Shown one piece after another: positions 1 through 64,000 of a stretch of DNA of 64,000 nt. The DNA lies in the NCBI GenBank assembly GCA_025558095.1, contig JAIVFI010000015.1, positions 372,001-436,000 of the forward strand. The letters are read 5' to 3'. The stretch comes from Hyaloraphidium curvatum (lineage: Eukaryota > Monoblepharomycota > Hyaloraphidiomycetes > Hyaloraphidiales > Hyaloraphidiaceae). The notes beneath the pieces are model-generated. The model was not told the DNA's origin. It did no database searches and worked only from the letters and a program-made list of their open reading frames with translations. A program made the translations under genes and the position numbers. Every line of letters starts with the position of its first letter. The stretch's first letter is position 1.

Positions 1-475
1 GGCGTGCGTGGTGCTACATCTGGAACCTCCGCTGGACGGGCCAAATGCTGTACTTTACGGCGAGTTGGCGGCCGGCAGAAGAAACCCACCGCCTTTCTGA
101 CACGTTGCTGACCGACAGCACGATTTCAACCCCACGGAGCACCTACCCTACCGCATCCCGCCGGGCGCCGCCATTGACCAGCTGCCGACGGAGCAGGCGA
201 TCTCGCTCAGGCAGATCAAGGAGCCGATCACGCCGAGGGTGGGAGGCCAAAGCACAACTGCAAGACGGCGCCAGATCTTTCGCCCATACGGATGGCGAGA
301 CTTCGACACCCTGCGCGATCTGCTCGTGACCGTTAAGGCTGTCGCCGATAACGACAAAGAGCGATTGGCCGTTGATCAGCTCACCCACCTGATCGTGGCC
401 GTTGGGACCAATATTGACGCGTTCGTAGGGACGGCTGGTGTTGTGTGCCCTCACTGACTTGCCCTCCTTTGCCAG
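1..475 (+). CDS. possible further 5' exons of the Fanzor gene, or the end of a separate gene
   Basis: A plus-strand frame is open from a plausible acceptor at about 118 (CTGACCGACAG) to about 424. It reads as ordinary protein, for example LRDLLVTVKAVADN and DQLTHLIVAVGTNIDAF. A plausible GTAGGG donor follows at 425. I could not find a normal-length intron that joins this frame to the next clear exon (open from 476), and there is no convincing start codon. The gene may therefore begin left of the window, or this may be a different gene that ends here. I recognise no domain. Confidence 0.3.
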
Positions 476-3400
476 CCCCAACTCGGCCTCCTTCCTCCTC
501 AAGAAGCCCAGAACATGCTTCGTGAGGTGTCTCCAGGACTACTCCGTGCCGCGGCAGGTCATGGTGCCCATCCTTTATCTGGTCGAGAAGGCTGGAATCC
601 ACATGGGCGTGGAGTTTGGCGGGCAAGTCGAGGTGACACACGAGTGCCAGTACGTCGGCCGCGTGCTCTCGGCGAACGGTTCTGACACACCGGCCCAATA
701 GCCTTTGCGACGATCCGCTATCAACCGAAACTGCCAAAAATGCTCGTCTCGCGGTTCCCCTCACCGCCGACCAGGCGCTTGATCTCCACCACGCACGCAA
801 CCACTTTTGGGTTGTTGCGGATGGCGAGGTGGCCCGGAAGGTCAAGGCGGCCGCCTCGGACCTCGTGCTGTGGTCAAGCGAGAACGTCGGACCCTGGCGG
901 GGCGCGCTTCGGGCTCGGAACATTGACGTGCCCACGGGCGATGGCGCGGCAATCCTGGGCTTTCGGAATATGAGCAGTTTGATGCTCGCCCCACTGCGCG
1001 CTGGGTACGACGTGGACTGGCTCCGGAGCGGCACGTGGTGGGTTTCGGCTCGAACGGCGCATGGTCGATGGATGATTCTCAACAGGAAGGCGCCCGACAG
1101 GCAAGTTCTCGGGGAACGCATCGTCACCTCGTTCGCCAGCAAGAGGGCACTTTCCCACGATGCCCGCCTTTTCCCCGCACTGCACGATACGGAGGCATGG
1201 CTCAAGGTTCGCCAAATCGCGCAAAGCTTCGGTGAGGCCGTCTCCACCGCGCACATTGCCGACCGCCTCACCAGGCACCTCAGACGGATGGTTCAAGGAC
1301 TCTGACAAGATCACGTTCGCCGCGGCCCTCGACACGACCCCCCTCCTGCCCATCACCGACATCCCTCGCCGACCGACCAGCGCCGGCGCAGGCAACATTG
1401 CAGCCACCCTGGGGCAACCTTCTTCGGCGGGATCGACGGAGCCTACCAAGGAGCACGTGGTCGTGGAATCTTCCCCGGGCCCGGCCACCGCGAGCCCCGG
1501 TCCTGCGGCGCGCAGCCGAGTAGCGGCGACCCCGGATCCCGCAAGCCCAACCCTGTCGGGTTCACCGAGCGCCCAGGAGTGCTGGACTGAGGACGGCGCC
1601 TGCGCCGCCTGCGGAGTCTCGAAGGTGCTGGTCGGCAAGACAAGGCATCGCAGCTTCTGCACCGAAAAGGTGCGGCGCTTCGTCTCCGCCACGATGCGCG
1701 CGGGAAGGCCGAGCAGCGACTACGAGGCGAAGGTCAGGTCAGCTCTTTCATGTCAGTTGCTTTACTCACGCTGCGTTTACTCCAGATCTCTACCACGGCC
1801 CACGGCAGGCCGGTGCAGTCGGCTGTTTTGGACCACCTGCGGCACATCCTAGTCCGCGAGTTCGAGGCCGAGGCACACACCGAGAAGCTCCGCAAGGAGC
1901 TGGGCCTCGCTATGGGAATGTTTCAAAGGCACTGGGTCGGGGAGCGCAGCTACGTCCTGGACACGGCCACCGTGTCCAGAATGGCCACCATGGGTACGAG
2001 CGAGTCCGGTGCCGTGCGGTTCGTCACTCATTCCCGATATTCTGCGGCAGTCGCGAGTCGGCTACAGCTTGGCCATCGCGAGAGCAGGTATCAGACGGGG
2101 GCAGGCCTGACTGCCGGCGGCGACGAGTTCGCCGCAGACCGCAAGGCGACAGCGGTGGCCATGTACGCGTCGGTCAAGCGCGACTTTGTTCCGATGCTGA
2201 TGAGGGACGAGCGCGCATCGTACGAGGAACGACTGCTGAGCTCGGTGAGTTTCTGTGACGGTCATTAGCGCTCGCTGGCATTTAGCATCCATCTTGCAGG
2301 ACCTCAACTCTGTTGTTGGAGAGTTCATTCGCAACGCCAAGCGGCTGGCGATTTGGGAGACTCCCAAGGACATCCGCAAGCTTATTCGCGGCCAAGTTCA
2401 GAATGCCGGTGCCTTGTTCCCGACAAAGACCCAAAACCATGTCTGCCGCACAATCTGGGAATCGCTTTTCGACTTTACCGTCATCACGGCCTACCGTCTG
2501 GAACTCGGCGCAACGATCCTGCTGGGCAAGGTGAAACTGGCTGAGGCTGCGACAGCCCCGCGCGCCGCCGCAGGCGGAGGAACCGAGGCACAAGGCGGCC
2601 GCGCCAGCCGGAGGAAACGGCGCACGTACCACGAGGACAAGGACGATGAGGCGGAGAATGAAGCCGAAGCAGCGGCTGACCAAGCCGAATCGGATCTTGG
2701 TGGTGCCCAGCAGCCGGCCGCGCAGGCCGACGCCACCGCGGCTCCCCGCGTGTTCTCGGACGAACAAGTCGCCGCGGCCGAGCGAATTCGAGCGGGTATC
2801 TTGCGGTGCCTGGGTGGGGAGGAGATCGCGAGGAAGGTGTTCGAGGAGCTGAAAGGGATAGCGAGAGTTCAGGTCAGTTTCTGATCTGCAGCTCACCGCA
2901 GACCCCAGCGGGCCGCTGACATCACACCTGCAGTACCTGCCTGTTCCTCCCTGGCCGCTGCGGAGGGTATTGACGGAGGAGATCGTCGCCGGCTTGGCGG
3001 AGGGCTACTTCGAGAGACATGGGTACGAGGCTGCAGCGATCGCGGCGTTCGGGCCCATTGCAGTGAGTGACTTTCGCGAGCTGCGTTGGCCTTGGCTGCT
3101 AACGCCCCGTGTCCTCGGTAGACGCAGGAACGCGGGCGGCTGCAAGGGCTGACGGACGACCAGCTGCTGAACGAGATCGCCGATGAGCAAGCTCAAGAGG
3201 CAAGAACCGTCGATGCAAATTGATGGGGCCGCGATATAACGAGAGCATTCGCCCACAGACTATCGTCGACAAGTACAAAGACGACCGTGCGGCGTACGAG
3301 AAGGCCTATCAGCTGGCCATTCGCGGAGTTTCGGACGGCTTCAGGCAGCCGCGATATTGGTATCTCACGACGTTACAGAAGTACCCAGAGTTCTGCGAAC

Positions 3401-6400
3401 AGCACCGAGACGCCACGGAGCTTGCGGAGAAGGGCAAGATCGTGCCGCGCTGGGTGCCTACACAGAAGATGCAGCGGGCGGAGGTGAGCGACCCCAGTTT
3501 CGAAGCTCTCGGGTCTCACTCGGTGCGCAACTTCACCACCGACTCCAGGAAGGCGCGCAAGCTGCGGATGGGGAGCAACCGGCCGCGGAGCCCGACCAAG
3601 AGACCGACGAGCAAGGGGACGGGGAGGAGGAGGAGGACGAGGAGGAGATTGAAGATTTCGAGGAAGAGGACGCGGGCGGGGACGCCGCGGGGCAACCACA
3701 GGCACCGGATACCGGCGGTCCGGTGGGCGGCCACGCGGTGCCGGCGGCCGAGGGTGCCGAGGGCCGTGCTGCCGCGAGGAAACGCAAGTCCAAGTACGAC
3801 ATCAAGTGGAACCTCATCCACCTGGCCCGACACGCCATCGTCAAGGGCCTCGAGGAGGTCAACGAGGAGAGAAAGCCAGCGCTGGACGTCTACAAGGCCC
3901 AGTTCGACGAATACCGGAAGGCGCGCGAGGAGCGGGTAAAGCAGGCGGCAGAGGCTATGCCGCTCAGGAGTTCGGAAGGCTCTGCTGCTGGGGGTGGAGC
4001 GGCGTCGAGTGCGGCGTCGAACGAGCCACGCCGTTCGCAGCGCCTTTCGCAGCGTGTGATCGCCGGCGAGGACGGCGGGCCTGTCGGAATGGGCCCACTC
4101 GTGCCGATCGAAACGCAGGACGCAGGCGGTGGTGGTGCCTTCGACGAGCTCCGCTTCATGGAGCTTGCGGAAGAGCGCAAACGCGGGCGCAAGGCGCGCC
4201 GCACCGTCGAGCCGGCGGCCAGGGCGGCGGCTTCTTCTTCTGCACCTCCGCCGCAGTTGAAGAAGAACCTGTTCGAGCAGAAGTGGCGGGGCGACGACAA
4301 GCCGCCGGACAGCAAGCCGATCGAGGAGCTGCCGCGACCGAAGCGGCCGCTACGGATGATCAAGATCCCGCAACTGACCCCACTGGCCTCGCACCGCTTT
4401 GGATTCTACTTCCGCGAGGTCTCCGCCATATCCGACTTCCTGTGCAGGTGTGTTCGGATTTCCGGGACCGCGGTCACCTTCGGCTGACGATTTGTCTGCA
4501 ATCGCAGACTCAAGCTCGACCCGACTCGCTCTTCCTCCAAGACCGCCGCGCGCACTGCTTTCCTCGCGGACCGAGACTTTTACCTCGGCTGGATTTTCGA
4601 TCTCTCCGACTTCAGCCACCTGTTGCGCGGCTGCATCGTCCGGGACACTCCAACAATCATGCATTTCAATGGCCTGCAAACAAACGGAGTGGAGCTGCGG
4701 TTCATCTTGACGCGGGTCGAGTGGGTGCCGAAGTCGAAGCAGAAGAAGCTGGCGGAGGAACGGCTTCGAGAGGCCAAGAAGCGTGCTTCGGGGCTCACGG
4801 CGGCGGAGAGGAAGGACTTTGACAAACGGAAGCGGAAGCTCGACGAGGAGCTCGACGAGGAGGAGAGGAAAGAGTTCGGACGGCTCTCGGGTAGGTGTCA
4901 CTTACGTCGTCGACGCTGTCAGGCTCCTTGACTTGACTCGCACCTCAGACCGGATTCTCAGCTCGCTACCGCGGAAGCTGCTCGAGTTCGAGGACCTTCT
5001 TCAGGAACCCTTTATCTTGGCCACGGATCCCGGGAACAAGGCCATCACGACGTCGGTCGCCATCATCTCCAAGCAGCACTTCGAAAGGATCCTCGAGATG
5101 GTCAAGCTGCAGCTCGACGATCCGAAAAGACCAGGCAGCAAGCTCGTGCCTAACCCGTTCAACACCGCCATCACCGTCATCCAGCCCAACGGGACGCGGT
5201 TCAAGTACACCTTCTCCTACAAGTACGAGAACGGCCTGATCAAGAGCTGGGACCTGATCCCGTCCAAGAGCCTCAACATCGAGCCGCACGTCCACAACGG
5301 CCGGCTTTACACGCGGCAGCACAAGTACTCGTCCGACAAGTCGCCGGAAGCCTGCGTGCCGAAGCCGCAGTACCTCTCGACGCCCGAATCCATCAAGGGC
5401 AACTGCCCGGAGGAAAAGCAGAGGCAGCGGCGGAGGGCACCGGGCGAGATCGCGCCATGCGATTTGAGCGATGAGCGCTGTCAGGAGTTGTTCGAGGAGC
5501 GGCGGGCCAAGTTCCTCAAGGTCAGCGGCAAAACGCAGGAGGAGGCGGAGAAGATCTGGGACCGCCTCGGGATGCTTCCCGGGGCCGCGCGGTACGAGCT
5601 CGAGCGCATGTGTCCGAGCGACCACATCCGGCGCGCAAAGGGAGTTCCGAAGAACAACAAGATGCGAGAGGGCTGGCGGAAAGAGGCAGGAGTTCTGAAG
5701 GTGAGCATGATCGTGCCTTTTCGCGAGATCACGACTCATCGAGTCCGTCTTCACGAACAGGAGGCTTGTTTCTGGGACGCGGAAAAGAAGGACTACGTGA
5801 CGCGCGCCGCCTCCGTGGAGGAATGGTCGTCGAAGCTGCCGACGCCTCGTACCAGCGATCCGGACCTGTTCCAGAGACATGCACGCTGCATGTTGCAGAC
5901 GCTTCCCGGCCTGCTGGGTAGGTTCAGCAACCCGCGCGACATTCAGCAGCTTCTGACACCGTTCTCTTGCGCCTCAGCACACTACGGACGGTATCGCGAA
6001 CGGTGAGGAGTCCGCTTGCCAATCGCTTTGGTCATTCTGCTCACCCTCGGACCTCAACAGGCAGCTGCGCATGACCAGCAAACGCCGCGGGGACCACACG
6101 ATGGCCAAGATGGCGGAGGTCTACTTTGCACCGGACGTGCTCGTGCGGCCGTACGATCCTGGCGGCGGCGGCGGCGGGGACGTGATCGTGGCGAGCGACA
6201 ACACGGCGTGGATCTCTTTTCAGAGTATTGCTGGGACCGTACTACCGTACGGCGACGCGAACTTTTCGACCAGCATCCGGGGAAGACCTCCCACTCCGAA
6301 CCGTCAGGTGAGTTCGCGAGCACACGAGGACCGCGAGATTGCTGACCTTCTGCCGACCACAGCTCGTCAAATCTCTTCGGCGCCTCGAAGAGGAGGGCAG

Positions 6401-6755
6401 GGACCCGCGCAAGAACCAGCACCTGGCCGAATGGCGCAAGGATCTGTGCCTCTCGTTTGTCCGCGAGTTCCGAACTTCGCGGATGTGCAGGGAGTGCCAC
6501 ATCACCGTGTGCAAGCAGGCCAAGGGAAGGGAGTGCGGGTTGTTGCAGAACAACAAGACGATCTGGGGTGTTAAATGTGAGCATCAATGTGGCCGCGGAC
6601 AGGGCCGACGAGCTGACCGATGATTTGCAGACTGCGAGCTCTGCCACGTGATGTGGAGCAGGGACATTAACGCAGCTTTCAACATCCTCTGGATCTTCTT
6701 GTTTACCATCCTCAACGAGGGAGACAGGCCCGAGGGATTTTTCGTTGAGGTTTAG
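476..6755 (+). CDS. Fanzor: eukaryotic TnpB-like RNA-guided nuclease with a very long N-terminal extension
   Basis: Fanzors are transposon-linked RuvC nucleases that cut DNA guided by an omega RNA. The catalytic triad is visible: Asp in ATDPGNK (codon 5026-5028, RuvC-I), Glu in REFRTSRMC (6465-6467, RuvC-II) and Asp in SRDINAAFN (6663-6665, RuvC-III). Between the last two lies a zinc ribbon, CREC at 6486-6497 and CELC at 6633-6644. Upstream, QTNGVELRFIL matches the conserved strand before RuvC-I, and YGDANFSTSIRGRPPTP is also a family hallmark. Introns that keep the frame are 650-701, 1232-1283, 1733-1785, 2245-2299, 2873-2933, 3063-3121, 3209-3258, 3484-3548, 4448-4507, 4891-4948, 5701-5760, 5918-5977, 6003-6060, 6308-6362 and 6578-6630. 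The spliced product is about 1,800 residues, far larger than typical Fanzors. The first 1,200 or so residues match nothing I recognise; they hold a Cys-rich patch (ACAACGVSK), a Pro/Ser-rich stretch and an acidic region. The start is unresolved. No break is seen in the nuclease part. Confidence 0.88.
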
Positions 6756-6986
6756 AGTGGGGACGTTTAGAGTGGCTGTATGCCTCGCGACGTTAGTCGC
6801 TTTCTTGAGTAGTAGTAGAAGCCAGTGCAGGCGGCCGCAGCACATTGAGGAGACACCCCGGGCCCGGAGCTCCGCGCATCGTGCCTTCTGCGCACCGGCG
6901 TCTCTGATAGGCGGCTGTTCGGGGCGCATCGGCAGGGTAGGTGTGTTGCGGGGCGCGGCGTATGCCCGCTGACCCCTGCCCGCCAG
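6756..6986 (+). other. intergenic stretch: candidate omega RNA region and 5' leader of the next gene
   Basis: The segment between the Fanzor stop and the next start codon has no credible ORF. It contains a direct repeat GTTTAGAGTGG that begins at the Fanzor stop codon and recurs about 15 bp on. It also has a GCGAC/GTCGC hairpin at 6787-6800 and a GCGCA/TGCGC hairpin at 6874-6893. In Fanzor and TnpB elements the guide RNA usually overlaps or follows the 3' end of the nuclease gene, so this is where to look. The same stretch must also serve the next gene: GTAGGTGTG through CTGACC to CCGCCAG directly before the ATG at 6987 looks like an intron in its 5' leader. The omega RNA assignment is inference. 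Confidence 0.3.
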
Positions 6987-7962
6987 ATGGACGACGACTC
7001 GGCCGAGAACCGCTGGCGCAAGGCGGCCAACGCGCGGTGGGAGCGGTTCAAGAAGACGCAGGCGTCGGGCGACAAGAAGGCGCGCGCGCTGGCCACCGCG
7101 AACAAGCGCGGCGCCGCCGCCCCCGCCGCGCCGTACCCCGGCGTCAAGCGCGACGCGCGCATCCGCAAGCCCGTCGTGCTGCCGCAGCAGGGCGGCTTCG
7201 CGCCGCAGCCGCCCAAGCCGCGCAAGCAGGGCGGCGACGAAGACAACCCGTGGCGCCGCGCCGCAAACGCACGCTGGGAGAAGCACAGGCTGCAGTCGGG
7301 CGCGGGCACCCCCGCCCCGCAGCGGGCCCCGCGCGCCCCCGCAAAGCCCCGCGCGGCCCGCAAGGCGGACGATGCCGAGGCCGACGGCGGGCTGGCCGCC
7401 GTGTTCGACGACGAGACCATGGGCCTCGAGGGCGAGGAGCTGGAGACCTTCAAGAAGATGTGCGACTCGGTGCTGGCAAAGACAAACAGGCTGTCGGGCG
7501 ACTCGCGCAGGCTCATCAAGGAGTTCCTGGCCGGCCAGTACGGTGGGTGTCGCGGCGGGTGCCCGATTGGGAGCCACCGCTGACTCGCCGCCAGACGAGG
7601 AGATGGTCTCGGTCGAAAACATCATCCTCAACGACGAGATCGTGCCGCATCCCGACGAGCCCGGCAAGTACTGCCGCGAGACCCTCACCTTCGAGATGGA
7701 CTACCGCAAGGGCAAATGGCGGAAGCTGAAGCGCAGGTGGAAGCGCGCCATCCTGCAGCAGGAGCTCCAGGACGCGGGGATCCCCTACACGGACGCGGAC
7801 GCGGACGCCAAGGCCGAGGACGACGGGGCGGGCGCGGACGGCGCGGCAGGGGACGAGGACATGAACGGCGAGGGCGCCGGCGCCGACGGCGACGCAGGGG
7901 AGCAAGGGTTCGCGGGCGACGATTCGGCCGCCGGGGACGGTGAAAACGAGATGGACTCTTGA
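6987..7962 (+). CDS. NELF-A C-terminal-domain-like nuclear protein
   Basis: Two exons (6987-7542 and 7595-7962) encode about 307 residues. The middle, from LETFKKMCDSVLAKTNRLSG through RRLIKEFLAGQY to LTFEMDYRKGKWRKLKR, matches the C-terminal segment of metazoan NELF-A, which has the same layout of a helix, a FMAG-like motif and a final FEMNY-x-G-W-x-R-L/F-K block. NELF-A is part of the negative elongation factor that pauses RNA polymerase II. The N-terminal half is different: it carries two copies of an NxWRxAANARWE motif (near residues 8-20 and 88-100) in a Lys/Arg/Pro/Ala-rich chain. The C-terminus is an acidic Asp/Gly/Ala tail. The NELF-A helical N-terminal domain is absent, so this may be a shortened NELF-A or another protein sharing the domain. 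Its stop lies 40 bp from the stop of the convergent gene. Confidence 0.6.
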
Positions 7963-8002
7963 GCGGATCGCTCCTTCAACCATTCGCCATTCGATGTAGC
8001 CT

Positions 8003-11000
8003 CTAGTATTTTTCGGCCATGATGAGCAGAACAAGTGCGCTCCAACCCGTGAACGGATGCGAGCGCTGTCCGGCGCCGTTCAGCGGCGAGTACTGCTCCC
8101 AGATGTAGCCCGTCCGGCGGTACTCCTTGTAAACGTTCTCCATGACGTTCCTTCGGAGCTCGGCATAGATCCGCTGCGCCTCGGCACCGAGCGAGCCCGG
8201 GCACTCGGAGTACCACTGCGGCAAGGAAGGTCAGCGGTGCGCGGCACCCGGGTAGAGGTCCCACGAACCTTCTTCAGCGCCGCAAGGACCAAGTAGTTGA
8301 CGTTGATCCAGATCGGTCCCTTCCAGTAGTTCTCCCCGCCCCCGAAATCGTCGTCCGATGCCGACAGCGACATGATGCCGTAGTCGGACCACAGGTGGTC
8401 CGGATCCCGGAGCAGCTCCAGCACACCTTCCACGCTCGGGTGGCACGGCGGGACAACGCCGAGGATGACCGGGAACAGGCCTACGTAGCCGATGCGGCCG
8501 ATGAAAGTTCGGGTGCCGTCCTCGCGCATGACGACGTCCTGGTAGAACGACTCGTCGTCGTTCCAGTGCACCTCTGTGTCACCAACACTCAGCCCCCGCA
8601 TTCTGCTGCAACGCAAACCCACTCACTCTCGAGCGTGTTCTGCACCCGCTCCAGCTGCGCCAGGAACTCGGCACGGTCGTCCTCCTTCCCCAACCACCCC
8701 GCCAGCTCCGCCAGCGCCTTGGCGTACAGCCCGATCCAGCTCAGCAGGTCCACGTGCAGCTCGCCCTCGTCGGGGGGGTTCGCGCGCGGATAGTCGTCCA
8801 GCCCTACACGCAGAACCGGACTGTCAGCGGCTAAACAAGGTGCAAACGACGACGCACACGAACCAGACGTTAGCGTGTGGTTCACCGTGCGCCCGGTCCA
8901 CCGGAACCCGTCGCATTCGGGACACGCATCGATGGTGCGCCCTCGTTGCGTCCGCCGCATCCACGAGTAGTGCAGCTTCAACTTGTCGTACGCCCCCAGC
9001 AGAAACACCGTCGCCGCGGCGCGGTCCGTGAGCAATCGTCTCCGGAGGTACTTGAGGTCGTCGGCTGTGGATATCGGGGGTATCTCGTTGCCTAGAGCCG
9101 ACATCAGCAGCGAGCAAGATGCTTTCATTCGAATCCGAACACACCTGCGGTCGATTCGGATGCTCGAAGGTCCGCAACGAAACTCAACACAGGGAAAAGC
9201 CATGTGGGTGGGTTGGCGAACGTGGAATCCTGGACCTGGAACTCGGAAGGCACCTTGCACACGGCGCTGTGTCAACTTGCAGCATGCAGGGGGAAGCGGC
9301 TTTCCTACCTTGCTGCGGGCTTCAGGGCCGAGAATCTGTTCTCTGGCAACCCATCCGTCATCATCTAGCAGATTTAGCCAATGCTGGAGGATGTCCATGC
9401 TGGCGAAAGAGTGGTAAGGAAAGTGCGGCGCAGCGTGCACGCGTCACTGATACCTCAGATCGTTGTCCCACTTCTGGACGAGAAGCTGATGGAAGCCCTC
9501 ATCCCTGTCGGTCGGCAACGTAAGATTCTAATCGGCTGTCGCCCGACGGGCGCGCTCACCAGAGGAACCCGCGCGGGAAGAACGGCCGCGACGGCACCGC
9601 CGTGAACAGCACCTGGGGTGCGGTTTCGTGGAAACCCATAGGGGAGTCGTCCTTCTGGAGGCCCGAGCCGTAGAAGTACCTGACGGTGGAGACGTTGAGG
9701 CGTCGCGTCGTGCCCGTGACGTTACCAACACGCACCCCAGGGCGCCAATCATGTTGCTCAGCGCAAACTTGGCCATCTTGATGTGCTTCTTGCCCAAACC
9801 TGCCTCGTCCAGACCAAATACGTCTTCGAACCTCGAATCAAACGCATTGACATCGGCAGTGAGTCGCGTGCCCAGGACTTCCTTGGCGAAAGATTCGCCT
9901 GCGACACTGTCAGCTCAGGCCTTGTCTCAGTCGGACGAGTGAAAACACCTTGCTCCAAAGTAGGGCTGTCTTGGCCAGCGCCCTGCGACATGAACACGAG
10001 GTCCACCTGAAGACGATGAGAAGGCGCTCGCGGGGTTGAGCGACGGCCGCACCTCAAAGGGAGCTTCCAGCGTCTTCTGAGTGACGAAGATATTGGAACC
10101 GGGCGCGGCGTGATTGGGAAGCTGAAACAGCGCCGCCGGCGGCGGAAAGACTGTCGCATTGGGATCCAGCTTGCTCCGTGCCTCGGTCAGGATCAGCTCG
10201 GCCACTCTGTCTGTGTTGCGCACGATCCGTCAAGGAAAGCTCGTGGCGCTTCTCGCCAGCCATACCCTTGACGTTCCACACCGAAGCCCGAGGCGATTGG
10301 GTCCCCCAGAATCGAAGTGGCATGCCCCCGGATCCGACTTCATCTGCAGCGAATGGTCAGACATGCACTTTGCGCTGTCCAGTCCGAGCCCCACTCTCGA
10401 GGAAAAACAAAGAGAAGTTGCCCAGCCCGGGGGCCTGCCCGTCAACAGCGAACCTGCCCCTCTGGAACCCGTGAGGACGAAGCTGGACCGACTTCCAAGT
10501 AGACGACATACCCTCGCCTTGCCACTACGGCGGAGAGCGACCTCACCGGTTTCGGCGGTGTCGAGCGCGACATAGAATAGTAACGAGATGTGGGCAGTCT
10601 CTGGAACGGCGTCGAGTGAGCCTCGAGCATCCGCCATGGGGAAGAAACCAACTGCTCTTGTGCGGTACACCGCTTAATCGGAGAGCCCAGTCGTCTGCAG
10701 AGAAGAGAACCGGAGCAATGTGAGGCCTGTTCGCCCTCCGTCGCGGGTTGACAGCTCCCACTCTGGTTCGCCCCGGTCCCCTTCACAAAAGACGTCGTCA
10801 TGGTGACGTTGTTCAGGGGATCGTTGATCTCCTGGACACCGAAAGTCCGCCCATCGTGCTTCGCCCAACCGTACTGGGCCAGGTTGTCCCCCTGCTCGCA
10901 ACTGTGGCGGATACCTTGCCACGTCGGTCGTGAGCCAGAGCTCCTTTAGACCAGTTCCGTGCTCACTCCTAAACCCAGCATAGTCCCCGAGACCGAACCA

Positions 11001-11213
11001 CATCAGGCCGGCGAGGACCGTGTCCGTGCTCCGCGATCGTGCCCCGAAGTACACGTTCGGCCGGTAGGTCCCCCAGAACAGCGACCGGTTGTGTGCCTCC
11101 GACATCCATTGCGGTGGAGACGCGTCCTGGCCTGAAGCGGGTCCTAAGAGGAGCACAAGAACGAGACCGGCAGCCACCGCGGCGCGTTTGACGCGCCCAG
11201 GGCCCCGTCTCAT
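8003..11213 (-). CDS. mannosyl-oligosaccharide glucosidase (glucosidase I, GH63)
   Basis: This ER membrane enzyme removes the outermost alpha-1,2 glucose from the Glc3Man9GlcNAc2 glycan just after transfer to nascent proteins. The first exon encodes a short basic N-terminus and a hydrophobic anchor (VAAGLVLVLLLGPASG), as expected for a type II ER protein. It then has NRSLFWGTYRPNVYFGARSR, the conserved start of the luminal domain. Near the 3' end, KGPIWINVNYLVL is the GH63 active-site-region signature, and the protein ends with GYIWEQYSPLNG and HPFTGWSALVLLIMAEKY, the standard GH63 C-terminus. The gene is broken by many short introns. I chose the ATG at 11213 because it directly precedes the anchor; in-frame ATGs lie further upstream. 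Its start is 82 bp from the start of the divergent SPIN90 gene, so the two probably share a promoter. Confidence 0.9.
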
Positions 11214-11295
11214 TGTTCCGTGCGTGCGGGGCGTCATCATCAGCGCCCAAACTTCGGTGCGCGAACCCCCCGCTTGATCGGCCCTGGGAGACACG

Positions 11296-12767
11296 ATGGA
11301 CCAGCTACCGAACGGTGAGAGCATCTTTGTGCCCACTATGTCGGATCCTGGACGCTACATCCGCGATTCGGGCCGTATCGCAGAGCTTTTCGAGCTGGTG
11401 TCATCTGCGACCTCGGCCTCGGAGCTTCTGCCCAAGGTCATTCAGACGATGAAGGCCTGCGACGGCCTGGAACAGAATCCCATCCTGTTCGACTTCTACT
11501 GTCGGCAGGTCATGACGTCCCCCTTCGTGAAGGATCACATGGTCGACGCCGCGGTGTGGTTGCTCGGCGCCGTCACGGTCCCCGCGGATAGCTCCGATGA
11601 GGCGTACAATGCGATCCTGCTGGCTCTGCTGGAGACTTTTGTGACGGAGGACTCGAGCAGCATATGCTCGGAGCTTGTGGCTCGGGGATACCTTCCGACG
11701 CTGAAGGTCGGACGAACCGACCCTGGGCGGCTCGCGGGGAAGACTAAAGTCTGGCCGCCAGACCTACGTCATGATGCAGCATGGCAAATGGGCATCCCGA
11801 CCGGCCATTCGTTTGATGTACGACACGTGCAGGTTGAACCGTCTGTCCCGAGACGACCTGGGTGCGTCCGCTCCGGGCCGGCCCCGCGGTCTACTAATGA
11901 CCTCCACCAGCATTCGTGGACAAGCCGTTCTTGGAGTTTCTGTTTGACCTGGTGGAGCAGACCCGCTACATAAGCGAAGAATTGGAGGATTACAACTATT
12001 CCGTGATCCGATTACTGGTGTGACCTGCTTGGGGTACCGCGAGACTGTTCACTCATATGTTCCGCAGCTCGTCCTCAACGAGCAGTTCATACCCAAGACG
12101 GCGCCAACAGAGAACCCCGTCATCTCGCTGATCGTGGAGCGGATCAACTCCAGCAAGACGCTGAGCGAGAACGTCGTGTTCATGTTCAACCGGGCAGGTG
12201 AGTAGTATCACCTCACTCTGTCGCTCGCTCAACTCATTCCGCCGCACAAAAGAGGACAGTGCCGTCCAGATGCTCATCACCAAATTCCTCTACCTCATCT
12301 TCACCGTTTCGCCGACGAGGGAGTGGTTCTACACCAATGACCTCAACATAGTCCTGGACGTCATTCTGCGCGAGGTGACCGCGGTTGGAAGCGAGCAGTC
12401 CGCGGTAAGTCTGCGGACCGAACGTTGGGACCGAACGTTGCGCACGAGTTCTGACTGCCGCGTCTGCCAGCTCCAACAAGCGTACCTCCGCATCCTCTCC
12501 CCTCTCCTCCTAAACACCCAACTAGTGACTTCCGCCTCCTTCACCAAGCTGCCAGAAGTCAAGCGCCTCCTGGAGCAGCTTTGTGACTCGCCGGCGGGCT
12601 TGGTGGACCCGACCGTGAGGCGCCTGGCGGAGCGCACGGCCGGCGAGTGCGGACACCTCTGGAACGGCTCGCCGAAGCAGCCCGCTCCCTCGGCTCCGGC
12701 GGGCCACGCCCCACCTCCGCCGCGGCGTCCGGCACCACCGCCACCGGTTTCGATGCGATCTACGTAG
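11296..12767 (+). CDS. SPIN90/Ldb17-family Arp2/3 activator
   Basis: SPIN90 (NCKIPSD, Dip1, Ldb17) activates Arp2/3 without a pre-existing filament and so seeds linear actin filaments at endocytic sites. The protein starts with the ATG at 11296. Its first exon is helical, as in the armadillo-like SPIN90 leucine-rich domain. Later exons hold INSSKTLSENVVFMFNR, then LITKFLYLIFTVSPTREWFY, then TNDLNIVLDVILREVT, and then QAYLRILSPLLLNTQL. These are the most conserved blocks of the family. The C-terminus is proline-rich (HAPPPPRRPAPPPP), a typical SH3 or profilin ligand, as in Ldb17. Introns interrupt the chain near 11705-11910, 12020-12055, 12196-12255 and 12404-12470. The N-terminal SH3 domain of animal SPIN90 is absent, so the layout is fungal-like. 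It converges on GOLPH3 with 53 bp between stops. Confidence 0.75.
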
Positions 12768-12820
12768 CGATAATGATATGACCCAAGTCTCTTACAGAGC
12801 TAGTACAGACCACGAGACAT

Positions 12821-14046
12821 CTATCCCTTGCAGACCGGCGGCGTGCCAAGCTTCCACCGCAAAAAGTGCGCGTCCAGCACACCGAATTGAGCGGAGTTTA
12901 AATGATAGAGTCCATCTTGGTCTGTACGGTAGGCGGACTGGGTGAGCTCGGATACCCGGCGACCTGCCCGACGACCCACATAGACGTTCAGCACCCCAGC
13001 CATGATCTCCGTGACGCCCAGCTGCTTGCTGCGGTCCGTCCATTGGCTGTGCTCCTGCAGCATCTCGTCGACGCGCTGGAACGCGGCTTCCCGCTGCGCG
13101 TTGCTGATGTTTGCCAACGCGTTCTCGAGCACGTTTGCGGCGTACGCCGCGCACACCAGCGCGATGGTGCGCTTATCGGGGTTGGCGATGCGGCCCAGGA
13201 GGCAGTCCACTGTGCGCTGGATCAGGGTCTCCTTGACGGAGGGGTCCGCGACGGGGTGCGTGGCCATGTCGAAGATTACAAAGTTGCGCTTCTCGGTGCG
13301 CAGGACGCCCTTGTCCACGAGGCCTTTTGCGATGCGCTCGCGGACTTGCTTCAGCTGGTAGCCGATCTTCATGATGTTCCAAGTCTCGCCTGGTGGCCGG
13401 GCGAGGGGTCAGCCGAGGTTCTGGCGGAGAACGCGCGGCGCACCCACCGCTCAGCAGGTCAATCCAGTTGCCCACGCTCTGTTTTTCCAGCTTGATCAGC
13501 TTCAGCGCCTCGTCCAGCAGCACCTCGCCCGTGGGCGTCTCGTTGACGACCTCGACAGTGCGCTCCGCCAGCGGGCGCCGGCGCGAGTCCTTTGTGATCG
13601 CGATGCGGTTCCGTATCGACAGCTCCATGAGGATGCATCCGCGAAGCACGTAGGAGATGTTGTCGTTCCAGAAGGACAGGTAACCCTGACGAGGGACGCG
13701 GCAGGCGGGTGCGGCACGGGAGCGGGGGGCCGGCGCGGGGAGGGGGCGGGGCCGGCGGTCAGCGGAGCGGCCGCACCATCCCCGGGTGTGCGCCCACCTG
13801 CACGTCCTTGATTCCCAGCAGCAGCACCTCCTCGAGCAGGGTCAGCTTCGACTTCTCGCCGTCCTTTCCCTTGTCGTCCTCGTCGTCGAAGCGCTCCGAC
13901 GGGTCGACCGCCACGTTCCTGTCCCTGCGCGGCGGCGCGTCCGCGCCGTTCGAGCCGAGGTCCGCCGACGAGCCCGCGAGGCCGTCCGAGTCGCCGCCCG
14001 CGAAAGCGTTGCGCTTCCGCTGCGTGAGTCCCTGCGCGGACGCCAT
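12821..14046 (-). CDS. GOLPH3/Vps74 phosphoinositide-binding Golgi protein
   Basis: GOLPH3 binds PI4P on Golgi membranes and retains glycosyltransferases by linking them to COPI. Exon 1 begins at the ATG at 14046 with a charged, disordered leader and then [17 protein letters not shown], the family start. A 112-nt intron (13686-13797) follows. Exon 2 continues GYLSFWNDN, with the conserved Trp of the PI4P pocket, and [12 protein letters not shown]. Further on are [22 protein letters not shown], split by a second intron near 13385-13455, then [23 protein letters not shown] and the beta-hairpin region [19 protein letters not shown]. The C-terminal part ([27 protein letters not shown]) is family-like and then runs longer than in human GOLPH3. 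It diverges from the BRPF gene with 190 bp between start codons. Confidence 0.9.
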
Positions 14047-14236
14047 GGCGGGGCCGGGGCGGGGCGCGCCCGCGTCTGTGCCCTCTGCTGGAGGCCTCTG
14101 CTGGAGGGCCGCGGAGGGCGCGTGCGAGTCTGACTGGAGCAGCTGCGGCGCGACGACTGGCCTGGCTGACTGACCGGCGGGGTGGGTGTTAGCACTTGGG
14201 GGGTATGTAGGAAACTCCTAAGCACGAGCACGAGCG

Positions 14237-17200
14237 ATGGAGCAGCCCACGCCGGAGCGGCGGGGCCCCGGGCGGCCGCGCAAGAAGGGCGGCAGTCACA
14301 GGCCGTCTGCCGCTGCGGAGCCCGGGGAGCGGGAGCGCCCGGCCACGCCGCTGCCGCCTCCCAAGCCCCGCGAGGAGCGGCCGTACACCGACTATATTCC
14401 GGACCTCGACCCGCTCGCCCGCCTCGCCGTGCGCCGCAATGCGCCGCCCGCCGCACGCACCGCCCCTCCCGAGGCCGCGGGCCCGGCTGGAGCGGCCCCG
14501 GAAGGCACCTCGCGGCCGGCGACGGTTGGCGCACCGGAGCTTCGCACCGACGCGTCGGACGCTCCCGGGACGCGCCTCGCCGCCCCTCAGGCCGCATTGC
14601 ACGTCAATGGAGTCGGGGAGGGCGGCGAGGGACCCGGATCGGACGCGGCCAACCGCGACGGACCCGCGGACCGTGACTGGGGTCCCGAAACGCGCCCCAC
14701 TGAAACGGCAGCAGCGATCGAGGTCGTTGTCGCCCAGGATCCCGGAGAGCCGATGTCGGTGACCCCGCAGAAGCGCCGCCTGGTGGCCTGCTGGACCAGC
14801 GACGGCGTCTCGAGCGACGAGCAACCGCCCTCCGGCAAGCGGTCCCGCATGTCGTCGGAGCCGGCGCCCGAATCTTCCGTCCGCCACGAGGCGGCACCTG
14901 ATAGCCTCGCGCCACCCGAGACCATCGCGCGCCTGCACTCTGCCCCTCCCGACCTGCCCGGCCCACCCGCACCCGGAAGTCGGCCGGACATCTCGCGGCC
15001 CGTGCCGCTGGGGCCCTTTGGGCTCCCTTCGCTCGTCGACGCCGAGCTCTCGGCCAAGCTCGGATCGCTGCCCAAGGCCAAGTTCGTGAGGCTGCCCTTT
15101 GCGGTCGATCCGGCCCACGACCCGGAGGAGAACTACTACCGCCGACCCGAGGGACATTACGTGCGCTACGTCGGTTGGTATCTGCTCCGAGCCCTGGCAT
15201 GGACTTGCCTGACGCGGCTTCAGAACCCGCCGAGATGGATCTGTACGAGATGACCGAGTACGACATGGACGAGCAGGACCGGCACTGGCTTTCCATCTTG
15301 AACACCGAGCGCAAGGCGGACGGCGACCCGGACGTGCCCGAGGCGTTCTTCGAGGCTGTCATGGACAAGCTGGAGAAGGAGTGGTTCACTCTGGTGAGCA
15401 TGGCCGTGGCTGCCCCGTATGGACACCGGCTGATCCGTTCCACCAGATGAAGGAGATTCCGAAGCGGCGAGAGGACGTGCCCTATCCGGAGGACATTGTC
15501 TGCAACATCTGCAACGACGGCGAGGCCGAGAACCTGAACGCGATCGTGTTCTGCGACGGCTGCAACCTCGCGGTGCACCAAGGTTTGACTGCGTCGGCGG
15601 CGCCCTGGCCGTTTGCTAACGCCCGGCACCAGACTGCTACGGCATACCGTACATCCCCGAAGGCCCTTGGCTCTGCCGCAAATGCATGCTCTCCCCCGAG
15701 GCGCCCGTGAGCTGCATCTTTTGCCCCAACGAGGGCGGCGCTTTCAAGCAGACGACGACCAATCGGTGGGCACATCTTCTGTGCGCCATGTGGATCCCGG
15801 AGGTCGGGATCAGCAATCCGGTGTACATGGAGCCGATCGACCAGATCGGCAAGGTGCCCAAGAGCCGCTGGAAGCTGGTGGGGCACGCCGTTTGCCGGCC
15901 TGACAAGCTCGCTGGCTAACGACGCGCCGCTCCAGTACTGCTACCTGTGCCGTACGCAGCGTGGCGCGTGCATCCAATGCTCCCACATCAACTGCTACCA
16001 AGCGTTCCACGTCACTTGCGCCCGGAAAGCCGGGCTGTACATGATGCGGGACGCCGAGGATGGAACGGAGCAGTTCTGCGACAAGCACGGTCCGGTGTGT
16101 TTGGCCGTCGGCGACCTGTGCTGCCGCAGCTAACGCCCTCGGAAAACGCCTCCAGAAGGATCACGTCATCGACCCCGTCGCGCTCGAGATCGCCAAAGCA
16201 CCTGGCGAAGCGTCGCGGCGCAAGAAGATGGGCAAGGCCGCCCTCAAGCGGTACAACACGCAAATGGAGTCGCAGCCTGCCGGGGACGAAGCCTTTGGCG
16301 GCGATCAGTCTGACGGGGACTCGGACGAATGGCACGATGATGGCGAGTCGCGCCGTGCCTCCGGCAAGTCCTCCAAGCGCCCCGCAAGGGCGAGCAAGGC
16401 ACGGTCCAACAAGGCGGCGCAGGCCCACCAGAAGAGCTACTCGGCGAGCTCCATTGTGGCTCCGCAGTGGGTCATCTCCAGCGTCCTGCTGGCCCTGCAG
16501 CGGGATCCCGTGAGGAAGAAGTCGCAGGTGGTGCAGCGCATCGCGCGGTACTGGTCGCTCAAGCGGGCGAGCCGGCGCGGTGCCCCGCTCCTGAAGCGGC
16601 TCCACCTAGAGGTAGGCGGTCCCCATGCTGCCGTTCCGGAAAGCGACTTACCGCTCCTCCGCCAGCCCTGGACGGCATCGTCTTCAATGTCCAAGGAGGA
16701 CGCGGAGGCGCGTGCACGCAAGCTCGAGGTCTGCTCGTCCTGGGCGCGAGGCGCAGCATGTCAGCTGACCGACTCGTTTACCTAGGTCCTCCTTGCGATC
16801 CGGCGCGACCTCGAAAAGGTCCGCATGCTCGTCGAGCTCGTGCACAAGCGGGAAAAGGCCAAGCTCCGCGAGATGCTCGTGCAGAAAGAGTGCGTCGAGT
16901 TCGTGTCGGAGCCGGTGACGTACGTCCTCAGGTCGACCCTCGAGGAGGTCAAAAAGTTGGTTGCTGCGGTGTCCTGGCACCGCATACCGTTGATTCGCCC
17001 CTGTCCCACCTTAGGCTGGACAATCAAGAATACTTCTGGGAACCGATCTCTGCCGCCGAAGTCCCGGACTACTTCGAGGTCGTCAAGGACCCCATGGACT
17101 TTGCCACGATGGGCACCAAGGTGGAGGGGTACAAGTATGGTTCGGTCGCCGAGATGAAGGTCAGTGCGCGGATACAGCATCCGTGATCGACCGAGCTGAG

Positions 17201-18239
17201 TGGCTGGTGATCTTAGAGCGACCTGGACCTCATCTGCGCCAACGCTATGCTCTACAACACAAAGGATACCCCGTACTTTAAGGCGGCGCAGAAGCTGCAG
17301 CAGCGTGCAGCCCCCTTGTTTGAAGAGGCGGAAGCCAAGCTCCGTTCGCTTGGCTTTGACGAGGATCTCGGAGTCATACCCATGGAGCTACCCGAATCGG
17401 TCTTTGAGCTCGTGCTGCCACCCCCGCCCAAGCCTCCGACGCCTCCGCCGGAATTTGCTTCCTCGGAACCTCCCGAGACCCAGGACGACGGCGACAGCAC
17501 CGCCCCTGACGTCCCTGATGGTGATTCGAACGCTTCGGTTGTTCTGGAGACAGAGAGCGCCGGCAGAAGTATGAAGCGGCGGACGGTCGACGGTGAGGCT
17601 GCGGCTGCGGAGCGGCGGTCCAGCAGGAGCCGCCGGCCCCCGGAAACAGAGGACAGACGCGGCTCCGCACCGCCATTGGGAGGCTCCGGCGATGCACCGC
17701 TGCCGGCACGGGTTGCCGACCTGCGCAAACAGCGCAAGTCCGAGGGCTCGCGGCGTTCGGAAGGATCGCGGGATGCTGGGAAAGAGCCGAAATCCGCGCC
17801 GGCTGGTCGCGATCGCGGTCGAAAAACGGCCGCCGCAGTGGCCCAGGATGGCCAGACTGGCGTGTTCAGCATCAAGGCTGAGCAAAGCGACTCGACCAAA
17901 GCTCAGAAGACGTCCCCGGGGAAGGCAACACCGGCGACGGCGCCGCCGAGGGAGCGGTCGCACGCGAAGAAGCCCGCGCCGGCTGCGAACGAGCGCACCT
18001 CATCCGCAGCCGACCTCGACCCCACGGAAAGGGTCTCGAATGCGGTTGCAGCGATCATGTCGGCGCGCGATCGCGACGGGCGCAAGGCGGGGGCGCTGTC
18101 GACAGAGGCGTCGGAGGAGGGACGGCGGAAGCGGTTGACGATGAAGGAGGTGTTCGGCGTCGCTCTTCCGGTTGCCGCCTGGAAAGACGTCGTGGATTTG
18201 GAGTCGGCAAAGGCGCTGCAGCCGTTCTTGCCGGCATAG
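14237..18239 (+). CDS. BRPF/NTO1-type scaffold: EPL1, PHD, extended PHD and bromodomain
   Basis: This protein links a MYST acetyltransferase to chromatin, as NTO1 does in NuA3 and BRPF1-3 do with MOZ/HBO1. Domains in order: an AT-hook (GRPRKKGG) near residue 12; a long Pro/Ala-rich region; an enhancer-of-polycomb-like segment ([15 protein letters not shown], then [12 protein letters not shown] after an intron at about 15170-15234); a PHD finger ([21 protein letters not shown] with HQDCYG across an intron at 15579-15633); a Cys2HisCys5His extended PHD ([13 protein letters not shown] through [19 protein letters not shown] to CARKAGLYM); and a bromodomain ([36 protein letters not shown]). It ends with a long Ser/Pro/Glu-rich tail. 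No PWWP domain is seen at the C-terminus, unlike animal BRPFs and like fungal Nto1. About ten introns are evident. Confidence 0.9.
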
Positions 18240-18345
18240 CGAAATAGATCCTACTGGCAAGGTATACGAACGTTTACGCAGGGGATCACACCCAAATAAA
18301 CCCACAGACCCCTCCCCTCACGTCTGGTGGGAAGATAGGTCCACG

Positions 18346-21053
<2,708 letters not shown>

Positions 21054-21163
21054 CCATGTTTCAGAGTTACACGATAGATACCTGCGTTCTCTACTTCAGC
21101 CACTGCCCTGGCCCCCGGCCTTTGTCTTTGCGCGCAGCTCCGCCAGCCGCTATCGGGGAAACG

Positions 21164-24100
21164 TTAGGCTCCTAGCCACAACATGAATTCCACGGTACTT
21201 GCCTGTTGTCTTTCATCCTTCTTCCGATCCCTGTCCGAAGCTCGGGGGGCCGTGCTGGATGCCTTCACGGATTGCATCCAGGAGTCTGCCCAGTCATCCA
21301 GGGGCTTCACAGAGCTGGGAGACGTCTTCGATCCCTCGAGCGAGCTGACAGAGGACTGCTTCACAGGAGTGGGGGCCAGCGGCGGAGGCAAAACAGGTTT
21401 CGGCGGTGCGGGTGCAGCCGGCGCCGAGGGCACAGATGGCACTGTGGGGACCATGGGAGCCGGCAACGAAGGTTTTGCAGGCGTCGGGTTCAGCGGCGCA
21501 AAGTCGGCGAATCCTGCGCCCGTCTGTCCGAAGGCACTTTGGGCGTTGGATTGGGATGCTGACACGCCGAGTTGCGGCGTTTCCGCAGATAGCCGCGAAG
21601 CGCCCGACGGAGCCGGCAAGACAGGGACACTCTGGTGCCCCAACGCCGGCGAAGCGCCCGAGGGTTCCGCAAAGTTGGCCCAATTGTCGTCCGAGGGCCT
21701 TCCAGGCTCCTCTGTTGCGCCCCAATCGCCCCACAGGTCCGTAGATGCCTCCGGTAACGATACGAGAGGCTTCATTGCAAGAGAAAGGGACGTCGGCGGC
21801 GGGCTACTCGGCGGTTGCCGGCGAGGCTCAAGCGGGACGGAGCTGGGCCCATTGGCCGCTTTGGGAGTAGGAGACGTCGAGGGGGTTTGTGGGGAGGAAG
21901 CCGAAGAGTTCGGTTTGGCGGCAGGCGTTGCAGCGGCGGTGGATGTGCCGATAATGGCGCTGGATGCTTTGTCGATGACGGTGCTGGCCAGCTTAGAAGG
22001 GACGGAGTTCCAAAACCGAACGAGCGCACAGACCGCAGAGTTGGACTCACGGAGTAAGACATGCCCGCGACTGCGGAACCTGCCCAGCCCATCCAATCCG
22101 AGCTGCTCGCCGGGGCTCCACTAGATGAAATGGCGCTTGCGTTCTGCGGGGGCGCCTGGGGCTCAGGAATCGCCGATGCTACCTTCTCCAGTTTGCGCAA
22201 GCAAATCTCAAGAGCTTTGAAGGCCTGGTTGCGGACATCCGGCACAGGATCCAGCAACAATGGCGAGATCGCCGGAATAGCCTTCTGGGCCAGTTCCACC
22301 GCTTCATGATAGTCGATTGTTGCCCCGAGCGACAACAGGCCGGCATGGCGACTCGGTGGAAACGGATCGCGAAGGCTACGAACAAAAGCGGGAATGAGAA
22401 CCTTGGAACGGGTCTGCAAGGAGCGACATTAGATGGTGAGTGCTTCAGCTACCACTCGCTCCGCGGAACGTACAGTTTCGGACAGGTGCTTGCTGATCTT
22501 GCCCAGGAGAATGGTGGTGTTGGTTCTGATGCCGGGTTCCTCGTCCACCTGCAGCTTCGCAAGATACCGGAGGAGATCGTTGTTGGCGATCCTTTCGTTT
22601 AGCTTGGGGACTATGATGAGCATGGACTTGAGCGTGTACTCGCGCATGACACCCTGGTTGGCAAAGCATGGCCTGTCAGTCACAGGCGCCCCTTCAATTC
22701 CAGAATAGACAGCGCTCACGCTCGTGTCGTTGAACCCTTTGACAATCTCCGGGAATATCTTCTCGTTGACGAGACGGTTGTTCGCGCCCTCGAAGCGGTC
22801 GGCAAAGCGCTCCAGGTTTTCCAGGAGCGCCACACGCATTTGTCGCTCCGGAGAGGAGAACATCTTGACCATCGCCCCGAGCACTATCCGCTCGTAGTCC
22901 TCCTTCGAGAGTGATTCGCCGAGCTTCAAAATCGGCGCAATCATTTTCGCCCCTCCAGCGCCAAACTCGAGGGCGTTCACAAGTTCGGGCAGCACTTTGT
23001 GCTTGGCAAATGCCTCCGGGAAACGGTCAATCTTGCTGACGAGTTGCGTGACGAAACGCTCCTTCTCGGACTGCTCCTTCAGGTTAATCTGCTCCAAGAA
23101 GTTCGCAACCTGAATAAAGTCCGTGTCGAAAAAGCTCCCAGGGCGTGTGCCAACGTCCAAAAGACCGGCCGGGTTCAGTCGAGACGCGGGGTTCGGATCC
23201 AAGAGGGCCCGGTAAACCCCGAAAAGAGGCTGAGGAATATGCTCGCGAGACTGCCCCAGCTGCTCAGGCCGGCTAAATGGCCCGTTGAATACCTCGTACA
23301 GCAAGCAGCCGTAGCACCACGAGTCAAACGTAGAGGGTGGTTGACTGGAGAGAAGTCAACGGTGAGAACGCGCCAAGGAAAGCCGCATCCAAAGACCCAC
23401 TTTCTCACGATGCCATACGACGCTTTCCGCACTTCCGGCGGCGCGTATCTTTGGGAGTCGGGCAACTGGCCACCATAGAGCGGAAGCATTGCGGAGTCTT
23501 CCTTGAGGGATCCAGCCAGCTCCAGTCCTCCCAGCTTCCACTCCCCGGCTTTGGTTGTAAAGATGGACGAGATCCTCAGATTGCCGTGCACGAGCGAGCT
23601 GTCCATGTTCAGAAACTTGAATAGGACCTGAAATGGCGCGTTCAGCGTCGAAGGGACATGCCTCCGGCCCAAGAACAGACCGCCATCTTGTAAAAACCCC
23701 ATTGCAGCAGACTATCGTTGCGCGAGCCTTCCTTAAGTTGGTTTGCGAGTGGTTCCACCCTTTCCGTCACGACGACAATCTTCTCCTCGGTCTGGCACCG
23801 CGAACCCGGTCAAACGCGGTCCCGCACGCGGCTGGCTCAACCACGGTATCCACCTCCTGGCTGTCGAGGTAATGGAGAATGCTCGGGTGCCGAATGGTCT
23901 TGAATCGCTTCAGCGCGTTCCGCGCAAACGGGAGCTTGTCCTTCTGCTTCACACAATCGAACACAAAGACCGAAACCGGGGAACCGTCCTCCTGCGATGC
24001 TCCGTCTGTACGTGCTCCTCGCGTCGGGCACTGCCTGACCCACTCTCTTGGTTCCGACGTGGAGGGACCATATACTCGTCCAGTCGAGACCGTCGACGCG

Positions 24101-24178
24101 GTCCCCGGTCGTGTAGGGGAACGACGGCGCCGACGCGGCCGTCACGACCCTCGAGGCGAGGGACTTGACAAAATCCAT
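21164..24178 (-). CDS. SCYL1-type pseudokinase with HEAT repeats
   Basis: SCY1-like 1 proteins are catalytically dead kinases that act in COPI-dependent Golgi-to-ER transport and in nuclear tRNA export. The protein begins MDFVKSLASRVVTAASAP and has a degenerate kinase domain (VSVFVFDCVKQKDKLPFARN, KRFKTIRHPSILHYLDSQE). The VAIK lysine and the HRD and DFG motifs are not seen; the catalytic-loop position reads SSLVHGNLRISSIF and the next block EWKLGGLELAG. The HEAT region follows (FLEQINLKEQSEKERFVTQL, ILKLGESLSKEDYE, RFADRFEGANNRLVNEKIFP). The C-terminal third is Ala/Pro/Ser-rich and low in complexity, ending with a charged KKDERQQ stretch. Introns are spread through the gene. It lies 89 bp downstream of the CSB gene on the same strand. 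Confidence 0.85.
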
Positions 24179-24267
24179 GCTCGCTCGGCGTGGACTACGC
24201 CGCGAGGCACTGCCCGAAAGTCACCTTGGTCAACCAAATGAACTCATCAAACACCCATCAGCCCGTG

Positions 24268-27200
24268 CTACAGTTCGTCCTCGTTTAACACCCACATCCC
24301 CCCCTCCTTCTTCGCAATGCCCTTGAGGAGCGTGCGAAAGAGCGCGATGTCCTGGCCGGAGATCGCGGCCTGGAACTGCGCGACAATCTCGCTCGAAGAA
24401 GCCCGACCGCCCTTGTCCCTGAGAAAGTCCGCCACCTTGCCCGCCAGTTCCACCGCCGGAACTTCCTCAGCGGCCATTCCTACGCCCGTCTCCCCGCTCT
24501 TCTCCATCTCGGCCGTCCGCCGGAGGTTCGCCAGGAGCGCCGAAGAGGACGGTGCCTGGGTTGCCGGCGGTGCGGCAGACCCCGGGTCCGCGTTGCCCGG
24601 GCGCACCACGAGCCCTCCCGTCTGCGACTTCTTCCCGAAGCGCGGCAGGCTTCCCGGCGCACCCGCCGACCCCGATCGTCCCGTCCACGTGGGCGTGTCA
24701 ACCGCGTGACCCCGGTTCCTGCGTGATTTCTTCAACGCCGCGATCGCCCTGTTGGCGATCCTCGCAGCCTCCTTGTCCACGATCGAAACCTCGGGATTGT
24801 CCGCGTCCATGATCGCATCGTGCTTCAGGGCGCTGTGTACGCCGTTTTTCCGCTGGAACAGGCTCTCGAGGATCTGCCGATCATCGTCCTCCGCAAATGT
24901 CGAGCGGCCCCGAGGCGCGTCAGCAACAGAATCGTCGTTGTCATCTTCAGCGGCGCCGTCCGGCTGGTACGGCCGGACGCTTGCCACATTTTCGATATCG
25001 AGTCGCTCCCTGCTATTCGTCAACGGCGCTGCTAGGGAGCGGGTAGCGACCTTACCCACCTCCGCGAACGCTTCTTGCCCAGTTTGACCTCCACATCCAT
25101 GTCCATGTCCGCAAAGATGCCGCCCGTCTCCGTCTGGCCCTTGGTTTCGGGAGCCAGGGTGAAGAGATCGTGCAGATCGTTGGACTTGAAGAAGCGCCGC
25201 TGCTTGGGGTCCTTGAGGATCTTGTTGGTGAGGAACTGCTTGAAGATCTGGCGGTGGTATATCTTCTCCTCGATCGTCCCGGCCATCATGAGGCGGTAGA
25301 TGGACACTTCCTTCTTCTGCCCGATGCGCCACGCCCGCTCCCTCGCTTGGATGTCGGTCGACGGGTTCTGATTGCGTGCGTCAGCTAACGAAAGCGGTGT
25401 CGCCACGCTGCACACGCACCCAATCGGGGTCGTAGATAATGACGCGGTCGGCCGACTGCAAGTTGATACCCAACCCGCCGACTTTCGTCGTGAGCAGGAA
25501 CACGAAGATGTCGGAGTTTGTGTTGAACTGGTCCACCAGCATGTTCCTCTGCCCTATCGCGGTGCCGCCGTCCATGCGAAGGTACCGGTACTCTGCAAAT
25601 CGCGGTCAAACACGTCGAAGGTCCGGCGCGCGAGGCACCCACTCTGCGAGGAGATGAACAGCTCAATGATGTCGCACATCTGGCGGGTCTGGCAAAAGAG
25701 CAGCACCCGGTGGCCTGTGGCAAACCACGTCTCCAACAGCGCCTTGACGACCAGCATCTTGCCCGATCGCCGTGCGTCTCCGTACTCGGGTATCTGGGGG
25801 CTTGCTGCTCAGCCAAGCACATCCGCGAGCGAGCCGCTGGCCCACCTCGGCCCGCCGTTTCAGGTCAACGAGGTCCGGGTGGTTGCAGATCTTGCGGAGA
25901 TGGTCTATGCCGGACAACACGTGCCGTTTCCCGCTCAGGATCGCACGGACCTCGCTCGACTTGAGGTACTTTTCGTACGACGCGCGCTGCGACGGGGTCA
26001 GGGAGCAAAACAAGACCTGGGGATGGTGCGTTGGCCGCGTGCCCTAGTGGCTTAGAATGCACGCACCTGCTCCGTCTTCTTGGGCAGCTGTGACGCCACG
26101 TTGACCTTCAGCCGCCGCAAGAGGTACGGCGTGATCAGATCGCGCAGCACGGTTGCGCACTTGTACGCGGCTTGGACCTGGATGTTGGTCGCGTTGGCGT
26201 AACCTCCGAGACGGATCGGGATCGCAAACTCGTTCTGAAAGACCGGCAGCGTCTAGAGACCATTGTCAGCCAAACGAGCGGCGGCTCTTCCGATCCGGAG
26301 CTTACCCCGAGCCGACCGGGGAAGACAAAGTCCATCAAGGACCACCTGGACACAACCGTCAGGTCCAGCATACCTGAGAGTCCACGACAACCTACAGCTC
26401 AACGAGGTTGTTCTGGATCGGAGTCCCCGTCATCAGGATCCTATGGTTGCACTTGACCCAAATGTTATCCATCGAGGAAGATGGTACCGGAGTCACGACC
26501 TACGAGCAGCTGCTTGCACGTCAGGGTGATCTCCGCGTCCGGATTCCGAATCTTGTGGCCCTCGTCGAGGATCACGTAGCCCCACTGCCGCTTGAGGAGC
26601 AGGTGGCGGTACTGCTTCACGCTCTCGTACGTCGTCACCAGGACGTGGCCCTTGCCAAAGACGGTGTTCACGATGCTCTTTGCCCCGTCGTTGGTTACCC
26701 GCATCACCGGCACGTTGCCTCCCTCGCTGTCGCTCCCGTACGTCGTCGTGGTCCGCGATTTGGACATGCCGCTCCCGGAAGAGTGCAGGATGACGACGCG
26801 GAAGGGCGGCCACCAGCGGTGGAACTCCTGCGTCCACTGCTTCATGACCGTCGCCGGGCACACCACCAGCACCGGGCCTTTAATCAGTCCCGAGTTGCTC
26901 AGGCCGGCGAGGAAGGCGATGATTTGCTGTCGAGGGTGTCAGTTCGCCTACAAGCCCAGGGTCTCGCCCGCGAGCCCCGAGCTCACCACCGTCTTGCCCA
27001 GACCCATCTCGTCCCCGATGATGCCGCCGACGTCCTGGTCGTGCAGCTCCCAGAGCCACTTGACCCCCGTCCTCTGGTACTCGAACAGCTCGTTCCAGAT
27101 CTCGCCCGGGCATCGGTAGCCCCTGTCGAACTGCGCGTCCTCGGCAAACGGCGACGGCAGCGTCATCTCCCCAACGGGGTCGTCGTCATCGGGCAGGCTC

Positions 27201-28201
27201 CCGTCGGCGTTCCGCTGCCGCCTCCGCCGGCGCCTCCGGGCCCACTCTGCCAGCCGATCCTGGTACGCGTTTTCGTTGCCGTCGTCCACGTAGCGCAGGT
27301 TGGACTTGGTCCCGCCGCCCGCCCGCGGCCTGCGCCTGCGCTTCCGCCGCGTGCTGCCCTCCAGATCGTCCAGGGACGACAGATCGTCCGATCCGGCTTC
27401 CCCGGCCTCCCCGTCGTCATCATCGTCATCGTCGTCGTCGGACGCCGACTCATCCTCCAGCTCGTCCGCGTCCGCAACGTAGGCGCCGTGGCCAAAGTCC
27501 CCCGGTCCCTCTTCCTCGGTCGTGTCGCCGTCGGTGCGTGCCGGGCGCGCGACGGCCGACGGTGCAGGAGCGGAGCCCGACGGCTCGCCGCCGGCCTGCA
27601 GCCTGCGCTCGTGTCCGCCGGCGGCAAAGGGCGTGATCTTCCCCAGCTGGATCAGGCGCTCGCGGTCCTCGCGCGACGCCGCCGACGCCCGCCCCTGCCC
27701 CGCGGCCTCCTCGTCCCGCTCCCGCATGCGGCCGAGAATGTCCCGCTCCTGCTGCTTCAGGTCCGCGACCTTCTTGCGCTGCGAATCGCGGGTGAGGGGA
27801 ATCGAGGGCAGGCGGGATCGGAGGAGCCCACGGCGGCGTCCAGCTCGCGCTCCAGCAGATCCGGCACGCCCGACCTCCGCGCCAGACGCTCCCTGATGTC
27901 GTTGACGCGCTGCTGCGCGGCCCTGCGTGCGTGGGGCGTCAGGCGGCACCCGGGACGGGCGCTGCGAAACGCACGCCAGGTCGCGAGCCGTCCTCCTGAG
28001 CCGCTTCTCGTCGGCGGCGTCGTCCCTGCCGCGCATCGCGGCGTCTGCTTGGTCGGCGAGGTCGCGCTCCAGCGCGTCCTGCTCGCGCAGCTCGACGCCG
28101 AGGCCGAACAGCTGGCGTTCCAGGTCGTTTTCCGCGGGAGCGGGGGGCGCCGGGGGGCCGGGGCCGGCGGGCTGCCGCTCCTCGCCGCCGTCCCGCTGCA
28201 T
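24268..28201 (-). CDS. CSB/ERCC6 (Rad26) SWI2/SNF2 transcription-coupled repair ATPase
   Basis: CSB recognises stalled RNA polymerase II and starts transcription-coupled nucleotide excision repair. The ATG at 28201 opens a charged N-terminus with coiled-coil character ([16 protein letters not shown] after an intron near 27911-27958) and [12 protein letters not shown]. An acidic Asp run and a basic run (RRKRRRRPR) follow. The helicase starts at [15 protein letters not shown] with [13 protein letters not shown] (Walker A). Later it has [43 protein letters not shown] (Walker B, DEGH as usual for this subfamily) and [18 protein letters not shown]. Helicase C includes [11 protein letters not shown] and [20 protein letters not shown], then [17 protein letters not shown]. 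The C-terminus has a winged-helix-like end, [11 protein letters not shown], matching the ubiquitin-binding tail region. Numerous short introns split it. Confidence 0.92.
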
Positions 28202-28346
28202 CGTGCTGGGCGTGCCTCCAGCGGCCTCCAGCGAGGGGACTGGTTGTCCGGTGGGGCCGGTGTCGTGCCAACCCCGTCCGCGTGATGGCGCGGCTGGATC
28301 GCCCGAAAATCTGGGGACGAGGACACCGAGGGGACAGCGCGCCACG

Positions 28347-29771
28347 ATGAGATTCCGCTGCAACGCAGTGCAAGCCGTGGCGCTTCTCGCGGCGGCCGTG
28401 ATATTCGCGCTGCGGGGCCGTTCTCCGCCGGCGCCCCCGCCGCCCCCGCCCTGGGCGAACCTCACCGGCCTTCTCGCACACACGTCGTGGGACGAGCGCA
28501 TCGAGCGCTTCGATCGCTTCGCGGGCGTGTGCCTCGACGTGCCCGACACGCTCGAGGTGTTCAACCCCGAGGCAGCCTTCTTCGCAGCACCGGGGGCCGG
28601 CCCCGCCGCCGAGGCAGCGCTCGGCGACGCGCTGGGCGGCCCGATCCTGCTGCTGCCCGTCGTCGCCGCCTCGCACCCGAACGTGTCGGGCAGGCCGCGC
28701 GTGCACTACCCCGGCAGGACCTTTTTGCCAAACTGCCTGTGGTCGACGTGGCCGGTGGCGGGCCACATCCTGTTCGGCGCCTCCATCGCCATGGAGCTCG
28801 GCGCGCGCAAGCCGAACGTGCCCACGTTCGACAGGGTGTCGATGGTGTGGTGCCCCTTCTGGAAGCGCTGGGAGGGCCAGTTCTACTGGGAGTTCGGCCG
28901 CCGCGTCACGGAGATTGCCTTTTCGCGCTGGCCCGCCGTCGGCCTGCTGCCCGACGCGTCGGACGAGCGCTTCCCCATCATGCGCGGCGTCTCGTGCTTC
29001 GACGAGCTGTACGTCGCCGTGCGGCGCCAGGGCATCCTCATGAACCACGCCGACGCCGACACCTTCCTCGAGTACCTCGCCGAGGTCGAGCCAAAGAGCA
29101 AGCACCTGCTCCTGCCCGACCCCGAGGGCCAGGAACGGCGCAAAAAGCAGCTGTGCGCGTCGCGGAAGCTCAACATCGCCGTCTTCCAGCGCTCGCAGAA
29201 CTACAAGACCCGGCGGTTCGTCAACCTGCCGCAGGTCGTGCGCGCGGTGCAGAACTTCACCTCCGTGCCCGTGCGCGTGCTGGACGTGAACCACACGATA
29301 CCCCTCGCCGAGCAGATCGGCTTCTTCAACTCGTTCGACGTCCTGGTGACCCCGGTCGGCAGCCACATGTCCGCCATGATTTACATCGGCGGCCGCAAGG
29401 ACAAGGCGGTCCTCGAGGTTGGCTCGAGCGTGCGGGATACGTTCTGGAAGGAGAATGCGGAGCGGCTGGGCTTCAACTCTTATGCCATCAGCACGGGGCA
29501 CACGCCGGCGTCGGAGAAGCTGGCCGCCGGCATGGAGGGGACCTGCATGGCGGGGCACGTCGGGGACAACCCGGGGCAGGCAAAGTTCTGCGAAAAGCAC
29601 TGCGAGATCACGGATGACGACATGACCGTCGACATCCCGCTGCTGAAGGAGCACCTGGCGTGGACGATCGAGAGGCTGTGCGAGGACACGCTGGAGGAGA
29701 GGCGCCGGAAGCAGGCCGCGCGGAACGAGCCGCAGGGCTGCGCGGCGCATCCGGCAATGTGCGGGTGCTAG
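28347..29771 (+). CDS. GT61-family glycosyltransferase, single exon
   Basis: A single-exon gene of 474 codons starting at 28347. It begins with a basic residue pair and a hydrophobic signal anchor (AVALLAAAVIFALRG) followed by a proline run, the layout of a type II Golgi enzyme. The C-terminal half has the DUF563/GT61 fold landmarks: a strand NIAVFQRSQNYKTRRF, VNLPQVVRAVQ, then FFNSFDVLVTPVGSHMSAMI and AVLEVGSSVRDTFW. In other GT61 members the equivalent GSHG/A-x-N block sits in the sugar-nucleotide site. Substrate cannot be told from sequence; relatives add xylose, arabinose or GlcNAc. It lacks introns, unlike most of its neighbours. Its start is 145 bp from the CSB start, on the other strand. 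Confidence 0.75.
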   Translation: MRFRCNAVQAVALLAAAVIFALRGRSPPAPPPPPPWANLTGLLAHTSWDERIERFDRFAGVCLDVPDTLEVFNPEAAFFAAPGAGPAAEAALGDALGGPILLLPVVAASHPNVSGRPRVHYPGRTFLPNCLWSTWPVAGHILFGASIAMELGARKPNVPTFDRVSMVWCPFWKRWEGQFYWEFGRRVTEIAFSRWPAVGLLPDASDERFPIMRGVSCFDELYVAVRRQGILMNHADADTFLEYLAEVEPKSKHLLLPDPEGQERRKKQLCASRKLNIAVFQRSQNYKTRRFVNLPQVVRAVQNFTSVPVRVLDVNHTIPLAEQIGFFNSFDVLVTPVGSHMSAMIYIGGRKDKAVLEVGSSVRDTFWKENAERLGFNSYAISTGHTPASEKLAAGMEGTCMAGHVGDNPGQAKFCEKHCEITDDDMTVDIPLLKEHLAWTIERLCEDTLEERRRKQAARNEPQGCAAHPAMCGC

Positions 29772-29915
29772 AATATTAGGGCGGTGTAACCACATGGCAT
29801 GGATGAGAGGAGGGTGGTGATGCGATGCATGCCAGATGTCTTTTGCGTCTTTCGTCTGATCAGACCCGGGCGGGTGCGTGCAACCCCGTCGTCCCCCACG
29901 GCCCCCCTAGGCTCG

Positions 29916-31311
29916 ATGGGCCAGACGCTGTCGGCGGAGCAGGCGTCGCTGCCGTTTGCGTTTGCGGCTGCGGCGGCCGATGCGCGGGCGGCGCCGGTGC
30001 ACCCGCCCGATGCCGCAGCGCCGAGCCGCGCCGGCGACGGCCCGCCCGGCCCGGCCGACGCCGACCCGCCCGCGCCGCCGGCCGACGCGGACGACGCCGA
30101 TGGCGCGGCCGCGCCCGACGACGAGGCGCTGCGCGCCATCCGCTTCGGCCAGCTCACGTCGCTCGTCACCATCGGCCTGTGCTCGCAGGGCCTGGTGCGG
30201 CTCGCGCCGAACGTCGGCCTCCTCTACGCCACCACGACGCTGCAGCTGTGGGTGGAAGCTGCCCGGCACGCCGCCGGCCGCTGACCCGTCTCCCAGGTGC
30301 TGCAACAACCTGACCTCCATCCCCTCGGAAATCGGCCATCTGCAGAACCTGCAGATCCTGTCCGTCGCCCGCAACAGGCTGACGGAGCTCCCGGACACCA
30401 TCGGCTACCTGGCGAAGCTCGTGGAGCTCCGCGCGGCTGATAACTGCCTGCGCTCGCTGCCGCCGTCCATCGGGATGCTGAAGAAGCTGACGACGCTGTC
30501 GGCGGAGAACAACGAGCTTGCGTCGCTCCCCATGGAAATCGGGGGCGTCACGGCGCTCGTCAACCTGGACTTGTCGGGCAACCCGATCCGGACGCTGCCG
30601 GCGGAAATCGGCCGCCTAAAGTTCCTGCGCAAGCTGCGCCTGGAAGAGTGCCCGCTCCTGACGGAGTTCGAGTACCCGCCGACAAACCCCTGCCCCAGCC
30701 TGAAGGAACTTTCCGCGCGCGTCATTGTGCGCAACCAGCTGCCGATCCTCCAGGACACGCAGGAGGAACTCAAGGCCTACTTGGCATCCGCTCAGAGCTG
30801 CAGCTTCTGCGGGGGTCCCTACTTCGAATCGTGCGTGAAGCGCTACCGGCAAGCAGAGAAGAACGAATTCCGGTTTTGCGTTGAGTATTCGCTCTGCGTC
30901 GCGCATTGGACGACGGAGCAGGAAAGGTGGGCACTCGGTTTCGGCATCGTTTGGCGGACCTGCGCTAACTGCTGCACATCGCGTGACAGAATATCTGCCC
31001 TCTTTTGTCCGCCGCCGGAAACGGCGCCCTCTCCCATCGCCTCCTCTCCGAGCACGACGCCGCCGAGCTCCCCTCTGTTTGGGCGGAGACGGCGGACGTC
31101 GCAGTCTGCCTCGGGCATGTCCCGTTCGAACTCTGTTACTTTGCCGCTTTCTTCGGCCATTTCCAAGAGCCCCTCGCTGCCGGACCTTCCACCCGTCGAG
31201 GCCGGCACGGCTCCTAGGAACCAGAGCGTGCTCGCTCGTTCGCGGTCGATATCATCGCTGCTGAGCCCGACACGCAGCATTTTGCGGTCGACTTCTTTCT
31301 CGCGTGGTTGA
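29916..31311 (+). CDS. leucine-rich repeat protein with a predicted N-myristoylation site (LRRC58-like)
   Basis: The ATG at 29916 gives MGQTLSAEQ, which fits an N-myristoylation signal (Gly2, Ser6), so the protein may sit on a membrane. An Ala/Pro/Asp-rich stretch and the first LRR follow, then an intron at 30249-30297. Exon 2 encodes at least five LRRs of the LxxLPxxIGxLxxL type (IPSEIGHLQNLQILSVARNR, LPDTIGYLAKLVELRAADN, and so on). After the repeats a Cys-rich patch, SCSFCGGPYFESCVKRYRQ then CVEYSLCVAHW, resembles the C-terminal Cys motif of LRRC58. A further exon after about 30990 carries a Ser/Arg-rich tail with several RSxS motifs, likely phosphorylated. LRRC58-like is a similarity call; the role is unknown. 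Confidence 0.65.
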
Positions 31312-31350
31312 TATTGGATGGGAACGTGCCTACTTGACAACGTGGAAGTG

Positions 31351-31983
31351 CTAGGAAGTCATGTACTTTAAGCGTCTGCTGTTTGCCACGAGAAGCTCCT
31401 TCTCCTTCTGCTCGATCCGCTGCGCCAGGCTCTGGTTCAGGAGCTTCAGTTGCTCATACTCGATGAGGTTCACGCCCGCTATTGGCGCGACCCGTCAGCA
31501 TTCAGGCGTGGACCAGGGGTGCAACTCCCTCCCACCAGAGAGCTCCTCCTTCTGCCTCAGCAGCCGCTCCTGGCGCTTGGATGCACTGGAGAGGCGCATA
31601 AATTCGAGGCGAGCCGAGCGAATTGCTTCCATTTTGCCGCTCAGAGTCGACCATGTCGCCGAAACCTCCCCGGCCGCGATGGGAGGGGAGGCCCTCGTGG
31701 CGACGTCGGTTCGGAGTCCCTGCAGCTCTGCTTTCAAGCCCGCTGCGCGCTCCTCCAGTGCCACTAGGTCCGACAGCTGCCGCATCCGCGCCTGGTGCTC
31801 GCTGGCCGCCGCTGCCCGGCCCAGCTTTGCACGCTGGAGCACGGAGAGCGACTCTAGGAGTCTTTCGGACGCATCCGCCTCCGCGATCGAGTCCTCGCCC
31901 TCCGAGAAATGATCGAGCTTGGATTGAAGCTCGCGGAGGTGGCGCGCGCACATCTCGGAGAGCTCGTCTTCGGCCGAACGCAT
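31351..31983 (-). CDS. coiled-coil protein, possibly related to CCDC96/CCDC113
   Basis: Two exons encode about 190 residues that are almost wholly coiled coil: heptads run from RSAEDELSEMCARHLRELQ to ERLLRQKEELS. Then, after an intron with donor GTGGGAGG and acceptor GCCAATAG, comes GVNLIEYEQLKLLNQSLAQR and IEQKEKELLVANSRRLK. The last block resembles the start of the DUF4201 domain of the ciliary proteins CCDC96/CFAP184 and CCDC113, but the rest of that domain is missing; the stop comes 15 residues later. It may be a divergent or shortened member, or an unrelated coiled coil. Its start codon is 64 bp from that of Arp10, and its stop is 39 bp from that of the LRR gene. Confidence 0.5.
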
Positions 31984-32047
31984 GGGGTGGCCGGCGGAGA
32001 TTCAGAGAGCAATAAAGGTCATTGCCGCATGGCAGGCAACACCCACC

Positions 32048-33271
32048 ATGGAATCCAGCGGCGCACCACGCGTCGCAACCATGTTCTCGACCCTCATTAG
32101 CCCAGACTTTGATGCCGTGGTGTTCGAGCTCGGTGAGCGCGACGCATGCGGGCCGTTGTCACGAGCTGACGCGTCTCCGCGGTCAGGCTCGTTCTACCTC
32201 CGGGGCGGCCTATCGGACGAAGCCCACCCCAGATTCGTGGTTCCATGGACGACGCGAGGACTGGAAATGGGCGGAGACTCGGATTCCGGAGCTGGTGTCG
32301 AGTTGCGCGTCTGGCCTCTTTACGGCGGGAAGGACAGCTTTCCGGACGATCTGGCGCGGGATCGGCTCCGCGAGTCTTTGCATTCCGCATACGATAGGTG
32401 GGCATGTCCGCTTTCGGCGGGGGATGATCGTTTCTGAAGCTCGGAACAGGCACCTGTTGGCGGATTCGGGCAAGAGGAAGGTGCTTGTGGTCGTCAACGG
32501 GGCCAAGGTTCCTGCGGCACTGGAGTTCCTAGTGCAGGACGTCCTGGCAAAGGAGCTACGGGTACCTCTGGTCAGGTTTGTGGACGCCAACGCCGCGGCA
32601 ACGCTTGCGCACGGCCGGACGCACGGCCTTGTCGTCGACATTGGCTTCTGGGAGACGACGGTCACCCCTGTAAGCGTTTCACCCTCGAGGGAGCGACCAA
32701 CGCCCACCGTGGTCCCTTGCTTCCAGGTGTTCGATTACACTCCTCTCCTGCCGCTGGCGAAATCAGTCCCCTTGGGGGGAAACGCCATCAACCAGGAGCT
32801 GCTTCACCTGCGCGGTGCCGCGGGCCATCGGCTTGCCCTTGACGACACGAAGTTCGAATTGATCGTACCCGCCGATGACACGGATGGACGCGTCCGTGCC
32901 GCAGATCGGGCAACGGAGATCCTCTTTGCCGGGGACGAAGACGGGACGAGTGTGGCGGACTGCATCCTCTCTTCGTTGGCACAGGTGAGCAGATCCGCGG
33001 CGGGGCTCTATGGGACTCAAGTAACCCTGCACAGTGTCCCCTCGACATCCGGAAACCGCTGGCGGGCAGCATTGTCCTCACAGGCGGTGTGTCCATGCTG
33101 CCGGGCCTCGCGGGGAGGCTCTTCTCCGAGCTGCGCGGCGCGCTCAAGAGCGACGCGCGCTACACGAAGATCCGGCATCTGGCACCGTCACTGCGCATCT
33201 CGACATCATCCTTCCCGGCCAGCAGCGTTTGCTGGGCTGGCGGCTCGCTGTACGCGGCGACCGTGAAGTAA
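32048..33271 (+). CDS. actin-related protein Arp10/Arp11 (dynactin pointed-end subunit)
   Basis: Arp10 caps the pointed end of the Arp1 minifilament in dynactin, the dynein adaptor. The ATG at 32048 leads to FDAVVFELG. A short intron follows, then SFYLRGGLSDEAHPRFVVP, the first phosphate-loop region of the actin fold. Next are FLVQDVLAKELRVPLVRFVD and GLVVDIGFWETTVTPV (the DxG-like second phosphate segment with Gly-Phe in place of the usual SGxGxT). Finally come RKPLAGSIVLTGGVSMLPGL (the conserved TGG adenosine motif), KIRHLAPSLRIS and ASSVCWAGGSLYAA. At roughly 350 residues it is a normal size. Weak conservation of the nucleotide site matches the Arp10 group rather than Arp1. The stop is 14 bp from the stop of uS5m on the other strand. 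Confidence 0.75.
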
Positions 33272-33284
33272 ACCAGGGTCGCCT

Positions 33285-33992
33285 TCACTCCGTCTTGTGC
33301 GATCCATAGTAGGACTGGAGCATGTCCACCAGCTTCCGTCCCCTCTTTCGTGCGACCGCTTCCGGCTTCTGCTGCAGCGCAAAGGCCTCGAAAGTGCCCT
33401 TGACCACGTTCATGGGGTTCATACTCCCGATCACCTTCGCTGATATGTCCTGGATGCCGGCGCACCGGCAGATCTCGTGGATGGTCTGGTTCGCGGATAT
33501 ACCATAGCCTGGAGTGGAGTTAGGGCCCGTCCGTCGCGGAGGCGCGGCGACTTTCCCACCTGGAGGCGCGGGCCGTAGCGTGATCTCCGAGCTGACGAAC
33601 TTGTGGGTAACGGTGCCGTAGATCGTCCGATTATCGTAGCGGTTGATTGCGACCATGTCGCGCGCGGCTCGCCGGGTCGCCTTCTGCACCGCGCTGCCGA
33701 GATCCGAGGATTTCCCTTCGCCGTATCCGGCTGCCCCGTTGCCGTTCCCCACGACGACCAGCGCGTACATCGACCGCACTTTGCCCGCCCGGGACATGCG
33801 CACCGTCCTCCGTACGTGGAGTACGCGTTCGATGAGTTCCGCCTCGCCCTTCCCGTCGGACGCGTTCTTGGCGTCATCCGCCGCCGCCGCGGCGGCCATC
33901 GGCCTGCGCTGCATCGTGGCAGCAAATGGAATCCAGGATCGAGGCGCTCCTGCGCCCGCGCACAGCGGTCGGAGCGATGCGACGGCGAGCAT
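33285..33992 (-). CDS. mitochondrial ribosomal protein uS5m
   Basis: This is a small-subunit protein of the mitochondrial ribosome. The N-terminus from the ATG at 33992 is Ala/Arg-rich with few acids, as expected of a mitochondrial presequence. The S5 double-stranded-RNA-binding fold follows: IERVLHVRRTVRMSRAGKVR, SMYALVVVGNGNGAAGYGEG, AVQKATRRAARDMV. The S5 C-terminal domain is ITLRPAPPG joined to YGISANQTIHEICRCAGIQD and SAKVIGSMNPMNVVKGTFEA. A 51-nt GT-AG intron with a CTAAC branch point very likely lies in the loop between RPAPP and GYGIS. It has no stop and is a multiple of three, so a simple ORF call would wrongly translate it. Confidence 0.88.
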   Translation of the reverse strand: MLAVASLRPLCAGAGAPRSWIPFAATMQRRPMAAAAAADDAKNASDGKGEAELIERVLHVRRTVRMSRAGKVRSMYALVVVGNGNGAAGYGEGKSSDLGSAVQKATRRAARDMVAINRYDNRTIYGTVTHKFVSSEITLRPAPPGGKVAAPPRRTGPNSTPGYGISANQTIHEICRCAGIQDISAKVIGSMNPMNVVKGTFEAFALQQKPEAVARKRGRKLVDMLQSYYGSHKTE

Positions 33993-34058
33993 TTTCGTGT
34001 TTTGTGGTGCGTCGTCGACGCCGTCGCGGTGCCCCCTTGCGGCCCCTCTCCCGCGTCA

Positions 34059-35516
34059 TCACTGGATCGAAGCTATCGTCACATCCCTGCCCCACTGCAA
34101 CAGATCGCCGCCGACGAAAGCAAAGTGGATGTTGATGTACGTGAGCGAGCTCCGCAATACGAGGGCGTCGGGATCGGCGGTGGAAGCGAGAGAGCTCGCC
34201 ACCGTGGACACGAGCTGCCGGCGGATGCGGTCGAACACGGAACCAGATCCCGTCCCCTTCGTGGGCAGTCCGCTTTCTTTCCCCTTCGGTCGTGCGTTGC
34301 CGTCCTCGACCGCAACCTTGAATGGGAACCGATCAGGGCTGATTGCCGGGATGCCAATGCCATAATCTCACTTCGCACTGGCCTTTTCCGCGAGGTCCAC
34401 GCATGATGATGTACTCTTTCCGATCCGCCTCGTCGCCCTTGCCAAACAGCGCAAGCTGCGCTTTGCCGAGCGCGTTTCCCGACAGCTTTTCGAGGAACAC
34501 CTGCGAAAGCGCCGTGAAGCTTGCGGCACCCTGGAAAAACACGATCTTTGTGCCCCAAGGTGGACACGGGAACGGGGTGTACAGGTCGGGTGATAAGCCC
34601 GAGGCGTCCTCCGCAAGATCGTAAAACGAGTCCTCGTCGACGGCGGTCGCGCCAATCGTCGCGTCCTTCGGCAGAATCGCCGCAAGCTCCACGCAGAGCC
34701 ACTCGTTCTGCTGAATGTCCAAGTGCAGATTCGCGTCCTCGAAGTTGTTTACGGCGTAATAGACCAACGGAAACGACGGCTCGTGGCCCGTGTCTTTGAC
34801 TGAAGGAGGCGGCGGTCATCATCGGAGAGGGTTAAAGGATCAGGAGCACACTCACGCTGCATATTCGACTTGAAAGGGGTCGCAAATACCTGAGATGACG
34901 GTGAGTGGGGTACGGGAAACCTCGGATCGCTCACCTTCCGACTATTCCGCCGGATAGCTCTCATCACCGTCTTCTTCCGGTTCGTTGCGTCCGAGCCTCC
35001 AGTCCTCTGTTCCGTGTCGAGGCTCGGGCGATCCCCCGAAGCGTCCTGGCTCACGCTCTGCCGTTGGCATACCGTGACGGTGAGCCGGCACGGCAGGTGG
35101 ACCACGAGGTTGAGCCAAAAGGTCCCCTTCCAGTCCACGACGTCCTCCAGCTTGGGCATCGTTGAGCCGACGCGCCGCCTCACAAAAACGCTGCTGTCGT
35201 CGTACTGGGCCTGGCGAACGAAGAAGAGCAGATCGTCCTCGTCGACGGAGTCCCCGCCTTTGAGGAAGAACTCTTGGAACAGGTCGAACCACCGAGGATC
35301 CCGGGCGTCCATCTCCTCTGATTCGCACTTTCAGCCAGTGCCTTCCCGTGGCCGCCGGAGTTGCCCACCGGAAGGCCCGACCATGACCCACGGACTCTCC
35401 ACATTGTCGCGCCGCTCGTCCGCTTTCGACGCGTCAAACGGAGATATGGGAGGCTGGAGGTTCTGCTCTATCAGCTGGCTCACGACCCGCCGAACAAAGT
35501 CGAGCTTCGCCGCCAT
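34059..35516 (-). CDS. KIAA0930-like (DUF2045) protein
   Basis: The ATG at 35516 opens MAAKLDFVRRVVSQLIEQNL and ends exon 1 at SPWVM. After an intron it reads EEMDARDPRWFDLFQEFFLK, DSVDEDDLLFFVRQ, SVFVRRRVGSTMPKLEDV and VDWKGTFWLNLVVHLPCRLT with TVTVCQR. These match the start of animal KIAA0930, including the EDDLLFFVR and DW-x(5)-LNL blocks. The second half (VNNFEDANLHLDIQQNEWLC, TKIVFFQGAASFTALSQVFLEK, EYIIMRGPRGKGQCEVRL) also fits. The last exon ends SSLTYINIHFAFVGGDLLQW and then TIASIQ. The molecular role of the family is unknown. It shares a 62-bp divergent intergenic gap with TERT. Confidence 0.65.
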
Positions 35517-35578
35517 TGCGGTGCTTCTTGGCGATCATCTGATCGAATTGCAGCCGCGGGGACAATCGTCCCTCGAAG

Positions 35579-38500
35579 ATGCTCGAAGACGACGGCCGCC
35601 TGCGGCCGAGGGAGATTGCGCCAATCGTGCTCAAGTCGCTCTATGGGGAGAGGATCGTAACCCTGTTGTCTTTGGTGGAGCCGGGCGGCGATGGTTCCTT
35701 GTCGCCCCCGGCATCCCTCGCGGGGGTCGCTCCCCCGGACGCGGCCTCTTTCGCCGACTTCCTCGCCGGAACTCTCGTTGCTCTTCCGTCCGACGTCCTT
35801 CCGCCGCGAATCGAACCGAATCTGCCAATGCTGCAGCAGCAGATGCAGAGCGAGGTGGCGATTGGAAGCCCACCACTGCAAGGCAAAGCCATCGCGCTCA
35901 TGGCGCCGTCCGCAGGTCGTTCACCGTGCGATCGAGCTACTGCTCCTTGCAAATCCGATGCGGCCGAACGTACTGGCTCACGGATACCGCCGGTGCAAGG
36001 AACACGGATCCCTGGTTCGCACCGGCACCGGCGCGATCGAGAACATCTATCCCAACACGCTGGTCAACCATGCACAGACCGCGTCCTGGAGCATCCTCCT
36101 CGCTCGGTGAGAACAGAGTGCTCTGATGGCTTTCATCGATTGCCTGACCGTGGCCCAGAACGGGGCAAGATTTCATGTTGTTCTTGCTTACCGAGTGCGA
36201 CATCTTTGTCTCGCTCCCCAACCGATGCTTCTTCCAGCTCGCAGGTAAGATTCGACACCAGTAACGCATATGTCTCGCCCAGCTTTGATTCGCGATAGGG
36301 TACCCCGCGACGGAGCGGCTTTCAAACCTTCGGCCGGCTCCTGTTGAAGGACTCACGTGGCTTCACGATCGTGACTCTGCCGGAAACCGCCCCCGGAAAC
36401 GAACCCTCAATAACGTTGTCCGCGATGTGCCCAGCAAGCGGCGGAAGCACCGGCGCTCTCCTTTGTCTCCGCTGGTCGTAGATCAGCCACACACGACGGC
36501 CACGGAGGATATCCCGCCGCAGCTTCCAAAATCTCTTCCACAGTTTTGCCGGTGCGTTGACGAAACACTCTGTTCCTGACGATCTCTGAATTCAGGAACA
36601 GCAAGCCGTCTGCCCTTTTGTTCGGCCGATCGACCATGTTGTATGCGCGAGCGGCCCAAGGGCACAAGGGACGGACGTGGCTAGGACTGCCCCGCCACCG
36701 TGAGAAATTGGTCTTGGCGCGTTTCGGCCTTCGATCACTAACAAATCGTCCGGTTCCAGACTTGCTGAGCAAATCCGTGCCGGGAGCCCAGTCCGGTCTC
36801 GCCGCAATCGCCCGCGTTTTCCCGAGACTATTTGGGCTAGACAATGTGTTTACAAGTCAACGGCTTGATCCGAAGATGGCGAACTGCGCCGCATGGGGTT
36901 TCTCCGAAAGCAAGTCTGCTTTTGGCGAGGCTCCCTCGGCACGGCGAGCTCTCAAGCGATTGAGATCGTTTCTTCCTTTGTGGGAACGAGTGCTCCGGAA
37001 CCACCAGCGAACCAATTACAGCGCTTTGTTGGATCGGCATTGCACATCTCCGCGCAGCGGAAAGGACGACCAACGGGTTCTCGATGAGGCTTTACCTGTC
37101 GGCAGGGTCGTTGCGTTTATCCGGGCCGCTTCGAAGCGGGTGTTTCCTAGTGCCGTGTGGGGCGGTGCGGAGAATGAAAAGCGCGTGCTTTCCGGTGAAG
37201 TCTGCTATCCGCCGGGCTCAGGTGTGCCCAGCTCACAGTCGCAGCCATCGACCGCTTCATTCGGCTCGGACGAAATGAAGACCTTTCCTTGCACGACTTC
37301 TGCCAGGGAATTAAGGTGTTGCCGCCGAGTTTCTGCGGCATTGCAATGCTAATGGGCCCTTCAGATCAAGAGCATCGCGTGGATGTTCGGGAACGAATGC
37401 GTCACATCGGTTTCGCGCACCACCCACCTCTCCAACCACGATCTTCTCTCCGAAATTCTGTGGTGGTTTGTTCAGGGGTTCCTAATTCCGTTGGTCAGGG
37501 TACGTTTGGCGGACATGCATTGTATGACCTGTTCATGGCATTGTCATTTTCAGACGTGTTTTTACGTCACCGAGTCATCCGGCAACAAGAACCGGCTATT
37601 CTATTTCCGCCAAGACCGATGGCAGAAACTGGTTGCCCAGAACATGCCAGCCATTCGCAGCACTTTTGTTCGAGTGAACCATGTAAAGCGGTGCACGGGC
37701 AACTTCGGTCTTATTGCTCACCTTTCCGACAGACCCAAGTGCTGAGAACCGTTGCCGATCGCCCATTTGCATTTTCGTACGTTCGATTGCTGCCGAAGGA
37801 AGCGGGCATGAGGCCGATCGTCAACTTGAGGCGGCGATTCTCGACCGAGGTAGGCCGCAAGACTCGTGAAGGATTAGCTTCGTTGACTTGCTGTCACCAG
37901 GAAATCGTCTCGGCGTTTCGAAAGAAAAAGGACAAGGTTCCTAAGGAGGCGCTGGGGGATCTGCAGTCGAAGCTTCCCGAGTCGGGAAGCGCGATCAACA
38001 CCGTTTTGAACCCCGCTTTCCAGGTCCTTACCTTCGAAAAGGTTCGAGAGGTAGCCTCCCTTTGGCGCAACTGACACACTGGCCGATTCCCTAGAACCGT
38101 TCCATGGACTCTTGTGCCGGAGCAGTTCTGGGGCTTACTGACATCTACGTCCGGCTCAAGGACTTTAGATGTCGCATCGCAGACAATCAAGGCCAGCTGC
38201 CTCGTCTCTACTTTGCCAAGGTCGACGTCACACAGGCTTTCGACACCATCGATCAGGCGCTCTTGATGGATGTTTTGCGGGGCATGCTCCTCGAGGTGGG
38301 CGGCTTCGCCGTTTGCAGGGTTCAAGCCTTCTCAGGCACGGATCCGGTAGGACGAATACGTCGTGAACAAGTTTGGAGTCTTGTTCCCCTCCTCCGGTTG
38401 CATCCGGAAATCGTTCGAGCGAAAGGCTCGATCCGCCGGTACGTGTCTTGGGCATCCGTTGAGACTCTGGAACTTATTGTGCCGCGCAGATGGCTTCCTT

Positions 38501-40040
38501 CAGTTTTCGGAGCTGGCAGCGCATATGGCACAGCTAATGCGAAACGCTGTGTTTGTTGATCAGGTTGGACCATGCGATGTTCCCTGTCGAACCTTATTCA
38601 ACGTGGTGATTGTCAGGTCGGATGCCTGTTCAAGGACAGAGACGATATCCTCTACCTCATCGAGGAACACATTCTCAACAACTTGGTAAAGGTCGGCAAC
38701 AAGTTCTATCGGCAGGCATCCGGGATCCCGCAGGGCTCGGTCTTGTCAACGTTGCTCTGCAAGTGCGTTGGGCCAAAATGCGATTGGCGCTGGCCTAACA
38801 CCCGACCAGCTTCTTCTACGCCGATCTCGTGCGGAACGAGCTTTCGTTTACCTCCAAAGACGACGGGGTCGGTCCGCTTTCCGCGCCTTTGTCGCTGTTG
38901 TTCACCGGCCTTCCTAGCTCTTGATGCGGTTCGTGGATGACTTTCTCTACATCACCACACAAAGACAAAGCGCCGAGTTGTTTGTGAAGACGATGCATGG
39001 AGGTCCGTGGGTGCGGAGACTGGGTTGGGGCCGAAACATGACGCAGGTTCCAGGTTTTCCGCGATACGGCTGTCGCATCAATGCTTCCAAGACTCTGGTC
39101 AACTTTGACTTCGCGATCAATGGAGCAAGCATTCCTCGAATGTCGCCGCTTGCTAGCACGACGTCTTCGGAGCGTGAGCGACTTCGTCAGTCGACTGTCG
39201 GCGTCCCTCTGACGCACGCAGCAGTCGAGTTTCCGTGGTGCGGTCACCGCATCGGGACCTCTAGCCTTAACGTGCACGCTGACTACGCCCGGTACTTTGG
39301 AAACGGTGCGCACTAATGCAGCTCCCCGTGCGGTCAGCTAAACGTCTGTTCGAAGATCTTTCCGCAACCGTGACGCAGGAGACGGCTAAGCGAGGCGGCT
39401 CGAGCATCCTAACCAAGCTCATGCAGTGCGGCTTCTTACCGACCATGCGGTACCGCTGCTTACAACTCGCAATCCAATCTCAGGTTCCTCAAGCCCCGCA
39501 TCCATGCCCTGTATCTGGACTGCAGCCTGAACTCGCGTGTGTCGGTTCGACGCAACCTCAGCGAGAACTTCTCGATCTGCGCGATGAAGCTCCATGCATA
39601 CCTGCGCAAGCTTCCTCCTCTTCACCCCGGTTACCTTTACCGTGCGCGCGACGTGCTGTTGCTCGCGTGGGCACTCTCTTGATTGATCTCGTTCACCCGC
39701 CAGGCGCCATCGATTCTGCCATCAAGTTCGCCGGCATACTCGCCAAAACCAGGACACGCAACGCGGCCGCTACCTCACGCAGCTGTACTTTCGAACTGCA
39801 GTCGCAGGACGTCGAGTGGTAAGTGTTAGAAGCCCCGCGGCTTCGCGATCTCCTGCTGATCACCAGTCCAGGCTTGGATGGCGGGCTTTTTCAACGGTGC
39901 TGCAGCGCAAGCAAACGCGCCACGCGGATCTGCTCCAGATGATGTCGGAGAAGGAAGGAGATTTGCTCAGAACGGTCTCGGCGGAGACCCAGGCTCAGGA
40001 TCGGGACCTGGACGACGTCGCTAGGCGCATATTGTATTGA
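35579..40040 (+). CDS. TERT: telomerase reverse transcriptase (TERT)
   Basis: TERT copies its RNA template onto chromosome ends. All hallmark motifs are present, split by many short introns. They include an N-terminal TEN-like start (VLKSLYGERIVTLLSLVEP), MRPNVLAHGYRRC, FMLFLLTECDIFVSLPNRC, a TRBD block (VFPRLFGLDNVFTSQ, then RVLRNHQRTNYSALL), and VFPSAVWGGAENE with RLGRNEDLSLHDFCQGIKV. Motif T is CFYVTESSGNKNRLFYFRQD near 37555-37615, motif 1 is LLPKEAGMRPIVNLRR, and motif A is KVDVTQAFDTI (Asp at 38224). Motif B' is QASGIPQGSVLSTLLC, motif C is RFVDDFLYIT (Asp pair at 38936-38941), motif D is GCRINASKTLVNF and motif E is FPWCGHRI. The catalytic Asp triad is intact. The C-terminal extension ends ARRILY. 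Start at 35579; an in-frame intron follows QSE (61 nt). No break is seen, so it is probably functional. Confidence 0.92.
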
Positions 40041-40241
40041 GTCGGCGATTGTTTGTGCTTAGCTATATAGTGGTTCTCAGAAAACCAGCGCTTTTCCTTT
40101 CCTTGTGCAACCCCCGGGCGACTGTCCGGCGGCCTCTCCTGCGTGCTTCTGCCGGTCTTTTTGCTCGGCGTTTGTCGCGCAGCGCCTGTCTTTGCCGCCT
40201 TTCTGTGCGCCCCTGCGTTGCGGACTGCCTGAGGACCTGCG

Positions 40242-42689
<2,448 letters not shown>

Positions 42690-42936
42690 GCTCGTGGCTC
42701 TGCTTGCCGCACCGCGCCGTTCTCCGCACGCCTCCGCCCGATCATCACTTCGACTCTGTTGCATGTGGCCACGATTACCCATAGAAGGCCGACGTCCATG
42801 TTGTAAGGGCGATGAAATACACTTTCATTGTAATTCCTTGTGGCTGTCAATCGGTAGGGGCCTTTTGAGGAGAGTGCTGGGTACAAGTGCCCGCCACGTA
42901 CAACGCCCCGCGAACAACCTCCCCCCGCCCACCACG

Positions 42937-44835
42937 ATGTCATGTAAGCGGCCCTCTGTCGCGCCTTGATCAACAGCGTTGACGAACATGGAACGCGACA
43001 GTCCGCGTGCTCAATTTCCTGCGGCCTTTCATCGCCGTCATGCCGGAGGTCGCGGCACCGGACCGAAAGGTGCACTGAACACTGGGGACGCCATTCCGCG
43101 CGACTGAACGGCGTTTCCCTGCGGATAACGTCACAGGTCCAATTCAGGGAGAAGGTTCTCTGGACAGGCGTCACCCTGTTCATCTTCCTGGTGTGCTCCC
43201 AGATCCCCTTGTACGGGATCATGTCGTCGGACTCATCCGACCCCGTGAGTTGCTTCGGCTCGAATATTGCCGGACCCGGTATTCACGACCGGCCCGCAAC
43301 GCCCTGGTGTGACGGCAGTTCTATTGGATGAGGATGATCATGGCCTCGAACAGAGGAACGCTCATGGAGCAGGGTATCACGCCCATCGTGACTTCCGGCA
43401 TGATCATGCAGCTCCTAGCCGGAGCGGGCATCATCGAAGTGGACTACTCGCTCAAGGAGGATCGCGCGCTGTTCAGCGGGGCGCAGAAGTGTGAGGACCG
43501 CGGCCTCGCCCCGCAACGCGCGGGCTTCTGACCCTTCCGTGCAGTGTTCGCCATGATCATTTCAATCGGCCAGGCGTTCGTTTCCGTCTGGAGCGGAGTC
43601 TACGGAAACCCCAAGGAGATTGGTGCCGGGATAAGCCTGCTGCTCATCCTTCAGCTCTTCGTGGCCAGCGTCATCGTCATCCTCCTGGACGAACTGCTCC
43701 AGAAAGGCTACGGACTGGGTTCCGGGATTTCGCTCTTCATCGCCACGAACATTTGCGAGAACATCGTCTGGCGTGCTTTCAGCCCCAGCACCTTCAACAC
43801 GGGTCGCGGTTGGTTCCCTTTCGAACTCGGGAGAGCGCGCTCGTCTCACTCGGAATCCAGGCACGCAGTTCGAAGGAGCCATTCTCAACCTCTTCCACCT
43901 CCTGTTCACCCGCTCGGACAAGATGCGCGCCCTCCGTGAAGCCTTCTACCGGCAAAATGCCCCGAACATGATGAACCTGCTGGCGACCGTGGTGGTTTTC
44001 GGCGTCGTCATCTACCTCCAGGGATTCCGCGTCGAGATTCCGGTCAAGAGCAACAGGGTCCGGGGCCAGCAAGGAACCTACCCCATCAAGCTGTTCTACA
44101 CGTCCAACATGCCGATCATGCTGACGTCCGCCCTCGTGTCCAACCTGTACTTCATTTCCCAACTGCTCTACAACCGCTTCCCGGACAACATTATGGTGCG
44201 CCTGCTCGGGGTGTGGAAGGTGGGTCTCGAGCCCTTGCTGTGTTGTAGGTCGCGTTGACGTCTCCTCGAACAGTCGAACGAAGGTGCGCCGCAGCAGTTT
44301 GCGTCGGGGGGCTTCGCCTACTACGTTTCGGCGCCCGAGAGCATCGGTGCTGCGGTCTCGGACCCGATCCACTTTGTGATCTACCTGGCCTTCATGCTCG
44401 GAGCCTGCGCCTTCTTCTCGCGGACCTGGATCGAGGTCTCGGGCTCTTCCCCCCGGGATGTCGCCAAGCAGCTCAAGGACCAGCAGCTCGTCATTCGCGG
44501 CTACCGCGAGGTGTCCATGTACAAGGAGCTGAAGCGCATCATCCCGACGGCGGCGGCACTCGGAGGGCTCTTCATCGGCCTCCTGTCCGTGACGGCTGAC
44601 CTGCTCGGTGAGTCACGTCGTGCTCCTCTGTGGACGCCCCTCTTATCCTTCGCGATCGCGCTCAAGGTGCCATTGGCTCGGGCACCGGCATCCTGCTGGC
44701 CGTTACGACCATCTACAGCTACTTTGAGCTCATGGTCAAGGAAAACGCGCAGCTCCAAGAAACGGGCGATGCTGTCTTCTGTGAGTCCCTTTCCGATCCC
44801 GCAGCCGATGGACACTAAATGCAGGCGCAGGGTGA
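42937..44835 (+). CDS. Sec61 alpha subunit, ER protein translocon channel
   Basis: Sec61 alpha is the ten-helix channel of the ER translocon. The start is a 7-nt exon (ATGTCAT, 42937-42943). It is spliced to TCCGCGTG so that the protein begins [12 protein letters not shown], then [13 protein letters not shown]. After a second intron come [20 protein letters not shown] and SQIPLYGI with the plug region. Other blocks are [54 protein letters not shown], then [20 protein letters not shown] and [20 protein letters not shown], the most conserved part. The end is [20 protein letters not shown] and [13 protein letters not shown]. The last few residues depend on whether a 43-nt intron at 44782-44824 is used (stop at 44835) or not (stop at 44818). 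Confidence 0.93.
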
Positions 44836-44939
44836 GAGTAGAAAAAGATGTAATTCGCGAGGGTCGAAGACAGATGATACCCCGACATCCCTCCGACCGC
44901 CCCGGGTATCATTGGTATAGGAGCAGCCGGCGGGAAAGC

Positions 44940-45696
44940 TCAGAAAACGCTCAGATACGACTCCGCGACTATACTGGTGACGCGGCGGCTCGGCTGTCAG
45001 CAGCGCCGACCAGCGCGGGGACCGAGCGACCCACCGTGCCCGGGCATTCAGACTGAGCTTCATCTCGCTGATCTCTTTGTCGACGTCCTCCATGAACTGG
45101 ATGATAAAGTCCACGAGCTTGTGCTTGTACATTTGCTCGGTGTGGAAGTTGGTGATGAGGAAGCTGATGTCGTATCCCTGGCGGCACGGAAACCGCCGAA
45201 TCAGATCGTGGAAACACATCGACCGGCGAGGAGATCCGTACGGGAACCGGCTTGCGCCGCAGGATCACAAAGTTCTCGGCGCGCTGCATAAGGAACCTCG
45301 TGAACTTGTGGCACAAGACGCGTTCGATCTCGTCCGCCTGCTTGATTTTGATGCTAATGCGAAGCGAGTTGATGGATCCTTCCACGAGGACGCGTTCCGT
45401 CTCTGTCCGGTTGATGACGACGGGGGTCAACAGGACCTCTTTGGTGACCCTGTCGGACGGAGCTTCCTCAGCCCCAGCAACCCGTCCGCACGCGTCCCAA
45501 CACACTGCGCCTCCACTTCGGGCTTGTTGTGCCTCTCGACCACTTGCGACGAGAAGTTCTCCAGGCACAAGGCCGCGGTGAGCGTGGAGCGCACCGCGTT
45601 CAGGTATGGCTTCAGCGTGTTGGCCTGCGTAGGAGCGCCGAGGATCGCGATGCGTGTAAGGATGAATCTCGGAGCAACGGCCGCCTCTCGCACCAT
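44940..45696 (-). CDS. ARPC4: ARPC4, Arp2/3 complex 20-kDa subunit
   Basis: ARPC4 forms the core of the Arp2/3 actin nucleator with ARPC2. The start codon stands alone as the first exon: ATG at 45694-45696 is followed at once by donor GTGCGAGA. The next exon reads [19 protein letters not shown] and [19 protein letters not shown], an almost invariant family block. Further exons give [59 protein letters not shown] and [19 protein letters not shown]. The last intron (about 44978-45040) joins NARAR to [10 protein letters not shown] and stop. The size (about 168 residues) matches the family exactly. Confidence 0.93.
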
Positions 45697-45854
45697 CGCG
45701 ATCCGCGCGCCGGATTACGGCGTGTCTCGTGGACGCCGACGCGCGTGCCAGGGCCTGGATGAGTGATCGAACGGGCGACGCTACAGACGCTTCCCCAAAC
45801 AGTCCGCCCAAAAATTGTTTCCTGCCTGCACGCACCCCCAGAGAGTCCGCAAGG

Positions 45855-47472
45855 ATGGCATTCTGGGGTCTCGTCGTGTACCCCAACAAGTCCTACACGT
45901 GGGGATGTCGGGCGTGCTGGCCGAAGCCCACATTGAGGTTCCTGGCCCCTCCTCCAGACAAACGGTCGACCAGCCCTTCCGCATCACAATGGCTGCTCTC
46001 GGCGAGGCCCCTGCCGCTGGGCGACACACCGTGACCGTCACTGTCGATGACGACACCTACGTTCTTTGCAGTCTCACGACCGACAAGGCGGGTCAATCTG
46101 TCGTTCCACGTCCCCCGCCGTGCAACTCACCCCACCGTTTGCAGGTTGAGCAACAGCAGCTCGACCTTGTGTTTGGCGAGGGCGAGGACATCACCATCAA
46201 GATGGTGGGTTCTTGGGGTGTCAACCGGTTGCGGCAACTGATCTGCCTGTGGCTCTTCAGAACGGGCCGTCTCCCATTCACCTGACGGGAACGTACGTCG
46301 TGCGGAACCGGCATCGCTGGGATTCATGCTGATGCTGGCCGTGGCTAGCTTCCTTCTGGATGATGAAGAGCCGGACTTCTCGGACTTTGACGACGAGTCC
46401 ATCGATTCGGACGACTTGATGATCGAGGGCGAGGACGGCGAGGAGGATAGCGAGAACGAGGTCGAGAGGTGAGCTTCCATGCCGATCGTCGCGGTTTGTT
46501 GCTGACGCGACCTTCAGGATGCCGCCGGGCAAGGGTGCGTGCGCGCATGACGATCCGTGCTGGGCTCTGGGCTGACTTTTACAGTGAAAGTGCTTGGCGA
46601 GGACGACGAAAGTGGGAGCGAAGAGGAGAGCGGCGAAGAAGGTTCCGGTGATGGTGACGAGGACAGCGAGGAGAGCGAGGAGGAACAGCCGGCTCCCAAG
46701 GGGAAGGCGGAGAAGCCGAAGGGCAAGGCTGAGAAAGGGGCCCAGAAGCCCGAAGGTGAGCGCCTTTTCTCCGGCACGACCCGTCTGTCTTCCTGACACA
46801 TCGATCTCAGTGAAGCGCAAAGCCGAGTCTGGGCAGACTCCCCAGCAGCCGCCCAAGAAGCAGAAGGTGGAGGACGGTGCGGCCTCGCAGAAAGCCACAC
46901 CCGCAGCAAAGCCGCAGAAGGCCGACGGCCAGCAATCCGGCAAGCAGACTCCCGCAGAAACCAAGGGCACGCCTGCAAACGTCCAGAAGGAGGCGTCAAA
47001 GCCTGGAACCGCCACCAAGGCCGGCGACAACAAGTCGAAGCCTGCCACTCCGGCAACGGACACGGACAAGACCCCCAAAAAGAAGACTCTTCCCAGCGGT
47101 CTGGTCATCGAGGACAAGGTCGTTGGCAGCGGTGCCAAGGCCAAGAACGGCAAGACTCTTGCTCTGCGCTACATAGGAAAGCTTGCAAGCGGCAAGGTTT
47201 TTGACTCCAACACATCGGGCAACCCCTTCAAGGTGCAGCTGGGAAAGGGGAGCGTGATCAAGGGTTGGGAGGTCGGCCTGCAGGGCATGAACGCTGGTGG
47301 CACGCGTGTTCTGGGCATCCCCCCAAACTTGGCCTACGGTGCGTCTCTTTTCGGTGTGGAATGGTGGTTGGTTGGTATGCTGATTCGTTTCGTAGGCGCC
47401 AAGGGAGCTCCTCCGGATATTCCACCAAACAGCACCCTGACTTTCGAGATCAAGCTGCTGAGTGTTGACTAG
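45855..47472 (+). CDS. nucleolar-type FKBP peptidyl-prolyl isomerase (Fpr3/Fpr4, FKBP39/46 type)
   Basis: These FKBPs act as nuclear histone chaperones and prolyl isomerases. The protein starts [15 protein letters not shown] and, after an intron, continues [15 protein letters not shown] and [20 protein letters not shown], the N-terminal nucleoplasmin-like domain. An acidic stretch follows ([20 protein letters not shown], then [19 protein letters not shown]), then a Lys/Pro/Ala-rich linker. The C-terminal FKBP domain has [64 protein letters not shown] and, after a final intron, [19 protein letters not shown]. The active-site aromatic and acidic residues (Tyr, Phe-Asp, Ile-x-Trp, Tyr-Gly, Phe) are all there. 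One intron after TTDK seems to use a GC donor. ARPC4 diverges 158 bp away. Confidence 0.9.
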
Positions 47473-47848
47473 AAGGATGAATGATTAGAGAATGTTGATC
47501 CATAGATCAAAAATGGATGACTGGTGGTGGCCTATTCTTTACCTACTTGCCAAGTGGCCGATATCAAGAAAATGAAAGGTCAGATCCCCGCTTGGACACC
47601 CTGACCACAATCGGTCTGGCAAGAGATGTCCCATGCTTGCACTCCGATTGCCTCTTCCAAGTCAAATGCATGCTCCTTTGAAGTTCATGACCATGAGCCG
47701 CTCTCAAGTAGTCCCTGCTGTATTTGAATCAACTGACCCAGTTGGAAGCACTCTAGTACAACGCTTGCTGATCATTCCGTGAGTGTCAGGATGGGCCTCG
47801 GGAGATGGCCTAGTCATGGGTTGGTTAGGGAGAGCAGATGGGGCAGCC
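47473..47848. other. intergenic, no gene seen
   Basis: No credible coding frame. The right end (about 47792-47822) matches, in reverse orientation, about 30 bp of the LINE 3' region near 62810-62845 (shared core ATGGCCTAGTCATGGGTT). It abuts the truncated LTR of element A. Confidence 0.5.
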
Positions 47849-47888
47849 ATCCAACGGCTCCAAACACATCCATCCATCGCCAGCAACA
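47849..47888 (-). repeat. truncated 3' LTR of element A
   Basis: Forty bases match the start of the LTR at 59308-59456 (shared ATCCAACGGCTCCAAACACA and onward to GCAACA) with one difference. The polypurine tract lies immediately to the right, as it should for a minus-strand element. The rest of the LTR is missing and replaced by sequence related to the LINE 3' end. Confidence 0.65.
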
Positions 47889-48221
47889 CTCCCCCATTTG
47901 GAGGCAAGTGGATCGAGTGGAGTCCCCCACCGCATGCTCCTCCACGCCCCGGGGATTGAGTTCCTCGGGCTGCCTAGGCCAGGCTCCCTGATGTCACATC
48001 GCACGTCACACCTCCCCCCAAGCCCGGGCGATCCAATCGCCGTACAAGACTCCCCCAGAGACCATACATGCAAAGAAAGTACAAGACAGAAGACAATCCA
48101 GAGTTACACGTAGAGAAACTCCCCCAGAAACCAAGGAACGGCTGCCCACTAGCCTCAGGCTCATCATGGGCAGAGATTCCCGGCAGGGTCCGGCTCGCAG
48201 AGAACGCTGGCCTCAGGCCCA

Positions 48222-51200
48222 TCACGTACTGGAAGCCGAACCCGAATTAAGATCCACCACACCAATGCGCGCACGGAAAAGTTCAAAAGGGGTCGGAGCT
48301 AAAGGTTTGGTAAAGCCGTCCCCAAGGTTGTCGTCTGACACCACCCGCGCAGTCTCAATGGTTCCATTTTGCACAGTGTCGCAAACCAGGTGGTACTTGA
48401 TATCGATGTGCTTCGTTCGCTTGTGGAACTTAGGATCACGAGCGAGCTGTTCAGCAGACTTGTTGTCCTCGAAAAGTCGCGTAGGTGTCGTCCGCGCAAA
48501 GCCAAGTTCCTGCAGGATGGAGCGCAGCCAGAGAATGTTGCGAACTGCATGCGCCATAGCAACATACTCGGCTTCCGTAGTAGACTGTGCAACGATGGAT
48601 TGCCGCTTGGTCAGCCAGGCAATGCTGGAAGCACCCATGAGGATGACGAGACCCGTGGTCGACTTGCGGGTCATCACACAGCCAGCAAAATCGGCATCCG
48701 CATATGCACAGAGATCCAAGCAATCACCAGACGCAGGGCGACGGCCAAGAACGAGTCCATAGGTACGGGTGCGGCGCAGATAGCGCAAAACATCTCGAAG
48801 CGCCTTGATGTGAAGAGGCCCGAAGCTGTTGGCAAAGCGAGAAAGAAAAAAAACCGCAAAGGCAATGTCTGGCCGTGTTGTGATAGCAATCCAAAGTAGA
48901 GATCCAATCAGGCCCTTGTAGTTGAAGCTTTTGACGTCGTCTTGGATCTTCGTTGGCAGGCTGTCAAACACGGTGTGGTCGAATGGGCGCAGCAGCTGGA
49001 GTGCATCCGGGCGCATCGGCGTGAGTGCAGACTTTGTCTCCTTGCTGGGAACATCACGCGTGAAACCGAAGTCGCGGAGAACGCGGTCGATGTACGCCGT
49101 CTGCGACAACGAGATTGTGCCGGTAACGGTGTCGCGACGGATGTGCACGCCCAAGCAGTAAGTGACAGCCCCCAGCGAGTTGATGTTGAAATGCTGCTTG
49201 AGGCTGGCAAACAACTCATCGATCTCCAGTTGTGAGGTGGCAGCAACCAGTAAGTCGTCCACGTAGATAATAATGCGGCCGGCCGCAAAGCGCACGTAGA
49301 GATAGCTCTCGGAGGCCAGCTTCACGAATCCAGCCTGGCGGAGGAAATGATCAAGCATTGCAAGGAACAAGCACATCGCTTGCCGTAATCCATAGAGACT
49401 CTTCAGCAGCCGAAGCACTGTGCGCGAGGAAGACTCCTTGAGAAACCGCCATCCCGGAGGCGGCCTGATGTAGACAATGTAGTCCAGCGGAGCATGCAGA
49501 AACGCCGTCTTGATGTCCCAGTGATCACAGAGGAGTCCCAGCGTGGCAACAAAAAGAAGGAAGAGGCGGAAAACGACTTGGTTAGGAACGGCAGCGAACG
49601 TATCGTAGTATGTTTGCTCGGATTGGCGGTTTCCATCCGCCACCAAGCGTGCCTTGAAGCGCGTAACGTTGTTGTTCTGGTCCTTCTTGACGTCGTAGAC
49701 GTAGTGCGAGGGCACCACCTTGTCCTCGTCACCAGTGGGGAGTTGTTCCGTCTCCTCGACCACACCCATCTCAAGAATCGACTTGTTCTCCTCCTGCCGC
49801 GCTTCCTCCCACTGAGCCGCATGCGGTGACCTCTGCGATTTGTTGTATGTGCGCGGAACGGTGACATCGTGCACTGACAGCAGGGTCACCGTGTAACACA
49901 CCGGGCTCGTGTCTGGGTGAGGGGCGTTGGTACCTGGTATGCGCCACATCTCGAAGGCTGGGAAGCGGAAAGGAGGGGAGAATGTCAACGGGGTGACAGT
50001 CGAAGACATGGCAAGGGGGTCCTGGAGACCGTCATCTGGCCAAGGGTGCTCGGCATGCCATCGCACCCCATCACCCGGCTCATCGCCATTGCCAGCATCC
50101 ACTTCCTCCCGCTCCGCTTCCGGTGGGTACTCAATCTCTTCCTCAAGGAGCTCCCACTCGTATGCTTCGTTCGCCTCATGTCGCTGTGCAGATTCCTGGG
50201 GGCCCGTTCCCGCATCCTTGCGCTGTGTCCGCTGATCATCGTCGCTGTCTTCATCCATCGCTGGATCCACCGGCTTGGAGAGCCAAGGGGGGAGTCGGGG
50301 ATGCACAAGAGCGAAAGGTCGTTGCTTCCCCAGCTCGTCAATCTCGCGGAAAGAGCCGGGCGAGCGTTTAGAATAGCGCTCGTTGAAGACAACCGATCGA
50401 GCATGAACTATCTTGCCTGTGGTCAGATCCAGAACCGTGTACGCCTTCAGATGCTTCGGGAAACCGAGGAAGATTGCACGGTGTGCACGGTCGTCCAGAG
50501 CCTTGCGCTGGCTGGGGAGGATGCCATACCAGCACTCCGACCCGAACGTGCGGAGACGTGACAGGTCGGGTTTAGTCCCTGTCCACAGCTCATGCGGCGT
50601 GGTAATGTCCGTTCCGTTTGCGCCCCGTTGCATCGTCTTCACCGTTGGGAGCATGTTGCGGACTTCAGTCTTGTATGCGAGGGCGTAGTTCCAGAAATGC
50701 TTCTCGACGTCAGCCTGAATGCAGAGCGCAAGTACCCCTTCGACCTGGGAACGATGCTCGCGTTCGGGTACCGCGTTCTGTTGAGGCGTATCAGCTATGG
50801 AGACCCAGAAGTGAGTGCCTCGTTCACGTAACCAGGTCTGGAACCAGCCCAGCTCCCTTGCGTTCCATCGCCCGAGCTCGGTACCCTGGTCAGACTGGAG
50901 GTGCTTGAGGCGTTTCCCGGTCTGCGTCTCGGCCCACACGATGAGCTGCTGAAGGAGAGGTGCCGCTTCGTCCTTGGTCTTCAGGGGGATCGACCAAAGC
51001 TTCTGCGACCACTCGTCCTTGACGTCCATCCAGTAGCGGTCGCTGTGCACGGAGGTGATATCGACCGGGCCCTTGAGGTCAACGTGCCAGAGATCCATAA
51101 CATCCTTGACGTGCTCACGCATCGAGGGGCGGAACGGCGCGGTCATCAGCTTCGCGCGCAGGCAGACGTCGCACTCGATAACCTCCTACTCGGGGCCCAG

Positions 51201-51854
51201 ATCGACGTGCTCAAGGCCAAGCACCGCGCCCGACCTCTGCGCTATCCGGATGCGCTCAATGTGAGCGTGCGCACACCGGGCATGCCACAGGTGACGGTCG
51301 TAGAGACGTGACATGCGTACCCCGCGCAGTCGGATCAAATCCGCGTCGGTGAGTCCCCACATGGCCTGCGACGTTGACCCCGGTTTGCCGACCTCGATCG
51401 ACATCGGGAAAACGCCGTTCTGCTGGGGAAGAATGCATAACTCCGTGCCGTCCACAAGGTATAGCAGTTTCTGCATCTGCTTGTCCGTCAGGTAACGGTT
51501 CTTGGATCGAATGCCGGCAGCAGCCAATGCCGTTTCCGAGAATAGGCGGCACGGTGTGCTCGGCATGAAGAGAACGTTGTCAAGCCGAACAACGGGTCCG
51601 CTCGTGCGAAAACGCACGTACATGGTGCCACCCTGTGACACCTCCACGGGCCCTGTAAGTCCATGCACAACGAACTTGGGTATCGAGTAGACTTTGGTCA
51701 GGTTGCTTAGGGTATTGGTGGAGTTGCAACTCGTGCCAGAATCGAAGAAGGAATCGCATTTGTTCGCTCGGACATGGTTAATGTACGCTCGAGCATGTTG
51801 AGCTTGTACCATGCCGCCGTCGATGTCCTCCCCCGAAACGGCGTTGGCCGTCAA
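48222..51854 (-). pseudogene. element A pol: protease, integrase, reverse transcriptase and RNase H with one in-frame TAG
   Basis: The reading frame runs from about 51854 to the stop at 48222 with a single TAG at 51186-51188. Before it: the aspartic protease motif DSGTS and the GAG-pre-integrase His block (HLWHARCAHAHIERIR). Just after it: the matching Cys pair (CDVCLRAK). Integrase follows with Asp in HVDLKGPVD, Asp in LQSDQGTELG and Glu in NAVPEREHR. Then RT with YVDDLL, and RNase H with STTEAEYVAM and EDNKSAEQLARDPKFH. The frame is the same on both sides of the TAG, so this is one point mutation or a suppressed stop. The N-terminal end is cut off by the insertion of element B at 51855-51860. 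Confidence 0.85.
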
Positions 51855-51859
51855 GGTCG

Positions 51860-52082
51860 GTTGGAGTGGCTATGGGGCGTGGGGAAGACGTAGCCCCAGT
51901 GGTCTGAACCGGGTCAGAACTCAGATGGACGGGATGGGGAGAGGGACAGTTTCACGTTGACCCGTTGTCCATTCCCTTGTGATGACAAGTCCCTAGATGA
52001 CCCCTCCGATCGTACCCAAGTATCCCCACACGCCAATAGACTCCCTATTGATACAGAATCGTAGCAACGATCCATTCCAACA
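51860..52082 (-). repeat. 3' LTR of element B
   Basis: 223 bp; matches the LTR at 57209-57432. The polypurine tract GAGGGGGAG on the minus strand (52083-52091) abuts its start. Confidence 0.92.
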
Positions 52083-52130
52083 CTCCCCCTCGTTGCAAGA
52101 TTCCCAAGAAGTGTCCAGAAATCCCCAAAG

Positions 52131-55100
52131 TTAGTCACGAATCTCTACAATTCCCATAAGTGCCCTGAAACGTTGAAACTTCTCCCTTGGTAGCTGTTTG
52201 GTGAGCAGATCCGCAAGCTGGTCCTCTGTGTTGATGTACTCCAGCTGTATCTCTCCACTATCAATTTTCTCCCTCACAAAATGGTACTGCACTCCAATGT
52301 GCTTGGTACGTTCATGAAAGACAGGATTCTGCGCCAGCTTGATAGCCCCCTCATTGTCCTCCTTGATGACTGTTGGCCCTTGCTGAGGAAATCCCAATTC
52401 CTCCAATAAACTCCTTAGCCACGCAACTTGACGTCCAGCATAAGATAGAGCCATGTACTCGGCCTCTGTTGTTGAAAGAGCCACCACTGGTTGCAGTTGC
52501 GACTTGTAGATGATAAGACCGTTCCCCATCATCACTACAACCCCAGTTGTTGACTTCCCAGTGTCAAGATCCCCAGCAAAACTGGCGTCTGCATATCCAT
52601 GCAATGCTTTGGTCATGTCCAGATTCGGATCCCTCTTGTAAACCAAGCCAAAGTCAGCTGTTCCCTTCAAGTATCTGGTTGTCTTCTTGACTTGCTCCAC
52701 TGCTTCACGAGTAGGTGCCATCCCATGACGGCTCTCCGTGATAATAGGTAAGGCAATGTCCGGCCTGGTGAAGTTCATAGCATACATCCAACTTCCCACC
52801 ATTGATCTGAACGGAAAACGTCCGATTTCCTGCTCCTCAGCAGCAGACAACTCCGTCTTCCGTTTCCTGAGCTTCACCCCAACGTCCATAGGTACAGAAA
52901 CTGCATTGCAAGTGTCCATTCCGAAGTCCTCCAAGGCTTTCTTGATGTAGTTGGACTGCTTGATTGTGATTGTTCCAGCCTTCTCGTCCTGCTTGATTTC
53001 CAAAGCCAGGAACTTTTTCATGCGACCCATGTAACGTATCTTAATCCGCTTTCCCAGCTCCTCAAGAAATGCAATCGTCCGTTTTTCGTCCGTTGAGCTA
53101 CATCCAAAGTCGTCCACATGAATAATCATCAAAAGAAACCAATCATCTTGCCGCAGAAAGTAGATGCAGTACTCCTTTGAGCAACGTATAAGCCCCATCT
53201 CCGTGAGTATCTCGTGCAGGTGTCTGTGCCAAGCACGTGCAGCTTGCACAAGTCCATAAACCGCAACTCCAGGTCGAATTACAGTAGGTCTTCCATCAGT
53301 AAACTCAGGTAAATCCATCCCTTGAGCTGGATACAAGTAAACTTCCTCGTTCTCCTGGAGCTTAGCCTGTAGAAATGCAGCATTTGCATCTGCCTGATGT
53401 ACAATCATGTTGTTCTGAGCAGATATCCAAAAGAAAAGCCGTACAGCAGCAGCAGAAGGTACAGGTGCAAAGGATTGACCAAAAGAAGATGGATCCTGCC
53501 AATCACCCCTTGCCACCCATCGAGCCTTGTAGTTTTCCTCCCCCACAATGCTGCCATCAGCTCCAGGTTTGAGGTCAAATACAAATTGGCTTCCAACCGC
53601 GAATTTTTCCTTGCCCTCAGGCAAGCCCATGATGTTGTACGCATCTCTGCTCTTGAAGTTGCCAATCTCACGTTCCATTGCCTTGGCCCACATCTCACGA
53701 TCCTCTGAACGCATTGCCTCTGCATAGTTCCGTGGTACACGTGCTCCAGTGCTTGCAGCAAAGATTCCATCCATGTGTGCCATGTCCTCCCAAGTTGGTA
53801 GGTGTCCCTGCCAGTCCAGGTGGTCCTGGACCTCCTCCATCAGGAAATTGATCGATTCCAGCGTGATCACGTTGATCTCCTTCTCGTTGCTCGTGTTGGG
53901 GGCTTTCCACCACTCCCCAGGAGGTCTTGGAGCTCTGCTGGATGACCTTGTAGGAAAAGGTATCTTGGAACCCGTTCCAGCCGCCCCAGCGCCTCCCTGA
54001 GCTCCGCTGCTTGATGAAGATGCTCCTCCAGGCTCCCCACGTTGGTCTGTGGCTTCCCTAGCCGCACGATCACCAGAAAGTTGCGATCCACCAACTGCCT
54101 TTCCTCCCCCTGGATCGCCACTTCCACTGCTCCCAGAGCCTCTTCCACGAGCCACCAGCTCGTCCTCACTTTCGCTCTGAGCTCGTTGATCGCGTGACAG
54201 ACGTAAATCCGCGCCTCGGCTGCCGGAACTTGAAGATTGATGTTGAGTACCTCCAACTTCCAGTCTTTGACCTCCTCCCCCGGCCTCCTGGCGCTCAGGT
54301 TGACGCTGCACACGGTCTCCCTGTGTCCCACGATGCTCCTGGTTGCCGTCGTCGATAGGATCTGCGGAACGGACCCGCCGTGGCGTCTCCGGTGACGCCT
54401 CCAATTCCTCAGGCTGCGCCGACTCCTCCACGGCAAGTCGACGGTTCAATACAGCGCTCGGGTCCGCGTCCTCAGGTAGTTTTTCGACCAAAACTCTGCT
54501 TTCCAGAACCCGCATGTAGCTCTTGAGCGTCTTGTTTGACCAGCGTTCCTCGAAAACGACATCACGTGAGTCAAAAATCCGCCCGGTCTCAAGATTCTGG
54601 ACCGTAAATGCCTTCGATCGCGAGCTCATTCCCAGGTAGCGGCATTGTACCGCCTTAGCATCCCATTTGCCGCGCTTATCCTTGTCGACGATCGCGTAAC
54701 ACGTTTCTCCGAAACGTCGGATGTGGCTAATGTTCGCCCGTCTCCCAGTCAGCAGTTGAAACGGCGTAGACCCTTTCTGCCACGTCTTTGTGTTCGGCAA
54801 ACGATTCCGTGTGTTGATGTGATGATGCAGTGCGTATCCCCATAACGACTTCGGCGCTTTCGAGTCGATCAGGATGGTCCGGGTCCCTTCCTCAGCCGTC
54901 CGGTTCCGCCGCTCAATGACTCCGTTCTGCGCAGGCCGATTCGTTACCGACGATTCCAACTTGATTCCCTCGTTCTTGCAGTACGCTTCGAGCCGTTTTG
55001 ACGAGAATTTACCTCCGGGATCGACCCGCATGCATCCGACCTTTAGGCTGAACTGGTTCTTCACCCACTCGGCAAAGTGCATCATCCAGTCCTCCGCCTC

Positions 55101-57035
55101 CGATTTGTGCTTCAATAGGAACGCAAACTCCGCAGAAGTGTACTCGTCGACTGCATGCAATGCCCAGCGTTCTCCATGCACCGTTGCAACGTCCGATTGT
55201 ATCAGGTCCCAGTGAGTCAGCTCAAACGGCCGCGAGACTTTCCGCTCCGACTCCGGATAGGGCAACTGATGCATCTTCCCCATCACGCACTCCTTACAGA
55301 AGTTGTTGAGGTTTCCAGCAAACACGTACTCCTCCAATCCATCCACAATCCCAGCCTGTTGAACCTTCCTGAGTGCCGCGATCGGGTAGTGCCCGCAGCG
55401 CCCATGCGCAATCTCCGCGCTCAAATCCCCTTCCTGAGCACTCAGCATGATCTGTTCGTCATGCTCGTTGAGGATTTCCGCGTTGAGATAGTAAACGTGA
55501 CGATCTATGCGGCAAGTGCCCCGCACGTCGCCGCCCTTGGTGATGGCCCCTCCATCCGGACCCAGAAGCGTGTAGTATCCCATCTGCCCTAGTCTCCCAA
55601 TCGAAATGAGCGTTGCAGGAAGATCTTTGATGAAAAGCACATCTTCCAGGGTGACGATGTCGCCAGAATTGGTGAGCTTGATCTTGAGCTTTCCGACTTC
55701 GATCGCACGCGCGATCCCTTTTCCCATTCGAACATCAACTGCATCGCACGGCTTGATGCCGTAGAGCAGTTCCCTGATTCCCGTCGCGTGCACGGACGCG
55801 CCGCTATCCCCCATCAGCCTGCCGCGCATCTCCTGGCCCGTCTTCGCCGCGTGCACGACGTGTTCCGGGGGTTTTTCGTATCCACCGTCCCCCATCGTCT
55901 CCCCATCGTTTCCCTCGATTCCGCCCTCCATCATGAACAGGAACGCGCCGAATCGATCTTCCAGATCGGGGAGATCGCCCAGGGTGAGCGTGTTCTGCTG
56001 CTCTCGTGCCGTTTTCCCATCGTCCTTCCTCCAGCACACGGCCTCGAGATGACCGTCCTTTCCGCACTTGTTGCAGGTTTTGTCACGATGGGTGCAGTCC
56101 TTCTTGACGTGTCCACCCTTCCCGCAGCAGAGGCACGTGATTCCCGAGCCGTTTTCGCCCTCCGCCGTGGCCTGCCGACCCCCGCGATTTCCGAATCCTC
56201 GCCCGCGACCCCTTGAACCCCCGCGGTCACCTCCATGGCCACCCCGTGATCCTCCGCGACCCCTGCCACGGTTTAGAGCGTACATCAACGTGTTTGGAGC
56301 GGGATTCACGGTTATGTTGGCTGCCCCAGGTGAGTACGTATCACCATTTTGCTCAGCTCGCTTGATCATAGTCTCCTCTTCCATCTCCATCCTCTTCTGA
56401 AGGTATGCAACGTTCAAGATAGGGTGTTTCTTCACTCCATTTTCAGTCTTCCACTCGTGTTTGGTCTGTGCTCCCAGCCAAATGCCGTCAATCTCGGCCC
56501 GGACTTGATCAAACTCAGGTAGGTCCTTCAGGACTTTCCTCCAGATGCTCATATCATCGTCATCTCCCTTCAGCTTTCCCAGTGCTTCAACTTCCATCTT
56601 TTTCTGCATGAAGCGGGTAAAATTCGGAGCCACCCGGTCGGTTTTGATGAACTCAAAGCTGTAGTACTGGACCTCGGCGTTCCCTTGCTGCGCCACATTT
56701 TCCGTCACGAAACGCTCCTCTAGGTAGTCCCAGATGTCCTTAGCAGTGTCCATCCTGCTGCAGATCCTTTTGAGACCAATAGAGAGTGATCCTACCAGGA
56801 TCCCTTGAGCTTTCTGGTCCTTCGTGTTCCAGGCTGACAAATCATCTTCCGTCTTTCCTCCCTGCCCTACCACGGGCTTTGCCACCTTTCCAGTCACAAT
56901 TTGCCAGTCACTCTCCCTCTGGAGCTTGGCCTTGATGTCAATTAACCAATCCTGGTAATTGGTTTGTGATCCGGTTTCCTCGAGCTTGGCCCCCCCAAAC
57001 AATGCCACACGGGTTCCTCCGACCGAAATCTCCAT
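52131..57035 (-). CDS. element B gag-pol polyprotein, intact
   Basis: One uninterrupted 1634-codon frame encodes all copia functions. Gag starts MEISVGGTRVALFGG and has an RGG-rich stretch and two CCHC knuckles, CLCCGKGGHVKKDC and CNKCGKDGHLEAVC. The protease is MGDSGASVHATG. Integrase has the zinc site (HGRCGHYPIAAL and CKECVMGK), catalytic Asp in THWDLIQSD, Asp in RVDPGGKF and Glu in NGVIERRNR. RT has HVDDFGCSSTD in place of the usual YVDD-L. RNase H has STTEAEYMALSYAGRQVAWL, EDNEGAIKLAQNPVFHERTK and a final LADLLTKQLP. There is no frameshift between gag and pol. A 1634-residue product is slightly longer than the usual 1300-1500, because of an Arg/Gln/Ser-rich linker between integrase and RT. 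Confidence 0.93.
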   Translation of the reverse strand: MEISVGGTRVALFGGAKLEETGSQTNYQDWLIDIKAKLQRESDWQIVTGKVAKPVVGQGGKTEDDLSAWNTKDQKAQGILVGSLSIGLKRICSRMDTAKDIWDYLEERFVTENVAQQGNAEVQYYSFEFIKTDRVAPNFTRFMQKKMEVEALGKLKGDDDDMSIWRKVLKDLPEFDQVRAEIDGIWLGAQTKHEWKTENGVKKHPILNVAYLQKRMEMEEETMIKRAEQNGDTYSPGAANITVNPAPNTLMYALNRGRGRGGSRGGHGGDRGGSRGRGRGFGNRGGRQATAEGENGSGITCLCCGKGGHVKKDCTHRDKTCNKCGKDGHLEAVCWRKDDGKTAREQQNTLTLGDLPDLEDRFGAFLFMMEGGIEGNDGETMGDGGYEKPPEHVVHAAKTGQEMRGRLMGDSGASVHATGIRELLYGIKPCDAVDVRMGKGIARAIEVGKLKIKLTNSGDIVTLEDVLFIKDLPATLISIGRLGQMGYYTLLGPDGGAITKGGDVRGTCRIDRHVYYLNAEILNEHDEQIMLSAQEGDLSAEIAHGRCGHYPIAALRKVQQAGIVDGLEEYVFAGNLNNFCKECVMGKMHQLPYPESERKVSRPFELTHWDLIQSDVATVHGERWALHAVDEYTSAEFAFLLKHKSEAEDWMMHFAEWVKNQFSLKVGCMRVDPGGKFSSKRLEAYCKNEGIKLESSVTNRPAQNGVIERRNRTAEEGTRTILIDSKAPKSLWGYALHHHINTRNRLPNTKTWQKGSTPFQLLTGRRANISHIRRFGETCYAIVDKDKRGKWDAKAVQCRYLGMSSRSKAFTVQNLETGRIFDSRDVVFEERWSNKTLKSYMRVLESRVLVEKLPEDADPSAVLNRRLAVEESAQPEELEASPETPRRVRSADPIDDGNQEHRGTQGDRVQRQPERQEAGGGGQRLEVGGTQHQSSSSGSRGADLRLSRDQRAQSESEDELVARGRGSGSSGSGDPGGGKAVGGSQLSGDRAAREATDQRGEPGGASSSSSGAQGGAGAAGTGSKIPFPTRSSSRAPRPPGEWWKAPNTSNEKEINVITLESINFLMEEVQDHLDWQGHLPTWEDMAHMDGIFAASTGARVPRNYAEAMRSEDREMWAKAMEREIGNFKSRDAYNIMGLPEGKEKFAVGSQFVFDLKPGADGSIVGEENYKARWVARGDWQDPSSFGQSFAPVPSAAAVRLFFWISAQNNMIVHQADANAAFLQAKLQENEEVYLYPAQGMDLPEFTDGRPTVIRPGVAVYGLVQAARAWHRHLHEILTEMGLIRCSKEYCIYFLRQDDWFLLMIIHVDDFGCSSTDEKRTIAFLEELGKRIKIRYMGRMKKFLALEIKQDEKAGTITIKQSNYIKKALEDFGMDTCNAVSVPMDVGVKLRKRKTELSAAEEQEIGRFPFRSMVGSWMYAMNFTRPDIALPIITESRHGMAPTREAVEQVKKTTRYLKGTADFGLVYKRDPNLDMTKALHGYADASFAGDLDTGKSTTGVVVMMGNGLIIYKSQLQPVVALSTTEAEYMALSYAGRQVAWLRSLLEELGFPQQGPTVIKEDNEGAIKLAQNPVFHERTKHIGVQYHFVREKIDSGEIQLEYINTEDQLADLLTKQLPREKFQRFRALMGIVEIRD

Positions 57036-57196
57036 CCCGGCCGCCGCAGCACCTCTAGTGCTTCACGCGCTCTTTCTAGCGCCCACTGAGTCCACCCAGG
57101 CGGTCCTGGAGACCAGACTCAGCTGGATGCGGTCCCCTCGGCTGGTTGCGCCACACGCAACTTCAAAGCCGCGCAAAAGTGTTCTGGACACCCTTT

Positions 57197-57208
57197 GGGC
57201 TCATAACC
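57197..57208 (-). promoter_or_regulatory. primer-binding site of element B (initiator tRNA-Met anticodon arm)
   Basis: Directly after the 5' LTR the minus strand reads GGTTATGAGCCC. Its complement GGGCTCATAACC is the anticodon stem-loop of eukaryotic initiator tRNA-Met (anticodon CAT in the middle). Drosophila copia primes from the same part of this tRNA after cleavage. A standard 3'-end primer site is absent. Confidence 0.7.
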
Positions 57209-57432
57209 TGTTGGAGTGGCTATGGGGCGTGGGGAAGACGTAGCCCCAGTGGTCTGAACCGGGTCAGAACTCAGATGGACGGGATGGGGAGAGGGACAGT
57301 TTCACGTTGACCCGTTGTCCATTCCCTTGTGATGACAAGTCCCTAGATGACCCCTCCGATCGTACCCAAGTATCCCCACACGCCAATAGACTCCCTATTG
57401 ATACAGAATCGTAGCAACGATCCATTCCAACA
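57209..57432 (-). repeat. 5' LTR of element B
   Basis: 224 bp, TGTTGGAG to TTCCAACA, followed by the GGTCG duplication at 57433-57437. Confidence 0.93.
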
Positions 57433-57717
57433 GGTCGGCATCACAGCGGCCTCCCCGCCGCCACGTAGTTAGCAGTTGAAGCCGTCATTGAAACCGTTGT
57501 AGGAAGAGTCGTAGTCATAGCCAATGTAGCCAAATGCAGGGTCGACACCAGCAGGATCAGCTTCAGCACCAGTAGCAGTGTCTTACCGGATGCAAATCAT
57601 CGTTGTCGAATGAGATCGTTGTCGAATGAGACAAAAGAGGACAGAGATGGTCAAAGGTCGGAGGAATGGGATGTAAAGGAGGAGGCGTCAGTCACCTTCG
57701 TCCGCATTAAGAGCGTC

Positions 57718-59220
57718 TTACCGTATGTAAAGGAGGAAAGGGGAAAGAGGAATCATGTTGGTAGAGAGTAGGCAGTCCGCGCCACACAGGCGATCGCCAC
57801 ACAGGCGGTTGGTGACACGCAGGCAATCAGCGCCACACAGGCAAATATCGCCACACAGGCGGAAACGCGCCACACAGGCGATCGGTGCCACACAGGCAAT
57901 CGGCGTCACACAGACGATCGGCGCCACACAGGCGAAGATGCGCCACACAGGCAAGAGCGCCACACAGGCGAGAGCGCCACACAGGCGAGAATGCGCCACA
58001 CAGGCGAGGATAGACGTACCATGCATCCCATGAGCCGGATCCTCGGCAATCATTGCATACTCCGGCGGTCGGTAAGGGCAATCTCGAGCAAGATGGTCCG
58101 TCCCATAGCACACGTAACACTTGCGTCCTCCCGGTCCTCCCGGAAGCTCAGCGTGCTCGGTTTGCTGAGGTAGTGTGGGTGTTTGGATAGCAGGTCTGGG
58201 AACCGGCTGCGAAACCGGCGGGGGCGCCCATCCACGACCACGTGCAGGCGCATAAGAGGCACCGCGCGGTCGGTACAGACCTCGCGGGGGCGCACGCAAG
58301 GGAGGCTGCCCCTGTTGGGTCACGTAAGTAGGATGGTGGGCGACCGGGCGGCCATAAGCCGGGCGTCCGATCGAGTAAGGCTGATAACGCATCTGCGGGT
58401 GGTACTGGGGACGACCAAGGATGCCACCACCACGGAGAGCTTGTTGGGGCGGCTGATAGGCAGCGAAACCGGGTCCGAATCCAGCAGGGGGCGGGAGCGT
58501 CGCCGGAGCTGTCATCTTGACAGGTGCATGGGGCATCTTGTTCCCTTGGGCTGTGTTAGCCGCATCCCGCATGCCATTGAACGAGAATGTTATACTCTCG
58601 CTCTTGCCGTCTTCGTCAAAGTGCCCGTCCTCGTCAATGACTCAGCCCCAGTATCCTTGGAGTTCCGCGAACGGGAAGCCTTCGGTGAACGTCACCATCA
58701 GAGCCACGTTGTAGTCTGAGAGTGGTTTCTTGTGCGCAAGTCTCTCTGACTTGATGCTCAGCAGCTCGTTGAAGTTTTGGTCCACAGTCTTTGAAGCGTC
58801 CCACTGCCACTTGTTTATGCGGACTTGGGACGCGTGTACCAAGTGCGCCTTTCCGACTTTGAACTTCTTGTGAATCGCGATCCAGAGGTCGTAGGCCGTC
58901 TTGGGCTCGTCGAACGCTTCCTGGAGGACGTCGTTGAGCATCAACATGAGCTCGCCGTAGGCCTTTTCGGCCGTCGTCCTGAACTTGTGTTCCGTGAGGA
59001 TCGAGTGCGCGGCCTTCTCTTCCTCGGCAAGGATGGTCTGCCTCTGCCGGTCTGTGGTTTCTGGAGCGGCGCTGCGCTCAGCAGCCCTCTTGCGGGCCTG
59101 CTCGAGCTGCCAGTCGATGCTGAGGACGTTGTTGATGACGTACTCGTACACCCCGAGCTTGTTGAGGTAGATGGGGGCCTTGCAGCGCCGAGTACATGAC
59201 CAAGATCGAGGAGGATCCAA
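57718..59220 (-). pseudogene. element A gag, one in-frame TGA
   Basis: The frame runs from about 59220 to 57718 with one TGA at 58642-58644. The first part (YLNKLGVYEYVINNVLSID, YGELMLMLNDVLQEAFDE, AYDLWIAIHKKFKVG) is a copia-type gag capsid region. The second part is Pro/Tyr/Arg-rich and has a CCHC knuckle, CYVCYGTDHLARDC. Downstream the frame continues through a minisatellite (57780-58006), which adds Cys/Ala/Leu-rich repeats not seen in other gag proteins, and stops at 57718. The 280 bp from there to element B holds stops in the frame that would join to pol. Confidence 0.75.
57780..58006. repeat. minisatellite of about 13 hairpin units, core CGCCACACAGGCG
   Basis: About thirteen copies of a 15-21 bp unit. 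Most copies are an inverted repeat CGCC-ACACA-GGCG. One copy at 57886-57898 is TGCC-ACACA-GGCA and one at 57904-57916 is CGTC-ACACA-GACG; in both, the two arms changed together so pairing is kept. Copies at about 57822, 57840 and 57950 are imperfect. Confidence 0.85.
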
Positions 59221-59307
59221 GGCTCACGTTTCCACCACTTCTCAAAAACCCCTGGTCACAGGTGCCCAGAGACAGGTGCGGATGAGGTAGGTGGCGTGCC
59301 TGGTGTT

Positions 59308-59456
59308 TGTTGCGTCATTCCCCTCTCCCTAGAGCCGCCCTCCTAGGTTATTGTCTAGCCAAGATCCACCCATCCATCCAAGTCCAACATCCAACTCCAG
59401 GACCAACTCCAACTCGATCCAACGGCTCCAAACACATCCATCCATCCCCAGCAACA
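59308..59456 (-). repeat. 5' LTR of element A
   Basis: 149 bp between TGTTGC and GCAACA; the last 40 bp match the copy at 47849-47888. The left boundary rests only on the terminal inverted bases, so it is less sure. Confidence 0.55.
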
Positions 59457-60209
59457 AGCTCTCCTGGTTGCGCAATACAACGACACACCGGCGCGACCGG
59501 ACGAGTTTCACAAAGCCGACCAACCACACCCCAAAGACCCCTGCAAAACACACAGTCAGTCAACGGGCGGCCGCCGTCCGAATCTCCTCATGGACTTATT
59601 ACAACGGTTTGGTGCCGTGAACCTCCCGCCCCGAGCCGATGGGTCCCGACACAATCGCGCGAGATGCGAGGCCTGCAGGGTTGCTTGCAGAAACTATGCC
59701 GGGACTAATTATCGGCGACAGATTGGCGAATTGCGAAGCGATCATACGAAAATCACGTCAGGCAAAACACCGCAACAGGTTTCGACCGGTTTGGAGGGTC
59801 TAGTCGGGAACGACAAGAGTATGTTGTTGTTGTTCGTGACGCCGGCACCGGCCACCACTGCCCAACAAGTAAATAGCGGTGTCAAGGTGTCTAGCGCCGA
59901 GAACGCGTGTCTAGCGCCGCAACTACGATGAGAAAGCACTATTCCCGTTTGCATGCGTCCGGGAACACCAATAGAAGAACCCCTGTGAAGGTTGCCGCGG
60001 AATAATGAGTCCTAGGGGCTCACTGCACCGCCGTTCTGGCGGATCCTCCCACCCTCAGTTCGTCCGCACTGCGGTACCGACGTTCCGCTACGTCTTTCTA
60101 TATCACATGCAGGGAATCGCCCGTTACCAGGTGCCTACGAAGGCGGCAAGTGCTACCGCCGGCGCCGCGCGAACGCGTGGCTCCCTCACCCGTCCAGCAA
60201 CCACACCAA
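59457..60209. other. no gene seen between elements A and C
   Basis: Open frames here are short and look like chance. I see no repeat that matches the neighbouring elements. Confidence 0.5.
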
Positions 60210-61479
60210 GGTAGTTGGTGGATCGCAACTTTCTGGTGATCGTGCGGCTAGGGAAGCCACAGGCCAACGTGGGGAGCCTGGAGGAGCATCTTCATCAAGC
60301 AGCGGAGCTCAGGGAGGCGCTGGGGCGGCTGGAACGGGCTCTGTCTAAGGTACCTTTACCTACAAGGTTATCCAGCAGAGCTCCAAGACCTCCTGGGGAG
60401 TGGTGGAAAGCCCCCAACACGAGCAACGAGAAGGAGATCAACGTGATCACGCTGGAATTGATCAATTTCCTGATGGAGGAGGTCCAGGACCACCTGAACT
60501 GGCAGGGACACCTACCACCTTGGGAGGACATGGCACACATGGATGGAATCTTTGCTGCAAGCACTGGAGCACGTGTACCACGGAACTATGCAGAGGCAAT
60601 GCGTTCAGAGGATCGTGAGATGTGGGCCAAGGCAATGTGGAACGTGAGATTGGCAACTTCAAGAGCATCTCTGCGTACAACATCATGGGATTGCCTGAGG
60701 GCAAGGAAAAATTCGCGGTTGGAAGCCAATTTGTATTTGATCTCAAACCTGGAGCTGATGGCAGCAAACTACAAGGCTCGATGGGTGGCAAGGGGTGATT
60801 GGCAGGATCCATCTTCTTTTGGTCAATCCTTTGCACCTGTACCTTCTGCTGCTGCTGTACGGCTTTTCTTTTGGATATCTGCTCAGAAAACATGATTGTA
60901 CATCAGGCTGATGCAAATGCTGCATTTCCACAGGCTAAGCTCCAGGAGAACGAGGAAGTTTACTTGTATCCAGCTCAAGGGATGGATTTGCCTGAGTTTA
61001 CTGATGGAAGACCTGTTGGAGTGGCTATGGGGCGTGGGGAAGACGTAGCCCCAGTGGTCTGAACCGGGTCAGAACTCAGATGGACGGGAGGGGGAGAGGG
61101 ACAGTTTCACGTTGACCCGTTGTCCATTCCCTTGTGATGACAAGTCCCTAGATGACCCCTCCGGTCGTACCCAAGTATCCCCACACGCCAATAGACTCCC
61201 TATTGAGATAGAATCGAAGCAACGATCCATTCCAACAAGACCTACGGTTATTCGACCTGGAGTTGCGGTTTATGGACTTGTGCAAGCTGCACGTGCTTGG
61301 CACAGGCATCTGCACGAGATACTCACGGAGATGGGGCTTATACGTTGCTCAAAAGAGTATTGCATTTACTTTCTGCGGCAAGATGATTGGTTTCTGTTGA
61401 TGATTATTCATGTGGACGACTTTGGGGGTGTAGTTCCACGGACGAAAAACGGACGATTGCATTCCTTGAGGAGCTGGGA
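60210..61479 (+). mobile_element. element C: fragment of the B-family copia pol, plus strand
   Basis: Closely matches element B from the linker before RT (starting VDRNFLVIVRLGKPQ in a shifted frame) through GEWWKAPNTSNEKEINVITL, RNYAEAMRSEDREMWAKAM, ARWVARGDWQDPSSFGQSFA and QADANAAF to HVDDFG. It carries frameshifts near 60350, 60640 and 60890 and a small deletion near 60770, and is split by the solo LTR at 61014-61237. Orientation is opposite to B. Homology ends abruptly at 61479, where the LINE sequence starts. No coding capacity remains. Confidence 0.85.
61014..61237 (+). repeat. solo LTR of the B family, with target duplication
   Basis: 224 bp, TGTTGGAG to TTCCAACA, differing from the B LTRs at only a few sites (for example GGAGGG for GGATGG). 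It is flanked by AGACC at 61009-61013 and 61238-61242 and interrupts the codons for the GRPTVIRPG segment of the C pol. LTR-LTR recombination after a full insertion would leave exactly this. Confidence 0.9.
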
Positions 61480-62739
61480 GCAGACGACACCACTTTGATC
61501 TCGAAGACGGTGAAGGATGCCAAGATGCAGCTGGATCTTCTGTCTGCATATGCCAGTGCCAATGGGCTGGAGATCAACGTCAGCAAGACAGAGTGGATGG
61601 CCAGGAGGACACCTCACCGTGTAAAGCTCATGTACAGGGACCAGGAGCTGAAGAGGGTTGACAGCTTCAAGCTTCTGGGGTATCAGCTGACCTCAACCGG
61701 CCGGAGCAAGGACCATGTGCATGGCAGAGAGGCCAAGATGAACGCTGCTTATGGGCTCTGGCTCCGTGACATCAGGGAGCAGCCTGGCATGAGTCCTGAC
61801 CTCCAGCTCAAGCTCTACAACACGAAGGTCAAGGCAGTGGGCCAATATGGGACCCCGTTTGTCGTGGAGATGCCGAAGGAGGAGTACCTTGCCGGGGAAA
61901 GCACTAGGGACAAAGTGACATGCATAGCTCTTCGTGCTGTCACTCATCTGCCCAAGTCTACCTCCCTGGCCTGTCTGTATGCGATCACTGGCCAGTACCC
62001 CCTTGCAGTTCATGACCACGAGTCGGCACTCAAGTTCCTCATGCGCATCAAAACAGCGGATCCTGCGCTGTACCTACTTTACAAAGAGCTCAAGATCGAG
62101 GCACTGAAGGGGTCCTGGAACTGGGCTGCCTTCCTGAGGGAACTACTTGTATACTATGGCGGCGAAGATGGGAGGGAGATGTGGGAGAAGGACACTTTCT
62201 CATGGCCCAAGGAGACTGTGGAGAATCTTGTGGAGGGCAAGTTCAGGGAGATCAATGCCCAGAGGCTCAAGGACAACGACAAACTGCACTTTTGGAGGAT
62301 GTGTGACATGACCTTTGGCCACATCGGACCGTCCCTGATCCGGGTGGAGAAGCACCGGAGGGATGTCCAAAAGTTGCTGTGCTCTACCCACGACCTGGAG
62401 GTGGAGATAGGCAGGCACCAAGGACTTGAGGTGCAGCAGAGAACGTGCAAGCATGACCCTGAGCACATTGGAGACGAACAACACTTTCTGTTTCACTGTT
62501 CAGCAAATGCGGAGCGGCGCCAGAAGCTGCAGACTAGATTGGAAGCACTAGGCCGCGAGTGGAACATGGAGACCTGCCTCTGGGCTCTTAGCATCAAGGA
62601 GTTCGAGCCCACGATCAAAGCGAGGCGGCAGAAGGAGAAGGCCCTCAACTCCATTGCCAGCTTCATCTCAAAGTCCATGAAGGACAGGAAAACTGGGAAA
62701 ATGAAAAAGACACACGACGACGATGAACTTTGCAATTAG
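61480..62739 (+). pseudogene. 5'-truncated LINE (non-LTR retrotransposon) RT C-terminus
   Basis: The frame is open across the junction from element C and runs to the stop at 62737-62739. It begins at ADDTTLISKTVKDAKMQL, the RT catalytic motif of LINEs (only A-D-D remains of the usual F/Y-A-D-D), then ASANGLEINVSKTEWM. The thumb follows (FKLLGYQLTSTG, AYGLWLRDIREQPGM). The C-terminal zinc motif typical of LINE ORF2 is CKHDPEHIGDEQHFLFHC. Everything upstream of the RT active site is absent. The 3' region continues to about 62850. A short stretch there recurs near 47792-47822. Confidence 0.8.
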
Positions 62740-62997
62740 CAGCAAACTGATGGTGTAACAGCGGCCAAGCCAGGGGCAGGTCCGGGTCACCAATACTATT
62801 CTTTTCCTCAACCCATGACTAGGCCATCTCCCAAGGCCCATCCTACACCACCACCACCAAGGAGCTGCAAAGATTCCGAAGAAGACTACCAGCATTCAGC
62901 GGAGCCGTGCAGTTTTGGTGGCCTTGACGAAGCAAGGGACAAAGCATATGGTGTTCCATGACTGAGCTACAAACATTCAAGTGGCTATGTGAGTCCC
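62740..62997. other. intergenic, LINE 3' end and downstream flank
   Basis: Contains the LINE 3' region ending in an ACCACCACCACC tract near 62860, then about 130 bp with nothing recognisable before the mS45 stop codon. Confidence 0.5.
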
Positions 62998-63950
62998 TCA
63001 CTCCTTGGGGTCACGTGCTATCCTCTTCACGGCAGTCTTGCTTATGTCATGGATGACGAATTTGTGCTTTGTCTTGATTGTCGGGGAGCCTTCATAAGTG
63101 AGCTTCTCCAAATCGCTGACATCCTTCCCCGAGCCCGCTCTTGAAGAGGCAAAAACCTACAAGGGAGGCGAGCACTCAACCTCATAGACAAAGGAGCGCA
63201 ATCAAAGTGTCTCTCGTACCTCTGGCAAAGTTGGATCATAGTCGTCCACACTCAGGAAGACCGGCGTCGATCGGAACGACACGCGGGTGCGTGGTGCCTC
63301 CTGGTACTCCTCCGACCGAACGCTCTCGGCCTCGAGCAGTTTTTCCATACGTTTCGTGAGCTGCGTCTGCATTACGGCACCCTGCGCTGAACGTCAGCCG
63401 AGCAGAGGGGAGTCCTACGGCTCAAGGCACCTGTTCCGCCAGTTTGCGCTCCAACACTTTGAGCTTCAGGATGGCCTGCACGCGAAGCATGGACAGCCCG
63501 TGCTCTTCGGCAAGCTTCCGCGGGGTCCATTCCTCAGGATCCTCCGAGAACTGGGCGAAAATGCGCTCCCTCAGGGCATCCGACACCGGCGGTACCACCC
63601 TGAAGTACGGATTCATGGGGAAGGGCTTCGCGGTGCCTGGCGTGAGACACCCAGTCGAACGCCATCGCAATTCAGCATGCTACCTGCACGTTGTTTCCAG
63701 TAACGAACCTACGAAACAGCGCCCGGTTAGTGTACCCTCCACAGTCTGCCCGCAGCACCGTTTACCGATTCGAAGGCTCCACCTTACGGAACCTTTCCAC
63801 CTTTTCCAGAGCAGTAGGTAGGTCCACCTTTCCCCCGCCATCGGCAGCTGCCGACCCGGAGCGTCGTTGCCGAACCACGCGTCCGGCGTGGAAGGTCCTT
63901 TGGAAGGTCCTCACGGCTCCGGATCCGCCGTCAACGCGGGCGCCGGGCAC
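62998..63950 (-). CDS. mitochondrial ribosomal protein of the mS45 (Bot1/EMR1) type
   Basis: The ATG at 63950 begins a basic presequence-like leader (VRTFQRTFHAGRVVRQRR). A 25-nt exon within about 63690-63725 (coding VRYWKQRA) is spliced to GTAKPFPMNPYFRVVPPVSD. Then comes ALRERIFAQFSEDPEEWTPR and KLAEEHGLSMLRVQAILKLK, the helical core of Bot1/mS45, where the family has the same order: YPMNP-like start, acidic helix, LA-x(3)-G-x-S-x(2)-RV-x-A-I-x-K/R-L-K. Later exons encode EEYQEAPRTRVSFRS and, after an intron near 63155-63220, KHKFVIHDISKTAVKR to the stop at 62998. The family is best known from fungi, which supports the suggested affinity. Confidence 0.65.
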
Positions 63951-64000
63951 TCCAGCAGGACTGGAGATGAAGCTCGTACAGCATCGCGCGCAGACCGCGC

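Follow-up and report, generated by a model that had tools for sequence, protein, structure and literature searches.

A very large, intron-rich Fanzor gene, probably carried at the right end of a transposase-bearing element in Hyaloraphidium curvatum

Introduction

Fanzor proteins are RNA-guided DNA cutters and kin of the CRISPR enzymes. In the TnpB elements of the IS200/IS605 and IS607 types, the nuclease gene is situated at the right end, the guide is derived from the flank, and the transposase is an HUH or a serine enzyme. The element discussed here is like these in the right-end position of its nuclease gene, but it differs in its DDE transposase and in a nuclease that has the DPG motif and the displaced Glu of a Fanzor.

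The Fanzor SpuFz1 from Spizellomyces punctatus (PDB 8GKH) has 638 residues and is encoded by one ORF within a locus of 2.1 kb; the account given of this locus reports that no transposase was found between its repeats (PMC10432273). Its omegaRNA lies between the stop codon and the 3' repeat, and the same account describes ghost loci, which have the ends but lack the Fanzor gene (PMC10432273). In contrast to SpuFz1, the Fanzor treated here is modelled at about 3,400 residues with 28 introns, and is accompanied by a transposase. In this last respect it is reminiscent of the mariner elements with Fanzor1, PGv-1 and PUl-1, of Bao and Jurka (2013), in which a mariner-like transposase and Fanzor1 also lie within one element; in the sets described there, as here, the 5' part with the transposase is common while the 3' part is different (PMC3627910). 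TA duplications and terminal inverted repeats (TIRs) are reported for those elements (PMC3627910); at the window element GCCA alone is seen by eye on both sides, and TIRs appear weak. Unlike in those elements, the spacing between transposase and Fanzor is 7-23 kb, and 21 of the 22 Fanzor loci found in one genome show the pairing.

The window that was analysed is a stretch of 64,000 nucleotides from H. curvatum (contig JAIVFI010000015.1, here C15); positions with a minus sign lie to the left of it. We consider it likely that its Fanzor1 gene belongs to a large composite DNA transposon, with the transposase at the left and the Fanzor at the right, which would operate by the mechanism proposed at the end of this paper. 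The Fanzor is probably cargo at one end of a jumping element of about 20 kb and not a tamed host gene.

Identity of the nuclease

When spliced, positions 4949-6755 encode the C-terminal part of a Fanzor1, an identity confirmed by sequence comparison. In a direct reading of the codons, the RuvC-I Asp is GAT at 5026-5028, within ATDPGNK and its DPG motif, the catalytic Glu is GAG at 6465-6467, within VREFRTSRMC, and the RuvC-III Asp is GAC at 6663-6665, within WSRDINAAF; a further motif reads GDANFSTSIRGRPPTP. The Glu stands six residues ahead of the first CxxC (E-FRTSRM-CREC) of a C4 zinc ribbon, CREC...CELC, which is followed by the RuvC-III Asp (CREC...CELCHVMWSRD). The original prediction had placed the three acids, the four-Cys ribbon and the GDANFSTS block at the very positions where they were found. 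A DPG motif and a Glu six residues ahead of the ribbon are described as marks of Fanzors (PMC10711439).

The core of the window protein was aligned with six other Fanzor cores from the same genome. It is 76% identical to the core on C23 and 22-24% identical to the other five, and the RuvC-I Asp-Pro, the Glu, all four Cys and the RuvC-III Arg-Asp are invariant in the seven rows. A search of the PDB with the profile of this alignment, a comparison of the kind that had been proposed as a check, has the Fanzor1 of Guillardia theta (PDB 9CER; 4.9e-8) and SpuFz1 (5.2e-5) as its top two matches, followed by LaTranC (7e-4), a TnpB-like protein (0.013) and others, nine sequences in all at E ≤ 1. The Glu, the third acid and the zinc ribbon of the window Fanzor align with those of both Fanzors. 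Counted along the printed alignment, and with the 638 residues of SpuFz1 taken as the end of the fusion chain, the Glu and the last Asp fall on E541 and D606, RuvC-I being outside the aligned stretch. E541 and D606 are catalytic residues of SpuFz1 (PMC11423790).

The Pfam family PF07282 matches the window Fanzor at 9.2e-6 and 26.2 bits, 0.1 under its cut-off of 26.3, and no NCBIfam match was obtained for this protein. Searched alone against the PDB, its sequence gave no match and the Fanzor on C2 gave two weak matches to LaTranC, while Pfam applied to single exon frames recovered neither the Fanzor nor the transposase. A search for viral relatives with one peptide pattern returned 18 matches, none of them confirmed. 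On the whole, the seven-Fanzor alignment, the PDB profile match and the purifying selection described below support the predicted Fanzor with an intact catalytic triad.

Elsewhere in the genome, at C5:336026-336172, a TnpB/Fanzor-like protein (PF07282, 31 bits) has DVG in place of DPG at RuvC-I, and its gene model adjoins a DDE_1 transposase as well as a stretch with weak XPG-like similarity (E 0.037).

Structure and size of the gene

The window Fanzor gene is very large and has many introns, and 4949-6755 is its tail. Position 4949 is an exon edge and not the gene start; the frame runs on upstream, beyond the window. On the forward strand, the N-terminal part enters the window with the end of an exon (1-59) that begins at -390 and is conserved in the C23 copy. 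It continues in modelled exons at 119-420, 476-649, 702-1231, 1284-1489, 1577-1737 and 1809-2244, and then at 2300-2872, 2934-3062, 3122-3199, 3259-3483 and 3549-4447; the least certain joins (1232-1283, 1490-1576 and 1738-1808) have no match in C23. The exon at 4508-4890, just 5' of the RuvC-I exon, is the segment with the lowest dN/dS against C23 (0.14). The RuvC-I Asp is located in exon 4949-5700, and after two exons at 5761-5917 and 5978-6002 the GDANFSTSIRG block is encoded by exon 6061-6307, the alternative catalytic Glu and the first CxxC by exon 6363-6576, and the second CxxC, the RuvC-III Asp and the stop by the last exon, 6631-6755. As had been claimed, the introns keep the frame and no stop interrupts the nuclease domain: the six exons from 4949 onwards are joined in frame via GT-AG introns of 54-60 nt. 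A number of about 15 introns does not apply to 4949-6755, which has five, but the gene does have many, with 18 in the window part of the model and 28 in the whole.

The joined model is a single ORF of 3,419 aa with no internal stop. The ORF finder picks introns so that the frame stays open. For the real strand its best spliced ORF has 3,460 aa; for the reverse complement it has 305 aa, and none of 20 dinucleotide shuffles yields one longer than 208 aa. Two other long uninterrupted ORFs of the window, both on the reverse strand (52131-57035, 1,634 aa, and 48222-51146, 974 aa), served solely as codon-usage training data. A recombined block (see below) takes in the exons left of -4154, which makes the start codon modelled at -5216 uncertain. 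Against C23, dN/dS (NG86) is 0.14-0.60 in 18 of 19 segments, the nineteenth being saturated, and 0.22 in the Fanzor core, figures that are rough since silent sites are near saturation across much of the gene. A dN/dS test had been suggested, and the comparison with C23 indicates purifying selection on the modelled gene.

About 2,900 residues precede RuvC-I in the same long frame. The modelled size is a surprise, as it would be about four times the published upper size of Fanzor1 proteins, some of which are described with up to about 800 residues (PMC10711439). In the open-licence papers searched, no literature on a Fanzor with an N-terminal extension was found, which is no proof of absence. 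This published size would fit better with two genes, an upstream cargo gene and then a Fanzor of ordinary size starting near 3549-4508, and such an arrangement would also agree with the absence of Pfam matches from residues 1-2,511 of the model and with the 10 of 28 introns that the copies do not have in common. We nevertheless regard it as unlikely. One open frame spans both parts, and the 18 introns that are common to C15 and C23 (same phase, within three alignment columns) extend from residue 312 to residue 3378; conservation stays at roughly 50% or higher where the two genes would meet, and the models at two other Fanzor loci are also long (2,725 aa on C13 and 1,310 aa on C35, with starts likewise predicted). 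In the single giant protein that we prefer, it could be guessed that the N-terminal residues have a role in DNA or RNA binding.

Ends and copies of the element

The element of the window occupies C15:359059-378820, that is 19.8 kb or about -12,941 to 6820, and its left part is beyond the window. The transposase lies at the left end, and the last gene on the right is that for the Fanzor; both are read from the forward strand. The non-coding right end (6756-6820) contains the hairpin GCGAC-GTTA-GTCGC, and it stops sharply, 65 nt past the stop codon, at four loci: on C15 (the window), C12, C23 and C29. The flanks beyond, starting here with 6821-6840, are unrelated. The left end was located via the copy on C12, an internally deleted one of 1,694 bp that keeps both ends, with the left-end motif GTTGAACAATTGCACCTTGCGACTA fused to the final 1.66 kb of the Fanzor region. 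With up to three mismatches this motif has only two matches in the genome, C12:32268 and C15:359059, the latter 51 bases ahead of the transposase match. A left boundary at -6667, as given by the first DNA search, was dropped, for the C15/C13 and C23/C5 alignments extend further left. The C23 copy is collinear with that on C15 from the transposase to the right end. On C29 there is a solo right end of about 61 nt (418170-418231), nearly identical to that on C12 and with no left part, which may be a ghost locus or a mere remnant.

No target-site duplication common to the copies was found; at the window copy no TA duplication is seen and only GCCA is noted by eye on both sides, while a related element has, also by eye, TA flanks at both ends in two of four copies (C28 and C35). 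The last 20 nt, inverted and with up to six mismatches, have no copy in the left parts scanned, and terminal inverted repeats appear weak. By eye, GCGACTAAC is common to both element ends, about 20 nt inward of each.

The left-end protein is a DDE transposase of the IS630/Tc1-mariner type. It matches Pfam DDE_3 (PF13358) at 3e-14 and 53.5 bits, above the cut-off of 28.6, and NCBIfam IS630 (NF033545) at 4.1e-27 and 95.4 bits, where the cut-off of 100 is not reached; the C23 match has one in-frame TAG. A genome search for Fanzors gave 25 matches, three of which are second exons of the same genes, and hence at least 22 loci; for the window transposase there were 34 matches, merged into at least 29 places. 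Apart from the deleted C12 copy, all of the 22 Fanzor loci, and thus 21 of them, have a same-strand transposase at a distance of 7.0-22.7 kb upstream; under random placement the chance of such a pairing is about 0.011 per locus. The 21 loci represent about seven lineages and not 21 independent cases: C15 with C23, C13, C3, two on C2, ten near-identical loci of one kind and five of another. Seven of the 15 loci in the last two, related families were compared and are 99.6-99.9% identical over 4.6-4.9 kb, and these families therefore appear to have been copied recently. No literature joining Fanzor and IS630 was found among open-licence papers, without this being proof of absence.

Two further arrangements were observed. 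At C15:544287-545120 a Fanzor element of the C7 kind abuts, at C15:545141, the apparent transposase start of a C23-type element; the junction probably represents a nested insertion. At C5:417530-422711 a left block and transposase of the C23 kind are present, with no Fanzor match nearby in the genome Fanzor searches.

A composite transposon is favoured because the right end occurs at four loci with unrelated flanks, C12 keeps both ends and the C15 and C23 copies are collinear, and likewise because 21 of 22 Fanzor loci have an upstream same-strand transposase and two families were recently copied. In the original prediction the gene had been taken for a long-resident and possibly domesticated one. 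Purifying selection, the many introns and a sequence difference of about 27% from C23 in the 3' 2.5 kb, indicative of an old split, would all be in keeping with a domesticated host gene at a single site that lost its mobility long ago. Such a gene seems to us very improbable nonetheless: the gene sits between shared element ends together with a transposase, in dispersed copies, and the same order recurs at 21 of 22 loci. The introns are no argument for domestication, since 18 of 28 match those of the C23 element copy in place and phase; the element thus carries its introns as DNA. What does stand is that the insertion is not recent, given the divergence of the window copy from C23.

Mosaic structure and state of the window copy

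In a block of about 4.1 kb, from -6667 to -2601, C15 and C23 are 89% alike, and the block is in part common to the elements on C15, C23, C13 and C5. Of 16 shared introns of C15 and C23, those at -4153 and -3144 are identical and that at -2793 is 69% alike, while the 13 from -2108 to 6630 are 55-81% alike, with shuffled controls at 54-63%. From the similarity of the block and the identity of these two introns it follows that the element is a recombined mosaic. The block bounded by -6667 is a recombined stretch, not an element end, and exchange between elements would be the simplest reading of the alignments. C13 is 92% alike with C15 over 2.9 kb just 5' of the gene model, a match that extends as far as the compared sequence does, and its Fanzor core has 24% identity to that of the window.

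Whether the window copy is still functional is a separate matter. It could be a decaying copy with a protein frame that is open but with neither movement nor cutting, which we regard as possible, though rather doubtful. Within the window family only C23, besides C15 itself, has the full layout, C12 being deleted and C29 a solo right end, and C15 and C23 are old; a broken frame could moreover hide in 1284-1737, where dN/dS is 0.60 and the introns 1232-1283, 1490-1576 and 1738-1808 are unmatched in C23. Against decay, the joined C15 model has no stop, the triad is intact, and dN/dS is below 1 in all 18 computable segments (the nineteenth is saturated). Furthermore, C12 and C23 are 94% alike across 1.7 kb, and copying must therefore have continued after the split of C15 and C23.

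A candidate omegaRNA at the 3' end

In SpuFz1, the omegaRNA location corresponds to the stretch from the stop to the right end in the window (PMC10432273), and 6756-6820 is a candidate for the 3' part of such an RNA. Constrained silent sites in the last exons and an unusually stable spliced form suggest that an omegaRNA may be made from this region. The four-fold sites that differ from C23 number 31 of 45 in 4508-4890, 55 of 80 in 4949-5700, 11 of 25 in 5761-6002, 11 of 37 in 6061-6307, 2 of 27 in 6363-6576 and 5 of 12 in 6631-6755; for the last two exons this is 7 of 39, as against 86 of 125 for the exons of 4508-5700 (p 2e-8). In two other Fanzor pairs such a drop was sought and is absent. 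Gene conversion of the 3' end as a cause is disfavoured. Similarity is near shuffle level in two of the five 3' introns (6308-6362, 55% vs 57; 5918-5977, 63% vs 58) and above it in three (5701, 71% vs 60; 6003, 74% vs 57; 6577, 81% over 43 aligned bases vs 62).

The spliced last 404 nt fold with a z of -3.97 in C15 and -3.79 in C23, compared with -0.36 to 1.01 for three control exon stretches and -1.94 for the unspliced 3' stretch of C15. When 13 windows of the spliced model are compared, both copies have their lowest value in the 400 nt at the 3' end (z -4.86 and -3.36; next-lowest -2.8 and -1.58), but the two copies are alike at the 3' end and hence do not count as independent evidence of a fold. 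No covariation was seen: among 134 consensus pairs, not one has changes in both partners, and 11 cannot form in one or more of the three sequences. The final 190 nt in unspliced form (z -0.64) and the final 65 nt (z -0.27) fold in an ordinary way, and no Rfam family reaches its gathering score in the window.

It could be imagined that, for a Fanzor of about 3,400 residues, the omegaRNA is processed out of the mRNA of the nuclease itself, at the 3' end and after splicing. We put this forward tentatively and with more doubt than belief, because there is hardly any change in the right end and at silent sites in the last exons while the intervening introns differ more, and because the spliced last 400 nt have a z of about -4 in both copies as against -1.9 for the unspliced form in C15. 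If it were true, production of the guide RNA would depend on splicing.

Proposed mechanism and significance

By analogy with known TnpB and Fanzor systems, the following course of events may be envisaged for the composite transposon. The DDE transposase would move the element, and the Fanzor protein would bind an RNA composed of the 3' part of the transcript that encodes it and of the right end. The last bases of this RNA would come from the host flank and constitute the guide; for the window copy, and provided that its Fanzor acts like the known ones, this would be the flank at 6821-6840. The Fanzor would then cut the same site without the element, on a sister copy or at the emptied donor site, and repair of the cut would copy the element back, so that the element is kept in the genome.

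The role of a Fanzor for its transposon is unproved in the published work considered here. In H. curvatum a DDE transposase is paired with a Fanzor, always in the same order, at no fewer than 21 places, and two families among these comprise near-identical copies and were thus recently mobile. With all of these in one genome, the service of a Fanzor to a cut-and-paste transposon becomes testable in a single organism. The giant gene modelled in the window furthermore raises the question of what an RNA-guided nuclease would gain from 2,900 additional residues.
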